From the NCBI GenBank assembly GCA_945881915.1, contig CAMCVW010000003.1, positions 62,001 through 126,000 on the forward strand: DNA of 64,000 bases. The letters run 5' to 3'. The notes under the pieces were generated by a model. It was not told where the DNA came from and did not search any database. It worked only from the letters and a program-made list of their open reading frames with translations. Positions 1-64,000 of the stretch are shown piece after piece. A program made the position numbers and the translations under genes. This DNA is from Thermoflexus hugenholtzii JAD2 (GTDB lineage Bacteria > Chloroflexota > Chloroflexia > Chloroflexales > Roseiflexaceae). Numbering within the stretch: the first letter of the stretch is position 1; every line of letters starts with the position of its first letter.

Positions 1-3
1 TTT

Positions 4-2925
4 CTAGACGGCTTCGCCGAGTTTTACTGCTTCACCGATGCGCATGCGCTGAACGATAATGAGCTCGAGCACAATAATCAGAATCATCAGCACAAGAGCA
101 GTAGCGCAGATGTACGCGATATCACGTACCGCAAACTGGACGATAAACGGCGGGGTGTCGGGGAATATGCCTTGGCGTACTTTCAAGAAGGGCAGAAAGA
201 ATTGACTCGTCACCACCCCGACGAGTAACCCGGTCAAAGTGGCAAATCCAATCGTGATGACCTGTTCGAGGCTCAATGTGGTCCGTAATTCGCGTTGGCG
301 AATTCCGATTGCTCGCAAAACACCAAATTCGACGCTCCTTTTGCGGAGTGTGAGTAGGACATATGCCAACATGCCTATCATTGACATAATACCTGTTGCA
401 AAGAAACCAACGGATAACAGTCCGAACAACCCTTGCCGTTGTGGTTGCAAGACTTCCGCAGTCACAAAGGCGTCGGGTGTGTACGGCAAGACACGGAGTC
501 CGTTTCGAAAAGCCTCTGCCTGGACAACAGTTGTGTTGTTGGTCTTTTGACTGGAAAGCCATATTTCGTAGGCATAGTTCCCGCCGAGCTCTTCGACGAT
601 GTAGGCGTAGTTGGCTATAACGAACGGTTTCCCTTCGTTATACAGCGTGGGCATGTACGACACGACGGAGCGTACAACGAGTGAAATTGGTTTTCTGGTG
701 CCTAAACTATCCGAAACGACCGTGATGCGATCGCCGATACGTATGTTTGCCTCTGTCGCGAATGCAGCACTGACGATTGCATCATCCATGTTTTGACTCA
801 TCGTGTTGATGATTTCGCCCAGGGGGCGCACGTCAAAATCAGACCGCCATGCTTTTCCAACGACTTGCGTGAATGTCGCAGGGTCGATTGCATACAAGAT
901 ACTGGCAGTTGGATCTCCGTTTACGACGATGTCTACCGTACTTGCGGCAACGTTCGTTGCCGCGTCTATGCCTTCGATGAGCGCAAAGTCTGCTACGGGA
1001 ACATAGACATAATCGAGCGACACTGTGGATGCTTGCTCCCCGGATGTCGAAGACAATTGGGTTCCGTTTTGGAGGAGATCTGGGTCGGGTAAGTTTGGTG
1101 GTTCTCCGGCGATATCTGCACTGGTAATGGTCATGGACCGTGGGAGGAGTCGGTAGTCCGCGCCGCTGCGGTAGTGTGCGCGGTCCGTGCTGTGTTGGTC
1201 GAGCGTGCGGGCCATTGACGCCGTGAATGTCGCAAGACTCATCGTCAAAATGAGCAGGAGGGTAGGCCCACGCAGGCTTGTCGGATTACGAGATAATTGC
1301 CGCAACGCCGCAATCATCGCAATTCCAGGAAGGCGTTCGACGGCCCAGGCAATCGTTCGCACGATGTACGGGAAGCAGCGAATCATCAACAGCGTACCCG
1401 CTGCAATAGACAGCGCTGGTGCCAAGAGCAGAAGTGGATTACGGAATGGATCGCTGAGTGACCCTGTCGCTTCGATTCCGGGAACTGACAACGATTTGCC
1501 GACTGACAACTGTTGATACCCATACCAGGCAGGGATGAGGAGGACGAAATCGACGAAAAACCGCTCAACCCAGGGTTTTTTGGTCTGGCGAGCTTGCCCC
1601 TGGCGGAGCGTGACGATGGTGTTTCGCGTTAACCCAATTGCAGGGATAAGGACTGCAGGTATCGCAAATACGGCAATGATGAGCGCATGGAGCCAACTCT
1701 CAGGTAGCAGTACTGGGGGTGGCACATTGAGCGGGCCGAAACGCAGGAATGATTGCGTCAATCCGATGACGCGTGCAAACAACAGCGCCAATGGTACTCC
1801 AGCAGCGATGCCGGCAATTGCAATGAGTGAACCTTCGAGCAACGAAAGGCCGAGGAGTTGTGCCCGGCTGACTCCACGACTCCGCAGTACCGCAATTTCG
1901 AGTTCTTGACGTGCAACGAGCAGACCCGCTAATTGCCATACAAATGCCAACAGCAGTCCTATCAACGGGACTCCGAAGAGGAGCAATGTCACCGTCAGCG
2001 TCCGCACCTCTGCGCGTTGCTTTTCGAGCTGGTCGAGGGGCGATTTAAACAAATCCACTCCCGGCAGGATCTGCCCGAGTTCGCTGGTGAGTGTGGTAAT
2101 TCCTGCGGTGAGTGCCGCTGTCTTGCTGCTCTGGATCCCCGCACCGTCGTAGGCTGCATACCACCCCGCATAATCGATGAACGCGGCTGGGGGACGATTG
2201 ACGACTCTCTTCCAGCTCGCTTCCGAGACAAAGAGCACATCGCTGAATGATGCAGCGGGCGCATACCAGTACAGTTCGTTGTCGTTCTTTGGTTGCCAGA
2301 TGCCGACGATGACAATTTGTTGGTCGAGCGCATACGGTCCGCCATACTTCGTCGCCTGGAGCACGTCATCGAGCAAGATGATGCTTTTGTTGATGGTGTT
2401 TTCTGCGAGGACGACTTCGAGCGGGCCTGTTCCGTCCCATTCTGTCGGGAATCTTCCTGCCACCAGACGTGCGTGCGCTTCGAAATCGCTCAAAAATCCA
2501 ATGCGGGCACGCACCAGTGCGGGAGTCGTCGGTTTGCTGTCAGCAAAGTGGACGTCGAGTTTCTCGGTTGCGCCATAGCGCACACGGGGTGGCGTCGGCA
2601 GTTCGATACCATACCCACGCACATTTGCGAGTGCATTGTCTGCATTGCGCCATTGTGTGTAGGTTATTGGCTTGGTCGTTGCACTGCCGAACTTGTATAT
2701 CAAAGAAAAAGGCGGTAATCGGGTCCCGGGTTGCTGCGTTTCGCTGATTGCATTAATGAGTAGGCGATAACCAGCAGCTTCGGCATAGACCGGGATGCTG
2801 ACCGTCAGACCGATGGCAATTGTAAATCCAAACCACACCACGAATAACAAAAATGGTTGCGCGAGCATTCGACGGATAATTGTTTGGAGCAATGCACGGA
2901 GCAGCGACGGTGAAGGTGTTTTCAT
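4..2925 (-). CDS. ABC transporter permease with two FtsX domains
   Basis: This 973-residue membrane protein resembles permeases of MacB/LolC type, which couple a cytoplasmic ATPase to movement of lipoproteins, peptides or drugs, or to signalling. There is one helix near residues 24-48, then a large extracytoplasmic domain to about 310. A helix cluster follows (about 312-435 and 455-570), then a second external domain (about 585-825), and three closing helices (835-862, 885-907, 935-960). The segments after each external domain carry the FtsX-like pattern, including RSRGVSRAQ and RAIGIRQRE. The ATG at 2925 lacks a strong Shine-Dalgarno site. No ATPase lies beside it here; it could be past the left edge. 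The substrate is unknown. Confidence 0.85.
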   Translation of the reverse strand: MKTPSPSLLRALLQTIIRRMLAQPFLLFVVWFGFTIAIGLTVSIPVYAEAAGYRLLINAISETQQPGTRLPPFSLIYKFGSATTKPITYTQWRNADNALANVRGYGIELPTPPRVRYGATEKLDVHFADSKPTTPALVRARIGFLSDFEAHARLVAGRFPTEWDGTGPLEVVLAENTINKSIILLDDVLQATKYGGPYALDQQIVIVGIWQPKNDNELYWYAPAASFSDVLFVSEASWKRVVNRPPAAFIDYAGWYAAYDGAGIQSSKTAALTAGITTLTSELGQILPGVDLFKSPLDQLEKQRAEVRTLTVTLLLFGVPLIGLLLAFVWQLAGLLVARQELEIAVLRSRGVSRAQLLGLSLLEGSLIAIAGIAAGVPLALLFARVIGLTQSFLRFGPLNVPPPVLLPESWLHALIIAVFAIPAVLIPAIGLTRNTIVTLRQGQARQTKKPWVERFFVDFVLLIPAWYGYQQLSVGKSLSVPGIEATGSLSDPFRNPLLLLAPALSIAAGTLLMIRCFPYIVRTIAWAVERLPGIAMIAALRQLSRNPTSLRGPTLLLILTMSLATFTASMARTLDQHSTDRAHYRSGADYRLLPRSMTITSADIAGEPPNLPDPDLLQNGTQLSSTSGEQASTVSLDYVYVPVADFALIEGIDAATNVAASTVDIVVNGDPTASILYAIDPATFTQVVGKAWRSDFDVRPLGEIINTMSQNMDDAIVSAAFATEANIRIGDRITVVSDSLGTRKPISLVVRSVVSYMPTLYNEGKPFVIANYAYIVEELGGNYAYEIWLSSQKTNNTTVVQAEAFRNGLRVLPYTPDAFVTAEVLQPQRQGLFGLLSVGFFATGIMSMIGMLAYVLLTLRKRSVEFGVLRAIGIRQRELRTTLSLEQVITIGFATLTGLLVGVVTSQFFLPFLKVRQGIFPDTPPFIVQFAVRDIAYICATALVLMILIIVLELIIVQRMRIGEAVKLGEAV

Positions 2926-3455
2926 AATCTACCCATATACAAGGTGTCCGTATTATATTGTGTTTCGGTATCGCGGGAGTCACAATCACTGCAGATTGCT
3001 GAATGTTTGTCACAACGGGTTCTTGGCTGTATCGACGCATATCTGGGTTGATGGCAATGTTTCGAAGTACGCTTACATACTCTTCTGCACCATGCAGCAT
3101 ATCGGACCATATCGGCTACAGATCTCATGACAAATCGCGTGTGTGAAGAAGCAAAAGCGTACCAATCAAAAGTTGGTATTTTTTGCGCATATGCGCAGTC
3201 TCGATTCGGGCGGGAGACTTTCTCTGTCAAACTCCCCATCCTGTACCATAGGACTATTGACCGTGATACGCTCATGACGTATTCTGCAGGGACAACAGGG
3301 TCGATTGCGTGACATAATGTGATCGATTGAATTTCGGCACGTAGAAATGTCAACCGTCGTTGCGGTGATTGTGCGCTCCTCGTCGCGGACTACAATTATA
3401 AGAAGGTAGTGTATACTGCAGGCACGCATTTTTGTGTATATATGAGGAGGCCGGC
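2926..3455. other. 530 bp intergenic region, divergent control region
   Basis: This stretch separates the divergently read FtsX permease and the first MalY-like gene, so both promoters should lie here. A TATAAT-like hexamer reads toward the permease at 2957-2952, but I see no matching -35 box. A TATACT hexamer precedes the MalY gene at 3412. A perfect 14-bp palindrome TGCGCAT-ATGCGCA lies at 3184-3197. Short open frames here have no ribosome site or recognisable product. Confidence 0.4.
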
Positions 3456-4619
3456 ATGCAATTCGATTTCGACAAAGTAGTCGATCGGCGCGGTGGTGAT
3501 AGCATCAAATGGAATTTGTATGGGGACGGCATCCTACCTATGTGGGTAGCAGACGGCGACATCCTTTCACCGCCCGAAGTCATCGAGGCATTGACCAATC
3601 GAGCACAACACGGTGTTTTTGGCTACGCTGGTGAACCTGCTGAACTCAAAGCATTATTAGTCGAGCGCATGCAAAAGCTGTATAACTGGACGATTACTCC
3701 CAACGATATTGTCTACGTTCCTGGGGTTGTCACCGGCTTCAACATCGCAGCCCGTGCTGCAGGCAAAGCAGGCGATGGGATTTTGGTGCAGACACCAAAT
3801 TATCCACCGATTCTGAACGCTGCCACAAATCACGACATGGTGACGCAGACTGCCGAACTCAAGATGGTCCAGAGCGGCAACATCATCAATTATGAATTCG
3901 ACGAAGCGGCTTTTCGTGGAGCGATTGATGAGCGTACCAAGATCTATATTTTGTGCCACCCACACAACCCGACTGGTCGTCTGATGAATCGGGCTGATCT
4001 CGAAACTATGGCCAAAATCTGCGTCGAAAAGGGCGTTGTCATCTGTTCCGACGAGATTCACTGTGATCTTATCCTCGATGGTCGCCAGCACATCCCAACG
4101 GCGTCGCTTTCTCACGAAATTGCGATGAATACTATCACCCTGATGGCGCCGAGCAAGACCTTCAATGTCCCGGGTTTGGGCTTTAGTTTTGCAATTATTC
4201 AAAATCCAGAATTGCGCAAGAAGTACATCAAGGCGCAGGCTGGAATTGTGCCGCATGCAGGGATCTTTGGGTACGTGGGAGCTTTGGCAGCGTACAAACA
4301 TGGCGATGAATGGTTGAAGGCTTCGAACAAGTATTACGAAGGCAATCGTGATTTTGCCATCGACTATGTGAAGAAGTTCATGCCGCAGTTGACCATCACC
4401 AATCCGGAGTCGACGTACTTGGCATGGGTTGATTGCAGCAAAGCTGGCATCGAAGGCAGCCCCAAGGAATACTTCCAAAAATTCGGCGTTGCTCTGGGCG
4501 ATGGCAAGAATTTCGGCGCACATACCGCCAATTTCGTGCGTATCACTATGGCGTGCCCACGCAAATTGCTCGAAGAAGGCCTCGACATGATGCGCAAGGC
4601 GTTGGAGCCATTGTCGTAG
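3456..4619 (+). CDS. MalY/PatB-like PLP-dependent C-S lyase/aminotransferase, copy 1
   Basis: This 387-residue fold-type I PLP enzyme belongs to the MalY/PatB subgroup of class I/II aminotransferases, which often act as cystathionine beta-lyases. Family landmarks are the N-terminal RRGGDSIKWN, the PHNPTGR loop, CSDEIHCDL (PLP-contacting Asp) and MAPSKTFNVPGLG, which contains the Schiff-base lysine. The start is the ATG at 3456, preceded by GAGGAGG at 3444-3450. A frame-open TTG upstream has no such site. It is the first of three tandem paralogs and ends at a strong terminator. Substrate specificity cannot be read from sequence; methionine/cysteine metabolism or aminotransfer are both possible. 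Confidence 0.9.
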   Translation: MQFDFDKVVDRRGGDSIKWNLYGDGILPMWVADGDILSPPEVIEALTNRAQHGVFGYAGEPAELKALLVERMQKLYNWTITPNDIVYVPGVVTGFNIAARAAGKAGDGILVQTPNYPPILNAATNHDMVTQTAELKMVQSGNIINYEFDEAAFRGAIDERTKIYILCHPHNPTGRLMNRADLETMAKICVEKGVVICSDEIHCDLILDGRQHIPTASLSHEIAMNTITLMAPSKTFNVPGLGFSFAIIQNPELRKKYIKAQAGIVPHAGIFGYVGALAAYKHGDEWLKASNKYYEGNRDFAIDYVKKFMPQLTITNPESTYLAWVDCSKAGIEGSPKEYFQKFGVALGDGKNFGAHTANFVRITMACPRKLLEEGLDMMRKALEPLS

Positions 4620-4636
4620 TCGATAGGTGATTCTGG

Positions 4637-4669
4637 ACGGAGGTATTCGCAAGAATACCTCCGTTTTTC
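4637..4669 (+). terminator. Rho-independent terminator after MalY copy 1
   Basis: A perfect 12-bp stem (ACGGAGGTATTC, loop GCAA, GAATACCTCCGT) runs directly into a T tract. It separates the first MalY gene from the second, so copy 2 should have its own promoter or depend on read-through. Confidence 0.9.
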
Positions 4670-4710
4670 TCTGTTCTGCAACCATACACTTATATAGTGA
4701 GCATGATGCA

Positions 4711-5868
4711 ATGAATTACGACTTTGATCGTGTCATCGACCGCCGTGGCGGTGATAGCCTCAAATGGAACATCGATGTCAACCAAATTCCGATGTGGTAT
4801 GCCGATGCCGATGTCGCGTCGCCGCCGGCGGTCATTGCTGCGCTGGTTGTCCGAGCCGCCCATGGCGTGTACGGTTATGCCCAGGAGCCGGCAGCGCTCA
4901 GGAAGATAATTGTCGAGCGGATGTTCCGGTTGTATGGGTGGCACATTCTGCCAGAGGATATTGTGCCCGTCCCAGGAATCATCCCGGGATTTAATCTCGC
5001 CAGTCGTGCATTTGGCGCGCCCGGTGCAGGCGTCATCGTGCAGGCACCGACGTTTTATCCTATATCTCGGGATGTCGACTTGTACGACATGATTGCCCAA
5101 CATGCGCCGTTGCGCCGCTTCGTAGACGCGCTGCATGTCCATTTTGCATATGACCCAATCGCTTTTGAAGCGGCATTCGATGACCGGTCGAAAATCGCCA
5201 CGTTGTGCCATCCGCACAATCCGACCGGGCATGTGTTTGGGCGAGACGAATTACTCCACATGGCGCAGACGTGTGTCGATCGAAAGGTAGTCATTTGTTC
5301 GGACGAGATTCATTGTGATATTCGCCTCGATGGTGGCGTGCATATCCCCATCGCATCATTGTCTGAGACAATCGCACACCAGTGTGTGACACTGATGTCG
5401 CCGAGCAAAGCGTTTAACATTCCCGGATTGGTTGTTGGCTTCGCGATTATTCAGAATCCAGAGTTGCGGGAACGCTATGTGCGCGCGCAGTCGGGGATGA
5501 TTCCGCACCCAAGTGCATTTTCATATGCGGCGACGCTTGCTGCCTATGAGTCAGGGGATGACTGGCTCGTGCAGGCAAATGCGTACTACGCTGCAAATCG
5601 TGATTATGCGTTGGCATACCTAAGACAGCACATTCCGCAGCTCCGTTGTACCATTCCTGCGGCGACCTATCTGCTCTGGATTGACGCACGGGAGTTGAGA
5701 CTTTCGTGCTCTGTGCGTGATTTTTTTGCGCGCAATGGCGTCGCACTCGGTGATGGTACGCCGTTTGGTGGTGAATCAGAGGATTTTGTGCGGATGACTC
5801 TCGCGTGTCCGCGATCTGTGTTGGCGCAGGCGTTGGACGCGATGCGTTCTGCTTTCGCGTCGCTGTAG
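4711..5868 (+). CDS. MalY/PatB-like PLP enzyme, copy 2
   Basis: This 385-residue paralog of the preceding enzyme shares RRGGDSLKWN at the N-terminus, the PHNPTGH loop, CSDEIHCDI and the lysine motif MSPSKAFNIPG. The ATG at 4711 starts the conserved segment. Upstream in-frame codons fall in the terminator of copy 1 and are not part of the protein. Divergence from copy 1 is spread along the length, which suggests old duplication rather than recent amplification. A Cys-S lyase or aminotransferase reaction is expected from the family; which thiol amino acid it uses is unknown. Confidence 0.88.
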   Translation: MNYDFDRVIDRRGGDSLKWNIDVNQIPMWYADADVASPPAVIAALVVRAAHGVYGYAQEPAALRKIIVERMFRLYGWHILPEDIVPVPGIIPGFNLASRAFGAPGAGVIVQAPTFYPISRDVDLYDMIAQHAPLRRFVDALHVHFAYDPIAFEAAFDDRSKIATLCHPHNPTGHVFGRDELLHMAQTCVDRKVVICSDEIHCDIRLDGGVHIPIASLSETIAHQCVTLMSPSKAFNIPGLVVGFAIIQNPELRERYVRAQSGMIPHPSAFSYAATLAAYESGDDWLVQANAYYAANRDYALAYLRQHIPQLRCTIPAATYLLWIDARELRLSCSVRDFFARNGVALGDGTPFGGESEDFVRMTLACPRSVLAQALDAMRSAFASL

Positions 5869-5959
5869 CGCGTCTCTTTGCGCGAACGGGTGATGTGGCT
5901 GTGTTTTGAACGAAAAATATCGTATACTACCTACTATCTACGGTAATAGGGGATGCTGT

Positions 5960-7165
5960 ATGCCAAAACGATTCGAAAATATCCTGCCGCGGCGTGATTC
6001 CGATAGTCTCAAATGGAATGTGTATGACGCCGACGTCACCCCCATGTGGATTGCCGAAGCCGACGTGCGCCCGCCACAAGCAGTGATTGACGCGTTAGCT
6101 GCCCGCGTCGCCCACGGCGTATTTGGCTACACGGCAGCAATCGGTCATCTTTCGGCACCGGGTGGGTCGTGGGAATATCCCGGCATTGCTGAGGTTATCT
6201 GCGCGCGACTCAAGCGTCTCTACGATTGGGACGTCGCTCCAGACGCGTTGGTGTATTTGCCTGGTGTGGTGCCGGGATTCAATGTTGCGTGCAAAATAGC
6301 GGGTCAACCCGGTGATGCGGTGCTCATGCATGCGCCGTGTTATGGGCCCATTACCAAGGGGCCAATCAATCAGTCACGCCGACCGACCTATGCCCCCTTG
6401 CGTCGTGAAATATCTTTTGATGGATACACGCACTTTGCCCACGATCAAGATGCGTTCGATGCTGCCGTCGAAAAAGACACTCGCTTGTTTTTGTTGTGTA
6501 ACCCACATAACCCGACCGGGCGTGCATTTAGCCGGACTGAGCTCCAGCAGATGGCTGCAAGCTGTGTACAAAATGATATGCTTATCTGCTCCGACGAAAT
6601 TCACGCGGAGCTGCTCCTCGGTGATGCGTTCCACATTCCAATCGCTTCGTTGTCTGCAGAAGTGGCAGACCGGTGTATTACCTTGGTCAGCCCGAGTAAG
6701 GCGTTTAATATTCCCGGTTTGGGTTTTGCGGTAGCCGTCATCCAAAACCCTACGTTGCGGGCGCGTTATATGGAGGCAATGCAAGGCCTCGTTCCCAGCC
6801 CGCAGATTTTTGGGTATGTCGGTGCGATGGCTGCATATCAACATGGCGATGAATGGATTGCTGCTGCACAAGCGTTCTATACCAGTAATCGTGATTTGGT
6901 CTGTACCGTGTTGCGGACGCATGCGCCACAGTTATTGATGAACCGACCCGAAGCGACATTTTTGAACTGGATTGATTGTCGCCAAGCCCAATTACCTACG
7001 AATCCGAAAGAATACTTTGTGAACCATGCAGGTGTCGCATTGGCCGATGGCAGTGGGTTTGGTCCTGCTGGTGACGGCTATCTACGGCTTACTTTTGCTA
7101 CCCAACGCGCAATCCTCGAGCCTGCGCTTTACGCGATGATAGAATCTTTACGTCCGTATAGCTAG
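5960..7165 (+). CDS. MalY/PatB-like PLP enzyme, copy 3
   Basis: This is the third tandem paralog, 401 residues. It keeps the signature DSDSLKWN, NPHNPTGR, CSDEIHAEL and VSPSKAFNIPGLG with the PLP lysine. It carries a roughly 12-residue insertion near residue 65 (around LSAPGGSWEY) that the other two copies lack, and CSDEIHAEL replaces CSDEIHC(D). This hints at a different substrate pocket. The ATG at 5960 follows AGGGG at 5947-5951; an in-frame ATG at 5906 gives a non-homologous extension and is rejected. The gene ends 190 bp before the nucleoside-type ABC operon, which has its own promoter. Confidence 0.87.
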   Translation: MPKRFENILPRRDSDSLKWNVYDADVTPMWIAEADVRPPQAVIDALAARVAHGVFGYTAAIGHLSAPGGSWEYPGIAEVICARLKRLYDWDVAPDALVYLPGVVPGFNVACKIAGQPGDAVLMHAPCYGPITKGPINQSRRPTYAPLRREISFDGYTHFAHDQDAFDAAVEKDTRLFLLCNPHNPTGRAFSRTELQQMAASCVQNDMLICSDEIHAELLLGDAFHIPIASLSAEVADRCITLVSPSKAFNIPGLGFAVAVIQNPTLRARYMEAMQGLVPSPQIFGYVGAMAAYQHGDEWIAAAQAFYTSNRDLVCTVLRTHAPQLLMNRPEATFLNWIDCRQAQLPTNPKEYFVNHAGVALADGSGFGPAGDGYLRLTFATQRAILEPALYAMIESLRPYS

Positions 7166-7207
7166 CTGATTCTGGAGAAAATTTAATAAATCCAACGAAT
7201 GTAGATT

Positions 7208-7235
7208 TTGACGCAGATGAGAAACGTATTATAAT
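7208..7235 (+). promoter_or_regulatory. Sigma-70-like promoter of the BMP-family ABC operon
   Basis: TTGACG at 7208-7213 and a perfect TATAAT at 7230-7235 are separated by 16 bp. They lie about 120 bp upstream of the lipoprotein gene start, leaving a leader of roughly 110 nucleotides. Confidence 0.75.
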
Positions 7236-7251
7236 TGTGTTAAATGTAAAC

Positions 7252-7310
7252 GATGCAATGCTGCATCACTCATGATCGCCCAGGATAGGTCGACGTACGT
7301 CGGCCTTTTT
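7252..7310 (+). promoter_or_regulatory. Structured leader with terminator-like hairpin
   Basis: The transcript leader folds into two clear hairpins. One is GATGCA-ATGC-TGCATC (7252-7267). The second has 7-bp arms at 7288-7294 and 7299-7305 and is followed by five Ts and then an AT-rich tract. The second looks like an intrinsic terminator placed between promoter and gene, so premature termination control is plausible. I could not match the leader to a riboswitch class I know. A tiny frame at 7253-7288 encodes 11 residues with two adjacent Cys, but has no ribosome site. Confidence 0.5.
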
Positions 7311-7354
7311 ATATTTTCTGGGAAGTTCTGCCATTCGAAGGTAAGAGGAGACGC

Positions 7355-8653
7355 ATGAAGCAGCAGATGGACAACGGCCTCAAGACGCGCGTTCTGATTC
7401 TCGTAGTGGCGTTATTGTCACTTTTCATCAGCGCCTGTGGTGCCCAGCCGAGTGCACCAGCAGACGAAACGACTGCACCCGTAGAATCAACGGTAGCCCC
7501 CGAGGCACCAGCCGAAGCCCCGGCAGAACCAACCAGCGCCCCAGCAGCAGACGAGAAGTTTGTGTTTGGTATGGTCTTGGTCGGTCCCATTAATGATGGT
7601 GGATGGAGCCAAGCACACTTCGACGCTGCAAAGTATGTCGAAGCCAACACTCCAAATAGCGAATTTGTCTATGTCGACAAAGTAAACCCTGCTGATCGCC
7701 CAAATATCAAGGTTGAGCAGGTCGTCGACGAGCTCGTCGCAAAGGGCGCCAAGCTGGTCATCACGAATTCTGATGACTTCAAAGATGGCACCCGTGAGGC
7801 CGCCAAAGCTCACCCAGAAGTTACCTTCATACACATATCTGGCGATGATGTGTTGACCGGCAAAGCACCTGCAAATCTCGGCAACGAAATGGGCCGGATG
7901 GAATATGGCAAGATGATTGCTGGTTGTGCCGCCGCGCTGCAGAGTGCCGATGGCAAAATTGCATTTGTCGGACCGCTCATCAACGACGAAACCCGCCGAT
8001 TGGCCGACTCGGCCTACCTCGGAGCCAAGTACTGCTGGACCAAGGTCCGTGGCGCCGATGCAGCTGCACTCAAGTTCAACGTCACTTGGATCGGCTTCTG
8101 GTTTAACATCCCCGGTGTGACACTCGACCCAACCAAAGTTGTCAACGATGCATTCACCGAAGGCTATGACGTCATCATCTCGGGTATCGATACGCCAGAA
8201 GCCATTGTCGAAGCCGGCAAGGCCAAGGCAGCTGGCAAAAATGTCTATGCGGTACCGTATGACTTCAAGGATGCTTGTGCCAAGGGCGAAGCAGCCTGTC
8301 TGGGCGTTCCATACTTCAACTGGGTGCCAAACTACACTAAGTTGATTGCTGACGTCAAAGGCGGCACGTGGAAGCAAGACTGGATCTGGTCATCACCTGA
8401 CTGGTCCGATATGAACAATATCGAAACCAGCACCATTGGGTTTGCCAAAGGTGCAGCCCTCACCCCCGAGAACGCCACAAAGCTAGACGGTTTCATTGCC
8501 GAACTTGCCGGTGGGTTGAACTTGTGGACTGGTCCGATTAACCTACAAGATGGCACCGTGTACCTGGCAGATGGGGTTGTCGCCGATGACAAGCAGGTCT
8601 GGTATATGCCACAACTGCTCGAAGGCATGGAAGGCCAAAGCGCAAGCAAGTAA
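7355..8653 (+). CDS. BMP-family ABC transporter substrate-binding lipoprotein
   Basis: This 432-residue lipoprotein belongs to the basic membrane protein/PnrA family, whose characterised members bind nucleosides. It has a short basic N-terminus, a hydrophobic stretch and the lipobox LFISAC (lipidated Cys near residue 27). A low-complexity Ala/Pro/Glu linker to about residue 67 would tether it to the membrane. The mature domain begins VFGMVLVGPINDGGWSQ, typical of the family. RBS AAGAGGAG precedes the ATG. It is followed by a terminator and then by the ATPase and two permeases, so it is the receptor of that importer. Confidence 0.9.
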   Translation: MKQQMDNGLKTRVLILVVALLSLFISACGAQPSAPADETTAPVESTVAPEAPAEAPAEPTSAPAADEKFVFGMVLVGPINDGGWSQAHFDAAKYVEANTPNSEFVYVDKVNPADRPNIKVEQVVDELVAKGAKLVITNSDDFKDGTREAAKAHPEVTFIHISGDDVLTGKAPANLGNEMGRMEYGKMIAGCAAALQSADGKIAFVGPLINDETRRLADSAYLGAKYCWTKVRGADAAALKFNVTWIGFWFNIPGVTLDPTKVVNDAFTEGYDVIISGIDTPEAIVEAGKAKAAGKNVYAVPYDFKDACAKGEAACLGVPYFNWVPNYTKLIADVKGGTWKQDWIWSSPDWSDMNNIETSTIGFAKGAALTPENATKLDGFIAELAGGLNLWTGPINLQDGTVYLADGVVADDKQVWYMPQLLEGMEGQSASK

Positions 8654-8664
8654 GTCTTCTTCGC

Positions 8665-8697
8665 GACCAGGCTCCGATCCCGGAGCCTGGTCTTTTT
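8665..8697 (+). terminator. Internal terminator between receptor and ATPase genes
   Basis: A perfect 12-bp GC-rich stem (GACCAGGCTCCG, loop ATCC, CGGAGCCTGGTC) is followed by five Ts. Such a site after a binding-protein gene usually yields excess receptor message over the downstream transporter genes. Confidence 0.88.
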
Positions 8698-8739
8698 GTT
8701 ACAATACACACTATTGGCATCCCAATCAAAGGAGTCCGA

Positions 8740-10194
8740 ATGCATATCAGCATTCGAAACCTCCGCAAAGCATTCGGTCCGGTCGTGGCGAACAACGACA
8801 TATCGGTCGATTTTGCGGCAGGTCAAATCCATGGCATTTTGGGTGAGAATGGTGCTGGCAAGAGTACGCTGATGAAGATATTGGCGGGGATGTACAGCGC
8901 CGACAGGGGGGACATCGCCATTGATGGGCGCATCGTGCTCCTCGGTGCACCTAAACGAGCTCTACAGGTTGGGATTGGAATGGTTGGGCAGGATCCCCTC
9001 GATATCCCGGTATTTACCATTCTCGAAAATATTTCTGCGGGGATTCGTTTAGCTGGCCAGATACCCGTGGCTGAATCTTTTGATCATTGGAATTCTGTCC
9101 TGGGTTTTGAACTCGATCCTCGCGCACACATCGGTCACATCACCGTCGGGCAACGACAGCAGGTAGAGATAATCAGACTCCTGATAACCGGTTCACAGTT
9201 GTTCATCCTCGATGAACCAACGACTGGTATCACCGCTGCACAAATCGACGCACTCTTTGTGGCGTTACGGACCATTGCCAACGCTGGCAAAACGGTTCTC
9301 TTTGTCACACACAAACTCGATGAAGTGGCTACGCTGTGTGATACCGTTAGCGTTCTTCGTGGAGGGATTTTGGTCGGCGAACAAGCACAGATGCCTGTGC
9401 CCAGAGAACAGATATTGCAAGCCATGTTCGGTGAACGCAATGCGCTGATTGCCACTCAGAGCGGCCAGCATCATCCAAACGGTACTGTTTGGAAGCTCAC
9501 TGACGTCTTCATGCACGATGCACAAATAGCATTTGGCCCAATCACTACAACCATTGCAGCTGGCCAAATAGTTGGTTTAGCAGGTCTCGAAGGGTCTGGT
9601 CAGACCCTCTTTTTGCGCCACCTTGCAGGGATGCAGCTGCCACACAGTGGATCAATTGTCTTCGCAGATACTCCGTTACGTGCCCCGCGCTATGATAACG
9701 TCTTTCTGCCTGCAGACCGGCTCCACGAGGGGATTATTCCGTCGATGAATCTTGTCGAGCACGTGCAGTTGCTCCATCGCCATCTACTTGCTACGGGACA
9801 AACATCCCGTGAAAAAGCTATCCAACTCATCGCCGACTACAACATCAAAGCAACCCCAGATATGCCGCTGCAACTCCTATCAGGAGGGAACCAGCAACGG
9901 GCAATGTTGGCGTTGATTCCTGATACTGCGCGGGTTATCTTGCTCGAACACCCAACACGAGGCCTCGATGCGTATTCGGCAGAGGCAATTTGGCAACGCC
10001 TCCAAGAGCGTTGTGCACGTGGTGCTACCGTGGTGTTCTTTTCGGCAGATCTCGAAGAAGTCATTCGCTACAGTGATGCGGTCTTGGTTTTTTTTGGTGG
10101 GTCAGTGAGTCGGGTCTTGGATTGTGATGCATTGAGTGAACAAGCGCTCGCACGCCTCATTGGTGGGGTAGGATTTGCAGAGGTAGCCCAATGA
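8740..10194 (+). CDS. Double-domain ABC transporter ATP-binding protein (nucleoside/simple sugar type)
   Basis: This 484-residue protein has two ABC ATPase domains, as in the RbsA/YufO group that powers BMP-type nucleoside importers. Domain 1 has Walker A GENGAGKST (about residues 37-45) and Walker B LFILDEPTTG. Its signature is altered to VGQRQQ. Domain 2 has the usual degenerate P-loop GLEGSGQT with no lysine, but a good signature LSGGNQQ and LLEHPTRG. Lack of the second Walker lysine is common in this subfamily. RBS AAAGGAG precedes the ATG. It overlaps the next permease gene by 4 bp (ATGA). Confidence 0.92.
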   Translation: MHISIRNLRKAFGPVVANNDISVDFAAGQIHGILGENGAGKSTLMKILAGMYSADRGDIAIDGRIVLLGAPKRALQVGIGMVGQDPLDIPVFTILENISAGIRLAGQIPVAESFDHWNSVLGFELDPRAHIGHITVGQRQQVEIIRLLITGSQLFILDEPTTGITAAQIDALFVALRTIANAGKTVLFVTHKLDEVATLCDTVSVLRGGILVGEQAQMPVPREQILQAMFGERNALIATQSGQHHPNGTVWKLTDVFMHDAQIAFGPITTTIAAGQIVGLAGLEGSGQTLFLRHLAGMQLPHSGSIVFADTPLRAPRYDNVFLPADRLHEGIIPSMNLVEHVQLLHRHLLATGQTSREKAIQLIADYNIKATPDMPLQLLSGGNQQRAMLALIPDTARVILLEHPTRGLDAYSAEAIWQRLQERCARGATVVFFSADLEEVIRYSDAVLVFFGGSVSRVLDCDALSEQALARLIGGVGFAEVAQ

Positions 10195-11216
10195 ATACTA
10201 TCCGTCTTGCACGTGCGCCCCTCTATGCCATTATTGTTTCGATCCTACTGACCACCGTGGTGTTGACAACGACCAATGCCGATCCGGTGGCGGCATTTAC
10301 GGTGTTGTTTTCGGGTGCATTAACAACACCATCCCGCCTCGCCGATATGATCATGCTTGCTTCACCGTTGTTGCTGTGTGCTGCCGGATTGTCGATTAGT
10401 TTTGCCGCAGGGCAGTATAACCTCGGTATCGAGGGGCAAATGACTGTTGGTGGCGTCGCCGCTATGGCGGTCCTACGACTCTACACCGAGGGTGATAGCG
10501 TGGTTTTGTTGTGGCTGGGAGCGATGTGCGTTGGCACTGTTGCCGGTGCCTGTTGGGCCGGTATTGTTGCCATTCTCAAACAATATGCCCGTGTGAGTGA
10601 GATTTTTGTTGGACTTGGCCTGAACTTTGTGGCACTGGGCATATCTCTGTACATGGTTTTTGGACCGTGGAAGCGCCCAGGCGTCGCGTCCATGTCTGGT
10701 ACCGAGCCGCTTGCTGACAGCCTTTGGCTCCCTGTCTTAGGCAATACGCGGGCCACTGTGGTGACGCCGTTGATTGCGATTGGTGTCCTCGCATTGGTTT
10801 GGTGGTTCCTTCGCGCAACCCAATGGGGGCTCGAAGTACGTGCAAGTGGCCTGAGTCAAGCCGCGAGCCAGCGACTGGGCGTCCCTGCAATACGGCGCAC
10901 CATACAAGCAATGTTGGTCTGTGGAGGTGCCGCAGGGATTGCTGGTGCATTGCAAGTGCTCGGCGTATATCATGCGCTGGTTCCCAATCTTGCAAGTGGG
11001 ATAGGATTCATGGGGTTGCTTGTCGCACTGCTCATCAATGCCGATATTCGATTTGTGGCTCCGTTGGTAGTGCTCTTTGCGGTATTGACATCTGGGAGCA
11101 TACAACTCCCACTTTCGTTATCTATCGACAGCAGCGTCAGTGGCGTCTTTCAAGGTTTTCTCGTGCTCGCCATGATTGTTGCGCGTGCGTTGCTAGCACG
11201 CAAGGAGCGTGGGTAG
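10191..11216 (+). CDS. ABC transporter permease 1 (BMP/nucleoside type)
   Basis: This 341-residue hydrophobic protein of the BPD_transp_2 class has about nine predicted helices. It carries the characteristic segment AGQYNLGIEGQMTVGG after the second helix pair, as in YufP-like nucleoside permeases. It overlaps the ATPase stop by 4 bp and is followed within 1 bp by the second permease, so the subunits are translationally coupled. It forms half of the membrane channel of the importer encoded from 7355. Confidence 0.9.
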   Translation: MNTIRLARAPLYAIIVSILLTTVVLTTTNADPVAAFTVLFSGALTTPSRLADMIMLASPLLLCAAGLSISFAAGQYNLGIEGQMTVGGVAAMAVLRLYTEGDSVVLLWLGAMCVGTVAGACWAGIVAILKQYARVSEIFVGLGLNFVALGISLYMVFGPWKRPGVASMSGTEPLADSLWLPVLGNTRATVVTPLIAIGVLALVWWFLRATQWGLEVRASGLSQAASQRLGVPAIRRTIQAMLVCGGAAGIAGALQVLGVYHALVPNLASGIGFMGLLVALLINADIRFVAPLVVLFAVLTSGSIQLPLSLSIDSSVSGVFQGFLVLAMIVARALLARKERG

Positions 11217-11217
11217 C

Positions 11218-12195
11218 ATGGATAAATTGATACTCGATATTGCTGCACTCATCGCAATGAGTACGCCGTTGTTGCTTGCCACATTGGGGATCCTCATCGG
11301 TGAGCGCGCCGGCGTGATTAACCTGTCTGTCGATGGGAGCTTGCTCCTTGCTGGGATGGTAGGGTTCGGTGTTGCATTCACGACCCAAAGCGTTATCTAT
11401 GGATTTTTCGCAGCGGCGCTGGTGGGCGCAACCGTGGCGTTATTGATAGGGTATTTGGGTATTACCCTACGACTCTCGCAAACCGCAGTAGGGTTTGTGT
11501 TTGCACTCCTCTGTACGGATCTTTCGTCTTTTCTCGGCAACCCATATGTCCAGCAGAGCGGTCCCGCTGTACCAGCCTGGGCAATCCCCATCTTGACAGA
11601 CATTCCGTTGCTTGGACCAATTCTGTTTCGCCACGATGTCGTTATTTATGCCGGTCTGGTATTGATCCCGTTGATCGCGTGGTTCCTCGAACGCTCCCGC
11701 CCTGGTTTGATTGTGCGCGGGGTCGGTGAGCGTCCCGAGGCGCTCTACGCACGCGGCATCGACGTTGTCCGGGTGCGCTATGCGGCGGTTATCGTCGGCG
11801 GTGCACTCATCGGTCTCGCAGGTGCCGCGTATACTCTCGACCTGAAGCAAGGCTGGACCTACCGGCATATGGCTGGCACCGGATGGATTGCGTTGGCAAT
11901 TGTTATCTTTGGGGCATGGAAGTCCTATCGTATCGCCTTTGGATGCTACCTCTACGCCGCACTGCAGACTGTCGCGTCTCGGATGCAAGTGAACGATTGG
12001 GAAATTCCCACGCAGGTGCTCCAGGTCTCGCCGTTCGTTGTCATGATTGTCGTATTAGCAGTCGTCAATAGCCTCAGTACACCCACTGTTCAGGCATGGT
12101 TGCAGACGGTCCCTGCTCCGGTGCGACGATTATTCACATATGTAACCAGCCCCGCTCCTGCGAGTTTGGGCAAGCCTTTTGACCCAGCAGGATAA
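11218..12195 (+). CDS. ABC transporter permease 2 (BMP/nucleoside type)
   Basis: This 325-residue permease is the partner of the preceding gene. It shows the paired family signature GERAGVINLSVDGSLLLAG and about eight helices. The ATG at 11218 lies 1 bp after the previous stop, with AAGGAG about a dozen bases upstream; an overlapping GTG at 11209 is less likely. With the receptor, ATPase and permease 1 it completes a four-gene nucleoside-type importer. Confidence 0.88.
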   Translation: MDKLILDIAALIAMSTPLLLATLGILIGERAGVINLSVDGSLLLAGMVGFGVAFTTQSVIYGFFAAALVGATVALLIGYLGITLRLSQTAVGFVFALLCTDLSSFLGNPYVQQSGPAVPAWAIPILTDIPLLGPILFRHDVVIYAGLVLIPLIAWFLERSRPGLIVRGVGERPEALYARGIDVVRVRYAAVIVGGALIGLAGAAYTLDLKQGWTYRHMAGTGWIALAIVIFGAWKSYRIAFGCYLYAALQTVASRMQVNDWEIPTQVLQVSPFVVMIVVLAVVNSLSTPTVQAWLQTVPAPVRRLFTYVTSPAPASLGKPFDPAG

Positions 12196-12224
12196 GCACC
12201 AATACGCTTCGACATGTATGCAGT

Positions 12225-12255
12225 ACCCCAGTTCGTGTATCTGCACGAGTGGGGT
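12225..12255. other. Hairpin in convergent gap
   Basis: An imperfect stem (ACCCCA...TTCGTG pairing with CACGA...TGGGGT, one bulge) sits between the convergent permease 2 and polA genes. Neither strand has a T tract after it, so it may be a stability or pause element rather than a canonical terminator. Confidence 0.4.
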
Positions 12256-12305
12256 TCGTTGATCTCGGAAAAACTGAATTTTGGTTTGATCTGCGCCGAC
12301 AGGAC

Positions 12306-15134
12306 TTATACTTCGGTGAGTTGGTCCCAGCTCGTTCCCGCTTCTACATCGACTTTGAGAGGTACGGCTAATTCAGCGAAGGCATTACTCATTTCATGGC
12401 GGAGTAGGGCTGCGATAGCGTCTTGGTGCACTGCGGGAACCTCAACTATCAGTTCGTCATGCACCTGGAGCAAGAGCCGCGCGTCATTCCCAAAGGCGGT
12501 TATGGCAGCATCGACGCGTAGCATGGCCATTTTCATGATATCTGCAGCGGTGGCTTGTATGGGGTGGTTGATTGATTCGCGCTCTGCAGCCTGTTGACGT
12601 GGTCCCTTCACGTTTATCTCGGGCATTGCACGACGCCGTCCAAATAATGAACTGACAGCGCCGGTCTGATGCGCTTCTTGGATGGTGCGGTCGATGTAGT
12701 TGCGCACTTCAGGGAATCGTGCGAATAGGCCGTCGATGAGTTGTTGTGCCTCACTGCGGCTCAAATTGGTGCGCTGGGCAAGACCAAACGCGCTGATGCC
12801 GTAGACTACGCCGAATACCGTTGTTTTTGCCAGACGGCGTTTTTCTTTGTCGACCTGCTCGATGGGAATACCAAATAATTGGGCTGCAGTGGCGGCATGG
12901 ATGTCTTGGTCATCGTGGAAGGCTTGCATTAAATTTGCATCGCGGGTGATGTGGGCGAGGACACGTAATTCAATTTGTGAGTAGTCCGCGGCAACAAGCA
13001 CATTCCCCGGCGCTGCCACAAATGCACGACGAACCTCCCGTCCTTCCTCAGTCCGGGTTGGGATATTTTGTAGATTCGGATCATTTGAACTTAATCTTCC
13101 CGTCGCTGCCCCCAGTTGGTTGTATGTGGTGTGCACACGACTGCCCGCATCGATGAGTGACGGTAGTGCATCAATGTAGGTTGATTTGAGTTTGCTCAAC
13201 TGGCGATGTTGCAGAATCAATGCAATCACGAGCGAGGTGTCGCTCGGTCGTAGTTTTTCGAGTACTTCGGCTGTGAGTGACCACCGTCCCGTTTTTGTTT
13301 TCTCGAGGCCCTGTGTAGGCAAACCGAGTTTTCCGAACAGTACGTCACTGAGTTGATCGCTGGATGCGATGTTGAATGGTCCGCCTGAAATGGCGTAAAT
13401 CTGGGTCTCGAGCTCACTGATACGTGCCGAAATACGAACCGACAAGCTGGTCAAATACGGTACATCCACCATGATGCCCGCTGATTCCATGCGTACCAGC
13501 ACCGGAATGAGGGGCATTTCGAGGTTGAACAGCACGTCATGAGTGGTTGGGGCAGCGCTGATTGCAGGGTACAGTTTATGGTACAGCTGGAGTGTGTAAT
13601 CAGCGTCACTCCCTGCGTAATTTGTGACAGCAGTGAGGTCTGCCTGATCAATCGTTATCTGATTCTTGCCTTTGCCGATGAGCGTATCGATACTCGGTGG
13701 GGCTTCACTGAGTTGGAGTTCATAGAACGATAAATCTTTGAGACCTTTGCGTTTGTCGAGTAAGCTGGCCGCGAGCATGGTGTCAAACGCCAAACCATGT
13801 ACCGCAATTCCTAATCCGAGGAGGACTTCGATATCAAACTTTGCATTGTGACCGATTTTTCGGATGCTCGCATCGGAAAACAACGGACCGAGTGCCGCGA
13901 TAAGCTCAGTGCGGGGCAAGCAGGATACCCCTATGTGCTGTACAGGTATGTACCAGGCAGTACCTGCTAGGCAGGAGATTGATATTCCCACGCAGACGTC
14001 GATAAAGACACTTGTCCCCGTGGTTTCGGTGTCGAATGCAAACAACCCCGCTGCACGGCACTGTGTGACCACGATGACGAGTTCTTCTGAACTTAGTACA
14101 GTAGTGTAACCAGGACGGAGGATAGTTTCTGCTGCGTACGAGGTTGTCTGCTCACCGAAGAGATCCATTTGACCCGAGGGGTTGGGAGGGCGCACGATAT
14201 TCCTGGCAGGCGACGATGTTGGTTCTGGAATTGGTACCGTTACCGTTTGGCCGGTCGGTGGGAGCCGATCGATGAGCGTTTTGCCAATCTCGAGCTGTTG
14301 AAAAAACCGCACGACGAATGACTTGTCATAACCGCTAATGAGACAATCTTCGAGAACGAGTTCGACTGGTGCGTTGGTGACAATGGTGGCGAGATTTCGG
14401 CTAAACTCCGCTGCCTCACGCTGGCCTTCGAGTACTTTGTGATACCGTTTGGGTGCTGCAGCGATATCGAGAAAAATGGCATCCACACTCCCGAATTGGT
14501 TGAGTAACGTAATTGCCCCTTTTTCGCCAATGCCTTTCACCCCGGGAATGTTGTCTGACGCATCGCCCTTGAGTCCACGGAGATCTGCCAATTGGTTTGG
14601 TTTGAGACCCTCATAGCGTTCGACGACTTTGTCATAATCATATTCAATGGAGGTCATTTTTTGGCCGAATGGGTTGGCGAGGAGGACGTGTGTGTGACTA
14701 TCGACGAGCTGGAGGGTATCACTGTCGCCGGTCAAAATCAATGTTTCGACGTTTGCTTCGGTCGCTTGGCGTGCCAGGGTACCCAGCACATCGTCTGCCT
14801 CAAAGCCTTGCGCCACATATATTGGGATGTTGAAGGCCTGCATCATCTCTTTGATGCGCTCGAGTTGCGGCGGGAACTCGACAGGCGTCTCGGCGCGGCC
14901 GGCTTTGTAGTCGGCATACATGTCATCGCGGAAGGTACGACCAATGTCGAAGGATACCGCGACATGACTCGGTTGATGCTCGCGGATTGCGTTGAGCATA
15001 ATCGACGCAAAGCCAAAAATCGCATAGGTCGGTTCGCCACTCGATGTACGCAGCCCCTTGTCGGCAAGCGCATAGAACGCCCTGAACGCGAGCGCATGTC
15101 CGTCGATGAGCATGATTCGTTGCCGTGCAGCCAT
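12306..15134 (-). CDS. polA: DNA polymerase I
   Basis: This 942-residue replication/repair polymerase has all three activities. The 5'-3' exonuclease domain occupies about 1-310 (RIMLIDGHALAFRAFYAL, with the VKGIGEKGA helix-hairpin-helix). The proofreading domain, about 335-540, keeps its metal ligands: DTET (Exo I), NAKFD (Exo II) and YAGSD (Exo III). The polymerase domain shows motif A (DYSQIELRVLAH), motif B (RRLAKTTVFGVVYG, with Phe at the ddNTP-discriminating position) and motif C (QVHDELIVEVP). The ATG at 15134 follows GAGGGGGAAC; an in-frame upstream start adds a non-homologous extension. It lies 16 bp after a small membrane protein gene. Confidence 0.97.
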   Translation of the reverse strand: MAARQRIMLIDGHALAFRAFYALADKGLRTSSGEPTYAIFGFASIMLNAIREHQPSHVAVSFDIGRTFRDDMYADYKAGRAETPVEFPPQLERIKEMMQAFNIPIYVAQGFEADDVLGTLARQATEANVETLILTGDSDTLQLVDSHTHVLLANPFGQKMTSIEYDYDKVVERYEGLKPNQLADLRGLKGDASDNIPGVKGIGEKGAITLLNQFGSVDAIFLDIAAAPKRYHKVLEGQREAAEFSRNLATIVTNAPVELVLEDCLISGYDKSFVVRFFQQLEIGKTLIDRLPPTGQTVTVPIPEPTSSPARNIVRPPNPSGQMDLFGEQTTSYAAETILRPGYTTVLSSEELVIVVTQCRAAGLFAFDTETTGTSVFIDVCVGISISCLAGTAWYIPVQHIGVSCLPRTELIAALGPLFSDASIRKIGHNAKFDIEVLLGLGIAVHGLAFDTMLAASLLDKRKGLKDLSFYELQLSEAPPSIDTLIGKGKNQITIDQADLTAVTNYAGSDADYTLQLYHKLYPAISAAPTTHDVLFNLEMPLIPVLVRMESAGIMVDVPYLTSLSVRISARISELETQIYAISGGPFNIASSDQLSDVLFGKLGLPTQGLEKTKTGRWSLTAEVLEKLRPSDTSLVIALILQHRQLSKLKSTYIDALPSLIDAGSRVHTTYNQLGAATGRLSSNDPNLQNIPTRTEEGREVRRAFVAAPGNVLVAADYSQIELRVLAHITRDANLMQAFHDDQDIHAATAAQLFGIPIEQVDKEKRRLAKTTVFGVVYGISAFGLAQRTNLSRSEAQQLIDGLFARFPEVRNYIDRTIQEAHQTGAVSSLFGRRRAMPEINVKGPRQQAAERESINHPIQATAADIMKMAMLRVDAAITAFGNDARLLLQVHDELIVEVPAVHQDAIAALLRHEMSNAFAELAVPLKVDVEAGTSWDQLTEV

Positions 15135-15150
15135 CAGTTCCCCCTCAACA

Positions 15151-15492
15151 CTACGGTGCAAACACTCCACCGGGTATGACGATGATTAGGTACCCGAGCA
15201 GTGCAGACAGCCCCACCCAAGCCCATCCCTGTGCCCAACGCCGTAGAAGCGGGTGTGCACGCGGTCCGCGTTTGAGCCAAAATCCCGTTGCCGTTACCGC
15301 TACCCCAGCGACAATCATCAGCAAAAAAATCATCAACGTGAACACCAGGTCGTAGGTATCACCGAGGTCAAACAAATACACAAGCAAATAAAAAATCGTT
15401 TGCCGCCATATGAGCAGGATGGTAGCTAACCAGCCCAGGATGAGCGACCATTCCATCCCCAAAAACGTCAACCGCTCACGAACCGTTTCCAT
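15151..15492 (-). CDS. Small membrane protein between serC and polA
   Basis: This 113-residue protein has three or four hydrophobic segments (about 15-40, 46-68 and 92-112) and a short basic loop GPRAHPLLRR facing one side. I do not recognise a family. The ATG at 15492 is preceded by AAGGAT; the longer frame upstream runs into serC and has no start signal. Its placement 20 bp after serC and 16 bp before polA indicates co-transcription, with no obvious functional link. Confidence 0.72.
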   Translation of the reverse strand: METVRERLTFLGMEWSLILGWLATILLIWRQTIFYLLVYLFDLGDTYDLVFTLMIFLLMIVAGVAVTATGFWLKRGPRAHPLLRRWAQGWAWVGLSALLGYLIIVIPGGVFAP

Positions 15493-15512
15493 GGTGGTAT
15501 CCTTTTTGGCGG

Positions 15513-16592
15513 TTACCCGTGTGTCCGCATAAACTCGCGCATCAACCCTGCGAGCGCCATTGCTGAGGCGAGTGGTGATGCATTGTAGAGCGATGCACGG
15601 AGGCCGCCAACACTGCGATGTCCTGCCAGACCAATCATTCCAGCCGCTGCAGCTTCGACCAAAAAGGCTTTTTCGAGCGATTCGTCGGGCAACCGGAAGG
15701 TAAGATTCATCTGCGAACGACACCCCAAATCACTATGGCCACGATAAAAGCCGCCAGAGCCATCAATCACATCGTATATTGCCCCTGCTTTGGTGGCGTT
15801 TTGGGCGGCGAGGTTGGCTATTCCGAGTGATTCGATCCATCCCAATACGAGGTCGAGGACATACACGCTGAAGGTCGGAGGCGTGTTATACAGCGATTGA
15901 TTCTTGATGTGCGTTGCGTATTGGAGAATCACCGGGGCATTGCTGTGCATTTGTGCAGCAAAATCACGATGGATGGCAACGGCGGTTACACCCGCTGCAC
16001 CGATGTTCTTTTGGGCACCGGCGTAGATCATCCCCACACCGGTCGTGTCGATCGGCCGTGAGGCAATGTCACTGCTCATGTCGAGCACTAACGGTGTCGT
16101 TACCCGTGGCATGGTATGCCACTGGGTGCCATATATCGTATTGTTGGTGCAGATATGTGTATAGGCAGCATTGGCTGGTACATCCAAGGTATCTGCAGCC
16201 GGCAACGAGCGGAACTGGTGTGATTTGGTTGTGCCTGCGATATGCGCATTGCCGATGCGGGCGGCTTCTTCGTAGGCCTTCTCAGCCCATACACCAGTCA
16301 CAACGTATGCGCCGCAATTTGTTTCAGTCAATAGGTTCATCGGCAACATGGCAAACTGCATGCTCGCGCCGCCTTGCAGGAATGCAATGTCGTGTGCGTC
16401 CGATAGCCCGAGCACACGCCGGAATCGCTCCATCGCGCGTTGATTGATTGCTTCATATTCTTTGGTGCGGTGACTCGACTCGAGTATCGAAATCCCCGTG
16501 TTTGCGTAGTCGGGCAAATCATGCTTGATTTGTGCAATCACTTCTGCCGGTAATACCGCTGGCCCTGCATTGAAGTTGTGTACGGTGGTCAT
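15513..16592 (-). CDS. serC: Phosphoserine aminotransferase
   Basis: This 359-residue class V aminotransferase converts 3-phosphohydroxypyruvate to phosphoserine in serine synthesis, and can also act in the vitamin B6 route. Motifs are HNFNAGPAVLP at the N-terminus, the SSHRTKEYEAI substrate loop, IYAGAQKNIGAAG with the PLP lysine, and GHRSVGGLRASLYNA near the C-terminus. The length is normal for SerC. The ATG at 16592 follows an AGGAGG site. It heads the minus-strand unit serC - small membrane protein - polA. Confidence 0.96.
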   Translation of the reverse strand: MTTVHNFNAGPAVLPAEVIAQIKHDLPDYANTGISILESSHRTKEYEAINQRAMERFRRVLGLSDAHDIAFLQGGASMQFAMLPMNLLTETNCGAYVVTGVWAEKAYEEAARIGNAHIAGTTKSHQFRSLPAADTLDVPANAAYTHICTNNTIYGTQWHTMPRVTTPLVLDMSSDIASRPIDTTGVGMIYAGAQKNIGAAGVTAVAIHRDFAAQMHSNAPVILQYATHIKNQSLYNTPPTFSVYVLDLVLGWIESLGIANLAAQNATKAGAIYDVIDGSGGFYRGHSDLGCRSQMNLTFRLPDESLEKAFLVEAAAAGMIGLAGHRSVGGLRASLYNASPLASAMALAGLMREFMRTHG

Positions 16593-16710
16593 TGTTTCCT
16601 CCTGTATCGTCAACGATACCTATCATAACTGAATGCAGGCTCTTGTGCAGAACGATGTGCTCCAAAGAACATCGTCACAAGCCACAGACAGTGTACAGAC
16701 GTCAATGGTA

Positions 16711-16728
16711 TGATACCGGCAGGTATCA
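16711..16728. promoter_or_regulatory. Palindrome upstream of the DinB pair
   Basis: A perfect inverted repeat TGATACC-GGCA-GGTATCA (7-bp arms) lies between divergent serC and the first DinB-like gene, 17 bp before the latter's ATG. A TATGAT hexamer overlaps its left edge. It could be an operator or a 5' UTR hairpin. Confidence 0.4.
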
Positions 16729-16744
16729 AATAACGAGGAACAAC

Positions 16745-17221
16745 ATGCTTACTCACACCGAACGTCAAGAAGCTCTTGCACTCATGCGCAGCTCTGCAGA
16801 CGACATTGCCGCTGCTGTCAAAGGATTGACCCCAACACAACTCACCACGCGGTACATCCCGACGGAGTGGACTTTAGCCCAGAACGTCCACCATATGCCC
16901 GATTCTCATGGGGTGATGATGACCAATGTGCGTTTGGCATTGACCGAAGACCGACCCACCTGGAAGGGGTACAGTGTCGACGGTTTGGCTGATCTCGCAG
17001 ACGCCAAATCAGCCGAAATCGGTGTTTCACTCGAATTGTTCCGACTCATGCAGTTGCGCATCGTGTCGTTGTTCGAAGCACTCAGCGAAGAACAATTTGC
17101 ACGGACGGGGATTGCCTCGTGGGGCGAACGATCGGTAGACGATTTGTTGCGTATCTATGCAGGGCATGCACAATCGCATGTCAAACAAATCGCTGACACC
17201 CTCGCTGCAGCCCAGAAGTAG
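16745..17221 (+). CDS. DinB/YfiT-like metal-binding four-helix protein, copy 1
   Basis: This 158-residue protein matches the DinB_2 superfamily of four-helix bundles with a divalent metal site of three His, used by thiol-dependent S-transferases and many proteins of unknown role. Candidate ligands are in NVHHMPDSH (about residues 43-51) and the C-terminal AGHAQSHVKQI. The ATG at 16745 follows CGAGGAAC. Copy 2 follows after 7 bp and clearly arose by duplication. The biochemical role is not known. Confidence 0.82.
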   Translation: MLTHTERQEALALMRSSADDIAAAVKGLTPTQLTTRYIPTEWTLAQNVHHMPDSHGVMMTNVRLALTEDRPTWKGYSVDGLADLADAKSAEIGVSLELFRLMQLRIVSLFEALSEEQFARTGIASWGERSVDDLLRIYAGHAQSHVKQIADTLAAAQK

Positions 17222-17228
17222 GTACCGC

Positions 17229-17702
17229 ATGCAAACACAGGCAGAACGGGCCGAGTCGCTGGCATTGATGCGTACCGCAGCGGCAGAACTCAGCAGCGCA
17301 GTGGTAGGACTCAGCGCGCAACAGCTCACCACCCGCTACATTCCCACTGAATGGACAGTTGCACAGAACGTCCACCACATGGCGGACTCGCACGCATTTG
17401 CACTCAATAATGTGTTGATTGCGTTGACCGAAGATCGACCGACGTGGCGTGATTATGAAGTCGACGGGATTGCCGCATTGGCGGATTGTTCGAGCGCCGA
17501 CATCAGTGGGTCATTGGCCTACTTTGCCGCCTTGCAACACCGCTGGGTGCGCTTGTGCGAGTCATTGAGCGACGCAGAGTATGCCCGCATGGGCATTGCC
17601 TCGTGGGGCGAGTTTTCGATCGATGATACGGTGCGCATCTATGCGCGCCACACGCGCAAACACATCATCCAGATTGGCGAGTGCCTCGCTGCGGCACACT
17701 GA
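17229..17702 (+). CDS. DinB/YfiT-like metal-binding four-helix protein, copy 2
   Basis: This 157-residue tandem paralog of the preceding gene shares blocks such as LTTRYIPTEWT, AQNVHHM and MGIASWGE. The first metal-site motif is kept (NVHHMADSH), and the C-terminal His cluster reads YARHTRKHIIQI. It starts 7 bp after the stop of copy 1, so the two are co-transcribed, and a strong terminator follows. Members of this superfamily can form dimers, so a heterodimer is conceivable but unproven. Confidence 0.82.
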   Translation: MQTQAERAESLALMRTAAAELSSAVVGLSAQQLTTRYIPTEWTVAQNVHHMADSHAFALNNVLIALTEDRPTWRDYEVDGIAALADCSSADISGSLAYFAALQHRWVRLCESLSDAEYARMGIASWGEFSIDDTVRIYARHTRKHIIQIGECLAAAH

Positions 17703-17717
17703 CCATTCGCGGCGTCA

Positions 17718-17750
17718 GCCCCGCTCGATGCATGTCGAGCGGGGCTTTTG
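17718..17750 (+). terminator. Terminator after the DinB pair
   Basis: A 12-bp stem (AGCCCCGCTCGA ... TCGAGCGGGGCT) around a TGCATG loop ends in TTTT, 15 bp after the second DinB stop. Confidence 0.88.
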
Positions 17751-17847
17751 TGTGCATTGCCATACCGCGTGGTTTTCGCTGTGCCGTACAACCGGCAATG
17801 CACAGATCACAACATACTGGTGTACTGCAGGGATCGCCGGGCAGTTC

Positions 17848-17876
17848 CGTCCGGGCGTCAGCCCGGACGGTTTTCT
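17848..17876 (+). terminator. Hairpin with short T tract at the hydrolase 3' end
   Basis: CCGTCCGGG and CCCGGACGG form a 9-bp stem around CGTCAG, followed on the plus strand by TTTT. The adjacent hydrolase gene reads on the minus strand, where the hairpin follows its stop codon but has no T tract. It would therefore be a backup terminator for plus-strand read-through, or a 3' stability hairpin for the hydrolase. Confidence 0.5.
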
Positions 17877-18645
17877 ATGCCAACCGATAAAACGAACGCA
17901 TGAGTGCGTGCAATGCCGCAGGCGCGTCGTCTTGTACCGAATGGCCGACGTCCTCGAGCAGGACGAATCGCGCGTGGGGGATGCGTGCGCACAACGCCTG
18001 CACTACGGGAATCGGATTGCCGACGTCGAGGGTGCCGTGCACAATGAGGACCGGTGCGGTCACCTGGTGGGCGATGGCATGCAAAATGTCGCCGCCACGG
18101 GCACTGATGCGTTCGGCGGCATCGACCCAGCCGGTGATGAGGGGCTCGAGTTGGTCTGCTCCCTGGGTGGCAATGATTTCGGCCTTCCAGACGTCTTTGT
18201 CGGGTCCCCAGGCACTGATGGGTAACCAGCGACGGACGCGTTCGACCATTTCGGGTGCGATTTGGCCACAGATTCCCCAGGCGATGACCGAACGGACCAA
18301 ATGCGGAGCGAGTGCCGCGATCATCACGGCTGCTTCGGAGCCATCGCTGAAGCCGACGAGGTGGACCGGGCCGATGTCCAGCGTCTCGATGAACGAGATG
18401 ACATCACGTGCATCGCGCTCATAAAAGTCTGCACCAAAGACCCGATACGGTGGTGCGCTTGCGCCATAGCCACGCAGGTCGAGCCCATAGACGTGCATGT
18501 GTGGGGCGAGGAGTGCCAATTCTGCGCCGAAATGGGAGTGTGCGGTGCCGGTGAATCCATGCAGAAAGACCACCGGTTCTGCGGTTGGTGACCCTAGCTC
18601 GACGTACGCGAGGCGGGTGCCGTTTGCACATACAATAGACTGCAT
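17875..18645 (-). CDS. Alpha/beta-fold hydrolase
   Basis: This 256-residue single-domain alpha/beta hydrolase has the oxyanion segment HGFTG, nucleophile elbow GFSDG with Ser100, acid Asp207 in HGTLDVGNP, and catalytic His235 in EDVGHS. All three catalytic residues are present, so it should be an active esterase- or lactonase-like enzyme. The substrate cannot be assigned. The ATG at 18645 has AGGAG close upstream. Its start lies only 19 bp from the divergent start of the metallo-hydrolase at 18665, so each gene's promoter must lie inside the other's coding sequence. Confidence 0.88.
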   Translation of the reverse strand: MQSIVCANGTRLAYVELGSPTAEPVVFLHGFTGTAHSHFGAELALLAPHMHVYGLDLRGYGASAPPYRVFGADFYERDARDVISFIETLDIGPVHLVGFSDGSEAAVMIAALAPHLVRSVIAWGICGQIAPEMVERVRRWLPISAWGPDKDVWKAEIIATQGADQLEPLITGWVDAAERISARGGDILHAIAHQVTAPVLIVHGTLDVGNPIPVVQALCARIPHARFVLLEDVGHSVQDDAPAALHALMRSFYRLA

Positions 18646-18664
18646 CGGTGCTCCTGGAGGGTCT

Positions 18665-19390
18665 ATGCGACTAGCGATTCTCGATTATGGGTTGTTCGAA
18701 GTCTACGCCAACGGGCGGCGCATTGGTATTCCTGGCTATTATATTGAATCCGGCGACCGGCGTATCCTCGTCGATACGGGCTTCCACCGTGATTATCTCG
18801 CAGATCCGTTGGGTGTCTGTCTCGCAGACGGACTCGGCGCGTTTGGTCGGCTCATCGAGTATACAGACATGCAGAATCCAACGGCCCAATTGGGACTGCT
18901 GGGTGTATCTCCGGGCGACATCACCGATCTCGTCCTCACCCACGGGCATGTGGATCACGTGGGTCGCATCGACGAATTCCCGCAGGCGACGCTGTATGTC
19001 TCGGCGCTTGAGCGCGCACGACCGACGCCGATTTATTGGAACGGCCAATCGCGGATCGCATGGCCAGCCAATCAAATGGTTACTGTCGATGCACCTAACG
19101 ACATCGTACCCGGAGTCTGCCTCCTGCCGACGCCGGGCCACACGATGGGCCACCTGTCGCTGGTGCTGACGTTGCCCGCATATGGCACTGTTATTTTGGC
19201 AGCAGATGCAATATCGCGCCCCGATGAACTCGCCGACGACCGCTACGCCGATGCCGAGGACCCAAGTGCTGCACGGCAGAGCGCACATATGCTGCGCCAG
19301 CGGGCGATACAGAATGCAGCCTGGTTGGTATATGGACACTGCCCACAGCAATGGCAGAGCATGCGTCGCGCACCATACTGGTACGACTAG
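18665..19390 (+). CDS. Metallo-beta-lactamase-fold hydrolase, N-acyl homoserine lactonase-like
   Basis: This 241-residue metallo-hydrolase carries the dinuclear zinc motif HGHVDH (His93, His95, Asp97, His98), His159 in PTPGHTMGH, Asp181 in AADAIS and a late His in YGHCP. The N-terminus (DYGLFEV, VDTGFH) and size resemble the AiiA/AttM lactonase group that opens acyl homoserine lactones. Quorum quenching is therefore possible, but general lactonase or other ester cleavage is equally compatible. The ATG at 18665 follows TGGAGG. It converges on the following SDR gene, and the two stop codons share the sequence CTAG. Confidence 0.8.
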   Translation: MRLAILDYGLFEVYANGRRIGIPGYYIESGDRRILVDTGFHRDYLADPLGVCLADGLGAFGRLIEYTDMQNPTAQLGLLGVSPGDITDLVLTHGHVDHVGRIDEFPQATLYVSALERARPTPIYWNGQSRIAWPANQMVTVDAPNDIVPGVCLLPTPGHTMGHLSLVLTLPAYGTVILAADAISRPDELADDRYADAEDPSAARQSAHMLRQRAIQNAAWLVYGHCPQQWQSMRRAPYWYD

Positions 19391-20100
19391 CGTACATCAC
19401 GACCTTTGTTGAGGATGATGACGTTCCCGCTCGAGACGTCACCGGCGTCTGACGCCAAAAACGCCACCCAGGCGGCAATCTGCGGGGCTTCGATAGGGGT
19501 GCCCATGGGCATCGCCGCGAGGGCTTGGGCGAGGACGTCGGCACTCACCACATCAAACAAATCGGTACGTGTCATTGCAGGTGCAATCGAATTGACACAG
19601 ATGCCATCGTTGGCGTGTTTGCGCGCCAGGTGTTTGGTCAGACTGTCAATGGCTGCTTTGCTGGCGCGGTACGGGGCTGGATCAAACACATCGTAGTTGT
19701 ACGCGCCGTTGGACGAGATGTTGATGATTTTTTTGATACCTGGCCGTCCCAACATCTGCGGGATTGCCGCCTGGCAGCAGTAGAACGCCGAATCGTAATT
19801 CATCGCCATTTGCTGGTGTAGTTGGTCTGCGGTGGTGTCGAGGAACTCTGCCATGATGCAGCCGCCTGCGTTATTGACGAGGATGTCTACCCCACCAGAC
19901 TGCGCTTCGATTTCCGTAAAGAGGGCTTGGACGGCACCCTGATCAGTCAGATCGCACTGCTGAGGAATGAGGTGTGCGTGCGTGTACGGCAATGGGCGCA
20001 GGTCAACGCCGTGGACGGTGTAGCCAGTGTTGAGGAATTGCTCGGTAATGGCCCGGCCGATGCCGCGGGCTGCTCCGGTCACGACTGCTATTTTGGTCAT
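19387..20100 (-). CDS. Short-chain dehydrogenase/reductase
   Basis: This 237-residue classical SDR binds NAD(P)H through TGAARGIG (residues 8-15). It keeps NNAG (about 76-79), the catalytic Ser (ISS, about 129-130) and YRASK (Tyr144, Lys148). Asp33 after the second strand (GVDLRPL) suggests an NAD preference. The substrate is unknown. The ATG at 20100 follows AGAGGAAG. The stop codon overlaps the stop of the convergent metallo-hydrolase by 2 bp. Confidence 0.9.
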   Translation of the reverse strand: MTKIAVVTGAARGIGRAITEQFLNTGYTVHGVDLRPLPYTHAHLIPQQCDLTDQGAVQALFTEIEAQSGGVDILVNNAGGCIMAEFLDTTADQLHQQMAMNYDSAFYCCQAAIPQMLGRPGIKKIINISSNGAYNYDVFDPAPYRASKAAIDSLTKHLARKHANDGICVNSIAPAMTRTDLFDVVSADVLAQALAAMPMGTPIEAPQIAAWVAFLASDAGDVSSGNVIILNKGRDVR

Positions 20101-20202
20101 ACAACTTCCTCTGGTGTGTGACTGATTACATCCACACAAATCTGACGTAATGGGCGATGGACGCACATTCCGTCTGAGCGAGCACCCCGGTGTGCAGGTA
20201 TT

Positions 20203-21006
20203 TTACTCGTTGGTTGCGGTCACCGTGACAGCATCCCCGACCTGTATCATCCCAATTGTTCGGTGTACCAGATTTTGGCCGAAGATGACTCCATGACCTA
20301 TGTGGCGGTACGAGGCTAATGTTTTCAGTGGCTCGGCGTGACGATGACCCGTCTGCTGGTCAGTCGTCGTCATAACACACCGGGCGCATTTTTTGACAGC
20401 AGTCATCGATACAGCACCAACCTGTACATCGCGCCATGTATCTTCTGCCCATGCAACAGGCGCGCCCTGCACAACGATGTTTGGGCGGAAACGTGACATG
20501 GGGACTGCTTCGCTGGTGCGCGTATTGAGTTCGGCAAGCGATTCTTCGGTGACGATGAGGCTTGCATAGCCGTCAGCAAAGCTTACTGCATCGTTCGGGG
20601 CAACTGCATAGGTTTGGTCTACGAATCGCCGCACCTGTGGCGCAAACCCGACGAGCCGGCACGGCCGTCCGAGTGCGTCTGAGAACCATTCTGCGACGTT
20701 GTCGCCCTGATCAACGACTTCGACCTGGTCTTTCCAGATTTGGACGGTGAAGCGTGGGCCGTGTGACTGTGGCTCCCATGTGATCGCACCATTGGATTCG
20801 GAGCGAACGGACCAACCTGAGGCTACCTGTGCGACCTCAATGGTTGCCATTGAAGGTTCGTCACGCTGCGTCAAAAAAACATTGTCGGGGCCGACGACCA
20901 TATACCGCCGGTCATGTTCTAGACCGATGTCGTGCACGTGGGCAGTTGACACACTGACTCCTCGGCAACTCTTGATAGGGTAGACAAATAACGCTGAGAT
21001 GTGCAT
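20203..21006 (-). CDS. MOSC domain-containing protein
   Basis: This 267-residue protein has an N-terminal beta-barrel domain (MOSC_N, starting ISALFVYPIKSCRGV) and a C-terminal MOSC domain with the conserved cysteine in VKKCARCVMTT. MOSC proteins handle sulfur carried as a persulfide or molybdenum cofactor. Bacterial relatives such as YcbX and the mARC enzymes reduce N-hydroxylated compounds using molybdenum cofactor. The ATG at 21006 follows AAAGG; a longer frame upstream lacks similarity and a ribosome site. It appears to be a single-gene unit. Confidence 0.9.
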   Translation of the reverse strand: MHISALFVYPIKSCRGVSVSTAHVHDIGLEHDRRYMVVGPDNVFLTQRDEPSMATIEVAQVASGWSVRSESNGAITWEPQSHGPRFTVQIWKDQVEVVDQGDNVAEWFSDALGRPCRLVGFAPQVRRFVDQTYAVAPNDAVSFADGYASLIVTEESLAELNTRTSEAVPMSRFRPNIVVQGAPVAWAEDTWRDVQVGAVSMTAVKKCARCVMTTTDQQTGHRHAEPLKTLASYRHIGHGVIFGQNLVHRTIGMIQVGDAVTVTATNE

Positions 21007-21159
21007 GTGGTTTACCTTTCGTGAAATTGAAGAGACAGCGTTCACGCGATGTAATACGCAACAAAAACCGTTGAATGCCAGAATAACGAGACACCTGCTT
21101 CGTACCGGCACGTAATTCTCGCCACAGACATGCAATGTCGGTCATTGTTGGACGAAGTA

Positions 21160-21816
21160 TCACGTACGTGCAGAGGATTGTTGGCCTACAGTGATGACTT
21201 GTCCACTATGGACATCGAGTATTCCTGTTGTAAGTGCCTGTATCCATGCAAGTATCGCTTGTGTATCTTTTGGCGTACCATGAGGGTCGCTTGTGTGCTG
21301 CACCAACGAAGTAATTATGGTCCCGGGTTGGGCCTGCGCATGTGTGAGAAATTCGGTGTATGTGGCGATGAGCGAGCATGTGTTTCGGTGCCACGCCGCA
21401 TCATTTGGAGGAACTGCAGCGTTACTGATGAGCCAGATATTCATCAGCCGAGCGGGTCTCGCTCGATCAGACAAAAACCCCATACCGATCGAACAGCAGA
21501 GCGCTACGTCACCGAGGTGCGTCGCAAAATGTGAGTGTACCTGCTCGCGGCGGGTGACGGGGAGTGTGGCTGCAGAATTGACGCATGCAATATTGATGAG
21601 TATATCAATCCCCCCGAGCGACGTGTGGGCGGAAGTATATGCGTCTCGCAGAGAATCATAGTCACTATGCGTGCTGATTGTTGGATACGCCCGCAGGTGA
21701 TCTTTAGTGCCTACGGTTTCAATCAGTGCTATTGGTGTTCCATGGTCGTGGATTGCGGTAGCGAGCAAACTCCCCATCCCGCCCGTGGCATCGCTGAGCA
21801 CGACACGATTATTCAT
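21160..21816 (-). CDS. SDR-like protein lacking catalytic residues, coupled to ada
   Basis: This 218-residue protein keeps a Rossmann-type start (VVLSDATGGMGS, residues 5-16) and the overall SDR layout. The usual NNAG is NIAC (about 75-78), and the YxxxK motif is replaced by residues around WHRNTC (142-147). It is probably not a dehydrogenase; NAD(P) binding, a regulatory role or decay are all possible. The ATG overlaps the ada stop as ATGA with GGAGG upstream, so it is translationally coupled to the alkylation-repair gene. That coupling argues against its being mere debris. Confidence 0.72.
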   Translation of the reverse strand: MNNRVVLSDATGGMGSLLATAIHDHGTPIALIETVGTKDHLRAYPTISTHSDYDSLRDAYTSAHTSLGGIDILINIACVNSAATLPVTRREQVHSHFATHLGDVALCCSIGMGFLSDRARPARLMNIWLISNAAVPPNDAAWHRNTCSLIATYTEFLTHAQAQPGTIITSLVQHTSDPHGTPKDTQAILAWIQALTTGILDVHSGQVITVGQQSSART

Positions 21817-22862
21817 CCGTTTGCCTCCGGTGTATGGGAGCGTTCGTGTGCGAGGAGTGCTTGTTTGCGCGCAGAGCCCCAGCGATACCCGTCGCGTCGC
21901 GTGTCGGTGTGGACGACCCGATGGCACGGGATGATGATGGCGACGGGATTCTGGGCGCAGGCTTGCGCCACTGCACGGACTGCAGTCGGTTGTCCGATGT
22001 CGCGGGCCACCTCTGCGTAACTCCGTGTTTCGCCGGCTGGGATACGACGCAGCGCATCCCAGACCCGCTGCTGGAAGGCAGTCGCGCGGATGTCAATGCG
22101 AATTTCGCGATTTGTGGGGTGACTATACGCAAGTGCACGGACTGCATCAATTGCTGTCTCCATCGTCGTCGGAGCGTGCTGTAGGACCGCCTGAGGGAAC
22201 TGTGCGGACAGCTCAGCAGTGACTGCTTGCGGGGTGTCAGCCAATACCACTGCACACACACCATGGGCAGTTTGTGCAATACCGATGACACCAAAGTCTG
22301 TCTCACAGTAATCAAAATCGAGGGTCATCCCTGCGCCGCCGCTCCGGACATCGCGGAGTGCCATGCCAAATGGCTGTGCATAATAGGCGGTACCCACCGA
22401 CGTGTACCCCGCGTCCATGATGGCACGGGTGATCGAGGTCGGTTCGCTACGGAGCAACCCGGCCAGACGCTCGGTCTGCCGCGCTACTGCGTACTGCCGT
22501 GGGGTAATCCCGGTTTGTTGTTTAAATATTCTGTTGACATAAAAAGAAGAGTACTGTACTGCTGTAGCAATCGCACCGAGTGTCGGAGTTTGGGCCTGTG
22601 CGTCGATGTAGGCACAGACTGCATGAACGAGTGCTGTTTCGGGCAGGATATTGTCAGGGTGGCAGCGCAAGCATGCGCGCAGGCCTGCTTCGCGCGCTGC
22701 AACGATCGTTGGGTAGAATGCGACGTTTTTGCGGAGCGGTCGCGCACTACACGAGGGGCGGCAGTAGATTCTTGTGGTACGGACGCCGACGAAAAATACT
22801 CCATCGTAGCTCGCATCACGGCGCTGGAGGATTTCCCAGCAGGTATCGAAATCAGTATGCAT
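21813..22862 (-). CDS. ada: Bifunctional DNA alkylation repair protein/transcription activator Ada
   Basis: This 349-residue protein has the full Ada layout. An N-terminal zinc domain has Cys34, Cys38, Cys64 and Cys67 (YCRPSC, CLRCHPD), matching the phosphotriester-methyl acceptor site. An AraC-type helix-turn-helix follows near 85-170. The C-terminal O6-methylguanine methyltransferase has IPCHRVV and acceptor Cys313. It should repair alkylated DNA and, once methylated, activate transcription. The ATG at 22862 has AGGAGAATC upstream. The stop overlaps the start of the SDR-like gene, and a deacetylase gene starts divergently 89 bp away. Confidence 0.95.
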   Translation of the reverse strand: MHTDFDTCWEILQRRDASYDGVFFVGVRTTRIYCRPSCSARPLRKNVAFYPTIVAAREAGLRACLRCHPDNILPETALVHAVCAYIDAQAQTPTLGAIATAVQYSSFYVNRIFKQQTGITPRQYAVARQTERLAGLLRSEPTSITRAIMDAGYTSVGTAYYAQPFGMALRDVRSGGAGMTLDFDYCETDFGVIGIAQTAHGVCAVVLADTPQAVTAELSAQFPQAVLQHAPTTMETAIDAVRALAYSHPTNREIRIDIRATAFQQRVWDALRRIPAGETRSYAEVARDIGQPTAVRAVAQACAQNPVAIIIPCHRVVHTDTRRDGYRWGSARKQALLAHERSHTPEANG

Positions 22863-22951
22863 CAGTGATTCTCCTTGCAGTATGATAATCCTACTCGCAC
22901 CGGAGCGAGGAGTCGTGCGAATTCTTGCACTCTGCATCGGGAGCACACACT

Positions 22952-23773
22952 ATGACGAGTACGGTTTGTCTGACCTTTGATTTCGATGCGATGTCCGTCT
23001 GGTTCGGCTATCCGCATACCACCCCCGCGATGTTGTCGCGCGGTGAATACGGTGCAACGGTCGGTGTACCTCGTATCCTCGAATTGCTGCGCCGCAAAAA
23101 AATTACGTCAACATTTTTCGTCCCCGGCCATACCATTGATTCATTCCCGGCTGTCGTCGACACCATTCTGGCTGATGGGCACGAGGTGGCACACCATTCC
23201 TATGCACACGTAGACCCCAGTGAACAGACCCCGGATCAAGAACGCGCTGATATGGAGCGTGCCTTTGCCACCCTCAGGCGTATCGGAGTCGAACCACAAG
23301 GGTTTCGTTCCCCATCTGCAGACTTTTCGCAAGTGACGTTGTCACTGCTCGAAGAATATGGATTCCGCTACGATTCGAGTCTGATGGCAGATGACTTCCG
23401 TGCATACCACCCACGCATCGGCGATTCGGTGTCGCGAGACACCCCGTTGGTTCGGGGCAAGGAAGCAGCGTTATGGGAGATTCCATTCTGCTTCGAATTC
23501 GATGACTGGGTGCATTTTCAGTTTAATTTTAGCCCCTATCGCAACGGTACATCAGCACCGAGTAAAGTGCTCGAAATATGGAACAAAGACTTTGCGTATA
23601 TGCATCGCACCACATCCAACGGCATTTTGACGGTAGCTATGCATCCGCAGGTGATTGGACGAGGTCATCGTATCGATATGCTCGAAGAGTTTATCGATAC
23701 GTGTGCAAGCCATGGTGATGTACAGTTTCGCCGCATGGTTGATGTGGTTGATCAACTCGATGCGGCGAAATAA
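22952..23773 (+). CDS. Polysaccharide deacetylase (NodB homology domain)
   Basis: This 273-residue NodB-fold carbohydrate or amide hydrolase has the motif-1 variant LTFDFDA (Asp pair), metal ligands in VAHHSYAH, and RSPSADFS and MHPQVIGRGHR downstream. The pattern is closer to the PuuE/HpPgdA-like subgroup than to classical chitin deacetylases. No signal peptide is visible, so it is probably cytoplasmic. The ATG at 22952 follows GGGAG. It ends 18 bp from the convergent end of the WecE-like gene. Substrate is uncertain (N-acetyl sugar or an allantoin-like amide). Confidence 0.85.
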   Translation: MTSTVCLTFDFDAMSVWFGYPHTTPAMLSRGEYGATVGVPRILELLRRKKITSTFFVPGHTIDSFPAVVDTILADGHEVAHHSYAHVDPSEQTPDQERADMERAFATLRRIGVEPQGFRSPSADFSQVTLSLLEEYGFRYDSSLMADDFRAYHPRIGDSVSRDTPLVRGKEAALWEIPFCFEFDDWVHFQFNFSPYRNGTSAPSKVLEIWNKDFAYMHRTTSNGILTVAMHPQVIGRGHRIDMLEEFIDTCASHGDVQFRRMVDVVDQLDAAK

Positions 23774-23791
23774 GCTATCCCCACGATGCAA

Positions 23792-24931
23792 TTAGTAAGA
23801 CTGAACGACTTTCTCGACTGCCGTAGCAACCTCTGCCCAGAGTTGCTGCGGCATGTGATTCCAGAGTGGAAGTCGCAGCAATCTGCTGCTGAGTGAGTCG
23901 GTCACCTCCATAGATCCGTGTGTCCGCGTATAGCGCAGCCCACCGGGTGAACTATGGAGTGGGACATAATGAAAGATTGCGCTGATATTCAGCTTTTTTA
24001 GCTCTTCCATGGCCTGATCACGGAGTTCATGCGTGGGCAGAATGAGATAGTACAGGTGTGCATTGTGACCGCACTCTGCAGGGATGACCGGACGCCGCAA
24101 TAATTCACTTGTTTCGAGCGATTGGAATGCATTATGATAAAAATCCCACACGTCTAGGCGGCTCTGGGTAATCGTCGAGCCGTGCTCCAGTTGTGCCCAC
24201 AAAAATGCAGCAATCAATTCGCTCGGCAAAAACGACGAGCCGACGTGCTGCCAGGTATATTTGTCTACTTCGCCGCGAAAAAATTTGCTTCGGTCGGTCC
24301 CTTTTTCCCAGATGATTTCGGCCAGGTCACTGTATTGTGGGTCGTTCACAAAGAGTGCGCCACCTTCACCCGAAATGACATTTTTCGTTTCGTGGAAGCT
24401 CATTGCCGCGAATGCGCCAATGCTTCCTAACGCACGTCCTTTGTAGGTCGACATAAAACCTTGCGCAGCATCTTCGACGACGAGCAGGTTATGCCGCTGG
24501 GCAATCGCCATAATGGTATCCATCTCGCATGCGACACCAGCATAATGAACGACGCTGATTGCCTTCGTTCGCGGGGTAATTGCAGCCTCGATCAAGTGTT
24601 CATTGATGTTCATGGTGTCCGGGCGTATGTCAACAAACACCGGGATAGCATGCCGGAGTACTACCGCATTTGCTGTCGAGACAAATGTGTAGGAAGGCAT
24701 GATGACTTCGTCACCAGGTTGCAAATCACACAGAATACTGGCCATTTCGAGTGCAGAGGTGCAAGAATGTGAGAGCAAAACCTTGTGGGCTGTTGTTTGT
24801 TTCTGCAGCCATGCGTGGCAGAGCTTAGTGTATTTACCATTCCCTGACAGCTTCCCTAATGAATATGCGTCAGCTATATATTCGAGCTCTTTACCCGTCA
24901 TGTAAGGCTGATTAAACGTAACACGATTCAT
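23792..24931 (-). CDS. DegT/DnrJ/StrS-family sugar aminotransferase, WecE-like
   Basis: This 379-residue PLP enzyme resembles dTDP-4-amino-4,6-dideoxygalactose transaminase (WecE/RffA). Features are GNGKYTK near the N-terminus, HSCTSALEMA, MPSYTFVSTANAV, VVEDAAQG, and the PLP lysine Lys183 in SFHETKN, the WecE-specific form of this motif. It would convert a nucleotide-linked 4-keto-6-deoxyhexose to an amino sugar. The ATG at 24931 has GGAAGG upstream. It is the last gene of a five-gene minus-strand operon and lies 34 bp after a GNAT gene. No other nucleotide-sugar gene lies nearby, so its donor must come from elsewhere. Confidence 0.88.
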   Translation of the reverse strand: MNRVTFNQPYMTGKELEYIADAYSLGKLSGNGKYTKLCHAWLQKQTTAHKVLLSHSCTSALEMASILCDLQPGDEVIMPSYTFVSTANAVVLRHAIPVFVDIRPDTMNINEHLIEAAITPRTKAISVVHYAGVACEMDTIMAIAQRHNLLVVEDAAQGFMSTYKGRALGSIGAFAAMSFHETKNVISGEGGALFVNDPQYSDLAEIIWEKGTDRSKFFRGEVDKYTWQHVGSSFLPSELIAAFLWAQLEHGSTITQSRLDVWDFYHNAFQSLETSELLRRPVIPAECGHNAHLYYLILPTHELRDQAMEELKKLNISAIFHYVPLHSSPGGLRYTRTHGSMEVTDSLSSRLLRLPLWNHMPQQLWAEVATAVEKVVQSY

Positions 24932-24965
24932 AGAGTACCTTCCCCTACCGATTTTGCGGTTATGG

Positions 24966-25568
24966 TTAATTACGCAAGAGATCAGATTTTTGCGCACGCT
25001 GTATTTGAGTCCAATCGGAGTCAATCATAGCAAACCACGCTGTGTCGCGGTTCTGGTTTTTCACGATGAGGTGTTGTCGAAACAACCCTTCGAAGCGAAA
25101 GCCGAATCGTGCTGCCGCCGATTTACTTCGTATGTTGCGGTTATCGCACTTCCACTCCACCCGGCGATACCCTAGCGTATCAAAAAGATAGTACAACAGC
25201 AGGTGTGTTGCTTCTGAGGTGCATGCAGAGCGTTGTATATCAACATCGTACCAAATATGCCCCAGTTCTGCTCGGCCAGACTGCGCAACGATACTCATGA
25301 TACTGGTCATCCCGACAGCTCGCCCGGTGGCATTCTCAAAAACGGTGTGAAACAGCGGGTCTCGGCTGGCTTGCTGCTGGATCAACCACTGATAGAAGCT
25401 ATCTACGTTGAGGAACGGCCCGTATGGTAAATATTGCCATGTGTAGAGGTGGGTGCTTGAGGCATGGCCCGCAGCATACAGATGTTCCACATCACGTTCT
25501 GCATCGAGCGGTCGTATGGTGACATATGTACCGGTATGGGTGTGGAGTTCTGGTATGTCCCATGGCAT
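24966..25568 (-). CDS. GNAT-family N-acetyltransferase (RimJ/RimL-like)
   Basis: This 200-residue acetyltransferase of the RimJ/RimL subgroup contains TGTYVTIRPLDAERD, a substrate region with GMTSIMSIVAQSGRAELGHIWY, and a CoA-binding region near residues 115-160 (EATHLLLYYLFDTLGYRRVEWKC in part, then NIRSKSAAARFGFRFEG). The ATG at 25568 has AAGGAG and lies 4 bp after the M20 peptidase stop, so translation is coupled. It may acetylate the product of the neighbouring aminotransferase or amidohydrolases; this is inference from position only. Confidence 0.87.
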   Translation of the reverse strand: MPWDIPELHTHTGTYVTIRPLDAERDVEHLYAAGHASSTHLYTWQYLPYGPFLNVDSFYQWLIQQQASRDPLFHTVFENATGRAVGMTSIMSIVAQSGRAELGHIWYDVDIQRSACTSEATHLLLYYLFDTLGYRRVEWKCDNRNIRSKSAAARFGFRFEGLFRQHLIVKNQNRDTAWFAMIDSDWTQIQRAQKSDLLRN

Positions 25569-25572
25569 AGAC

Positions 25573-26751
25573 TCACTCCTTGCGGTATGGATTTGTGAGT
25601 AGCGAAACCATCCCGCGAACCATTGCACGTGCGGTCGGCAGCAGAGAATCAACTTCGAGCCATTCGTTTGCTTCACACGTGTTGCCGCCTTGAGGACCAC
25701 AGATCACGGTCGGGATGCCGCCATGAAAAGCAATGTGACTCGTGTCAGCGACACTCCGACCGAGCACAAGGGTTATTTCTTGGTTGTATTCCTGCTGTAA
25801 CGCACCACGCATCGCAGTCACGAGAGATGATGTCGGCGGCACGATGAATGGCCCTGGAGCGGGCGTTGGTCGCTCATCGACGGTGAGTTCCCACTGGCTG
25901 TGACGAACTACTGATTTGAGAATTGTTTCAATTTGGAATTGTGCTCCGGCCAGCGATTCGCCTGGCAAAATGTGCCTATCGATCCACACGTCCGCAACCT
26001 CGGGAACGAGAATCATAGTCCCGCCACTTTGAATACCGATGACATTGCATGTCCCAGCGAGTCCAAATTGGTCGCTCCAGCCAAGGTCGATCGCCCCAGG
26101 CTCTTCGACCGCAGCAACAAAGCGGGCAGCATCTGCAGCGGCATTGATACCTCCACCAAACGCAGCATGAACGGTTTTGCCCAAAAACCGAACATGAAAG
26201 ACATGTCTGCCACGTTGCCCGATGGTCAATGTGCCTACATTGGCTGGTTCAGGGACGAGCGCAGCAACACAGCCATTCAGTAGACCACTTTTCAGCATGA
26301 CGTGTGCTCCACGAGACCAGTTTTCTTCGTCGCTCGTTGCGCTGATAATGATGCGACCTGGAAGTGTGACGGCACTGTGAACGAGTGCTTCTGCAATGGC
26401 AAGCACACACGCTGCTCCACCCTTCATATCGTGTGCGCCGAGGCCGTACATTCGGTTGCCAGCAATCGTTGGCACGAACGGATCTGTATCCCAACCTGCA
26501 AACACGGCAAAGGTATCGAGGTGAAAATTCAACATGACCGCTCGGTCACCACTCCCGATGCTTGCCACAATGGTATCGCCTGATTCGGGAACGTTCAGGC
26601 GAGAAACAGCAAACCCGAGTTTTTCGAGGAAATCAGCGGTGTAGTTGCTCATTGCCTGTTCGTGATTCGTCACTGATGGTACTGCTACGATCTGCGCAGC
26701 AATTTCAGTCAGCCGTTCCTGCGTGAGTGCAGCCAATATTTGTTCATGCAT
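25573..26751 (-). CDS. M20-family metallopeptidase (ArgE/DapE/ACY1/CPG2)
   Basis: This 392-residue dizinc amidohydrolase has the first metal motif in NFHLDTF, the bridging region GLGAHDMKGG, the catalytic glutamate pair in SDEENWSRGA, and VPEPANVGTLTIGQRG before the dimerisation (lid) domain. Such enzymes remove acyl groups from amino acids or cleave dipeptides. The ATG at 26751 has AAGGAGGG and overlaps the amidase end by 8 bp. Pairing with an amidase and an amino-acid exporter suggests handling of an N-acylated or amidated amino acid. Confidence 0.9.
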   Translation of the reverse strand: MHEQILAALTQERLTEIAAQIVAVPSVTNHEQAMSNYTADFLEKLGFAVSRLNVPESGDTIVASIGSGDRAVMLNFHLDTFAVFAGWDTDPFVPTIAGNRMYGLGAHDMKGGAACVLAIAEALVHSAVTLPGRIIISATSDEENWSRGAHVMLKSGLLNGCVAALVPEPANVGTLTIGQRGRHVFHVRFLGKTVHAAFGGGINAAADAARFVAAVEEPGAIDLGWSDQFGLAGTCNVIGIQSGGTMILVPEVADVWIDRHILPGESLAGAQFQIETILKSVVRHSQWELTVDERPTPAPGPFIVPPTSSLVTAMRGALQQEYNQEITLVLGRSVADTSHIAFHGGIPTVICGPQGGNTCEANEWLEVDSLLPTARAMVRGMVSLLTNPYRKE

Positions 26752-28225
26752 GGAATATCCCTCCTTGTATACACCGTTCAATCCCAGCAGCGACTTGCAC
26801 GAGCACAGCGTCGCTCCAGGCTGTGCCCATAATGGTAATTCCAATGGGCAGACTATTTACCATACCTATAGGTACCGTGATGAGGGGGTATCCTGCGCAT
26901 GCTGCCATGGTCGTGCTATCACTCCCTGATGCAGGGTCGCCGTTGTCTTGGTCAATGAGCCAGGCGGGCGTTCCGGACGGCACAATAATAGCATCGAGGG
27001 ATGCAGATTGAATTGCGGCATCGATGCCTTCGACGGCAGCGTGTTGGCGTAACCACTTACGCGCAAGTAAATAGCGTTGTGTATCGGCCTCTGTCATTGA
27101 CTGGGCGCGTTCGAGAATTGTTTGGTCGAATGGAAATCCCGGGTTTGGATGCGTAGCATTGTACGAAATCACATCTGCCAGAGTTTGGACGGACATTTCT
27201 TCCATGCCGGGGATGGGTATACGGTTGCGCAAATAGGCATTCAGCTGCAATTTGAACTCATAACACATGACCAAGTATTCTGCTTCATTGCTGCGTACCT
27301 CAGATACATGCGGGATAACCACATCGCGAATGATTGTTGCACCGCTTGCTTCCAGTAACGCAACCACCGAGCGCATCCGTGCATCGATGCGCTCGTCATA
27401 CCCGCTATAGTCAGCAGTCACGTAGCCAATACGCAATCCATTGAGCGGTTTCGTAGCAGCTTGTTTGAGCGACTCGATGAGGCCATGCGGAATCGTATGC
27501 GTTGCAGGATCACGAGGGTCGACACCGGCAATAATTGCGAGTATTGCCGCTGCGTCTGCAACTGTGGTCGCATGCGTGCCAACGGTGTCTTGACTTGCAC
27601 AGATGGGGATAACTCCGGTTCGACTCACGAGGCCAACAGTCGGTTTGATGCCCACCACTCCACAACGCGCTGACGGCGAAATAATTGAGCCATCAGTCTC
27701 ACTCCCCAGCGCAACCGGCACTAACCCTGCTGCCACAGCCGCGGCTGAACCCGCGCTCGATCCACTCGGACAGCGCAAGGAGTTATACGGATTCACGCAC
27801 TGTCCCCCACGGGTGCTATAGCCGCTACTGGATGCAGTTGACCGAAAGTTCGCCCATTCACTCATATTCGCTTTGCCGATGGGGTTGATTCCCGCAGCGC
27901 GGAGTCGTTTCACAAGAAAAGCATCGCCACTAGACCGTGTCGCTAACAATGCTGTGCTCCCAGCAGTGGTCTGCATGCGATCGCCTGTGTCGATATTGTC
28001 TTTAATCAGCAGTGGAATTCCGTCATACGGACTGAGTGGGTTGCCTGCTGCATAGCGCTGTGCACTCTGGTTTGCATAGACCAGCGCATCCGGATTGACT
28101 TCGATGACTGCGCGGTTGTCATCTGCTGCGATGCGAACCAACGCAGTACGAGTCACTTCCTCGCTCGTACGATCCGCATTGGGTGTCACATCATTGATGC
28201 GAAGTGGAGGGAACATCCTACTCAT
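26744..28225 (-). CDS. Amidase signature family enzyme
   Basis: This 493-residue enzyme has the complete Ser-cis-Ser-Lys machinery: Lys75 in PLLIKDNIDTGD, Ser156 in CPSGSSAGSAAA and the nucleophile Ser180 in GSETDGS. The segment GVVGIKPTVGLVSRTGVIP is typical of the GatA/amidase family. No gatB or gatC is adjacent, so it is a stand-alone amidase rather than the tRNA amidotransferase. AGGAGG precedes the ATG at 28225. It overlaps the exporter gene upstream and the M20 gene downstream by 8 bp each, showing a tightly coupled operon. Substrate unknown. Confidence 0.92.
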   Translation of the reverse strand: MSRMFPPLRINDVTPNADRTSEEVTRTALVRIAADDNRAVIEVNPDALVYANQSAQRYAAGNPLSPYDGIPLLIKDNIDTGDRMQTTAGSTALLATRSSGDAFLVKRLRAAGINPIGKANMSEWANFRSTASSSGYSTRGGQCVNPYNSLRCPSGSSAGSAAAVAAGLVPVALGSETDGSIISPSARCGVVGIKPTVGLVSRTGVIPICASQDTVGTHATTVADAAAILAIIAGVDPRDPATHTIPHGLIESLKQAATKPLNGLRIGYVTADYSGYDERIDARMRSVVALLEASGATIIRDVVIPHVSEVRSNEAEYLVMCYEFKLQLNAYLRNRIPIPGMEEMSVQTLADVISYNATHPNPGFPFDQTILERAQSMTEADTQRYLLARKWLRQHAAVEGIDAAIQSASLDAIIVPSGTPAWLIDQDNGDPASGSDSTTMAACAGYPLITVPIGMVNSLPIGITIMGTAWSDAVLVQVAAGIERCIQGGIFHA

Positions 28226-29093
28226 GCGCTACCTCCTGATGGGTGAGTGTTGAGCCGATTGACGCAACAGTGACTCCTACAACAGCGCCGATCGTCGCCA
28301 ACGTCAAATGCTCGCCTAGGACGACGTACCCGATAACCGTCCCAACAATTGGTTCACTACACACGAGCACCCCATAGACGCGCGCGGGGAGGCGTTTGAG
28401 CGCATTAAAATCAAACGTAAATGGCAAAACCGCAGCCATGATTCCCATGATGAGACTTTGCCACAATACCGGACCTTCAAACAAATGTACTCCCCCTTGC
28501 ATGACCCCCGGAATCAGCAAGATTATCCAAGCGACACACAGAGCCGCTACCAACCCGTCGTATTCTGGTACGACTGCTGCTACTTTCGGAGCCAACACAA
28601 TATAGAATCCCCAGAAGCAGGCGGCGATGAGCGCCGCTCCGACTCCATAAGCATCGAGTGATGTGCCAATTTCAGGAACGAGCAACAAAATACTCAACGC
28701 CGCAAGGAGTACCCACATGCGCTCAATCATGCGCCGGCTATTCCACAGCGCCACTGCAAGTGGACCGATGAACTCTAGCGCAATGGCGACTCCGAGAGGA
28801 ATGCGTGAGACAGCAACATAGAAAAATAGCGTCGACAAACCAATAGTCAAACCAAACAGCACGATGAGTTTGGGGTGTGCACGGAAGATTTTCCAAATAT
28901 TCGGCCGCAGTATGCCCCATAAACACAATATGGCAACGCTCAGCCGCAACAATACCGTCCCGGCTGGTCCAACGATTGGGAATAAACCCCGTGCCAGTGC
29001 AGCACCGAACTGTACAGAAATTACCGATGCAAGTACCACAATCGGCGCAGGTACCTTGTCGAGAACTGCGAGCCCTCTATTTGGTTGCATCAT
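28218..29093 (-). CDS. EamA/DMT-family transporter, RhtA-like exporter
   Basis: This 291-residue protein has ten predicted helices in two EamA repeats. The segment FFYVAVSRIPLGVAIALEFIGPLAVAL is characteristic of the RhtA subgroup, which exports threonine and homoserine. It heads the operon that continues with amidase, M20 peptidase, GNAT and WecE-like enzyme, and overlaps the amidase by 8 bp. Start codons ATG-ATG lie at 29093 and 29090, with GTTGAGG upstream. Export of the pathway product, or of a toxic analogue, is a reasonable inference. Confidence 0.88.
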   Translation of the reverse strand: MMQPNRGLAVLDKVPAPIVVLASVISVQFGAALARGLFPIVGPAGTVLLRLSVAILCLWGILRPNIWKIFRAHPKLIVLFGLTIGLSTLFFYVAVSRIPLGVAIALEFIGPLAVALWNSRRMIERMWVLLAALSILLLVPEIGTSLDAYGVGAALIAACFWGFYIVLAPKVAAVVPEYDGLVAALCVAWIILLIPGVMQGGVHLFEGPVLWQSLIMGIMAAVLPFTFDFNALKRLPARVYGVLVCSEPIVGTVIGYVVLGEHLTLATIGAVVGVTVASIGSTLTHQEVAHE

Positions 29094-29158
29094 TCCTCAA
29101 CTTCTCTACGAATAGTGTGTGAAAAATTGCAAAACATGAACAAAATACAAAGCAAGGA

Positions 29159-29174
29159 GTATACTGAAGTATAC
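29159..29174. promoter_or_regulatory. Palindromic operator candidate between divergent operons
   Basis: GTATACT-GA-AGTATAC is a perfect 7-bp inverted repeat inside the 110-bp region between the exporter operon (minus) and the arginase-family gene (plus). It overlaps TATACT and TATACA hexamers that could serve as -10 boxes, so a bound regulator could control one or both transcripts. No regulator gene adjoins. Confidence 0.5.
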
Positions 29175-29203
29175 AGGTTTTGTTCGATGTGAAAAGGATA
29201 CAC

Positions 29204-30058
29204 ATGTACGCAATTGTTGGTGTACGGTATCGGAATGCCACTGCGTGTCATAATGATGAACGCAGTGTTGATGCGCTGCTCAATTCTGGTGTGTTTCGCA
29301 CAGGTACAGAGCCTGTTGCAATCACTACTCCGACAATGGAAGGAATCCCTGAACAAGCGGACATTCCCACCAATATCGGTATGTATAATGCCCGAATTGC
29401 AGCCGATGTTGCGCAAGCACGACGGCGCGGTGAGCGTGTGTTCATGATAGGTGGAGACTGTACCCACGTCACAGGAGTATTTAGCGGACTGCAGGCTGCG
29501 CATGGTGCAGAAGCACGCATTGGTTTGGTGTGGTTTGACGCGCATGGGGACTTTAACACCTCAAAGACGACATTGTCAGGGATGCTCGGCGGCATGCCAG
29601 TGGCAGTCTGCGCGGGATTGACGTATCCGCAGTGGCGTATCCACGCCGGCATAAGTGTGCCGTTGCCTACCGAACGGATCGTCATGGTGGATGTCCGAAA
29701 TCTTGATCCAAAAGAACGGACACTCATCGAATCAACGGATGTAACCGTTGTACCTTGTGAGACTGATGCCCTCAAGGCGGCCATGGAACACCTTGTTCCA
29801 CAATGCGATTACATCTATCTGCATATTGATGAAGACATCCTCGACATACGCTATGTCCCTAATCATATGACTGCCGAACCGAATGGCCCCGATATGGCCA
29901 CGGTGCAAGAAGCTATTTGTGTGGTCGCCTCGGTTGCTGGGAATAAACTCGTTGCACAGGCACTTGTATCGGTCATGAATACAGGGGATGGGGCCGAAAC
30001 CAGCGTTGCAAGCGGGATTGAATTAATCCGCACGATGAAGTCAGTTTGGAATTATTAG
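29204..30058 (+). CDS. Arginase/agmatinase-family ureohydrolase with altered first metal motif
   Basis: This 284-residue member of the ureohydrolase superfamily would split a guanidino compound to urea and an amine using a two-manganese site. The second motif WFDAHGDFN and the third HIDEDILD supply the Asp and His ligands. In the first motif the usual GGDHS is GGDCTH, so the canonical His ligand is Cys, with a His two residues later. Activity or metal content may differ. AAAAGGA precedes the ATG at 29204; a TTG upstream is less likely. It is divergent from the exporter-amidase operon and followed by a TspO-like gene. Confidence 0.85.
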   Translation: MYAIVGVRYRNATACHNDERSVDALLNSGVFRTGTEPVAITTPTMEGIPEQADIPTNIGMYNARIAADVAQARRRGERVFMIGGDCTHVTGVFSGLQAAHGAEARIGLVWFDAHGDFNTSKTTLSGMLGGMPVAVCAGLTYPQWRIHAGISVPLPTERIVMVDVRNLDPKERTLIESTDVTVVPCETDALKAAMEHLVPQCDYIYLHIDEDILDIRYVPNHMTAEPNGPDMATVQEAICVVASVAGNKLVAQALVSVMNTGDGAETSVASGIELIRTMKSVWNY

Positions 30059-30082
30059 GCACTATTGCTGATAGGAGCATAT

Positions 30083-30889
30083 ATGAATCGAGACATCTTT
30101 CGCCAAATTTCTATCATTATCGTCACCATCATTACGTTGACGATCAATTCGTTGGCAACTTCGTTGCCGCTCAACAACAAAACGACCGCTGAGCTTTCAG
30201 ACAGTTTCCTGGTGCGATTCGTCCCTGCAGGGTATGTGTTTAGTATTTGGGGCATCATCTACACCGGACTCATCGCATACACGGTCTGGCAGGCACTTCC
30301 CAAAAACCGTGAAAATGAGCGACTGCGCAGTATCGGCTGGTGGTTCGTGGTAGGCAGTATCGCCAATACGCTGTGGTTAGTGTTTTGGCACTATCAGTAT
30401 GTCGCGATTACCTTGCCAATGATGTTGATTCTCCTCGGGACGCTCATCTATACCGTCACTGTGTTTTTTAAAAATCCGGCTGCGCGCTTGGCAGAGCGAA
30501 TCTATGTCGACCTGCCCTTTCGCATCTACTTGGGCTGGATTAGCGTCGCGACTGTCGTCAACGCAACTGTCGTTCTTTTTGATAATGGGCTCACGCCGTC
30601 GGACGATGTCGCCATTCTGACTGCGGTGGGATTAGTAGTTGTTGCGGTACTCCTTGCGGTCTCACAACGTATCCTGCGCCGTGACACCGCCTACGGCATG
30701 GTCATCGCTTGGGCGTTGTATGGCGTAGGAGTCAAACAAGGTATTTACCTCAATACTGGCTTAATGCCAGCTGCACCGTTGTTGGTAACCGTTGCAACCT
30801 ACGCAGCACAAGCACTGGCCATCGTGCTCGCGTTGTGGTGGGCTGCAGATCGTATCAGCGGATTGATGCGAAAGAAAACCGTCGCCTAG
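30083..30889 (+). CDS. TspO/MBR-like tryptophan-rich membrane protein
   Basis: This 268-residue membrane protein has about seven or eight hydrophobic helices and many tryptophans. The segment RFVPAGYVFSIWGIIYTGL resembles the long-form TspO/MBR family; classical TspO is about 160 residues with five helices. TspO proteins bind porphyrins and act in stress or pigment regulation, but the long forms are uncharacterised. AGGAG precedes the ATG at 30083. It lies 24 bp after the ureohydrolase, so the two are likely co-transcribed, and a strong terminator follows. Confidence 0.68.
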   Translation: MNRDIFRQISIIIVTIITLTINSLATSLPLNNKTTAELSDSFLVRFVPAGYVFSIWGIIYTGLIAYTVWQALPKNRENERLRSIGWWFVVGSIANTLWLVFWHYQYVAITLPMMLILLGTLIYTVTVFFKNPAARLAERIYVDLPFRIYLGWISVATVVNATVVLFDNGLTPSDDVAILTAVGLVVVAVLLAVSQRILRRDTAYGMVIAWALYGVGVKQGIYLNTGLMPAAPLLVTVATYAAQALAIVLALWWAADRISGLMRKKTVA

Positions 30890-30900
30890 CATCACGGACT

Positions 30901-30931
30901 CACCGCAGATGAAAATCTGCGGTGTTTTTTT
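30901..30931 (+). terminator. Terminator after the TspO-like gene
   Basis: A perfect 10-bp stem (CACCGCAGAT, loop GAAA, ATCTGCGGTG) is followed by seven Ts. Confidence 0.93.
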
Positions 30932-30991
30932 GTGTAAATTGCGGTATGATAGCACCACGCATTCGTATTCACAGAGTCGAGGAAGACAACC

Positions 30992-32500
30992 ATGGCAGAG
31001 AAGCTCAGCGCCAGTATTTCGCTGGATCGACGACGTACCATTGGTACCATTTCCCCCAATATTTTCGGTGGCTTTATCGAGCACATGGGTCGTTGTGTCT
31101 ATGAAGGCATCTACGAGCCCGGTTCACCGCATTCAGACGCTGATGGCATCCGCATCGATGTGCGCAATGCACTACGTGATATGGGTGTGACCATCATGCG
31201 CTATCCCGGTGGCAACTTCTTGAGTGGCTATGAGTGGACTGACGGCATTGGCCCCAAAGACAAACGCCCCAAAAAGCGTGATCTCGCCTGGAAGTCGACC
31301 GAGACGAACCAGTTCGGTACCCACGAGTTTATGGATTACTGTGCGTACCTCGGTTCCGAGCCGATGCTCGGGGTAAATCTGGGCACGGGTACCATCCAGT
31401 CTGCGGGTAATTATGTCGAATATGTGAATGCGCCAACGGGTACGTATTGGTCAGATATGCGTGCTGCCAACGGTCGTAAAGAACCGTGGGGTGTCACCTG
31501 GTGGTGTCTGGGTAACGAGATGGATGGACCTTGGCAAATCGGCCACCTCAATGCCGACGATTACGGCAAAAAAGCCCGCGAAGCCGCCAAAATGATGAAA
31601 TGGCACGATCCGTCCATCAAACTGGTGCTTGCAGGATCATCGTCCAATGACATGCCCACCTACCCGACCTGGGATCGGACGATTCTCGAACACTGCTACG
31701 ATCTCGTCGATGTGTTGTCAATGCATTATTACGCGATCAACCACAAAAACGACACACCTTCGTTCCTCGCACTGGCCGTGGACTTCGAAGCGTACATCGA
31801 AACCCTCGCATCCACGATTCGCTATGTGAAAGCGCTCAAGCGTTCTGACAAAATGGTTAAGCTCTCGTGGGACGAATGGAATGTCTGGTACAAAGCACGT
31901 CTCGACTCCGATATGGACGGCTCGTGGAACGAACGCCCACACCTCATCGAAGAAGTCTATAACCTCGAAGACGCCCTCGTGGTTTCGCAATGGATGAACG
32001 TCTTTTTGCGTAAATGTGACGTCCTCGAAATAGCCTGTATGGCACAAATGGTGAACGTCATTGCGCCGATTTTGACCAAAAAAGACGCCATGCTCCTGCA
32101 GAGTATCTACTATGCATTCAAAATGCATGCGACTCGTGCCAAAGGCGTTTCGCTCGATTCGTTCGTGAGTGTCGCAACTTCCAACACCACGAAGTTTGGT
32201 GAAGTGCCGTTGCTTGACGTTTCTGCGTCGTGGGATGCTGCATCAAATACCGGTGCGTGTTTTGTGGTGAACCGCAGTCTCGATCAGTCCATCACGGTAA
32301 CCATTGCCTATGCCGATGGTCAAGGCGCCGTCACTGCTGTCTGTGCAGAATCGATCTATGGAACCGATCCGAAAGCGCATAACACCTACGAAAATCCAGG
32401 TGTCGTCACTTCGCGTGAAATCCCAGTCCAATCGAGTGCTCAGGGCATAACTATCACTCTTCCTCCGCTCTCTTCAACCGCTATCGACATGCGTGGGTAA
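30992..32500 (+). CDS. Alpha-L-arabinofuranosidase, GH51
   Basis: This 502-residue glycoside hydrolase family 51 enzyme removes terminal arabinofuranose from arabinan or arabinoxylan fragments. The acid/base Glu176 lies in CLGNEMDGPW and the nucleophile Glu295 in SWDEWNVWY. The N-terminus (ISPNIFGGFIEHMGRCVYEGIYEP) and RYPGGNFLSGY are family hallmarks, and a beta-sandwich C-terminal domain follows. No signal peptide is present, so it acts on imported oligosaccharides in the cytoplasm. CGAGGAAG precedes the ATG. It is a monocistronic unit with its own terminator. Confidence 0.96.
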   Translation: MAEKLSASISLDRRRTIGTISPNIFGGFIEHMGRCVYEGIYEPGSPHSDADGIRIDVRNALRDMGVTIMRYPGGNFLSGYEWTDGIGPKDKRPKKRDLAWKSTETNQFGTHEFMDYCAYLGSEPMLGVNLGTGTIQSAGNYVEYVNAPTGTYWSDMRAANGRKEPWGVTWWCLGNEMDGPWQIGHLNADDYGKKAREAAKMMKWHDPSIKLVLAGSSSNDMPTYPTWDRTILEHCYDLVDVLSMHYYAINHKNDTPSFLALAVDFEAYIETLASTIRYVKALKRSDKMVKLSWDEWNVWYKARLDSDMDGSWNERPHLIEEVYNLEDALVVSQWMNVFLRKCDVLEIACMAQMVNVIAPILTKKDAMLLQSIYYAFKMHATRAKGVSLDSFVSVATSNTTKFGEVPLLDVSASWDAASNTGACFVVNRSLDQSITVTIAYADGQGAVTAVCAESIYGTDPKAHNTYENPGVVTSREIPVQSSAQGITITLPPLSSTAIDMRG

Positions 32501-32506
32501 ATCCCA

Positions 32507-32542
32507 ACGAGCCCCACCGCTATGCGGTGGGGCTCGTTTTTT
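32507..32542 (+). terminator. Terminator after the GH51 gene
   Basis: A long perfect stem (ACGAGCCCCACCGC ... GCGGTGGGGCTCGT, loop TAT) ends in a T tract of more than seven bases. Confidence 0.95.
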
Positions 32543-32705
32543 TTGTTCACATAACTTTTTAAAATTTAAAAGCATATCCGAACATAGGCAAAACAGGTGC
32601 TGCATAGGTGAATGTCCCGTTTTGGGTATGTGGATACTCTGAATTACGGATGGAATCAGTCTGCACTTTTTGCAGTGATTGCGCGCGTACCGATTCCGTG
32701 ACCGA

Positions 32706-32749
32706 TTGACACAAAATCCGAACACTGCTATATTAATTGAACGGTGTTC
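32706..32749 (+). promoter_or_regulatory. Promoter and likely TetR autoregulatory operator
   Basis: A consensus TTGACA (32706-32711) and TATATT (32729-32734) are spaced by 17 bp. Directly after the -10 box lies TGAAC-GGT-GTTCA (32738-32750), a palindrome of the form bound by many TetR proteins. A half-site GAACAC also lies within the spacer. A bound repressor would block the start of its own gene. Confidence 0.72.
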
Positions 32750-32768
32750 AGTAAATGATAGGAATTCA

Positions 32769-33425
32769 ATGGATATCGATAAACCACGGAGTCGACGAAC
32801 TGGACGCATCCGTCAAGCAATCATCAAAAGTGCAGTCGAGATCATTCATCACGAAGGGTTTGCAGCACTTTCTATTCGCCGAATAGCCGATGCAATTGAC
32901 TATAGTCCAGCGAGTATCTACGAATACTTTTCCAACAAAGAGGCCATCATCGCAGCAGTCTGTGAAGAAGGCTTCACGAGATTAACCACGGCACTGACCG
33001 ACTACCCACCACAAATTGATTCTCGTATGGCTGTGCGTGAATGCGGGGTGCAGTATATACGATTTGCGCAGGCGAATCCTGATTACTTCCTGCTGATGTT
33101 TTCTATGGCGGCAACGCAGGTCTATAGCAATCCTGAAGAATCGCTTGAGCATGAATTGCGTCGGAGTCCCGCATTTATGGTCATTCATGCACATATACAG
33201 GTATTAGTCGACGAAGGGAGTGTGTTCGTTACTCCGCAGTATGGTTCTTTTCAAATCGCACTTTCGGCATGGCAGATGGTGCATGGCATTGCAATGCTCA
33301 CATTGACCATGCAGCGGAATGCACCTATTGACTATAGCGTCATTCGTATGACACTCGATGCATGGCAACGAGGATTTAGTTATACAGAGCATGAACCGCA
33401 AAAGAATGCATCAGATTTTCAATGA
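32769..33425 (+). CDS. TetR/AcrR-family transcriptional regulator
   Basis: This 218-residue regulator has an N-terminal TetR helix-turn-helix (about 14-60: AALSIRRIADAIDYSPASIYEYFSNKE in pieces) and a C-terminal WHG/TetR_C ligand domain. The ATG at 32769 is 35 bp after the predicted -10 box, and TAGGA provides the ribosome site. The palindrome at its own promoter suggests autorepression. The nearest candidate target is the membrane protein gene 220 bp downstream on the same strand; the inducer is unknown. Confidence 0.9.
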   Translation: MDIDKPRSRRTGRIRQAIIKSAVEIIHHEGFAALSIRRIADAIDYSPASIYEYFSNKEAIIAAVCEEGFTRLTTALTDYPPQIDSRMAVRECGVQYIRFAQANPDYFLLMFSMAATQVYSNPEESLEHELRRSPAFMVIHAHIQVLVDEGSVFVTPQYGSFQIALSAWQMVHGIAMLTLTMQRNAPIDYSVIRMTLDAWQRGFSYTEHEPQKNASDFQ

Positions 33426-33645
33426 CTTCGCATGGCTGTGTTGCCTTTGTATATCAACAGTGCTATGCCAGATAAGAAGATAACTTAACGACTGATGGCC
33501 TGCGAGCGTTTAACATCCAATCAATCGTATGTATAGATTCCAGTAATCAGGTAGCACAGAACGTTGCTTTCGTCCCTGTGAGACCGTACATCGACTCCAT
33601 CGCCCAGTCACTCTCAATGTGTATCGATATCTTGAAAGGATAGTC

Positions 33646-34599
33646 ATGACACTCTTTCGCACACTCTGGCAACACCAACGGGTTTTGATGGTTATCTGCC
33701 TTTGGCATGTTGCAATGATTCCCGTTGTAGCGCTTTTGTATTTGTTCTACCCGCTGGAGATTATCGGCGCTAATGGGTGGGTGAAGCCTATCAAGTTCGC
33801 AATATCTTCGGCAATCTATGCTGCGAGTATTGCCTGGATTGCAACGCTCTTTCCCAAGACTTCGCGCTGGTATAAACTCGCTGGTTGGACCATCGCTGTT
33901 TCGTTGCTCATCGAAACGAGCCTGATCACGTTGCAGGTTGCCCGTGGCACCGTCAGTCATTACAACATCAGTACGCCACTCGACACAACAATATACTCCC
34001 TCATGGCGATATTCATCAGCATATTGGCCACGGCAAACATCATCTGTTTGTGTATCGTGCTCTTCCAAAAAACACTCTCGCCCGTCATCCGAATTGCCTG
34101 CAGTTGGGGCTTGGCAATCGCTGTTGTCGGAATGGTTGCTGGCGTGCTGATGACATCTGTCAATGTTTCTCCAACACAGTTGCGTACGATGCAGGTAGAT
34201 CGGAAAGCCCCCGCGAGCTATGGTGCCCACAGTGTGGGTGTCGATGACGGTGGACCTGGGTTGCCCTTCGTGGGATGGAGTACCGTGGCAGGCGATTTGC
34301 GCGTCGGTCACTTTGTGGGGCTCCATGGACTCCAAGTGTTGCCGCTGTTTGCGTTGTTGTTGCTTTCTGGGCGCTTGTTTCGCCGGAACACTCCTGCCCA
34401 ACACCTGCAACTCGTCCAGCTTGTGGGGATAGCGTATACAGCTGTTACGGGATTACTGATTTGGCAAGCATGGCGCGGGCAGTCAGTCATTGCGCCAGAC
34501 ATGATCAGCATCGGGTGTGCTGCGGCTATTGGTGTTGTCCTGCTGGTCGGCGCATGGAATATCTTGCGCAGCGGAGCGGCGAAACCCCAATCACAGTAA
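33646..34599 (+). CDS. Uncharacterised multi-helix membrane protein
   Basis: This 317-residue protein has about seven or eight hydrophobic helices (about 13-38, 48-68, 78-100, 115-145, 155-180, 230-250, 265-285, 292-312). A polar loop between helices 5 and 6 contains DDGGPGLPFVGWST and GDLRVGHFVGLHG. Conserved-looking His and Trp in that loop and in helix 1 could bind a cofactor, but I do not recognise the family. GAAAGGA precedes the ATG at 33646. It follows a TetR regulator and may be its target. Confidence 0.72.
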   Translation: MTLFRTLWQHQRVLMVICLWHVAMIPVVALLYLFYPLEIIGANGWVKPIKFAISSAIYAASIAWIATLFPKTSRWYKLAGWTIAVSLLIETSLITLQVARGTVSHYNISTPLDTTIYSLMAIFISILATANIICLCIVLFQKTLSPVIRIACSWGLAIAVVGMVAGVLMTSVNVSPTQLRTMQVDRKAPASYGAHSVGVDDGGPGLPFVGWSTVAGDLRVGHFVGLHGLQVLPLFALLLLSGRLFRRNTPAQHLQLVQLVGIAYTAVTGLLIWQAWRGQSVIAPDMISIGCAAAIGVVLLVGAWNILRSGAAKPQSQ

Positions 34600-34884
34600 G
34601 TGTGCAGTATTCCCATTGTTGCATGCATCAGAATGTCGTACGTTTGAGGCTACCCGCACAGACCATTATTGTTCTCTCTTGTGCGAGAGTGCGTGATCCG
34701 GTACTTTGAAGGTAGCCATACGCATTTCTAAACCACATACCCGGTTGTCTGACAGTTTGCTGTGTTACTATAGCGTCAGATGACCTGCGCTGTATTCGTC
34801 ATTTCGTGTTGGGATAGAGACAGAATTTACTGTGACTTCCAAACAAAAATGACTGAGGTTGCGGCGCATGTGGAAAGGGGAAAC

Positions 34885-35742
34885 ATGCCACGTTTTCGAT
34901 TTCAATGGGCAAACATCCCAGAGATACTCAGAACAGAACTTGCCCGGCACCTTTCATTGCCCTCTGCAAACCCTGCCTCCTTTCAAACGGTCTATGGGAT
35001 GCGTCCCAAAACCGAATTTGTGCAACGTTCCTGGAACATATTGCTCGATACGTGGCTTTTTCATGACGAACCCGCTGCGCTACGCATTGCCACTGCATTA
35101 CGTATACGGAACATAGGTGATACATCCATTGATCACGAACTGCAATATCTGCAGTCATGCCGTAATTCTGCAGGACTGCGCCAGGTGGTGTTGGCCGAGT
35201 TCATCACGCTCGGCGAGACATCCGCTGACCAGATTCGTACCCCACCGCATCATCCTGTCATTACCCCTTCGACTCCGCCGCAGCATGACAAAGCACAAGA
35301 ACAAGCCAACCCGCTGGTACATCTGTTGGCCATGGTAACGGCAGTCCTCAAGAGCAACGCATCGACTAAGGATGTCCGAATGACACAAGAAGGTGACTTG
35401 CAGATTCCCTTCGGGAGCAGCAAGGTTTTTCTCACCATCAAGGCCGAACCATTGGGGATTCGCGTGTTTGCTGTTGTGTTGCAGCAGATACAACCGACCC
35501 CTGCACTCTACGAAACACTTAACCACATCAACATCAATTTACCTTGTGGGCGTATTTTCGCATTGAATGATTTTGTGGTGATGGAAAGTTCCATCCCCAT
35601 CGAAGCATTTTCGCCTCAGCATTTAGTCGGCACTATCGAAACAGTCGGATTCATCGCCGATACGCTTGATGATCGCCTCATGGCGACCTTTGGTGGAACG
35701 ATGCAAATATCGCAAGCACCTGAGGATACGATCGATGTCTAA
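34885..35742 (+). CDS. YbjN-like protein of unknown function
   Basis: This 285-residue soluble protein has two parts. An N-terminal helical region (about 1-130) of unknown type is joined by a Pro-rich linker (about 140-165, RTPPHHPVITPSTPPQ) to a C-terminal alpha/beta domain. That domain resembles the YbjN/CesT-like chaperone fold (ending GRIFALNDFVVMESSIPIEAFSP). The ATG at 34885 has GAAAGGGG; an in-frame start at 34780 is less likely. It overlaps the protease gene by 8 bp, so the two proteins are probably made together. A chaperone or substrate-adaptor role is an inference. Confidence 0.68.
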   Translation: MPRFRFQWANIPEILRTELARHLSLPSANPASFQTVYGMRPKTEFVQRSWNILLDTWLFHDEPAALRIATALRIRNIGDTSIDHELQYLQSCRNSAGLRQVVLAEFITLGETSADQIRTPPHHPVITPSTPPQHDKAQEQANPLVHLLAMVTAVLKSNASTKDVRMTQEGDLQIPFGSSKVFLTIKAEPLGIRVFAVVLQQIQPTPALYETLNHININLPCGRIFALNDFVVMESSIPIEAFSPQHLVGTIETVGFIADTLDDRLMATFGGTMQISQAPEDTIDV

Positions 35743-36631
35743 CGCACTCCTTGCTTTTTCAGACCAACTCGTTGCCACTATCGAGCACACCCGACTCGCC
35801 ACGGTGACCGTATCGGGAATGACAACGAATTTGATGGGTGGCGGCATGGGCTCTGGGTGGCTCTTTGACGATTTGGGGCATATTGTCACCAATGCCCATG
35901 TGGTTGAAGGGATTACTCGATTGCTCCAAGTGCAGCTTTCGGGACAAAAAAGTCAAGAGGCGACGATTGTTGGTGTCGATCGTGCATGTGACCTTGCGGT
36001 GTTGCGGTGCACCAACATCGACCAAAGCCGCCGTCCATTGACCGTACGGACCATCCCCGCTCGGCTTGGGGAGATCTGTATAACCCTCGGTTCGCCTTTG
36101 CGCTACCGCGAATCCGTATCACTGGGGATCGTCAGCGGGCTCGCACGACAACTGCCGAACGGCGATGGATACATCGAAGAAGTTCTACAGACAGACGCCG
36201 CAATAAACCCTGGGAACTCGGGTGGTCCGCTGGTGGATGCGCTTGGGATGGTCCTTGGTGTGAATGTCGCGCGTCGTTCTGATGCAGACAACATTGGATT
36301 CGCCATTGCAGCCGAACTCGTCAACGATATTGTTCCCGAGCTCATCACGTACGGTTCTGTCCTGCGTGGCACGATTGGTATCTCGATTGCCGAATCGTGG
36401 GCTCCGGATGGGACAGAACGACAAGTCATTACCGTTCAAAAAATCAAAACCGCACAATCCCTTTTTCAAATCAACGATACCGTTCTCGCACTAGATGACC
36501 AACCAGTCACACGGCGCTACGATGTCCGCAAATATTTATCACGTGCGCGTATTGGAACAACGATTACCGCCTCCATTCTGCGCGGCTCTACACCTTTATC
36601 CATCCCGGTGGTGGTAAGTGCACGGACGTAA
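35735..36631 (+). CDS. Trypsin-like serine protease with PDZ domain (HtrA/DegP type), apparently cytosolic
   Basis: This 298-residue S1C protease has the catalytic triad His55 (VTNAHVV), Asp86 (ACDLAVL) and Ser162 (NPGNSGGPL), followed by a PDZ domain (about 200-295). Unlike DegP, DegS or typical HtrA there is no signal peptide or membrane anchor: the protein begins MSNALLAFSDQ and enters the protease fold within 25 residues. It starts inside the 3' end of the YbjN-like gene (8-bp overlap). Intracellular quality control with its partner is plausible. Confidence 0.9.
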   Translation: MSNALLAFSDQLVATIEHTRLATVTVSGMTTNLMGGGMGSGWLFDDLGHIVTNAHVVEGITRLLQVQLSGQKSQEATIVGVDRACDLAVLRCTNIDQSRRPLTVRTIPARLGEICITLGSPLRYRESVSLGIVSGLARQLPNGDGYIEEVLQTDAAINPGNSGGPLVDALGMVLGVNVARRSDADNIGFAIAAELVNDIVPELITYGSVLRGTIGISIAESWAPDGTERQVITVQKIKTAQSLFQINDTVLALDDQPVTRRYDVRKYLSRARIGTTITASILRGSTPLSIPVVVSART

Positions 36632-37124
36632 CGCTTTACGCCGAATATACATAATCACGTAAAGTGCTCAGCACTAACACCTGCTGTAGGTATCATTAAG
36701 TGCGTAGAATGCCATTCTGAAGCATTTTCTCAACATGATGTTTTCTCGATTCATACACTTGTTACTCTGTGGTTTCGTTGCATTGCGAAAAATCGAAGGA
36801 CCGTATCATGCCATTTTGGAACATGGGCCCGTTCGATGATCTTTGCGATAAGCCAGATTCTTTCGCTATGAAGGTACTGTTTTATCAAAGATGACGCAAA
36901 TATTGCCGTGGTGCAGCGACGTGCTCAAGGATAGGTACGACGACCACAATGCAAGAATGCTAGATCTGGTAATCCATGATGTTCCCCAACTACATCGTAA
37001 CCTGAAAGACAACCACGTTACGTGAGGGCATCAAATATGATGTACTTCGATGAATATCCGCAACCATGCCGGTTCAACTGTTCGTACAAATGAACAATAT
37101 TCTTTGCTTCTTTGGAGAAACACT
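36632..37124. other. 493 bp intergenic region without recognised gene
   Basis: No open frame with a ribosome site or recognisable product lies between the protease gene and the P450. The 11-bp palindrome GTGCTCAGCAC occurs near 36665. The P450 promoter must lie here, but I see no convincing -35/-10 pair. Confidence 0.5.
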
Positions 37125-38480
37125 ATGCCCGCTATCCGGGTTCTGCACGGCCTTCCACGTATCGGTCATCTCGTCGGAATGGGCCTCTGGCCATTGGACT
37201 TTCTCACTTCTCTGCAACGGAATCACCCCGATCTGGTGACGGTTTCCATCAATGGCGGATCATTCACTTTGGTGACAAATCCGTCACTCGTCGAAGAGAT
37301 TTTGGTCACGCAGCAGAAGCAATTCCAAAAGGACAAGTTTCTCAAACTGTATGCAAAACCTGTCTTTGGCAACGGTTTGCTTTCTAGCGATGGTGATTTT
37401 TGGTTGCGACAGCGTCGCATGGCTCAGCCTGCGTTCCATCGGACGCGCATTGCTGAATATACCGAGGCTATGACACGACACGGGACAGCATCAATTTCTT
37501 CTATCCGTGCAGATGAGTGGGTAGATATCCATCCGGTGATGATGCGCCTCACGCTCGAGATCGTCGCAGAGACATTATTTGGTACTGTTCCAGAGGGATC
37601 CCTCAATCAAATCGGCAGCGCACTCGACCGGATTATGCATCAATTTGCAGGCGACACTATCACACAATTCCTCAGTCAGCTCTTAAACCGTCCCCTAGAT
37701 CATGCGGGTGAAGCAGCATTCCAACAGGCGGTGCATACATTCGACACCGTGATATCCGAAATCATTACACAACGGCAAGAACGATACGAACCTGGTTCCG
37801 ATTTGTTGGGCATGTTCCTGGCTGCCCGTGATGACGATGGCGCTCCGATGACGGCAGAGCAACTGCGTGATGAGTGCAAAACGATGTTTTTGGCCGGTCA
37901 CGAAACGACTGCACTCACAATGAGTTGGTCTTTATGGCTGTTGGCGACTCATCCCGACATCCAGCGAAGGCTGGCCGATGAAATACGCACCGTCATAGGC
38001 ATTCGAATGCCCACACTCGAAGACATACGGAATTTGCCGTTCACCGAACAAGTTATCCGAGAATCGATGCGGCTGTATCCACCGGCTTGGGTCCTGCAAC
38101 GCGAGTCACTTTTTGACGTTTCGCTCGGTCCACTTGATGATCCGTACAGTATTCCCAAAGAACATGATGTCCTTGTCAGTCCGGCTGCGATGCATCGTGA
38201 CCCGCGCTTCTACGCACATCCGGATCGATTTATGCCGAACCGCTGGACCCCCGAGTTCGTCGCTGCGTTACCCAAATATGCGTACTTTCCTTTTGGGGGT
38301 GGGCCACGTCTGTGTATTGGCCAGCAATTTGCCATGATGGAAGTAACGTTGCTGCTTGCACAATGCATCCAACGTGGTCATTGGGAAGCAAAACCATTCC
38401 ATCGTGTCGCCGCGCAACCGTCGATTACTCAGCGGCCGAAGTATGGCATCAAACTGCGCTACAAACCGCACGTGACATAA
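37125..38480 (+). CDS. Cytochrome P450
   Basis: This 451-residue P450 has the oxygen-binding I-helix motif AGHETTALTMSW, the K-helix EQVIRESMRLYP (ExxR) and the heme loop FPFGGGPRLCIG with thiolate ligand Cys397. The sequence style (PRIGHLVGMG, HPDLVTVSINGG) is closest to the CYP102/CYP4-like bacterial group that hydroxylates fatty acids or terpenoids. No reductase or ferredoxin gene adjoins. The ATG at 37125 has TGGAGAAA; upstream in-frame sequence is not homologous. It converges on the Rieske operon, with a terminator between. Confidence 0.93.
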   Translation: MPAIRVLHGLPRIGHLVGMGLWPLDFLTSLQRNHPDLVTVSINGGSFTLVTNPSLVEEILVTQQKQFQKDKFLKLYAKPVFGNGLLSSDGDFWLRQRRMAQPAFHRTRIAEYTEAMTRHGTASISSIRADEWVDIHPVMMRLTLEIVAETLFGTVPEGSLNQIGSALDRIMHQFAGDTITQFLSQLLNRPLDHAGEAAFQQAVHTFDTVISEIITQRQERYEPGSDLLGMFLAARDDDGAPMTAEQLRDECKTMFLAGHETTALTMSWSLWLLATHPDIQRRLADEIRTVIGIRMPTLEDIRNLPFTEQVIRESMRLYPPAWVLQRESLFDVSLGPLDDPYSIPKEHDVLVSPAAMHRDPRFYAHPDRFMPNRWTPEFVAALPKYAYFPFGGGPRLCIGQQFAMMEVTLLLAQCIQRGHWEAKPFHRVAAQPSITQRPKYGIKLRYKPHVT

Positions 38481-38544
38481 TAAGCCATTTTCTTCTGCTC
38501 GTACAATAGCGGCAGCTGCTGCAGACGGAATGGATTGATGTTCA

Positions 38545-38575
38545 CAAAAAACCGGCGTACCGTTAGGTACGCCGG
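38545..38575 (-). terminator. Terminator of the PhyH-FKBP-Rieske operon
   Basis: A perfect 10-bp stem (CCGGCGTACC, loop, GGTACGCCGG) is followed on the minus strand by a T tract (A run at 38545-38551 on plus). It lies just past the Rieske gene stop and faces the convergent P450. Confidence 0.9.
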
Positions 38576-38590
38576 CCGTGCTATTAGGGA

Positions 38591-39682
38591 TTACGCCATG
38601 GGGATCTTGAGATGTTCGCAGATGAGTCCATGGAAGTGGTGTACCCCATTCTCGCGCAAAACCGAAAAACGTCCGGTATTGTATGACCGGGAGCGTAATC
38701 GCCGTTGGACGGTTTCGCAGAGTTCGATGTCTTCCTGCTGTACCAAATCACTAAAGGCGAAGTTTTTGGCAAAGTCCTCAGCGACTCCCGGACGTTTCGC
38801 ATCGCGAAGATACCATTCGAACACGGTCACGGTCTTTTCGGGACCGAGAGGCAAAATGATATTGATTTGGATATTATCGGGGTAGATATTCAGCATCAAA
38901 TTGGGGAAGACCCAGTAATAGAGTGCCTGAGCATCGGCGTCATCTGCGAGGTTCCGACGATACAAGTTGTCTTCTTTGACACGGATGGGCGCATACTGCT
39001 TGGAGTAATAGCGTTCGGTGATGACCTCGTAGTCGTTGTAATCGATGAGTTTGAACAGGCCTGGGTGCGCAATGGGGATATGGTACCCCTCGAGGTAGTT
39101 ATCGACATAGACCTTCCAATTGCAATTGATTTCGTAATCAACGCGCTTGTAGAAGCCCATTTCGTCGATGTTCATGCGAACGGTCTCGGGGATGATTGCC
39201 CCAAGTACGTCCTGTAACGATGGCGTCTCTTCGTCTAAACAGACAAAAATGAACGGTCCCCAGGTGTCGACACGGACGGGAGTGAGCCCAAATTTGTCGC
39301 GGTCGAAGTTCTCGACACCGTCAAATTCAGGGGTATTCAACAATTTGCCGTCTAATCCGTAGGTCCAGCCATGATACATACACTGGAGTGTTTTGCGGTG
39401 GCCGGGACCGTTTGCAACGGCGCCTGCTCGGTGTTTGCAGACGTTGTAGAACGCAAAAATTTTGCCCGCAGTATCGCGGGTAATCACGAGCGGCTCGTCC
39501 ACAACAGAGCAGGTGAAAAAGTCACCGGGACGCTGGAGTTGTTCGAGTCTCCCGACGAGTTGCCACGTTTTGCAGAAAATATGCTCTTTTTCCAACTCCA
39601 GCAACGCCGGGTCGGTATACCAATCAGCAGGAATGGTTGTTGCTGTTGCGATATCTTTGGAAAAGACAAATGGCGAAGCCAT
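38591..39682 (-). CDS. Rieske non-heme iron oxygenase, alpha subunit
   Basis: This 363-residue ring-hydroxylating or demethylating oxygenase has Rieske [2Fe-2S] ligands Cys82, His84, Cys101 and His104 (CKH and CMYH). The mononuclear iron site follows in DNYLEGYHIPIAH (His201, His206). The pattern resembles choline/carnitine monooxygenase-type subunits. No reductase or ferredoxin subunit is in the window. The ATG at 39682 has AAGGAT and lies 4 bp after the FKBP stop, giving an operon PhyH-like - FKBP - Rieske. Confidence 0.93.
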   Translation of the reverse strand: MASPFVFSKDIATATTIPADWYTDPALLELEKEHIFCKTWQLVGRLEQLQRPGDFFTCSVVDEPLVITRDTAGKIFAFYNVCKHRAGAVANGPGHRKTLQCMYHGWTYGLDGKLLNTPEFDGVENFDRDKFGLTPVRVDTWGPFIFVCLDEETPSLQDVLGAIIPETVRMNIDEMGFYKRVDYEINCNWKVYVDNYLEGYHIPIAHPGLFKLIDYNDYEVITERYYSKQYAPIRVKEDNLYRRNLADDADAQALYYWVFPNLMLNIYPDNIQINIILPLGPEKTVTVFEWYLRDAKRPGVAEDFAKNFAFSDLVQQEDIELCETVQRRLRSRSYNTGRFSVLRENGVHHFHGLICEHLKIPMA

Positions 39683-39686
39683 ATTT

Positions 39687-40040
39687 TTATCCTTGCACGC
39701 TCAGGAGTTCGACGTCGAATATCAAGGTAGCGTTCGGCGGAATGACACCAGCTGCCCCACGGGCACCGTACCCCAAATCAGCGGGAATCGTCAGGGTGCG
39801 CTTACCGCCGACCTGCATGCTCATCACGCCTTCGTCCCAGCCCTTGATGACTTGGCCGACGCCGATGATGAAGGTGAACGGGTCTTTGCGATCGACCGAA
39901 GAATCAAACTTCTTGCCGTTTTCCAGCGTGCCAGTGTAATGCACGGTGACTTGTTTGCCTTTTGTTGGGGTTGCACCCGTACCGACGACATGATCGACAT
40001 ACTGCAAACCTGAGGGAGTGGTGTTTTTTTCGGTGGTCAT
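39687..40040 (-). CDS. FKBP-type peptidyl-prolyl cis-trans isomerase
   Basis: This compact 117-residue FKBP begins with a short leader, then SGLQYVDHVVGTG. It shows VTVHYTGTLENGKKFDSS, the active-site residues around GVGQVIKGWDEGV, and GYGARGAAGVIPPNATLIFDVEL in part. It has no signal peptide, so it is cytoplasmic. The ATG at 40040 has AAGGAG upstream. It sits between two oxygenase genes with only 4 bp to the Rieske gene, so it may assist folding of these enzymes. Confidence 0.95.
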   Translation of the reverse strand: MTTEKNTTPSGLQYVDHVVGTGATPTKGKQVTVHYTGTLENGKKFDSSVDRKDPFTFIIGVGQVIKGWDEGVMSMQVGGKRTLTIPADLGYGARGAAGVIPPNATLIFDVELLSVQG

Positions 40041-40107
40041 AGAATACTCCTTATATGATGAATGTATGCCGTATATAGTACCCGATATTACGCGGTTTTC
40101 GCTATCG

Positions 40108-41031
40108 TCAGCAGATTTTGCCCCGTTTGCCAGCCTTGCCGTGTGCAATGGGATGTTCCCCAATCCACCGCTCATCGATGGGTTCGTCGGCCCGCTGGTA
40201 GCGCGTATCAGTCGACAATCGAATGCGGTTCGAGGCATTATCGAGGCTTGTGTGTACCGTATAGACGCTAAAAATCAGGACATCCCCTGCAGAATAATCA
40301 GCGGTCAGCCAACGTCCACCGAGTGCTTGGCGTAACTTTACGGGATTGTCAGATAACCATCCGCCGGCACGAATGTTGCCGCCGCCACCCATATCGCTGT
40401 ATTCTGGGCCGACTTTGTTTTCGCAGAATTCATCGACATCTTTCGATCCATACCCTTCATTCAGGCGTTGATGCGTGTGCGAATGTTCCAGGACCAGCAG
40501 GCCGCCCATGGTGATCGGAATATCGCACATCGGCGTCCACGCGGTATACAGTTGTTTTGTGCCACGACCCATGTACACGATATCCATGTGTGGTGGAGTG
40601 CCTCGATTGGGAGCAACTGCACGGACCCAGGTAAAATCAAAGTGGCGCACGGCTGCGCCGAGGAGTGTTTCGAAAATAGAAATCATCTCTCCGTCATACA
40701 GCACGTCGTGAAGCGGTTGATTTGATTCACTCAAATCAGGCATGAATTGGACCTTCGATGTAGGAGCTGCAATACATGCATCTACAGGATATGCCGGGTC
40801 GGTTTGGCCACGTGCTGCAAGGCGTTCGGCCATGATGTGATGCGCAGCACTGATGGTATTTGTATCGAGCACACCTTTGAGGTAGAGGTACCCCTCAGCC
40901 TCCATAAATCCACGCATCGCGCTGGGATTAGGCAGTAGAGCGGTGCAGTCGGTCAACATCCCAAAAACATCGGGTTCCGTCGAAATATGCTTTTTCATCG
41001 AAGACAATCGAGGCAGGTTGGCTACCGTCAT
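40108..41031 (-). CDS. Phytanoyl-CoA dioxygenase (PhyH)-family iron/2-oxoglutarate oxygenase
   Basis: This 307-residue double-stranded beta-helix dioxygenase has the facial triad His148 and Asp150 (PPHMDIVYM) with distal His260 (VYTVHTSLDN), and the 2-oxoglutarate-binding Arg271 (NRIRLSTD). Family members hydroxylate fatty acyl chains, ectoine or natural products; the substrate here is unknown. AAAAGGAG precedes the ATG at 41031. It is the first gene of the minus-strand operon that continues with FKBP and Rieske genes, and lies divergent from the ilv leader. Confidence 0.92.
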   Translation of the reverse strand: MTVANLPRLSSMKKHISTEPDVFGMLTDCTALLPNPSAMRGFMEAEGYLYLKGVLDTNTISAAHHIMAERLAARGQTDPAYPVDACIAAPTSKVQFMPDLSESNQPLHDVLYDGEMISIFETLLGAAVRHFDFTWVRAVAPNRGTPPHMDIVYMGRGTKQLYTAWTPMCDIPITMGGLLVLEHSHTHQRLNEGYGSKDVDEFCENKVGPEYSDMGGGGNIRAGGWLSDNPVKLRQALGGRWLTADYSAGDVLIFSVYTVHTSLDNASNRIRLSTDTRYQRADEPIDERWIGEHPIAHGKAGKRGKIC

Positions 41032-41070
41032 TGGGAGCTCCTTTTGAGTGCGGATTTTGCTTTCATGTTT

Positions 41071-41092
41071 ATCATAGCGAACAAATGTTGTT
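41071..41092. promoter_or_regulatory. Candidate operator/promoter of the PhyH operon
   Basis: AACAA-ATG-TTGTT (41080-41092) is a perfect 5-bp inverted repeat. It lies just upstream of a TATGAT hexamer reading toward the PhyH gene (41076-41071), within the 79-bp gap to the divergent ilv leader promoter. It could serve as an operator for either unit. Confidence 0.4.
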
Positions 41093-41109
41093 GTGTATAG
41101 ATGTCAGAT

Positions 41110-41138
41110 TTGACAATTGTATTATTGATGGGTATACT
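41110..41138 (+). promoter_or_regulatory. Consensus promoter of the ilvBNC-leuA-pheA operon
   Basis: A perfect TTGACA (41110-41115), a 17-bp spacer and TATACT (41133-41138) predict a transcript start near 41145. That is 22 bases before the leader peptide start and about 190 bases before ilvB. Confidence 0.85.
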
Positions 41139-41166
41139 TTCAGAAGTTCTTTGAAAGGAACATATT

Positions 41167-41241
41167 GTGTTCAAACGTGGCCAGCTCATCCTAGTAGTTC
41201 TTATTGTTACCCTAGTCGTTCTAGCGATTACGGGTGCATAA
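41167..41241 (+). CDS. ilv operon leader peptide, branched-chain-rich (attenuation)
   Basis: This is a 24-residue open frame with a GTG start and a GAAAGGAA ribosome site 7 bases upstream. It begins MFKRGQ and continues LILVVLIVTLVVLAI before TGA-like GlyAla ends at TAA; 13 of its 24 residues are Leu (5), Val (5) or Ile (3). Three of the five Leu codons are CTA, a codon that looks uncommon in the neighbouring genes. It lies between a consensus promoter and an intrinsic terminator ahead of ilvB. Known ilv and leu attenuators have this layout: a ribosome stalled for charged Leu, Val or Ile tRNA lets transcription proceed. A tiny membrane peptide is the alternative reading. Confidence 0.82.
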   Translation: MFKRGQLILVVLIVTLVVLAITGA

Positions 41242-41248
41242 CACTATA

Positions 41249-41315
41249 GGGAGCGGCTTAACCGCACGATGAAGTAAAGTTCACCTCTCCCGTTACGGAT
41301 ACGGGAGAGGTTTTT
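41249..41315 (+). terminator. Attenuator terminator before ilvB with possible antiterminator
   Basis: The terminator stem has perfect 10-bp arms at 41284-41293 and 41301-41310 and is followed by five Ts. Upstream, GGGAG at 41249-41253 and ACGGG at 41230-41234 (in the leader frame) can each pair with its 5' arm, and GCGG-CTTAA-CCGC forms a small hairpin at 41253-41265. A ribosome that reached the leader stop would cover the first two segments and so favour termination. The antiterminator pairing is short (5 bp) and needs folding analysis. Confidence 0.82.
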
Positions 41316-41336
41316 GTTTGTACAAATGGAGGATGT

Positions 41337-43058
41337 ATGTCTGAGAAGCGTACCGGAGCTCAGATTCTGTGTGAAGCACTGATCATGAATGGTGTCGACA
41401 CGATGTTTGGTATTCCAGGCGGAGCGATTATGCCGTTCTATCACGCAATGTGGGAATACCGCAGTGATTTACGCCACATCCTCTGCCGCCACGAGCAGGG
41501 TGCAGGCCATGCTGCCGAGGGATTCGCTCGTTCAACCGGTCGAATTGGCGTCTGTATTGGCACCAGCGGCCCTGGCACTACCAACCTCGTCACGCCTATC
41601 GCGGACGCCTGGATGGACAGCACGCCCATGCTCGCCATCTGTGGGCAAGTGAGCAGCACTGTCCTTGGCAAGGATGCATTCCAAGAGACCGATATCACCG
41701 GTATCACGATGCCCATCACCAAGCACAATTACTTGGTCAAAAACATCAATGACATCGCCTATGTGGTCAAAGAAGCAATTCATATTGCTACAACGGGGCG
41801 ATATGGCCCGGTCTTGGTCGATATCACCAAAGACGCATTACAGGCGAGTGCAGTACCAGATTACAGCAAAAAAATCTTTTTGCCGGGGTATCGTCCAACG
41901 GTGACTGGCAGCAAGAAGCAAATTAAAGCTGCCCTCTCACTCATGCTCAAGAGCAAAAAACCAGTCTTGATGATTGGGAACGGCGTCATGATGTCTGATG
42001 CGAGTGCAGAGATTCGTGTCTTTGCCGAACGATACAAAATTCCTGTCATCACCACCTTGCACGCGTTGGGCGCATTCCCCGAAGACCATGATTTGTCGTT
42101 GGGCATGCCAGGTATGCACGGCTGGGTACACGTCAATCGGGCTATTCAAGAGGCAGACTTCCTGATGAATATTGGTGGTCGCTTCGATGACCGCGTCACC
42201 GGCAAGGCGTCAACATTTGCCCCGATTGCCAAAATTGTCCATGTCGACATCGACCCATCTGAGATTGGGAAAAATATCGAAGTCGAAATTCCTATTGTCG
42301 GTGACGCACGGATAGTCACCCTGTCATTGCTCGAGGAAGAACCAGAAGAGAAGTTGGTTGCTGAATTCCACAAGAATGCAGCCGAGTGGTTGACCTACAT
42401 TCGCGAGCTGCAAACCAAACACCAACACAAGCAGCAGTACCTCAACCGACCCGATACCTCGACCATGATGCCACACGATGTGTATGCCGCACTGACCAAG
42501 CAAATGAACACACGCGGCAACTATCGCGTCGTGACGGATGTTGGCCAGCACCAAATGTGGGCAGCACAATTGCTCGATTGGTACAAACCACGTACACACA
42601 TCACGTCAGGTGGTGCTGGTACGATGGGTTTTGCCGTGCCCGCTGCCCTTGGTGTTGCTGTGGCACATCCCGAAGATACCGTATGGGCAATCGCAGGTGA
42701 TGGTGGCTTCCAGATGACCAACCAAGAGATGATCGTGGTCATTCAAGAGAACATCAAAAACATGAAGATTGCCATCATCAACAATGGCTTCTTGGGCATG
42801 GTACGTCAGTGGCAAGAATTGTTCGAGGGGAAGCGCTACAGCGGAACGCCGTTAACAAGCCCGAACTTCCAGATGCTGGCAGAGGCTTATGGCTGGACCG
42901 GGATTACTGTCGAATCCGTCGACCAAATTGATGCAGCTATCGATCGTGCGTATGCCACCGATGGTCCTGTATTGATTGACTTCCGTGTCGAACGTGAAGT
43001 CAACGTGTTCCCGATGGTGCCTCAGAACAAGAGTATCGGCGAGATGATTACGGAGTAG
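41337..43058 (+). CDS. ilvB: Acetolactate synthase, large (catalytic) subunit
   Basis: This 573-residue thiamine-diphosphate enzyme makes 2-acetolactate from pyruvate, or acetohydroxybutyrate for isoleucine. The catalytic Glu53 lies in HEQGAGHAAEG. The FAD-binding middle domain spans about 190-345. The ThDP motif runs from GDGGFQMTNQE to NNGFLGMVRQWQ. TGGAGG precedes the ATG at 41337. It is the first enzyme gene after the attenuator and abuts ilvN with no gap, so the catalytic and regulatory subunits are made together. Confidence 0.98.
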   Translation: MSEKRTGAQILCEALIMNGVDTMFGIPGGAIMPFYHAMWEYRSDLRHILCRHEQGAGHAAEGFARSTGRIGVCIGTSGPGTTNLVTPIADAWMDSTPMLAICGQVSSTVLGKDAFQETDITGITMPITKHNYLVKNINDIAYVVKEAIHIATTGRYGPVLVDITKDALQASAVPDYSKKIFLPGYRPTVTGSKKQIKAALSLMLKSKKPVLMIGNGVMMSDASAEIRVFAERYKIPVITTLHALGAFPEDHDLSLGMPGMHGWVHVNRAIQEADFLMNIGGRFDDRVTGKASTFAPIAKIVHVDIDPSEIGKNIEVEIPIVGDARIVTLSLLEEEPEEKLVAEFHKNAAEWLTYIRELQTKHQHKQQYLNRPDTSTMMPHDVYAALTKQMNTRGNYRVVTDVGQHQMWAAQLLDWYKPRTHITSGGAGTMGFAVPAALGVAVAHPEDTVWAIAGDGGFQMTNQEMIVVIQENIKNMKIAIINNGFLGMVRQWQELFEGKRYSGTPLTSPNFQMLAEAYGWTGITVESVDQIDAAIDRAYATDGPVLIDFRVEREVNVFPMVPQNKSIGEMITE

Positions 43059-43577
43059 ATGATGAAAATCCATACCTTAGTGGTGCTGGTTCAGGATCAC
43101 CCAGGCGTGCTGAATCGTGCCGTGAGCATGTTTCGTCGCCGTGGCTATAACATCGCCAGTCTCGTTGTCGGCCACACCGAAACGCCCGGTGTGAGTCGGA
43201 TGACTATCGTGGTAGAATCTGAGAACGTCGAACAGGTTGTGAAGCAGCTGTATCGTTTGGTTGAGGTGCTCAAAATTTCAGACGTGACCGAAGATCCCGT
43301 GGTCGACCGTGAAATGGTGCTGGTCAAGCTCCATGTGACGGGCCAACACCGCGCCGAAATCGTCGCACTGACGGAAGTTTTCACTGCCAAAATCGTCGAT
43401 GTGGCCCAAAACACGATGGTCATCGAAATGACTGGCGGCCCCGCAAAAGTCGATAACTTTATTGATGTAATTCGTCCGTTTGGCATCAAAGAAATGATGC
43501 GCACCGGACGAATCACCATGGTACGCGGCGGTAAAGGTCATAGCGGCGCAGAACTCATCGACCAAGCAGCGGAATAA
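43059..43577 (+). CDS. ilvN: Acetolactate synthase, small (regulatory) subunit
   Basis: This 172-residue subunit has an N-terminal ACT domain ([33 protein letters not shown]) that binds valine for feedback inhibition, and the C-terminal domain that activates IlvB. The start ATG-ATG immediately follows the ilvB stop. Length and motifs are typical of IlvN/IlvH. A 61-bp spacer leads to ilvC. Confidence 0.97.
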
Positions 43578-43638
43578 CGCGCTGGAAGAATACGGGCACC
43601 GGTGTTCGGTTGCCCAAGAAGGATCAAAGAGGAGCAAT

Positions 43639-44661
43639 ATGGCAAAGTTGTACTACGACAACCAGGCAGATCTGGGTCGATTCAAGGGCCGCACCGTGGC
43701 AATCATCGGATTCGGCAGCCAGGGCCATGCACACGCATTGAACCTCAAAGAGAGCGGCATTGACGTCGTCGTCGGCTTGTACGCAGGTTCCAAGAGCAAG
43801 GCTAAAGCAGAAGCAGCCGGCCTGAAGGTCATGACCGTCGCTGATGCTGCCAAGGCTGCCCAAGTTATCATGATTTTGACCCCAGATACCAATCAGTCGC
43901 AGACCTACAAAGAACACATCGCCCAGCACATGACCAAGGGCAAAACCCTGATGTTCGCGCACGGCTTCAACATTCGCTTTGGTCAGATTGTTGCACCTGA
44001 AGGCATCGACGTGAGCATGGTTGCCCCAAAGTCACCAGGTCACCGTGTACGCGAAGTCTACACCCAGGGTGGCGGCGTCCCTGCATTGGTCGCCGTGCAC
44101 CAAGATGCCAGTGGTAACGCTATGGCCGATGCTCTGGCATACGCCAAGGCAATGGGTTGTACCCGTGCCGGTGTGCTCGAGACCACCTTCGCCGAAGAAA
44201 CCGAGACCGACTTGTTCGGTGAACAGGCTGTCCTCTGTGGCGGCGTGTCCGCACTCGTCAAAGCTGGATTTGAGACGTTGGTCGAAGCTGGCTACCAGCC
44301 GGAAGTCGCCTACTTCGAATGTATGCATGAGCTCAAACTCATCGTTGACCTGTTCTACCAGGGTGGTATGAATTACATGCGTTACTCGGTATCCGATACC
44401 GCAGAGTGGGGCGATTATGTCGCTGGTTCACAGATCATCAACGAAGCATCACGTGCCTCGATGAAATCATTGTTGGCAAACATCCAAAGCGGTGCGTTTG
44501 CCGAAGACTGGATCGAAGAGAACCACAACAACCGCCCACGCTTCAACAAGATGCGTTCCGCAGACACTGATCACAAGATCGAAGTCGTCGGTCGTGAACT
44601 GCGCCGTATGATGCCGTTCGTTAACCCACGCGAAGTCATCCCCGGCCAAGGCGGCTCCTAA
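43639..44661 (+). CDS. ilvC: Ketol-acid reductoisomerase (class I)
   Basis: This 340-residue short-form enzyme converts acetolactate to dihydroxyisovalerate. The Rossmann motif is [13 protein letters not shown]. The cofactor loop reads [16 protein letters not shown]; absence of an Arg at the position after GL differs from many NADPH-specific enzymes, so cofactor preference is worth testing. Metal ligands lie in the [12 protein letters not shown] and [12 protein letters not shown] helices. GAGGAG precedes the ATG. A 14-bp hairpin separates it from leuA. Confidence 0.97.
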
Positions 44662-44668
44662 TCCCTTT

Positions 44669-44700
44669 GCCCGGCTACGCAGTCCGCTGCGTAGCCGGGC
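44669..44700 (+). other. Strong intercistronic hairpin, ilvC-leuA
   Basis: A perfect 14-bp stem (GCCCGGCTACGCAG, loop TCCG, CTGCGTAGCCGGGC) has no T tract after it. It is better explained as a processing, stability or pausing element than as an intrinsic terminator; leuA follows 21 bp later. Confidence 0.7.
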
Positions 44701-44721
44701 GTCATACTAAAGGACACTCTG

Positions 44722-46380
44722 ATGCAGGATAGTCATGTACGAATCTTTGATACGACGTTACGCGATGGCGAACAAGCACCTGGGTGCACGATGTCGCTCG
44801 AAGAAAAGCTCGAAATAGCACGTCAGCTACATCGTCTAGGTGTCGATATCATTGAATCTGGCTTCCCTGCAGCATCACCCGGTGACTGGGCCGCAGTGCA
44901 TCAAATCGCCAAAGAAGTAGGCACTGCTGATGGTCCGGTTATCTGCGCACTCGCGCGCGCCAATCGCGACGACATCGACAAAGCATGGACTGCTATACAG
45001 CCAGCTGTGAAAAAACGCATTCATACGTTTTTATCGTCGTCCGACATTCATATCGAATATCAGTTCAAATCCACTCGCGAAAAAATGCTCGAACGCGCTC
45101 GTGAAATGGTGCGGTATGCACGTTCACTCTGCGAAGATATCGAATTTTCGCCCATGGATGCCAGCCGCTCCGACCCTGCCTATCTCCATCAAATGTTGAC
45201 GGCTGTGGTTGCCGAAGGTGCAACGACCCTCAATATTCCTGATACCGTCGGGTTCACTACGCCTGACGAATACGGCGAGATGATTCGTGGAATATTGGCA
45301 AACGTACCCGGTATCGAAAATTGCATCATATCAACGCATTGTCACGATGACTTGGGTATGGCAGTGGCGAATAGTCTGGCAGGTGTACGAGCCGGTGCAC
45401 GCCAAATCGAATGTACCATCAACGGTATCGGCGAGCGGGCTGGCAATGCATCGCTGGAGGAAGTCGTGATGGCGTTGCACACGCGCAATGCATACTATGG
45501 CATATCTACCAATGTCGTAACCACGGAATTGACCCGCAGCAGTCGGTTACTCAGCTCCTTTATCGGCATTCCCGTCCCACCGAACAAAGCGATTGTGGGT
45601 GGCAACGCATTTGCGCACGAATCAGGCATTCATCAAGACGGCGTCCTCAAAAATCGGATGACCTATGAAATCATGAGCGCCGAGACGGTCGGACTCGACG
45701 GCAACATGCTCGTCCTCGGAAAACACTCTGGTCGACATGCATTCCGGTTAAAACTCTCCGCTATGGGGTTTGAACCAGACAACGATGACGAATTCCAAAA
45801 AGTATTTGAACGCTTCAAAGAGCTCTGCGACCGCAAGAAAAAAATCGATGATCGTGATCTCGAAGCACTCATCACCGGTGAACATCATCGGGTGGAAGAA
45901 GTCTATAAACTGGAACACGTCCAGGTCATTACTGGTACCAGTCTGACTCCTGTAGCGACGGTGCGACTCATTGACCAACAGGGGAATCCATATCTCGCTG
46001 CCGCCCACGGGACGGGCCCTGTGGATGCAATCTACAAAGCCATTGACAGTGTCGTCAAACGCCCTGTCGAATTACTCGAGTTTTCGATAAACTCGGTGAC
46101 TGAAGGTATCGATGCGGTCGCAGAGGTTTCCGTGCGCATTCGCGACACTATCGCCGCCCAACAAGCCGCAGCAAATCCAGGGATTGACCTGTTCAGCGGA
46201 TACGGCGTTCACACTGACACCATGGTCGCAGCCGCCGAAGCCTATATGGGCGCTTTAAATAAGTTACTCCAAGACCGCGGACGGCGTATCAACGACGAGA
46301 AATCGGCGTATGCAGATGGCTACGATCAATCAAAAACCGGCTACGCCATTGATTCATTCGCAAATACCGGTAAGCAGTAG
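44722..46380 (+). CDS. leuA: 2-isopropylmalate synthase
   Basis: This 552-residue enzyme commits 2-ketoisovalerate to leucine. Motifs are FDTTLRDGEQAPG (metal and substrate), the central STHCHDDLGMAVANSLAG, and GIGERAGNASLEEVVMAL. The C-terminal LeuA regulatory domain (about 390-515) should bind leucine. The specificity segment and the adjacent ilvC favour isopropylmalate rather than citramalate synthase. AAAGGA precedes the ATG at 44722. Confidence 0.95.
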   Translation: MQDSHVRIFDTTLRDGEQAPGCTMSLEEKLEIARQLHRLGVDIIESGFPAASPGDWAAVHQIAKEVGTADGPVICALARANRDDIDKAWTAIQPAVKKRIHTFLSSSDIHIEYQFKSTREKMLERAREMVRYARSLCEDIEFSPMDASRSDPAYLHQMLTAVVAEGATTLNIPDTVGFTTPDEYGEMIRGILANVPGIENCIISTHCHDDLGMAVANSLAGVRAGARQIECTINGIGERAGNASLEEVVMALHTRNAYYGISTNVVTTELTRSSRLLSSFIGIPVPPNKAIVGGNAFAHESGIHQDGVLKNRMTYEIMSAETVGLDGNMLVLGKHSGRHAFRLKLSAMGFEPDNDDEFQKVFERFKELCDRKKKIDDRDLEALITGEHHRVEEVYKLEHVQVITGTSLTPVATVRLIDQQGNPYLAAAHGTGPVDAIYKAIDSVVKRPVELLEFSINSVTEGIDAVAEVSVRIRDTIAAQQAAANPGIDLFSGYGVHTDTMVAAAEAYMGALNKLLQDRGRRINDEKSAYADGYDQSKTGYAIDSFANTGKQ

Positions 46381-46391
46381 TTTCAGAAAGG

Positions 46392-46415
46392 CGCCGCAGG
46401 TACATGCCTGCGGCG
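46392..46415 (+). other. Intercistronic hairpin, leuA-pheA
   Basis: CGCCGCAGG and CCTGCGGCG form a 9-bp stem around TACATG. No T tract follows. The ATG in its loop (46404) is an alternative start for pheA that the structure would hide. Confidence 0.65.
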
Positions 46416-46424
46416 TACGTTATC

Positions 46425-47255
46425 ATGCGCATTAGTTTTCTGGGCCCCGCTGGCACGTATAGCGAAATCGCAGCTCTTGCCTATGCTACGACATCCGATT
46501 CGGTTGTTGCCTGTACGTCGCACACCACTGTTGTGGCGGCTGTCGAAAACGGCGATGCAGATGTCGCCATGATGCCCATCGAAAACGTCCTCGAAGGGGC
46601 TATCACGGTAACTCTTGATTTACTCATCCACGAAACCGCTCTCCGGATCTGTGCCGAAACCGTCGTCCCGATAAAACATCAACTCCTTGGCCGTTTTGGA
46701 TTTGACATAACATTAGCAAAAATCCTCTACGGACATCCACAATCGCTCGCACAGTGCCGTCATTTCATTGAATCTCACCTCCCGCATGTTACATCCGTCG
46801 CCTCATTGTCGAATAGTGCTGCGCCAGCTGATGCGTTGGCCTCGGCAGTGCCTGCTGTCGCAATAGGAACCGTACGTGCTGCCGAGTTGACGGGTACGTG
46901 TATTTTGGTTCCCGACATTCAAGACCGACATAACAATGTCACTCGTTTTGTTGCACTTGCACGACAAGACCATGTTCCGACCGGGAATGACAAAACGAGC
47001 TTGTGCTTTGGGTTCGATCGAGAAGATCAGCCTGGGCAGGTCGTACGCGTCCTCGAAATTCTGGCCAAAGCAAACATCAACATGATTAAACTAGAATCTC
47101 GTCCTTCAAAAGCGGTGTTAGGCGAATATGTCTTTTTGGTTGATATCAATGGCCACCGCGAAGATCCTCACATTGCCGAAGCACTCGCTGCTATGCAAAC
47201 ACAAACTGGCTTCCTCAAAATATTCGGGAGCTACCCGTGCTATGCAAAAGACTAA
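46425..47255 (+). CDS. pheA: Prephenate dehydratase (monofunctional)
   Basis: This 276-residue enzyme makes phenylpyruvate for phenylalanine synthesis. It starts MRISFLGPAGTYSEIAA, has the catalytic NVTRFVAL (TRF) motif and a C-terminal ACT domain (LCFGFDREDQPGQVVRVLE, KLESRPSK) for phenylalanine feedback. There is no chorismate mutase fusion. The start at 46425 matches the conserved N-terminus although its ribosome site is weak; ATG 46404 adds seven residues and lies in a hairpin loop. Its position in an ilv-leu operon is unusual. Confidence 0.94.
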   Translation: MRISFLGPAGTYSEIAALAYATTSDSVVACTSHTTVVAAVENGDADVAMMPIENVLEGAITVTLDLLIHETALRICAETVVPIKHQLLGRFGFDITLAKILYGHPQSLAQCRHFIESHLPHVTSVASLSNSAAPADALASAVPAVAIGTVRAAELTGTCILVPDIQDRHNNVTRFVALARQDHVPTGNDKTSLCFGFDREDQPGQVVRVLEILAKANINMIKLESRPSKAVLGEYVFLVDINGHREDPHIAEALAAMQTQTGFLKIFGSYPCYAKD

Positions 47256-48452
47256 AAACCATGTAGTACTTCCTTTCCTAAGACAAGATTCTGCGTGCTC
47301 GCACACACTGTGAAAGCATTTTCCGTTCGGAAGACGACACAATCAAAATTGCCAACCTCCTCGATGTCTGGGTGTAGCATGTGATGACCGGTACTGGCCT
47401 GTTTCTCACGTCAAAAACGCTGAGTTTTTTGCCGAATCGCGTACATGAATTTTCTGACTGTGAAAATTGCCGAATTTGGCAGCTCGCGTCACCACAAAAC
47501 ACTTGTGACACAGGCCAAATATCCAAGAAACCCTATAGGCGTCAGCTCCCGTGGCACGTAGTGACGCAGAATTTCTGTCGCATGGTAACTTTTTAACGAA
47601 CTACACGAATCGATATATTCGCATTATTGTGGCAATGTGGGGTGCTCTGTCATGTATGTGAATGAGTTAATCTCGGCGTACAACACCTTTTGATTGCTAG
47701 CTCATACATATGACTGGTCGGTCATAAGCATTTGCCGGCGGTCTGCGCCGCCGCAGGTACAATCCTGCGCTGTGACACAAACTGTCGATTACTATAAAAG
47801 GTATTACAACGGGTTTGCAGGATTCAAACGCGCATTCCTGACAGTGGGATGACGAATTCGGTCGGCATTCCGACAGATGAAGAAATATAATGTCGCCGAA
47901 ATTATAGCTACTATCGCGGTGAGAGCCGTCAACGAATCGACTGTACGCTGCAGCTGTAGGGATTGGCAGTCAACACATTCGCCATAGAAATCCATACAGA
48001 TCTCGTCACAGGGTTTCTGATCGATGGTGTTTCGCTCGTTGAATACATATTTTCATTTTTTGTACTCTAGGGCATCGTAGCTAACACTTGTGTATTGCAA
48101 ATCACCCTAGGGAGCAAGTGATGGATACGGTTGGTTGCTCTGCCAGACTCTCGACGAGAGTGGCATGCATGATTGGTTGCGTGTGCATGGATTATCCGCC
48201 ACCGGCTTACAGAATGCTCCATGACGGGGTACAACTGATGTGAGTGGTCAGCCTGCGAAGTGACCTCGGTATGATAGGTGATATCTCACATAGCACTGCC
48301 GATTGACACGTTTGCAGTGGTGAAAAAACTCACTGTATTCAGAATGGCATGAATATGCGTAGCATTGGCCCGTACCATTAAACTGTTGTATGGTAAACTA
48401 TCGAAGCATACCGTCGCAATGGGGTACAGGCAATTTTGAACAGGAGAAGTCG
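47256..48452. other. 1.2 kb region without recognised gene
   Basis: No frame of credible length with a ribosome site is seen between pheA and ilvE. Short fragments such as 47278-47526 (minus) look like chance or decayed coding sequence. Local structures include ACTCTCG-ACGAGAGT near 48147 and CAGTG ... CACTG near 48316. A TTGACA at 48303 and TATGGT near 48388 are possible promoter parts for ilvE, but are not well paired. An unannotated small RNA cannot be excluded. Confidence 0.45.
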
Positions 48453-49364
48453 ATGTCGACAAAACAAATTTGGTTCAAAGGCAAGATGATTCCGTGGGAG
48501 CAAGCGAACGTGCACATCATGACGCATGCGCTCCACTATGGTTCATCCATATTTGAAGGAATTCGTTCATACCCAACGCCGAATGGTGCAGCAATTTATC
48601 GATTGGGACCACACATCCGCCGGTTGTACGACTCATGCAAAATCTACAGCATGGAGATCCCGTTCACCCCAGCCGAAATCACACAAGCCACCAAGGATGT
48701 CGTCCGTGTCAACAACATGACCAATGCCTACTTACGCCCACTTGTATGGCGTGGTGAAGGACCATTGGGACTCGACGGCAAAGGGAATCCCATCGAAGCA
48801 ATGGTCGCGGCAGTCGAGTGGGGCGCATATCTCGGTGCAGATGGCCTCAAAAACGGTGTTGACGTAGGTGTATCCTCATGGAACCGATTGGCATCTAACA
48901 CCATACCGACGATGGCCAAAGCAGGCGGTAACTACCTGTCTTCGTTCCTCATCAAGAGCGAAGCATTGCGCAACGGCTACAACGAAGGCATTGCGCTCGA
49001 TACACGTGGGAACGTCGCCGAAGGATCGGGGATGAACTTATTCGTTGTCCGTGACGGCGTCCTGTACACCCCACCAATTACTGCAAATATTTTGCCCGGT
49101 ATCACCCGCGATTCCATCATGAAGATAGCCAAAGATCTGAAAATTGAAGTACGCGAAACCGAAATGCAGCGTGAGGCATTGTACATTGCCGACGAACTGT
49201 TCTTCTGTGGTACTGCAGCCGAAGTCACTCCAATCCGTTCGGTCGACCGTGTAACCGTAGGCGCCGGCAAAATCGGTGAAATCACCAATGCCATCCAAGA
49301 GCATTTCTTTGGATTGTTTGCTGGTAAGGTCGATGATAAGCACGGCTGGTTGGACTACATCTAG
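48453..49364 (+). CDS. ilvE: Branched-chain amino acid aminotransferase
   Basis: This 303-residue class IV PLP aminotransferase performs the last step of valine, leucine and isoleucine synthesis. Family landmarks are [42 protein letters not shown] with the PLP lysine region [10 protein letters not shown], and [18 protein letters not shown] precedes the ATG at 48453; a longer frame to 48390 has no signal. It opens the second half of the leucine cluster (ilvE-leuC-leuD-leuB) and is separated from leuC by a terminator-like hairpin. Confidence 0.96.
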
Positions 49365-49377
49365 GCATTCATCCTGA

Positions 49378-49407
49378 GTGGTGGGGAGCAATCCCCACCA
49401 CGGTTTT
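49378..49407 (+). terminator. Terminator-like hairpin between ilvE and leuC
   Basis: A perfect 10-bp stem (GTGGTGGGGA, loop GCAA, TCCCCACCAC) followed by GG and four Ts lies 7 bases before the leuC ribosome site. It could be partial termination, reducing leuCDB relative to ilvE. Confidence 0.75.
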
Positions 49408-49426
49408 GCATGTGAGGAACTGGCAA

Positions 49427-50851
49427 ATGACCACTGCGCCGCAGACATTGTTCGAAAAAATCTGGAACCGGCATATTGTCCGTCCTGAGACCAGCGAGAC
49501 CCCGGCTGTCCTCTACGTAGACCTCCATTTGGTCCATGAAGTGACGTCGCCCCAGGCATTCACAGAACTGCGTGAACGTGGCCTGAAGGTGCGCCGTCCG
49601 GCACAAACAATTGCAACCATGGATCATTCTACGCCGACGACCCCCCGTGGCAGTGATGGGATCATTCCCGTGCTCGATGCACAGGCGCAGATACAACTCA
49701 ACCAACTCGAAAAAAACTGTATTGATTTTGGTATTCCCCTGTTTGCCATTGGGACCGAAAATCAAGGGATCGTCCATGTCATTGGACCCGAACAAGGGCT
49801 CACTCAGCCAGGGATGACAATCGTCTGCGGTGACAGTCACACCAGCACGCATGGTGCATTTGGTGCACTCGCATTTGGTATCGGCACATCCGAAGTCGGT
49901 CACGTACTTGCCACGCAATGTCTCTTGCAGAGTCGCCCGAAAACGATGGAAGTGCGTATCACCGGTACGCTGCGCCCAGGTGTGGGAGCAAAAGACATAA
50001 TTTTGGCAATTATCGCCAAAATCGGTATCGGCGGCGGTACCGGCTATGTGTTTGAGTATACCGGCTCCGCGATTCGTGGGCTGAGCATGGAAGAACGCAT
50101 GACGGTCTGCAATATGTCGATCGAAGGCGGCGCACGCGCCGGACTCATCGCGCCAGATCACGTCACTTTTGACTACATCAAAGGCCGTCCACGTGCACCG
50201 CAGGGTACCGCTTGGGACGCCGCTGTCGCCGACTGGGCAACCTTAGTCACCGATGCGGATGCTGCTTATGATGCGACGATTGAACTCGATGCCGATACGT
50301 TGACTCCGATGATTACGTACGGCACGAACCCGGGGATGGGTATCCCAATTACTGGTACAGTCCCGACCCGGGCCGACATGGCGGATGAGCAATCGAAAGC
50401 AGGCCTCGAAAAAGCGCTCAAATATATGGACCTGCAAGAGGGTCAATCCCTCATCGGCAAGAAAATCGATGTCGTCTTCATTGGTAGCTGCACAAATTCT
50501 CGCATATCGGATCTGCGCCAGGCTGCCAGTGTGATGAAGGGCCGACGTGTCGATTCCAATGTCCGTGTGCTGGTTGTGCCAGGTTCTGCACAAGTCAAAA
50601 AACAGGCAGAAGCAGAAGGGCTCGACAAGATTTTCACCGCTGCTGGTGCAGAATGGCGTGAAGCAGGGTGTTCGATGTGTATTGCCATGAACGGCGACCA
50701 GCTGAGCCCTGGGCAATACGCAGTATCAACCAGCAACCGCAATTTCGAAGGACGTCAAGGGAAGGGTGGTCGGACATTTTTGGCGAGTCCGCTCACCGCC
50801 GCCGCCACTGCAATTTCAGGAGCAATCTGTGACCCACGCGACATCCGCTAA
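49427..50851 (+). CDS. leuC: 3-isopropylmalate dehydratase, large subunit
   Basis: This 474-residue [4Fe-4S] hydro-lyase isomerises 2- to 3-isopropylmalate with LeuD. Cluster cysteines lie in [11 protein letters not shown] and [10 protein letters not shown]; the substrate region [23 protein letters not shown] is conserved. GAGGAA precedes the ATG at 49427. Its 3' end overlaps the start of a small membrane protein gene by 23 bp, which separates leuC from its partner leuD. Confidence 0.97.
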
Positions 50852-51080
50852 AGATTTCACTGAACCGCGTATTCCGTTGTGGCTCGGGATAGCTCCGTTG
50901 GGACTCATCCTCGTAGGGCTTGGCTTTAGCATCGCCGGTGATGCGGTAGTCCGCAAAATCAAACAACAATCATGGTTTTTGCGAGGGACGTTGGGCCTCA
51001 TTTTGCTCAACAGCGGCATCAGTGTTGTCGGCGAAGCAGTGCGTATGCGCATTCATGCCGATCTCGATATTCAGCGATAG
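50829..51080 (+). CDS. Small two-helix membrane protein inserted between leuC and leuD
   Basis: This 83-residue protein starts at a GTG with CAGGAG 7 bases upstream, inside the end of leuC (23-bp overlap). Two hydrophobic helices (about 18-38 and 52-68) are separated by a basic loop [11 protein letters not shown], and the C-terminus is polar. I do not recognise the family. It ends 9 bp before leuD, so it is translated from the same message. Its good ribosome site and helices argue for a real gene, but no role in leucine synthesis is known to me. Confidence 0.65.
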
Positions 51081-51089
51081 GACGAATCG

Positions 51090-51704
51090 ATGGAATCATT
51101 CAAGCCATATACCGCACGCTATGCCGTGCTGCCGGTCGAGAACATCGACACGGACCAGATAATCCCCGCCCGCTTCCTCAAGACGACGAATAAGGTCGGA
51201 TTGGGAGAAATGCTGTTTTCGGACTGGCGCTACACCGACGCCGGTGGACCGAATCCCGATTTCATCATCAATAAACCCGAATACCAAGGCGTCGAAGTGT
51301 TGGTGGCCGGGAATAACTTCGGCTGTGGATCATCCCGAGAACACGCACCCTGGGCACTGCAAGGATACGGGTTCAAAGCGGTATTGAGTACGTATTTTGC
51401 CGACATTTTTCGCAATAACTCGCTGAAAAACGGATTAATCCCGATCATCATCAGTGAAGAAACCTACCAAAAACTCGTCGCCGCTGATGCGGAGGCTGCG
51501 GGAGAAGTCGAGATTTCGGTTGACTTGGCTTCACAGACAGTTACCCTCCCGGATGGAGAGAAAGTCCACTTCCCCATTGAACCATTTGCCAAGTTCTGTG
51601 TGTTGAACGGCGTCGATCAACTCGGCTTCTTAGTTTTGGCTGACGCTGACCTGACGGCATATGAATCCGCACACGCTGCACGCGTCAATACTGCAGGACT
51701 CTGA
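51090..51704 (+). CDS. leuD: 3-isopropylmalate dehydratase, small subunit
   Basis: This 204-residue swivelling subunit pairs with LeuC. It shows [19 protein letters not shown] and the substrate loop [17 protein letters not shown], with normal length for the bacterial LeuD type. The stop codon overlaps the leuB start as TGATG, giving translational coupling. Confidence 0.97.
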
Positions 51705-52798
51705 TGAACGCAACAATCACAACACTTCCCGGTGATGGAATTGGCCCAGAAGTCGTCGCACAGGGCGTTGCAGCCCTGAACCAGGTTGCAGCAGTTTTCG
51801 GCCATACCTTCACCCTCAAAACAGCACTGCTCGGTGGGTGTGCCATCGACGAGACGGGCACTGCATTACCACAGGTAACAATCGACGCGTGCACTGCATC
51901 TGACGCCGTACTCTTGGGTGCGGTGGGAGGACCGAAGTGGGACAATCCAGCTGCTAAAGTACGCCCGGAACAAGGATTGTTGGGAATTCGCAAGGCACTT
52001 GGTCTGTATGCGAACCTGCGTCCCGTCACGATCCATGAACAGTTGATTCCTGCATCTCCGCTGCGCCCAGATTTACTGGTCGGGGTAGATATGGTCGTCG
52101 TGCGCGAGTTAACGGGTGGTATCTATTTTGGTGAAAAGCGCCGTGAAGCACATGCCTCAGGTGAATTGGCAATCGACACCTGCGTCTACACGACAGGTGA
52201 GATTGAACGTATCATTCGTGCAGCTGCAGTGATTGCTCGGGGACGCAAGAAGAAGCTCGTGTCGGTTGATAAAGCAAATGTGCTCGAAACGTCACGTCTG
52301 TGGCGCTCCGTAACTACCCGGGTTATGAAGGATGAATTCCCCGATGTGACGCTGGAACACATGCTTGTTGATTCCTGTGCAATGCATCTGATTCGGCGCC
52401 CTGCAGACTTCGATGTCATCGTGACCGAAAACATGTTCGGAGATATCCTTACCGACGAAGCCTCGCAATTGGCCGGATCTATGGGAATGCTCCCATCAGC
52501 ATCCCTCGGTGCTGATGGGACAGGTCCGACACGGATGGGTCTGTATGAACCCATTCACGGGTCCGCTCCTGATATTGCAGGCAAAGGAATCGCTAATCCC
52601 ATGGCCACGATTCTTTCGGTAGCGCTGTTGTTGCGTCATTCACTGCATCTCGAATCGGAAGCACAGGCGGTCGAACGTGCTGTTTATGCGACACTCGAAG
52701 CGGGAATTGCAACAGGAGATGTGGCAGCCAAGGGAATGACCCGTAGCACGACCTCGCAGGTTGGCGCAGCTATTGTTGCGCGTATCGCGCGTACCTGA
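51704..52798 (+). CDS. leuB: 3-isopropylmalate dehydrogenase
   Basis: This 364-residue enzyme oxidises and decarboxylates 3-isopropylmalate using NAD. Motifs are [26 protein letters not shown], the ELTGGIYFG loop with Tyr, and [27 protein letters not shown] with metal-binding Asp residues. It begins within the leuD stop. The downstream glycosyltransferase gene starts 4 bp after its stop, so the operon continues. Confidence 0.97.
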
Positions 52799-52802
52799 CA
52801 CC

Positions 52803-53558
52803 ATGCAACCACGCATCTCGATTCTCGATGTAGCCGTTGATGATGTAACCGAGCAAGAAGCGGTTATTGCTGTCGACGGCTATATTCGCAGTGGTGAACC
52901 GCACCAAATCGTCACGCTGAACCCAGAATTCATCATGTCTGCGCAAAAGAATGCACACATCATGCACGTGTTGAATCATGCGAGCATGTCCACACCCGAT
53001 GGGGTAGGAATACTGTGGGCCGCACGATACTTGGGCACGCCGATACGCGAGCGTGTCACTGGCGTTTCACTGGTGGAGCGTCTTGCTAGGGAATCAGTAC
53101 AACGTGGCTGGCGGCTGTTTTTCCTGGGATCTGCACCTGGGATTGCAGAACGAGCAGCTCAACTGCTCCAGAATCGGTATCCCGGACTGCGTATTGCAGG
53201 GACATATGCAGGTTCACCCAAAATAGCCGATGAACAGCATATCCATACCCACATCCAAGATACACAAACCGACATCCTGTTAGTAGCATATGGGCACCCA
53301 AATCAAGAACTCTGGATCGCACGCAATCAATCAAAACTAGGCATCCCTGTTGCAATTGGTGTAGGCGGAACATTTGACGAGCTCGTGGGCACGGTCAAGC
53401 CAGCCCCGGAATGGATGCATCGGCTTGGGCTAAAATGGTTATGGCGGCTCGTCATACAACCTGAGCGGTACAAGCGTATATTCACAGCCGTTGTCCTGTT
53501 TCCCCTTGCTGTCTTCTATCGTCAAATATTGCAGAGACGAGTTCGCCGAATTCTGTAA
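52803..53558 (+). CDS. WecG/TagA/CpsF-family glycosyltransferase
   Basis: This 251-residue GT26 enzyme transfers an N-acetylmannosamine-type sugar to a lipid-linked acceptor in cell-envelope polymers. Motifs are VTLNPEFIMSAQKN, STPDGVGILWAARYLG with the catalytic Asp, and VAYGHPNQELWIARN, GVGGTFDELVGTVKPAPEWM. It lacks a transmembrane helix and should act at the inner face of the membrane. It starts 4 bp after leuB without a clear ribosome site of its own, so translation is probably coupled. Its substrate class is compatible with the WecE-like enzyme at 23.8 kb. Confidence 0.93.
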   Translation: MQPRISILDVAVDDVTEQEAVIAVDGYIRSGEPHQIVTLNPEFIMSAQKNAHIMHVLNHASMSTPDGVGILWAARYLGTPIRERVTGVSLVERLARESVQRGWRLFFLGSAPGIAERAAQLLQNRYPGLRIAGTYAGSPKIADEQHIHTHIQDTQTDILLVAYGHPNQELWIARNQSKLGIPVAIGVGGTFDELVGTVKPAPEWMHRLGLKWLWRLVIQPERYKRIFTAVVLFPLAVFYRQILQRRVRRIL

Positions 53559-53572
53559 CAGACGGATATCAC

Positions 53573-54340
53573 ATGGCCAATAGTGCATCAGGTCGAACGT
53601 TTCGTATCGTCCCAATTATTTCCGTTTTCATGTTTTTGAGCACATGGGAAGTAGCCTGTTTACTCTTTGGTCTGCCACGATACCTTTTACCTGCACCGCA
53701 CGAAGTATTGGTACGACTTTTTTTTGAAATCCATACTTTCTTGATGTGGCAACATATATGGGCAACATTTTCTGTTGCTCTTGTGGGTATGTGCATCGCG
53801 TTATGCATCGGAATTATATTTGGCTGGGCAAGTTTTCATTCGAAGCTCTTCCAAGACGCAACACAGTGGGTCGTCATTAGTACCCAAGCGGTACCCGTCA
53901 TTGCGATAGCCCCGCTGTTTTTTCTCTGGGTACAAAGTGAATACTGGTCAAGAGTCATGGTTACCGTTGTCATAACGTTTTTCCCGCTGTTTTCGTCCAC
54001 CTATACCGCACTCCAACGTATTCCCAGAGAATTACGTGAGGTTGCAAGTCTCGAAGGGTATACACGCCAACAAGCGTGGCACACCTACGAAGCTGCATTG
54101 GCAGCGCCGGTGATTTTTGCAGGCGTGCGTACGAGTATGGTACTTGCGACAACAGGCGCCGTGGTCGGTGAGTACTTAGGTGGACGATATGGCCTTGGTG
54201 CGTTGATTAATATAGCCAGGGGTATGTTCGATACAACGTTAGTTTTTGTGGCTATCGTCATTCTGATTACGATGACACTCTGTTTTTCGTTCCTTTTTCA
54301 TACCGTCGAAACATGGGTTCTGCGCGCATTCGACGATTGA
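53573..54340 (+). CDS. ABC transporter permease (SsuC/ThiX/RibX type)
   Basis: This 255-residue BPD_transp_1 permease has about six helices. Its EAA-type coupling loop reads EVASLEGYTRQQAWHTYEAALAAP and then GEYLGGRYGLGALI. Such permeases import sulfonates, hydroxymethylpyrimidine or riboflavin. The gene ends in TGATG shared with a GNAT gene; the cognate binding lipoprotein follows at 54969. No ATPase is present, as in RibXY systems described from Chloroflexi, so a shared ATPase or none is used. Confidence 0.9.
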   Translation: MANSASGRTFRIVPIISVFMFLSTWEVACLLFGLPRYLLPAPHEVLVRLFFEIHTFLMWQHIWATFSVALVGMCIALCIGIIFGWASFHSKLFQDATQWVVISTQAVPVIAIAPLFFLWVQSEYWSRVMVTVVITFFPLFSSTYTALQRIPRELREVASLEGYTRQQAWHTYEAALAAPVIFAGVRTSMVLATTGAVVGEYLGGRYGLGALINIARGMFDTTLVFVAIVILITMTLCFSFLFHTVETWVLRAFDD

Positions 54341-54894
54341 TGAATGAGTTTCTTTTCAACAAGGACGATTCGGTGGAAAACAGAGATTATGCATTGGCTT
54401 CCGATCGACTTGTCTTTCGTACCCTTCGCTCGGATGATCATGGTGTGGTCTATCGGCAGTTTTCAGACAGCGACATGTGTACCTTTTTTTCAGATCCGCC
54501 ATGTACATCGGACGAGGCGGCAGATATCATCACGCATTATGGCAGTCCGGATGTATCAAAACGGTATGCGCGGTGGGGAATGTACCTTCGTACGGATGGT
54601 TCTTTTGTCGGAACGTGCGGGTACCACTTCTTGGACCGAGATAGAGCTCAGGTTGAAATTGGCTATGATGTTTGGAAAGAGTACTGGCGAATGGGCTTTG
54701 CAACAGAAGCGGTTACGGCACTCTGTGGGATGCTTTTTGCCATATTTCCGGTGAATACGATATATGCGCTGATTGACCCAGCCAATGTTGCTTCCATCGC
54801 TGTCGCCCGTAACATTGGGTTTACAGAGAGTCCGTTGCTGCGTGAAACAAGCGATGGCCTGTTTCTCTGTATGGCATTGAGGAAACCAAAGTGA
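54340..54894 (+). CDS. GNAT-family N-acetyltransferase
   Basis: This 184-residue RimJ-like acetyltransferase has ASDRLVFRTLRSDDHGVVYRQF in part and a CoA-binding segment YDVWKEYWRMGFATEAVTAL. It ends with IALIDP-like and ARNIGFTES elements. It starts within the stop of the permease gene (TGATG). Placement between permease and binding-protein genes may be accidental, but the overlap shows co-expression. Substrate unknown. Confidence 0.87.
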   Translation: MNEFLFNKDDSVENRDYALASDRLVFRTLRSDDHGVVYRQFSDSDMCTFFSDPPCTSDEAADIITHYGSPDVSKRYARWGMYLRTDGSFVGTCGYHFLDRDRAQVEIGYDVWKEYWRMGFATEAVTALCGMLFAIFPVNTIYALIDPANVASIAVARNIGFTESPLLRETSDGLFLCMALRKPK

Positions 54895-54968
54895 TTACGC
54901 ACACCTTTCGCACAGCTTTTGCTTATATCTTGTATACTGTTAGTATTCTTGTACACGAGGTGAAGACA

Positions 54969-55943
54969 ATGATTCGTCGTATAGTTTTGTGCATTCTGGC
55001 AACACTCCTTCTTGTTTCGTGCACTACAGCGCAGACTGAACAAAAGAAAATAACCGTCGGCATGCCGTACATTCCGAATGTACAATTTGCCGCATTCTAC
55101 GTTGCAAAAGAACAAGGGTTTTTTGCACAAGAGGGACTCGACGTCAGCTTTGACTACAATTTTGAAAACGACGTTGTGCAACGTCTTGCAACGGGAGCCG
55201 GAATTGAATTTGCACTCGCCAGTGCAGACACCATTATCCTCGCACGTGCGCAAAACATACCCATCAAAGCAGTGCTGGCTACCAGCCAATTTTTCCCTGT
55301 CGGATTTATGAGTAAGCAGGATCTGCCACTCGCTACTCCAGCCGACTTGAAAGGCAAAGTTATCGGAATTCCAGGGAGGTTCGGTGCAAGCTATTTTGGG
55401 CTGAATGCACTGCTCGCCAGTGCAGGTCTGACTGAAGCCGACGTAACTATCCAAGAAATCGGTTTTAACCAAACGCCGGCGTTGATAGAAGATAAAGTAC
55501 AAGTCATCAGCGGCTACATCAATAACGAGCCCATCCAGCTCGAAAAGAACGGTGTAGCAGTGAATGTCCTGCGGGTTGGTGATTTCTTCTCGGTAGCGTC
55601 CGATCACCTCATCGTCAGCGAAGCATTTATCGCATCTGATCGCGCAACCGTGCAAGCCTTCATTCGTGCCCTCAGGAAGGGAATGCAGGCATCAATCGAC
55701 GATCCAACAGCTGCACATGCAGACGCACTCAAGCAAATCCCAGAAGCAAAACAAGGGGATACCGTTGTCTCTATGGCGGTATTGCAGGCAACCACGCCTC
55801 TCTGGCAAGCGCCAAATGTCTCTATTGGCACGATCAATCCCGAAGCTTGGAAAAATTCCGAGCAAGTACTCCGCAATATGGGAACGTTGACCCAAGACAT
55901 CGATATCTCGGCAGGGTACGAACTTGGCCTCTTCGAAAAGTAA
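54969..55943 (+). CDS. ABC transporter substrate-binding lipoprotein, NMT1/THI5-like
   Basis: This 324-residue lipoprotein has a signal peptide ending LLLVSC (lipid Cys near residue 18) and an NMT1/SsuA-like domain. That domain starts ITVGMPYIPNVQFAAFYVAKEQGFFAQEGLDV and includes GKVIGIPGRFGASYFGLNAL. Relatives bind thiamine precursors or riboflavin. AGGTGAAG precedes the ATG at 54969. It pairs with the permease at 53573. No FMN or TPP riboswitch is visible upstream, so the ligand stays open. Confidence 0.88.
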   Translation: MIRRIVLCILATLLLVSCTTAQTEQKKITVGMPYIPNVQFAAFYVAKEQGFFAQEGLDVSFDYNFENDVVQRLATGAGIEFALASADTIILARAQNIPIKAVLATSQFFPVGFMSKQDLPLATPADLKGKVIGIPGRFGASYFGLNALLASAGLTEADVTIQEIGFNQTPALIEDKVQVISGYINNEPIQLEKNGVAVNVLRVGDFFSVASDHLIVSEAFIASDRATVQAFIRALRKGMQASIDDPTAAHADALKQIPEAKQGDTVVSMAVLQATTPLWQAPNVSIGTINPEAWKNSEQVLRNMGTLTQDIDISAGYELGLFEK

Positions 55944-55954
55944 GGATTGACATC

Positions 55955-56596
55955 ATGCAAACATTTTTCTTTGATCTCGATAATACGCTCTACCCCCATT
56001 CAGCAGGTGTTACCGAAGCACTCGAAGAGAAAATGAATGCGTATGTTGCACAAATCACGCAACTTTCTATCCCTGCCGCAACGACGTTACGGCAGGGATA
56101 TTTTCAACAGTACGGTACCACGCTCCGAGGCTTGCAAATACACCACAACGTAGACAGCGAGCTGTATCTCGCGGCAGTGCACGACATCCCGATTGAGGAA
56201 CTCGTCATCCCTAACGGCACATTGTGCACGCTGCTCCATTCATGGTTAGGTCAGAGCGCGGTGTTTACCAATTCACCACGCGAACACGCAGTGCGGGTCT
56301 TGTCTCGTCTCGGATTTGCTGAACATGCACTCCGTATCATTGATATACGCGCAGTAGACTTTATCCCTAAACCCCACCTGCAAGCATATCAACGCGCACT
56401 CGATACCATGAATGCCACAGCAAAAAATGCGGTACTTTTTGAAGATACCCTGGTGAACCTCAAAACAGCAAAAGAAATAGGCATGCGAACCGTGTATATG
56501 CAAGCTGCCGACAAACAGGTACATGTACCAAACTACGTCGATGCAGTGTATAACGACATTGTTTCAGCCATACAAGTGGAAAGCAAAGAGAAGTAA
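55955..56596 (+). CDS. HAD-family hydrolase, pyrimidine 5'-nucleotidase (SDT1-like)
   Basis: This 213-residue HAD phosphatase has motif I FFFDLDNTLYPHS, motif II FTNSPREHA, motif III lysine near FIPKPHLQAY, and motif IV FEDTLVNLKTAKEIG. The LDNTLYP form is typical of the SDT1/PHM8 pyrimidine or flavin/pyridine nucleotide 5'-nucleotidase group. AAGGA precedes the ATG at 55955, 11 bp after the binding-protein stop. If the importer carries riboflavin or a pyrimidine, a nucleotidase beside it would make sense. Confidence 0.88.
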   Translation: MQTFFFDLDNTLYPHSAGVTEALEEKMNAYVAQITQLSIPAATTLRQGYFQQYGTTLRGLQIHHNVDSELYLAAVHDIPIEELVIPNGTLCTLLHSWLGQSAVFTNSPREHAVRVLSRLGFAEHALRIIDIRAVDFIPKPHLQAYQRALDTMNATAKNAVLFEDTLVNLKTAKEIGMRTVYMQAADKQVHVPNYVDAVYNDIVSAIQVESKEK

Positions 56597-56634
56597 TCTG
56601 TGATATTTACATAATATTATCTAAACGACGAAAG

Positions 56635-57603
56635 TTACACCATACCTATAAATCGTTCGTGCTGATGTAAAAGTTCTGTGATAGCACGTTTGATTGCGAT
56701 ATTTGTTTCATATTCTGCGTGATGCGCGCGTATATGCAGAATTATTGCGTTGACAAGCAAATCGATTTCACTTCTGTACGTCTCTATCCATATATCCCCA
56801 ACTTCCATAAGCAGATCGTCACAAAAGGAACGAACAAGATCAATATCGGGCAACAGGAACTCGCGTTGTCCCGATAAGATTTCAGGCACAATCAGCCGCA
56901 GGGACAAAAAATCAACTGCGTGCGTTGGAACGACGAGCGTGTACGTGCTGTTCCGTGACTGAATTTGCAGCTCATTTTCGATGGTAGCTAACTGCTTTCG
57001 GATGAGATACACCGTGGTGTGTAATTGACCAGCCGCCTTACTCTGATCTTTCGCATCCCAGAATATATCGATGAGGGTGTCGCGAAGGACGGGTTGATTC
57101 GCGTGGAATAACAGGTACAAGAAGATTTGCTTGGCTTTTTCTGTACGCCATGCAATGGGAGTATACCCATCTGCTGTGGTACGGACAACCAATGTTGGCA
57201 CGGTGCGAATCATAAACGTTTCGTTGCGGTTTCGTATTTGCATTCCAACCATGCGTGCAATTGTTTTTTTCATGCGTTCAATCGAAACTGGTTTGAGTAA
57301 GTAATCGAGAGAAGCAAGTTCAAACGCAACTACTGCATGTTCCAAATAAGCAGTTGTGAACACGACGTGAATGTGTGGATGAAGCATTGCGAGTTCCTCT
57401 GCAAACTTCAAACCATTGATTTCAGGCATTTCGATGTCTACAAATACCCCATCAACAGCATGGGAATCAATGTACTCGCGAGCAACGAGTGCATCCTCGA
57501 ACGTGGCAGCTATACGTACTTCGGGGAAGTGCGCAAGAATACGCAGCAAACTATGGAGTGCGCGTTGTTCGTCATCGATGAGGATTACCGTCAAGGGGTT
57601 CAT
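56635..57603 (-). CDS. Response regulator with SARP/BTAD-like output domain
   Basis: This 322-residue regulator has a receiver domain (residues 1-120) with acidic residues Asp10/Asp11, phosphoacceptor Asp56 (VFVDIEMPEINGL), Thr in FTTAY and Lys in YLLKPV. The C-terminal part (about 145-322) has an OmpR/SARP-type winged helix (TEKAKQIFLYLLFHANQPV, LIDIFWD, QLHTTVYLIRKQL) and a helical BTAD-like tail. It therefore differs from the LytTR domain usually paired with LytS-type kinases. It overlaps the kinase gene by 4 bp (ATGA). Targets are unknown. Confidence 0.88.
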   Translation of the reverse strand: MNPLTVILIDDEQRALHSLLRILAHFPEVRIAATFEDALVAREYIDSHAVDGVFVDIEMPEINGLKFAEELAMLHPHIHVVFTTAYLEHAVVAFELASLDYLLKPVSIERMKKTIARMVGMQIRNRNETFMIRTVPTLVVRTTADGYTPIAWRTEKAKQIFLYLLFHANQPVLRDTLIDIFWDAKDQSKAAGQLHTTVYLIRKQLATIENELQIQSRNSTYTLVVPTHAVDFLSLRLIVPEILSGQREFLLPDIDLVRSFCDDLLMEVGDIWIETYRSEIDLLVNAIILHIRAHHAEYETNIAIKRAITELLHQHERFIGMV

Positions 57604-58748
57604 ATGAGCTTCGGTCCTTCATTGGGTATTTCGTAACGGACCACGGTACCTTCTCCTGTGACACTCTCGATTTCCAACCCTCTCCCATAGAGATACAACA
57701 AGCGCGTGTGTATATTTACTATTCCAATACTGTCTTGATTACCGCCACGGAATACTTCGGTGAGCCGATCGGGAGTCATTCCCACTCCTGTATCTCGTAC
57801 TTCGACGAGCACAGAATCGCCTTGGTCTTGAATGATAATCGTCACCACGCCACCGCGTCGTTGCTTGAGAACACCATGGTGAATCGCGTTTTCAACGATA
57901 GGCTGCAGAAAAAGCTGTGGGACCCGTATGCTGACCGCATTCTGATCGATACGTCGTTCTATGTGGATGCGTTCTCTGAATCGATCATGCTCTATCTCGA
58001 GATATGCATCGAGAATGTCTATTTCTTCACTGAGTGGGACCAGCGCACTGAAATCTGTGAATCGAAACCGGTTGCGTAAGAACTGACTAAATGCCATCAG
58101 TAACTTCTGCGCTGTTTGCGGTTCTTCATAGATAGCATCGTGGATTGAGTTCAGTGCATTGAATAAAAAATGAGGTTTGATGCGTGCATTGTGAAACGCA
58201 AGTGCGAGTTTGAGCTGTTCTTGATGGACGGTTCTGTACTCCTTGAGCACAATCTGTATCATCACAGCCACTGCAATGGCAAGTTCAACATACGTTGTTT
58301 GGCTCTCGTCGTTGAATCGAAGGTAGAAAAACACATTTTTTGTGGTAATGATGAACAATGCAAAATACAGCAAAATCAGATCATAAGGTACATACGATGT
58401 GTCTGTACGAAAAATACGTACCATCATCAGCGTAAATCCCAACAGCGCAAGTATGCGGTACATGAAAATGACAGTTTCGTAGGCGGCAACAAATTGAACT
58501 GAACACAATACTATTGCTACCAGTACGATACCAAGTATACCCATCACACGCAGAAAAATGCGCTCGATTTTTGCGGGAAATAACTGGTCAAGGAAGAATA
58601 AAAAGAAAACATACGTGATTATCGATATATAGTAGACACGCATTTGGATTAAGTACGCATTTTGACCACTCAATGGGAGTATATCGTAGATGAGTTTGTG
58701 TGTCGGTGCGCCGAAAGAATGAAACACCCTAAGCCGAACAAAAAACAT
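57600..58748 (-). CDS. Sensor histidine kinase, 3' part (five helices plus LytS-type kinase); gene split by frameshift
   Basis: This frame encodes five membrane helices (about 38-58, 62-88, 92-112, 118-142, 152-170) and a cytoplasmic kinase of the His_kinase/LytS family. Phosphoacceptor His193 lies in KPHFLFNALNSI, the N box is QPIVENAIHHG (Asn287) and the G box is DTGVGM. The frame overlaps the end of the upstream frame (58670-58748), which supplies a DISM domain and two helices. Together they make the standard 7TMR-DISM kinase. The ATG at 58748 lies in a T6 run and is probably not a natural start unless re-initiation occurs. Confidence 0.85.
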   Translation of the reverse strand: MFFVRLRVFHSFGAPTHKLIYDILPLSGQNAYLIQMRVYYISIITYVFFLFFLDQLFPAKIERIFLRVMGILGIVLVAIVLCSVQFVAAYETVIFMYRILALLGFTLMMVRIFRTDTSYVPYDLILLYFALFIITTKNVFFYLRFNDESQTTYVELAIAVAVMIQIVLKEYRTVHQEQLKLALAFHNARIKPHFLFNALNSIHDAIYEEPQTAQKLLMAFSQFLRNRFRFTDFSALVPLSEEIDILDAYLEIEHDRFRERIHIERRIDQNAVSIRVPQLFLQPIVENAIHHGVLKQRRGGVVTIIIQDQGDSVLVEVRDTGVGMTPDRLTEVFRGGNQDSIGIVNIHTRLLYLYGRGLEIESVTGEGTVVRYEIPNEGPKLI

Positions 58749-59446
58749 GCAAGGTAGACAGTCCCGCGATAGACTGGTAAAGAGCTTCGGATTAGGAACA
58801 GAACGAGGCTCACCAGAAGAAACAAAATCGCAAAGGAAAATTCCAGACCTTCTTTGATTCGAAACTTCTTCGATAGTACCGTCGGATCTCCAAACAACAC
58901 ATTGCGAATAATGCCCTGACGGTTGCTGGCATTTTCATTTACCACCACAATATCAATATCGATACAATTCTGTCGTGGTTGAATCAAGACAATGTATGGC
59001 TTATTCAGGGCAAAAGGTGCTTCATCAACCGTTTGGGGAATCCCGCGACTCATTATGGTCTCGCCGTTTACGGTGAGTGAATGAGAAGAAAATATGCTTT
59101 CTACATTGAGTGCGTACTGCCGCGTGTCGCTTCCATTCGGCAATAGTATCTGCAAATGATAGACACCTTTTGTGTCTGTTGCAAACAATTCTGATTCAAA
59201 AGGAGAAGGAACGAGCCGATCCTGCGCGATGGAACTGCTATCTATTTCTGTAGTTCCAGAAGAGTACCGCCACACCCCATTGAGCTTGAGAACAGGAGTG
59301 GTGTCTCTATCCCAATTCCGTGCATCAAATACACCACTCACCGCAGTGATGCTCGTGTCAGTACTCAAAAATGGATAAACAATATCGTACAGCAATATGG
59401 CGCTGAGGACAGCAAACACAACCCCGTACCACGTTTTCGTTTTCAT
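58670..59446 (-). CDS. Sensor histidine kinase, 5' part (7TMR-DISM domain plus two helices); gene split by frameshift
   Basis: This 258-residue frame has a signal-anchor helix (about 6-28) and an extracellular 7TMR-DISM-type jelly-roll (about 45-200: LNGVWRYSSG, GVYHLQILLP, PFALNKPYIVLI). Two membrane helices follow (about 207-227 and 233-252), and the frame then ends abruptly after a hydrophilic out-of-frame tail. The remaining five helices and the kinase lie in the -1 frame downstream. AAGGAC precedes the ATG at 59446. A dinucleotide repeat (ACACACA) near 58700 and a T6 run near 58740 are likely slip points. Sequencing error, mutation or programmed shift are all possible. Confidence 0.8.
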   Translation of the reverse strand: MKTKTWYGVVFAVLSAILLYDIVYPFLSTDTSITAVSGVFDARNWDRDTTPVLKLNGVWRYSSGTTEIDSSSIAQDRLVPSPFESELFATDTKGVYHLQILLPNGSDTRQYALNVESIFSSHSLTVNGETIMSRGIPQTVDEAPFALNKPYIVLIQPRQNCIDIDIVVVNENASNRQGIIRNVLFGDPTVLSKKFRIKEGLEFSFAILFLLVSLVLFLIRSSLPVYRGTVYLACFLFGLGCFILSAHRHTNSSTIYSH

Positions 59447-59530
59447 AAGAAAAGTCCTTCCGGACAATCCTTGTGAACCGAGATGTGAAAGATTCATTGT
59501 ATACAGCTATTCGTGATATGTGAGTGAGAT

Positions 59531-59554
59531 ACCGCTCCACTCCACTGGAGCGGT
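59531..59554. other. Hairpin between YyaL-like and kinase genes
   Basis: ACCGCTCCA and TGGAGCGGT form a 9-bp stem around CTCCAC. There is no T tract on either strand. It lies after the YyaL-like gene stop on the minus strand, so it may stabilise that transcript's 3' end. Confidence 0.5.
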
Positions 59555-59611
59555 GAGGTAACTCTATCAGAAGCGTCTCTACAAATTCTCTACATGGTTT
59601 ATCTGTGTGCA

Positions 59612-61645
59612 TTACTGCTGATGTCCGATCGATTGACGCATGTAGTCTTCTATTGCACGGAGGGAAGTCAGTGGAGCACTACATGTCGTGTCTATGCAGA
59701 TATAGACAGTTTCAAGGTTATTAACAGCAATCTTGTGCGCGCAGATAGTCAGATCAGCGTGCACATCTGCATGCAGAATGACGGCGTGCGCTGGAAGTGC
59801 AGCGCGAACATACTCGATTAATGTCCCAAGTGGACCTGCCACGATACACATCATCACGGAACCAACATACAAATCGAGTGCCTGTAAAATGCCCCCGTAT
59901 CCTGCTGGCCAGCGCGATATGGAATCTGTATACGGTGCTAGAAGTCTTTCTGTGAGATATACATAATACGAATCATCGTAGATGGCAGCGAGTTTCATCA
60001 GTGCCACGCAGGTACTCGCTGTTCCTGAAGGGGTCGCATTGTCGTTACGATCACTCGGCCGCACGACAAGCTGTTCATGCATCAGGGAAGTGTCATAGAG
60101 CAGAGAAGTGTCATCGTTGAGGAAGTTTTTGATAATGAACGTCACTCGAGACATCGCATCATGCAAGAATTCAGGGCGTCCCGTTACTCTGTGCAAATCG
60201 AGAGCAGCGATTGCAAGGTTTGCGTGATCCTCGAGGAATGCCAAAACTGTTCCGCACTGACCGTCAAGCCACACACGGCGGAGCATGCCGTCGATGGTCA
60301 TTGTAGACATAATAAAGTTATATGCACGTTCTGCTGCGCGAATCCACTCGGGACGCGAAAACGTCATTCCTGCATGTATAAGGCCAGATATCACTAGTGC
60401 GTTCCATGCGGGGATTACTTTTCGGTCGCAAAAGGGCTTTGTACGTTCACGACGCTGCTTCAAGAGAAGTTCGACAGACGCTTCATATACTATTCTGTTG
60501 GACGGAGAAAACACGGTTGGCCAATCTTCGGCAGTGGCGAATTGTCTTTGGAGAACATATTTGTCTTCGAACGTCGGAGGTCCGTCGCAGCGAAAAATAC
60601 GGGCAAGGTTGTCACGATCACTCCCAAAAATCGTTTGCAACTCGTCCGCCGACCAGACATAATATGTCCCTTCTTCACCATCGGAATCGGCATCGAGTGC
60701 CGAATAAAAACCACCTAACGGGTGCTGCATGTCGTTAATGAGCCATTGTGCTGTGTCGGCGCAAACCATCGCCCCGCGGCTATCGCGGGTACTCCGGAAT
60801 GCCTGTGTGTAGGATTGCAAGAGCAGTCCATTGTCGTACAGCATTTTTTCAAAATGCGGTACTTCCCAACGTGCATCGACACTATACCTGTGGAATCCGC
60901 CCCCAATTTGATCGTACATCCCGCCAGCCGACATCATCATGAGTGTCTTCATGGTCATATGGAGTGCGCTGGCATTACCAGTGCGCTGATAGTATTGGAG
61001 CAAAAACGAGAGCGTCATAGCAGGGGGAAATTTGGGTGCACCGCCGAATCCTCCCCACTGATGATCAAATTCGGGTATGAGTGCATTGAGCACATTCGTC
61101 AGTGTCTGCTGAGATGGTTGTGCAACGGATGGGCGTCCCTGGAGCATCTGAGCAACTTCGTTTTGGAGTTGTTGCGCAGATGCTTGTACCTGTGTCTGCC
61201 GGTCACGCCAAGCCGCCTGGACGCTTTCGAGCACACGGGGAAACCCAGGTTGGCGGCCGGTATCTTCGGGAGGGTAATATGTACCACCATAAAATGGGAG
61301 GCCATCGGGCGTCAGAAAAAGCGTCATTGGCCAACCACCCTGGCCAGTCAAGCGAATTAACGCACTCATGTACACCGAATCAAGATCAGGGCGTTCTTCA
61401 CGATCAACCTTTATGCAGATATAGTTTTGGTTCATCAGTGATGCAATAGCATCATTTTCAAACGATTCACGCTCCATGACATGGCACCAGTGACAGGCAG
61501 AATAACCAATACTCAGGAGAATTGGTTTTTGGCTACTTTGCGCATCACGCAAAGCTGCATCGTTCCACTCACGCCAATGTACGGGATTGCCGGCATGCTG
61601 GCGTAGATATGGACTGAGTGCCTGAGCGAGTTCATTTTGTGACAT
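59612..61645 (-). CDS. YyaL/DUF255 protein with thioredoxin-like domain
   Basis: This 677-residue protein matches the family related to human SPATA20. It has an N-terminal thioredoxin-like domain (about 1-165) with ACHWCHVMERESF (Cys51, Cys54) and GGWPMTLFLTPDG, followed by an (alpha/alpha)6-barrel similar to N-acylglucosamine epimerases. The middle holds GGGFHRYSVDARWEVPHFEKMLYDN in pieces, plus CDRKVIPAWNAL. The biochemical role of the family is not settled. The ATG at 61645 has only a weak GAGAAC upstream. It is a single-gene unit. Confidence 0.93.
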   Translation of the reverse strand: MSQNELAQALSPYLRQHAGNPVHWREWNDAALRDAQSSQKPILLSIGYSACHWCHVMERESFENDAIASLMNQNYICIKVDREERPDLDSVYMSALIRLTGQGGWPMTLFLTPDGLPFYGGTYYPPEDTGRQPGFPRVLESVQAAWRDRQTQVQASAQQLQNEVAQMLQGRPSVAQPSQQTLTNVLNALIPEFDHQWGGFGGAPKFPPAMTLSFLLQYYQRTGNASALHMTMKTLMMMSAGGMYDQIGGGFHRYSVDARWEVPHFEKMLYDNGLLLQSYTQAFRSTRDSRGAMVCADTAQWLINDMQHPLGGFYSALDADSDGEEGTYYVWSADELQTIFGSDRDNLARIFRCDGPPTFEDKYVLQRQFATAEDWPTVFSPSNRIVYEASVELLLKQRRERTKPFCDRKVIPAWNALVISGLIHAGMTFSRPEWIRAAERAYNFIMSTMTIDGMLRRVWLDGQCGTVLAFLEDHANLAIAALDLHRVTGRPEFLHDAMSRVTFIIKNFLNDDTSLLYDTSLMHEQLVVRPSDRNDNATPSGTASTCVALMKLAAIYDDSYYVYLTERLLAPYTDSISRWPAGYGGILQALDLYVGSVMMCIVAGPLGTLIEYVRAALPAHAVILHADVHADLTICAHKIAVNNLETVYICIDTTCSAPLTSLRAIEDYMRQSIGHQQ

Positions 61646-62854
61646 ACCGTGTTCTCATGGTTTCTAGGAATTCTATGCTTGCGATCGACGCTGTTGTGTT
61701 GTGTGTCTCGATTAAAATCCGTCCAAACAAGCATTTTTATGCATTGCAGCCAAAATGGTAACACTATGGTTCATGTGGAAGGCCGCATCAGTATCACTGC
61801 AGCAATTGATAACAAACCGTCCAGCAACGATGAATAACGTACAAAGAGAAGAAAATTCAGCATCATTGTCGTGCCAGTAGCGTTCTCTGTCCGTTGTAAG
61901 TTGTTCATGCAAATACGCAGCGAGTTGTGGATCAGGAAGGACTGCATATGTGGTGCGGAAAACGTCCCATACCCCTGGTGAGAAAACGTATCATGAACAT
62001 AGTACTTGTGTCAGAAGTATGAATGTATTATCACATACCGCGAAAACATTAGTAATTCCATCAGTGCATACGCACTGATTTACTTTTTGGACGTTGATTT
62101 CCGTTCGCCAATGCATATTTAGGATTGTAACGTTTTGTCAGAGTCCTTGGACACACTGATAAGAAAACCTGAACGCGACAGAGAATACACGAATTCTCTC
62201 TTTGTATGGGAAAGGGAAGAGATTCTTCAAGAGCGCTGTGACCCTCCGTCCGCGCCGCGTTTTCTCCCTCTCCGTATGTATCATTAATCGATGAGGACAC
62301 CACGTCCAAATGTGTAGCAACATTCACTAGATAACTCCCTATTGCCGCAGTACACTGCCATATTACAAAACTTGATACAGGTTGCCATTCTCGGTTCTAT
62401 ACTACTTCAAAGCAACATTACATCACTAATGTTATTACAAAACATCCCTTGATAGCGCTAGGGAGAGCTGAATGATCACACTGTTTCGGTTGCCAGAGCG
62501 ATGCGAATGTCACTCACGGTTAGTAGTATGGGTACGGTAGCGTTCTTCGCTTCTGCCCTTGCAATGGCAATAACCCCATCTCGGTGCTGTAGGATGCGTT
62601 TTCTCGCTATATGCAACGGTACGACAAAAAGCACCAAAGGAGTTTATCTGTGCACTGTTTCGGAAGGTGCAGCGCATCTGTCATCGGTACTATCATCCGA
62701 AAGGGCATGAAGACCATAGCGACTCTATTGTTTACACATTTTTTCTTGTGTAACTATTCTTGTAAAACATTATGTCCAAAACCTGTTCAGCGACATTACA
62801 TGCGTTGTACGAAGGTGCAGCCGGGAGCTTTGGCGTTGTTCTGGTGAACAGGTA
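61646..62854. other. 1.2 kb AT-richer region with coding remnants
   Basis: No intact gene is seen. On the minus strand 61712-61999 stays open and reads like protein (DVFRTTYAVLPDPQLAAYL, then DRERYWHDNDAEFSSLC) but has no ATG. A second fragment at 62476-62643 reads PLVLFVVPLHIARKRILQ and on to a TGA. A perfect 8-bp hairpin (ATCAGTGC-ATAC-GCACTGAT) with a nearby T5 lies at 62060-62088, terminator-like on the plus strand. The pieces suggest one or two decayed genes of unknown family. Confidence 0.45.
62476..62643 (-). pseudogene. Possible 3' remnant of an unknown gene
   Basis: A 55-codon open stretch without start codon encodes a protein-like sequence with RDGVIAIARAEAKNATVPIL and ends at TGA. 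The same frame continues upstream past one stop codon, as in a decayed gene. I do not recognise the family. Confidence 0.3.
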
Positions 62855-64000
62855 TCAGCAGGTGAGGATCCCTGTCGCTGCGAGCGCGACACACGCTTCT
62901 TTCCATGTCAGTGGGTACGATATGTGTGCACCCGCTGGACAAGGAATCACTGCAAGCGCGTGGCACAAACGATTGTATTCGGTACTCGTCAGCGTTTGAT
63001 CTGGGAACACCATCAAAGACTGACTGCGGTGCTTATCTGGTGCAATGACATCGTGCAACACCATCCATTGTGTTGCCGCAAATATGTCGTCTGTGGACAG
63101 CACATCGATTGCCCAGCATAGCGCAACGCCATTCTGTACGAGTCGCAGCTGCACTTCGGCGAGCGTGGACGGGGTGCTCCAGAGCGCATGCAAGGTCATT
63201 GCACGTGTCAGTGCAACAGCAACCGCCATTCCGGCACCTGTACCGATGCTCCATTCCACCGGGTGAAGTCGATATGCACCATTAGAAAGGTGTGTTGTCG
63301 CGATGTTTTTGTTGGCGCAGATTAGATTATCGCAATCGGGTGGAATCAGGGCACCAAGGGGAATTTGGAACGGTCGCGTGGGTTCGTAGAGACTCATGTC
63401 GTTGCCAACGGCAGGATGTAAATCCATCGGGTACCAGCCGATGCCAATCGAGTCGGGCCATGCACGTGCGCGTGCAGCAGGGTTCGCAGACACCAGAATG
63501 TCGTCTGCCGTGATACGCACAAAACCGTGCGTTCTGCGCGACTCGCGCACATAAGGGGCCATCGACAAACCATCATATGTGCCCATTACCTCGGGGAGCA
63601 GGCGCAGTTCTGGGTACCCAAAACCGCTCCCGTCGTCACGAGGTACTTCCGTTTGGAGGTAATATAGGAATGCCAAAGAGAGTCTCTTTGCTTCGTCAAT
63701 AATCGTTGCGCGCTCTTGCAGTGTGGCACCGATCAATGATTGACGGTGGTAGTCATTGCTATTCCAATTGATAATCGCGATATCAGCGTCGGCGGGAACA
63801 GCATTGCTGCCGTCCCAAATCCGTCGATACGTCCAGAATGGCGGAAGCCCGGTCTTTCCCTGCGCAAAGACACGAAATGGCCGTGGTTGACCGTTCGAAT
63901 CATGCAACACCAGAGTGAACGGTTGGTCGTCACGCAACTGATTGTACCCTTCTGGTTTTGCGATAACATTATGTGAACCTGGCTCGAATGAAACCGCAAA
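62855..64000 (-). CDS. FAD-dependent oxidoreductase, C-terminal part (5' end beyond window)
   Basis: The frame is open to the right edge, giving at least 381 residues of a larger protein. The segment YVRESRRTHGFVRITADDIL, followed by GIGWYPMDLHPAVG and later IPLGALIPPDCDNLICANKNIATTHLSNG (in pieces), is characteristic of the FAD_oxidored family. The N-terminal FAD-binding Rossmann motif should lie past base 64000. Members include enzymes linked to polysaccharide or xanthan-type metabolism, but most are uncharacterised. The stop at 62855 borders the eroded region. Confidence 0.82.
   Translation of the reverse strand, partial: FAVSFEPGSHNVIAKPEGYNQLRDDQPFTLVLHDSNGQPRPFRVFAQGKTGLPPFWTYRRIWDGSNAVPADADIAIINWNSNDYHRQSLIGATLQERATIIDEAKRLSLAFLYYLQTEVPRDDGSGFGYPELRLLPEVMGTYDGLSMAPYVRESRRTHGFVRITADDILVSANPAARARAWPDSIGIGWYPMDLHPAVGNDMSLYEPTRPFQIPLGALIPPDCDNLICANKNIATTHLSNGAYRLHPVEWSIGTGAGMAVAVALTRAMTLHALWSTPSTLAEVQLRLVQNGVALCWAIDVLSTDDIFAATQWMVLHDVIAPDKHRSQSLMVFPDQTLTSTEYNRLCHALAVIPCPAGAHISYPLTWKEACVALAATGILTC

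Follow-up and report, generated by a model that had tools for sequence, protein, structure and literature searches.

Our analysis indicates that the ilvBNC-leuA-pheA operon in the window, by which we mean the whole 64,000-nucleotide stretch of DNA analyzed, is governed by a classical ribosome-mediated transcription attenuator, a reading to which we assign a probability of about 0.9. The leader probably senses charged leucine, valine and isoleucine tRNAs. The features of an attenuator that can be tested from sequence were found: an end-product-rich frame with a Shine-Dalgarno (SD) sequence, an intrinsic terminator, a pairing between RNA segments 2 and 3 (2:3) that is evident by comparison, and a pairing between segments 1 and 2 (1:2) that involves the control codons. 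A preliminary description of this DNA had proposed the same attenuation logic for the operon and was largely right, as the leader, the terminator and the pairing segment are kept in relatives. The host belongs to the Chloroflexota, a possibility which that description had raised.

All of these parts, and the operon itself, lie on the forward strand. A near-consensus sigma-70 type promoter, TTGACA-N17-TATACT, is present at 41110-41138 (11/12 matches), and promoters scoring at least 10/12 were found 5' of the leader in 46/68 relatives, compared to 1.3% of shuffles. The leader peptide frame (41167-41241) has 24 codons, with its own SD, AAAGGA, at 41154-41159, a GTG start at 41167 and a TAA stop at 41239-41241, and its translation is (V/M)FKRGQLILVVLIVTLVVLAITGA. 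The terminator stem at 41283-41311 has 10-11 bp (11 pairs) and a 7-nt loop, followed by TTTTTGTTT, and 25 bp separate the hairpin from ilvB. Promoter, leader frame and a 10-bp terminator had all been noted in the preliminary description, and each was recovered here. The ilvB gene (41337-43058; ATG at 41337, SD GGAGG at 41328-41332) encodes the acetolactate synthase large subunit (TIGR00118, 703 bits, above cut-off). Based on curated models, it is followed by ilvN (acetolactate synthase small subunit, 43059-43577, TIGR00119), ilvC (ketol-acid reductoisomerase, 43639-44661, TIGR00465), leuA (2-isopropylmalate synthase, 44722-46380, TIGR00973) and pheA (prephenate dehydratase, 46404-47255, PRK11898). 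The gene 5' of the promoter is on the reverse strand (40108-41031, 307 aa) and had no match in NCBIfam at E 1e-20. Because that gene is divergent, the promoter and terminator can serve only the ilvB operon.

The composition of the leader is unusual. Leucine, valine and isoleucine account for 13 of its 24 codons, three of them the rare CTA, as the preliminary description had counted. The probability of at least 13 such residues out of 23 is 4e-4 when the expectation is taken from the gene composition of the window itself. CTA makes up 3/5 of the leucine codons in the leader, versus 1.7% in the eight neighboring window genes on which the codon-usage comparison was based. Eight Leu/Val/Ile-rich short open reading frames occur in the 64 kb, and only the leader has such a terminator after it. 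As codons for all three amino acids are abundant, the sensing is likely multivalent, and the rare CTA codons point to leucine as a strong input.

Four RNA segments can be recognized. Segment 1, GGCCAGCUCAUCCUAGUAGUU (about 41179-41199, codons Gly5-Val11), is predicted by folding to pair with CACUAUAGGGAGCGGCUU at 41242-41259, which is segment 2; this third element had been overlooked in the earlier layout of leader and terminator, both of which stand. The leader through segment 2 folds at -32 kcal/mol, and the 1:2 pairing in the window has p = 0.023 against shuffled segment 2, although p<0.05 was reached at only 20/75 loci. The core of segment 2, GGGAG at 41249-41253, can alternatively pair with CUCCC in segment 3, the terminator 5' arm ACCTCTCCCGT (41283-41293). 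Segment 4 is the 3' arm ACGGGAGAGGT with its U tract (41301-41319). A small hairpin, GCGG-CTTAA-CCGC (41253-41265), is conserved within the genus only. The preliminary description had named two possible partners for the terminator 5' arm, both of which are at the positions it gave. GGGAG is conserved, while ACGGG at 41230-41234 was dropped as an antiterminator partner, genus relatives having TGTGGG or AAGAGC there.

From these parts we infer the following cycle. Transcription would begin near 41145, with the leader translated as it is synthesized. When charged leucine, valine and isoleucine tRNAs are plentiful, the ribosome would reach the stop codon, or depart so that segment 1 pairs with segment 2; with segment 2 occupied, segment 3 would pair with segment 4 and the transcript would end near 41315. 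When branched-chain aminoacyl-tRNA is scarce, the ribosome would stall on the leader's Leu/Val/Ile codons, several of which are the rare CTA. The stalled ribosome would cover segment 1, and the 2:3 pairing would then precede the synthesis of segment 4, allowing read-through into ilvB. The GGGAG core sits 8-12 nt past the leader stop, at the edge of the ribosome footprint. A ribosome that has reached the stop codon may therefore mask it incompletely, and re-pairing of segment 1 may contribute.

Within the genus, all ten genomes with the ilvB locus had a GTG-started leader, CTATAGGGAG 3' of its stop and the terminator CCTCTCCCG...CGGGAGAGG. Leader substitutions mostly retained leucine, valine or isoleucine, synonymous changes were present, and pN/pS was 0.36-0.57 for the more distant genus pairs. 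CTA9, GTA10, CTA16 and GTC17 were invariant across the 24-codon leaders, with other third positions varying. These are the signs of a conserved leader frame that the preliminary description had suggested looking for. As CTA9 and GTA10 lie within segment 1, they may serve in pairing and sensing alike.

To follow the device further, we looked for ilvB in genomes of the family (26), the order (82) and the class (158), and upstream regions were taken for a large sample. A leader, a G-rich segment 2 near the stop and a complementary terminator 5' arm were present in 22/22 family genomes with enough upstream sequence, including two (L096 and L103) with imperfect stems that were judged by eye. The device was also present in most genomes of the rest of the order, and most of the examined Thermomicrobia-like genomes of the class have it before ilvB. 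Relatives thus retain both the leader frame and the terminator, the joint loss of which the preliminary description had regarded as fatal to its proposal. Across the Chloroflexia set, leaders have 24-30 codons; that of G032, which we take to be Chloroflexus aurantiacus, is MVAHFVSLILLVLVLLLSLIGGWSKRV. No leader was found within 600 nt of ilvB in the f2 genomes L133 and L140. In Chloroflexales with ilvD-headed operons, the whole device was found before ilvD and not before ilvB in 13/13 cases (12/12 fetched genomes, plus G056 from the blind pattern search described below). The position of the attenuator thus tracks the head of the operon. A Leu/Val/Ile-rich frame ending in LGL-stop was observed before ilvB in the f5 genomes L171, L172 and L173, and the end of this frame is complementary to a CCAAG element farther 3'. 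No obvious terminator of such type was found upstream of ilvB in these three, for which reason they were left out of the counts; they possibly represent a different attenuation design.

A fixed detector, requiring a Leu/Val/Ile-rich open reading frame and then a terminator, was positive in 60/75 relatives, in 0/375 dinucleotide shuffles, and in 4/73 ilvB upstream regions of a named genome collection, mostly of other phyla and classes. Outside the Chloroflexia, it flags L036 (Thermus igniterrae), L059, L061 (Corynebacterium) and L066 upstream of ilvB. A blind search for GGGAGG-N20-50-CCTCCC-N3-13-GGGAGG-NN-TTT gave 19 matches in 82 genomes, of which 17 were ilv leaders.

The 2:3 helix was examined by covariation. 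A cross-family MAFFT alignment was dropped for this purpose, as it placed the GGGAG of the window's group one column off; covariation was therefore counted on blocks in which segments 2 and 3 were anchored independently, on GGGAGG and CCTCCC. In these blocks, the core 2:3 pairs were present in 40-49 of the 49 lineages. Changes in one segment matched by compensatory changes in the other were found as GCGGAAGG/CCUUCCGC (L142 and L182), GAGAGG/CCUCUC (L145) and CGGAGG/CCUCCG (L167). The observed mean helix length exceeded that of all 2000 partner reshuffles, a count that is not a probability because the lineages are related by descent. The 2:3 duplex was better than with shuffled spacers at p<0.05 in 46/75 loci. 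In the window, the helix has just five contiguous pairs and was not above chance (p = 0.28 against shuffled spacers).

The weakness of the window's own 2:3 pairing would suit a different explanation, in which the short frame codes for a genuine small membrane peptide and the terminator works as an ordinary constitutive brake, with no ribosome-controlled switching. The peptide is hydrophobic, as this explanation predicts, though that is expected for any run of leucine, valine and isoleucine, and it has no significant Pfam match. Moreover, the peptide diverges strongly among relatives, yet it remains rich in Leu/Val/Ile, and both the segment close to the stop and the complementarity of that segment to the terminator persist. 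The synonymous codons of segment 1 and the rare CTA codons are fixed, and the device relocates with the operon head. A membrane peptide with a constitutive brake is, in light of these observations, very improbable.

Modeling of the folding of the attenuator gave a median antiterminator probability over 75 loci of 0.99 with the ribosome on Leu/Val/Ile codons, 0.17 when it had reached the stop codon, and 0.04 when no ribosome was present. The corresponding values for the window were about 0.5-0.7, 0.17 and 0.06. However, shuffled spacers also gave substantial values in the stalled state, with an average of 0.64 in the relatives and 0.43 in the window (real value, 0.51), as any G-rich spacer pairs with CCTCCC. 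Switch energetics alone therefore prove little, and we use the folding as support only; the case for a switch is made by comparison, not by energies. As soon as segment 4 is available, the energy minimum is the terminator, even when segment 2 is free, so antitermination would have to be kinetic.

A further explanation is that the leader acts mainly on the translation or reinitiation of ilvB and not on transcription. In the window, ilvB begins 25 nt 3' of the hairpin, whose 5' arm (segment 3, CCTCTCC) might also base-pair with the SD of ilvB, GGAGG. In many relatives, though, 120-400 nt, at times with a further small frame, lie between the terminator and the first gene, and the U tract is kept. 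We regard this explanation as extremely unlikely. The further frame is conserved between the terminator and ilvB or ilvD in several Chloroflexaceae, one family genome and Herpetosiphon-like genomes (L113, L118, L105, L130, L132, L098, L183, L184 and L185), and the window is without it. It has about 30-42 codons, usually its own SD, a helix-like N-terminus, PVPVPV or PIPI and an arginine run (e.g., MDAIIRKIKELIERLRGPQPLPAPVPVPVRRRR in L113), and had no match in Pfam.

In three relatives, a complete T-box leader (RF00230) was observed immediately 5' of the leader attenuator and ilvB. These were all three f9 genomes examined, with T-boxes at L162:80-297, L168:48-262 and L189:29-238 and full scores of 147, 138 and 107 bits, respectively. 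The specifier of the L168 T-box, judged by position, tentatively reads CUC (Leu). This tandem would provide a natural test of why two charging sensors should be placed in series.

T-boxes before the same leader in three genomes of one Chloroflexia family might suggest that sensing is done by a riboswitch that binds a metabolite or a tRNA (a T-box, a ppGpp riboswitch or one of unknown type), with the leader frame incidental, and ppGpp riboswitches do precede ilvB in some Firmicutes (PMC10272879). Searches with Rfam, covering ilv/leu leaders, the T-box and the ppGpp riboswitch, gave no match at the gathering threshold in the 64 kb, none at the relaxed threshold of E<=1 over 41000-41400, and none in Chloroflexales relatives. 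In addition, the 40-60 nt from leader to terminator leave little space for an aptamer, and what is conserved is the frame and the complementary segments. That a riboswitch is the sensor is thus hardly plausible, and ribosome-mediated attenuation remains our preferred reading.

Beyond the window, the comparisons suggest an undescribed, class-wide family of branched-chain leader-peptide attenuators in the Chloroflexia. Built around a recurring GGGAGG/CCUCCC/GGGAGG three-way switch, it would keep to the first gene of the operon, whether ilvB or ilvD; in one lineage it stands behind a T-box, so that two independent tRNA-charging sensors would control a single operon. We lean toward this wider proposal with some reserve. 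In the open-access literature we found no description of such an attenuator in Chloroflexota; the survey by Lopatovskaya et al. 2010, reportedly the main comparative survey of attenuation across bacteria, was outside that coverage. Ribosome-mediated attenuation has been described mainly in Proteobacteria and Actinobacteria. Its conservation across an entire class of a deep phylum points to a strategy that is more ancient, or has evolved more often, than is commonly supposed. The range includes genomes taken to be those of the cultured phototrophs Chloroflexus and Roseiflexus, and the device yields a specific prediction about regulation that can be tested in organisms with little-studied amino-acid control.

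The enterobacterial ilvB (ivbL), ilvGMEDA (ilvL) and leu (leuL) leaders are multi-segment attenuators with branched-chain control codons. The Chloroflexia device shares this multi-segment logic and these control codons, including rare CUA leucine codons as in leuL, and the 1:2, 2:3 and 3:4 arrangement in the window is that of the trp and leu attenuators. It differs from the enterobacterial systems in its operon content, ilvBNC-leuA-pheA, and has no detectable sequence relation to them. T-box ilv leaders (RF00230) likewise sense aminoacyl-tRNA charging via termination and antitermination; unlike the Chloroflexia device, the T-box, which is absent from the window, binds tRNA directly without translation. 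The leucine-rich leader of the Staphylococcus aureus ilv-leu attenuator is similar, although that system is of a Firmicute and is combined with CodY (PMC5794164).

The Chloroflexia device shares the working principle of the enterobacterial and corynebacterial ilv/leu attenuators (PMC10272879, PMC11857589, PMC1262725), and the Corynebacterium ilvBNC attenuator, like the device described here, has a Leu/Val/Ile-rich upstream frame and a terminator/antiterminator before ilvBNC. The leader of that attenuator, or ilvB-II motif, has 15-17 codons (PMC10272879, PMC11857589). By description, the Chloroflexia device is set apart from ilvB-II by its leader of 24-30 codons, its occurrence in another phylum and its presence also before ilvD. 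In the Chloroflexia, moreover, segment 2 is of the GGGAGG type and pairs with the codons that form segment 1, and there is no similarity to the Corynebacterium attenuator that Rfam recognizes.
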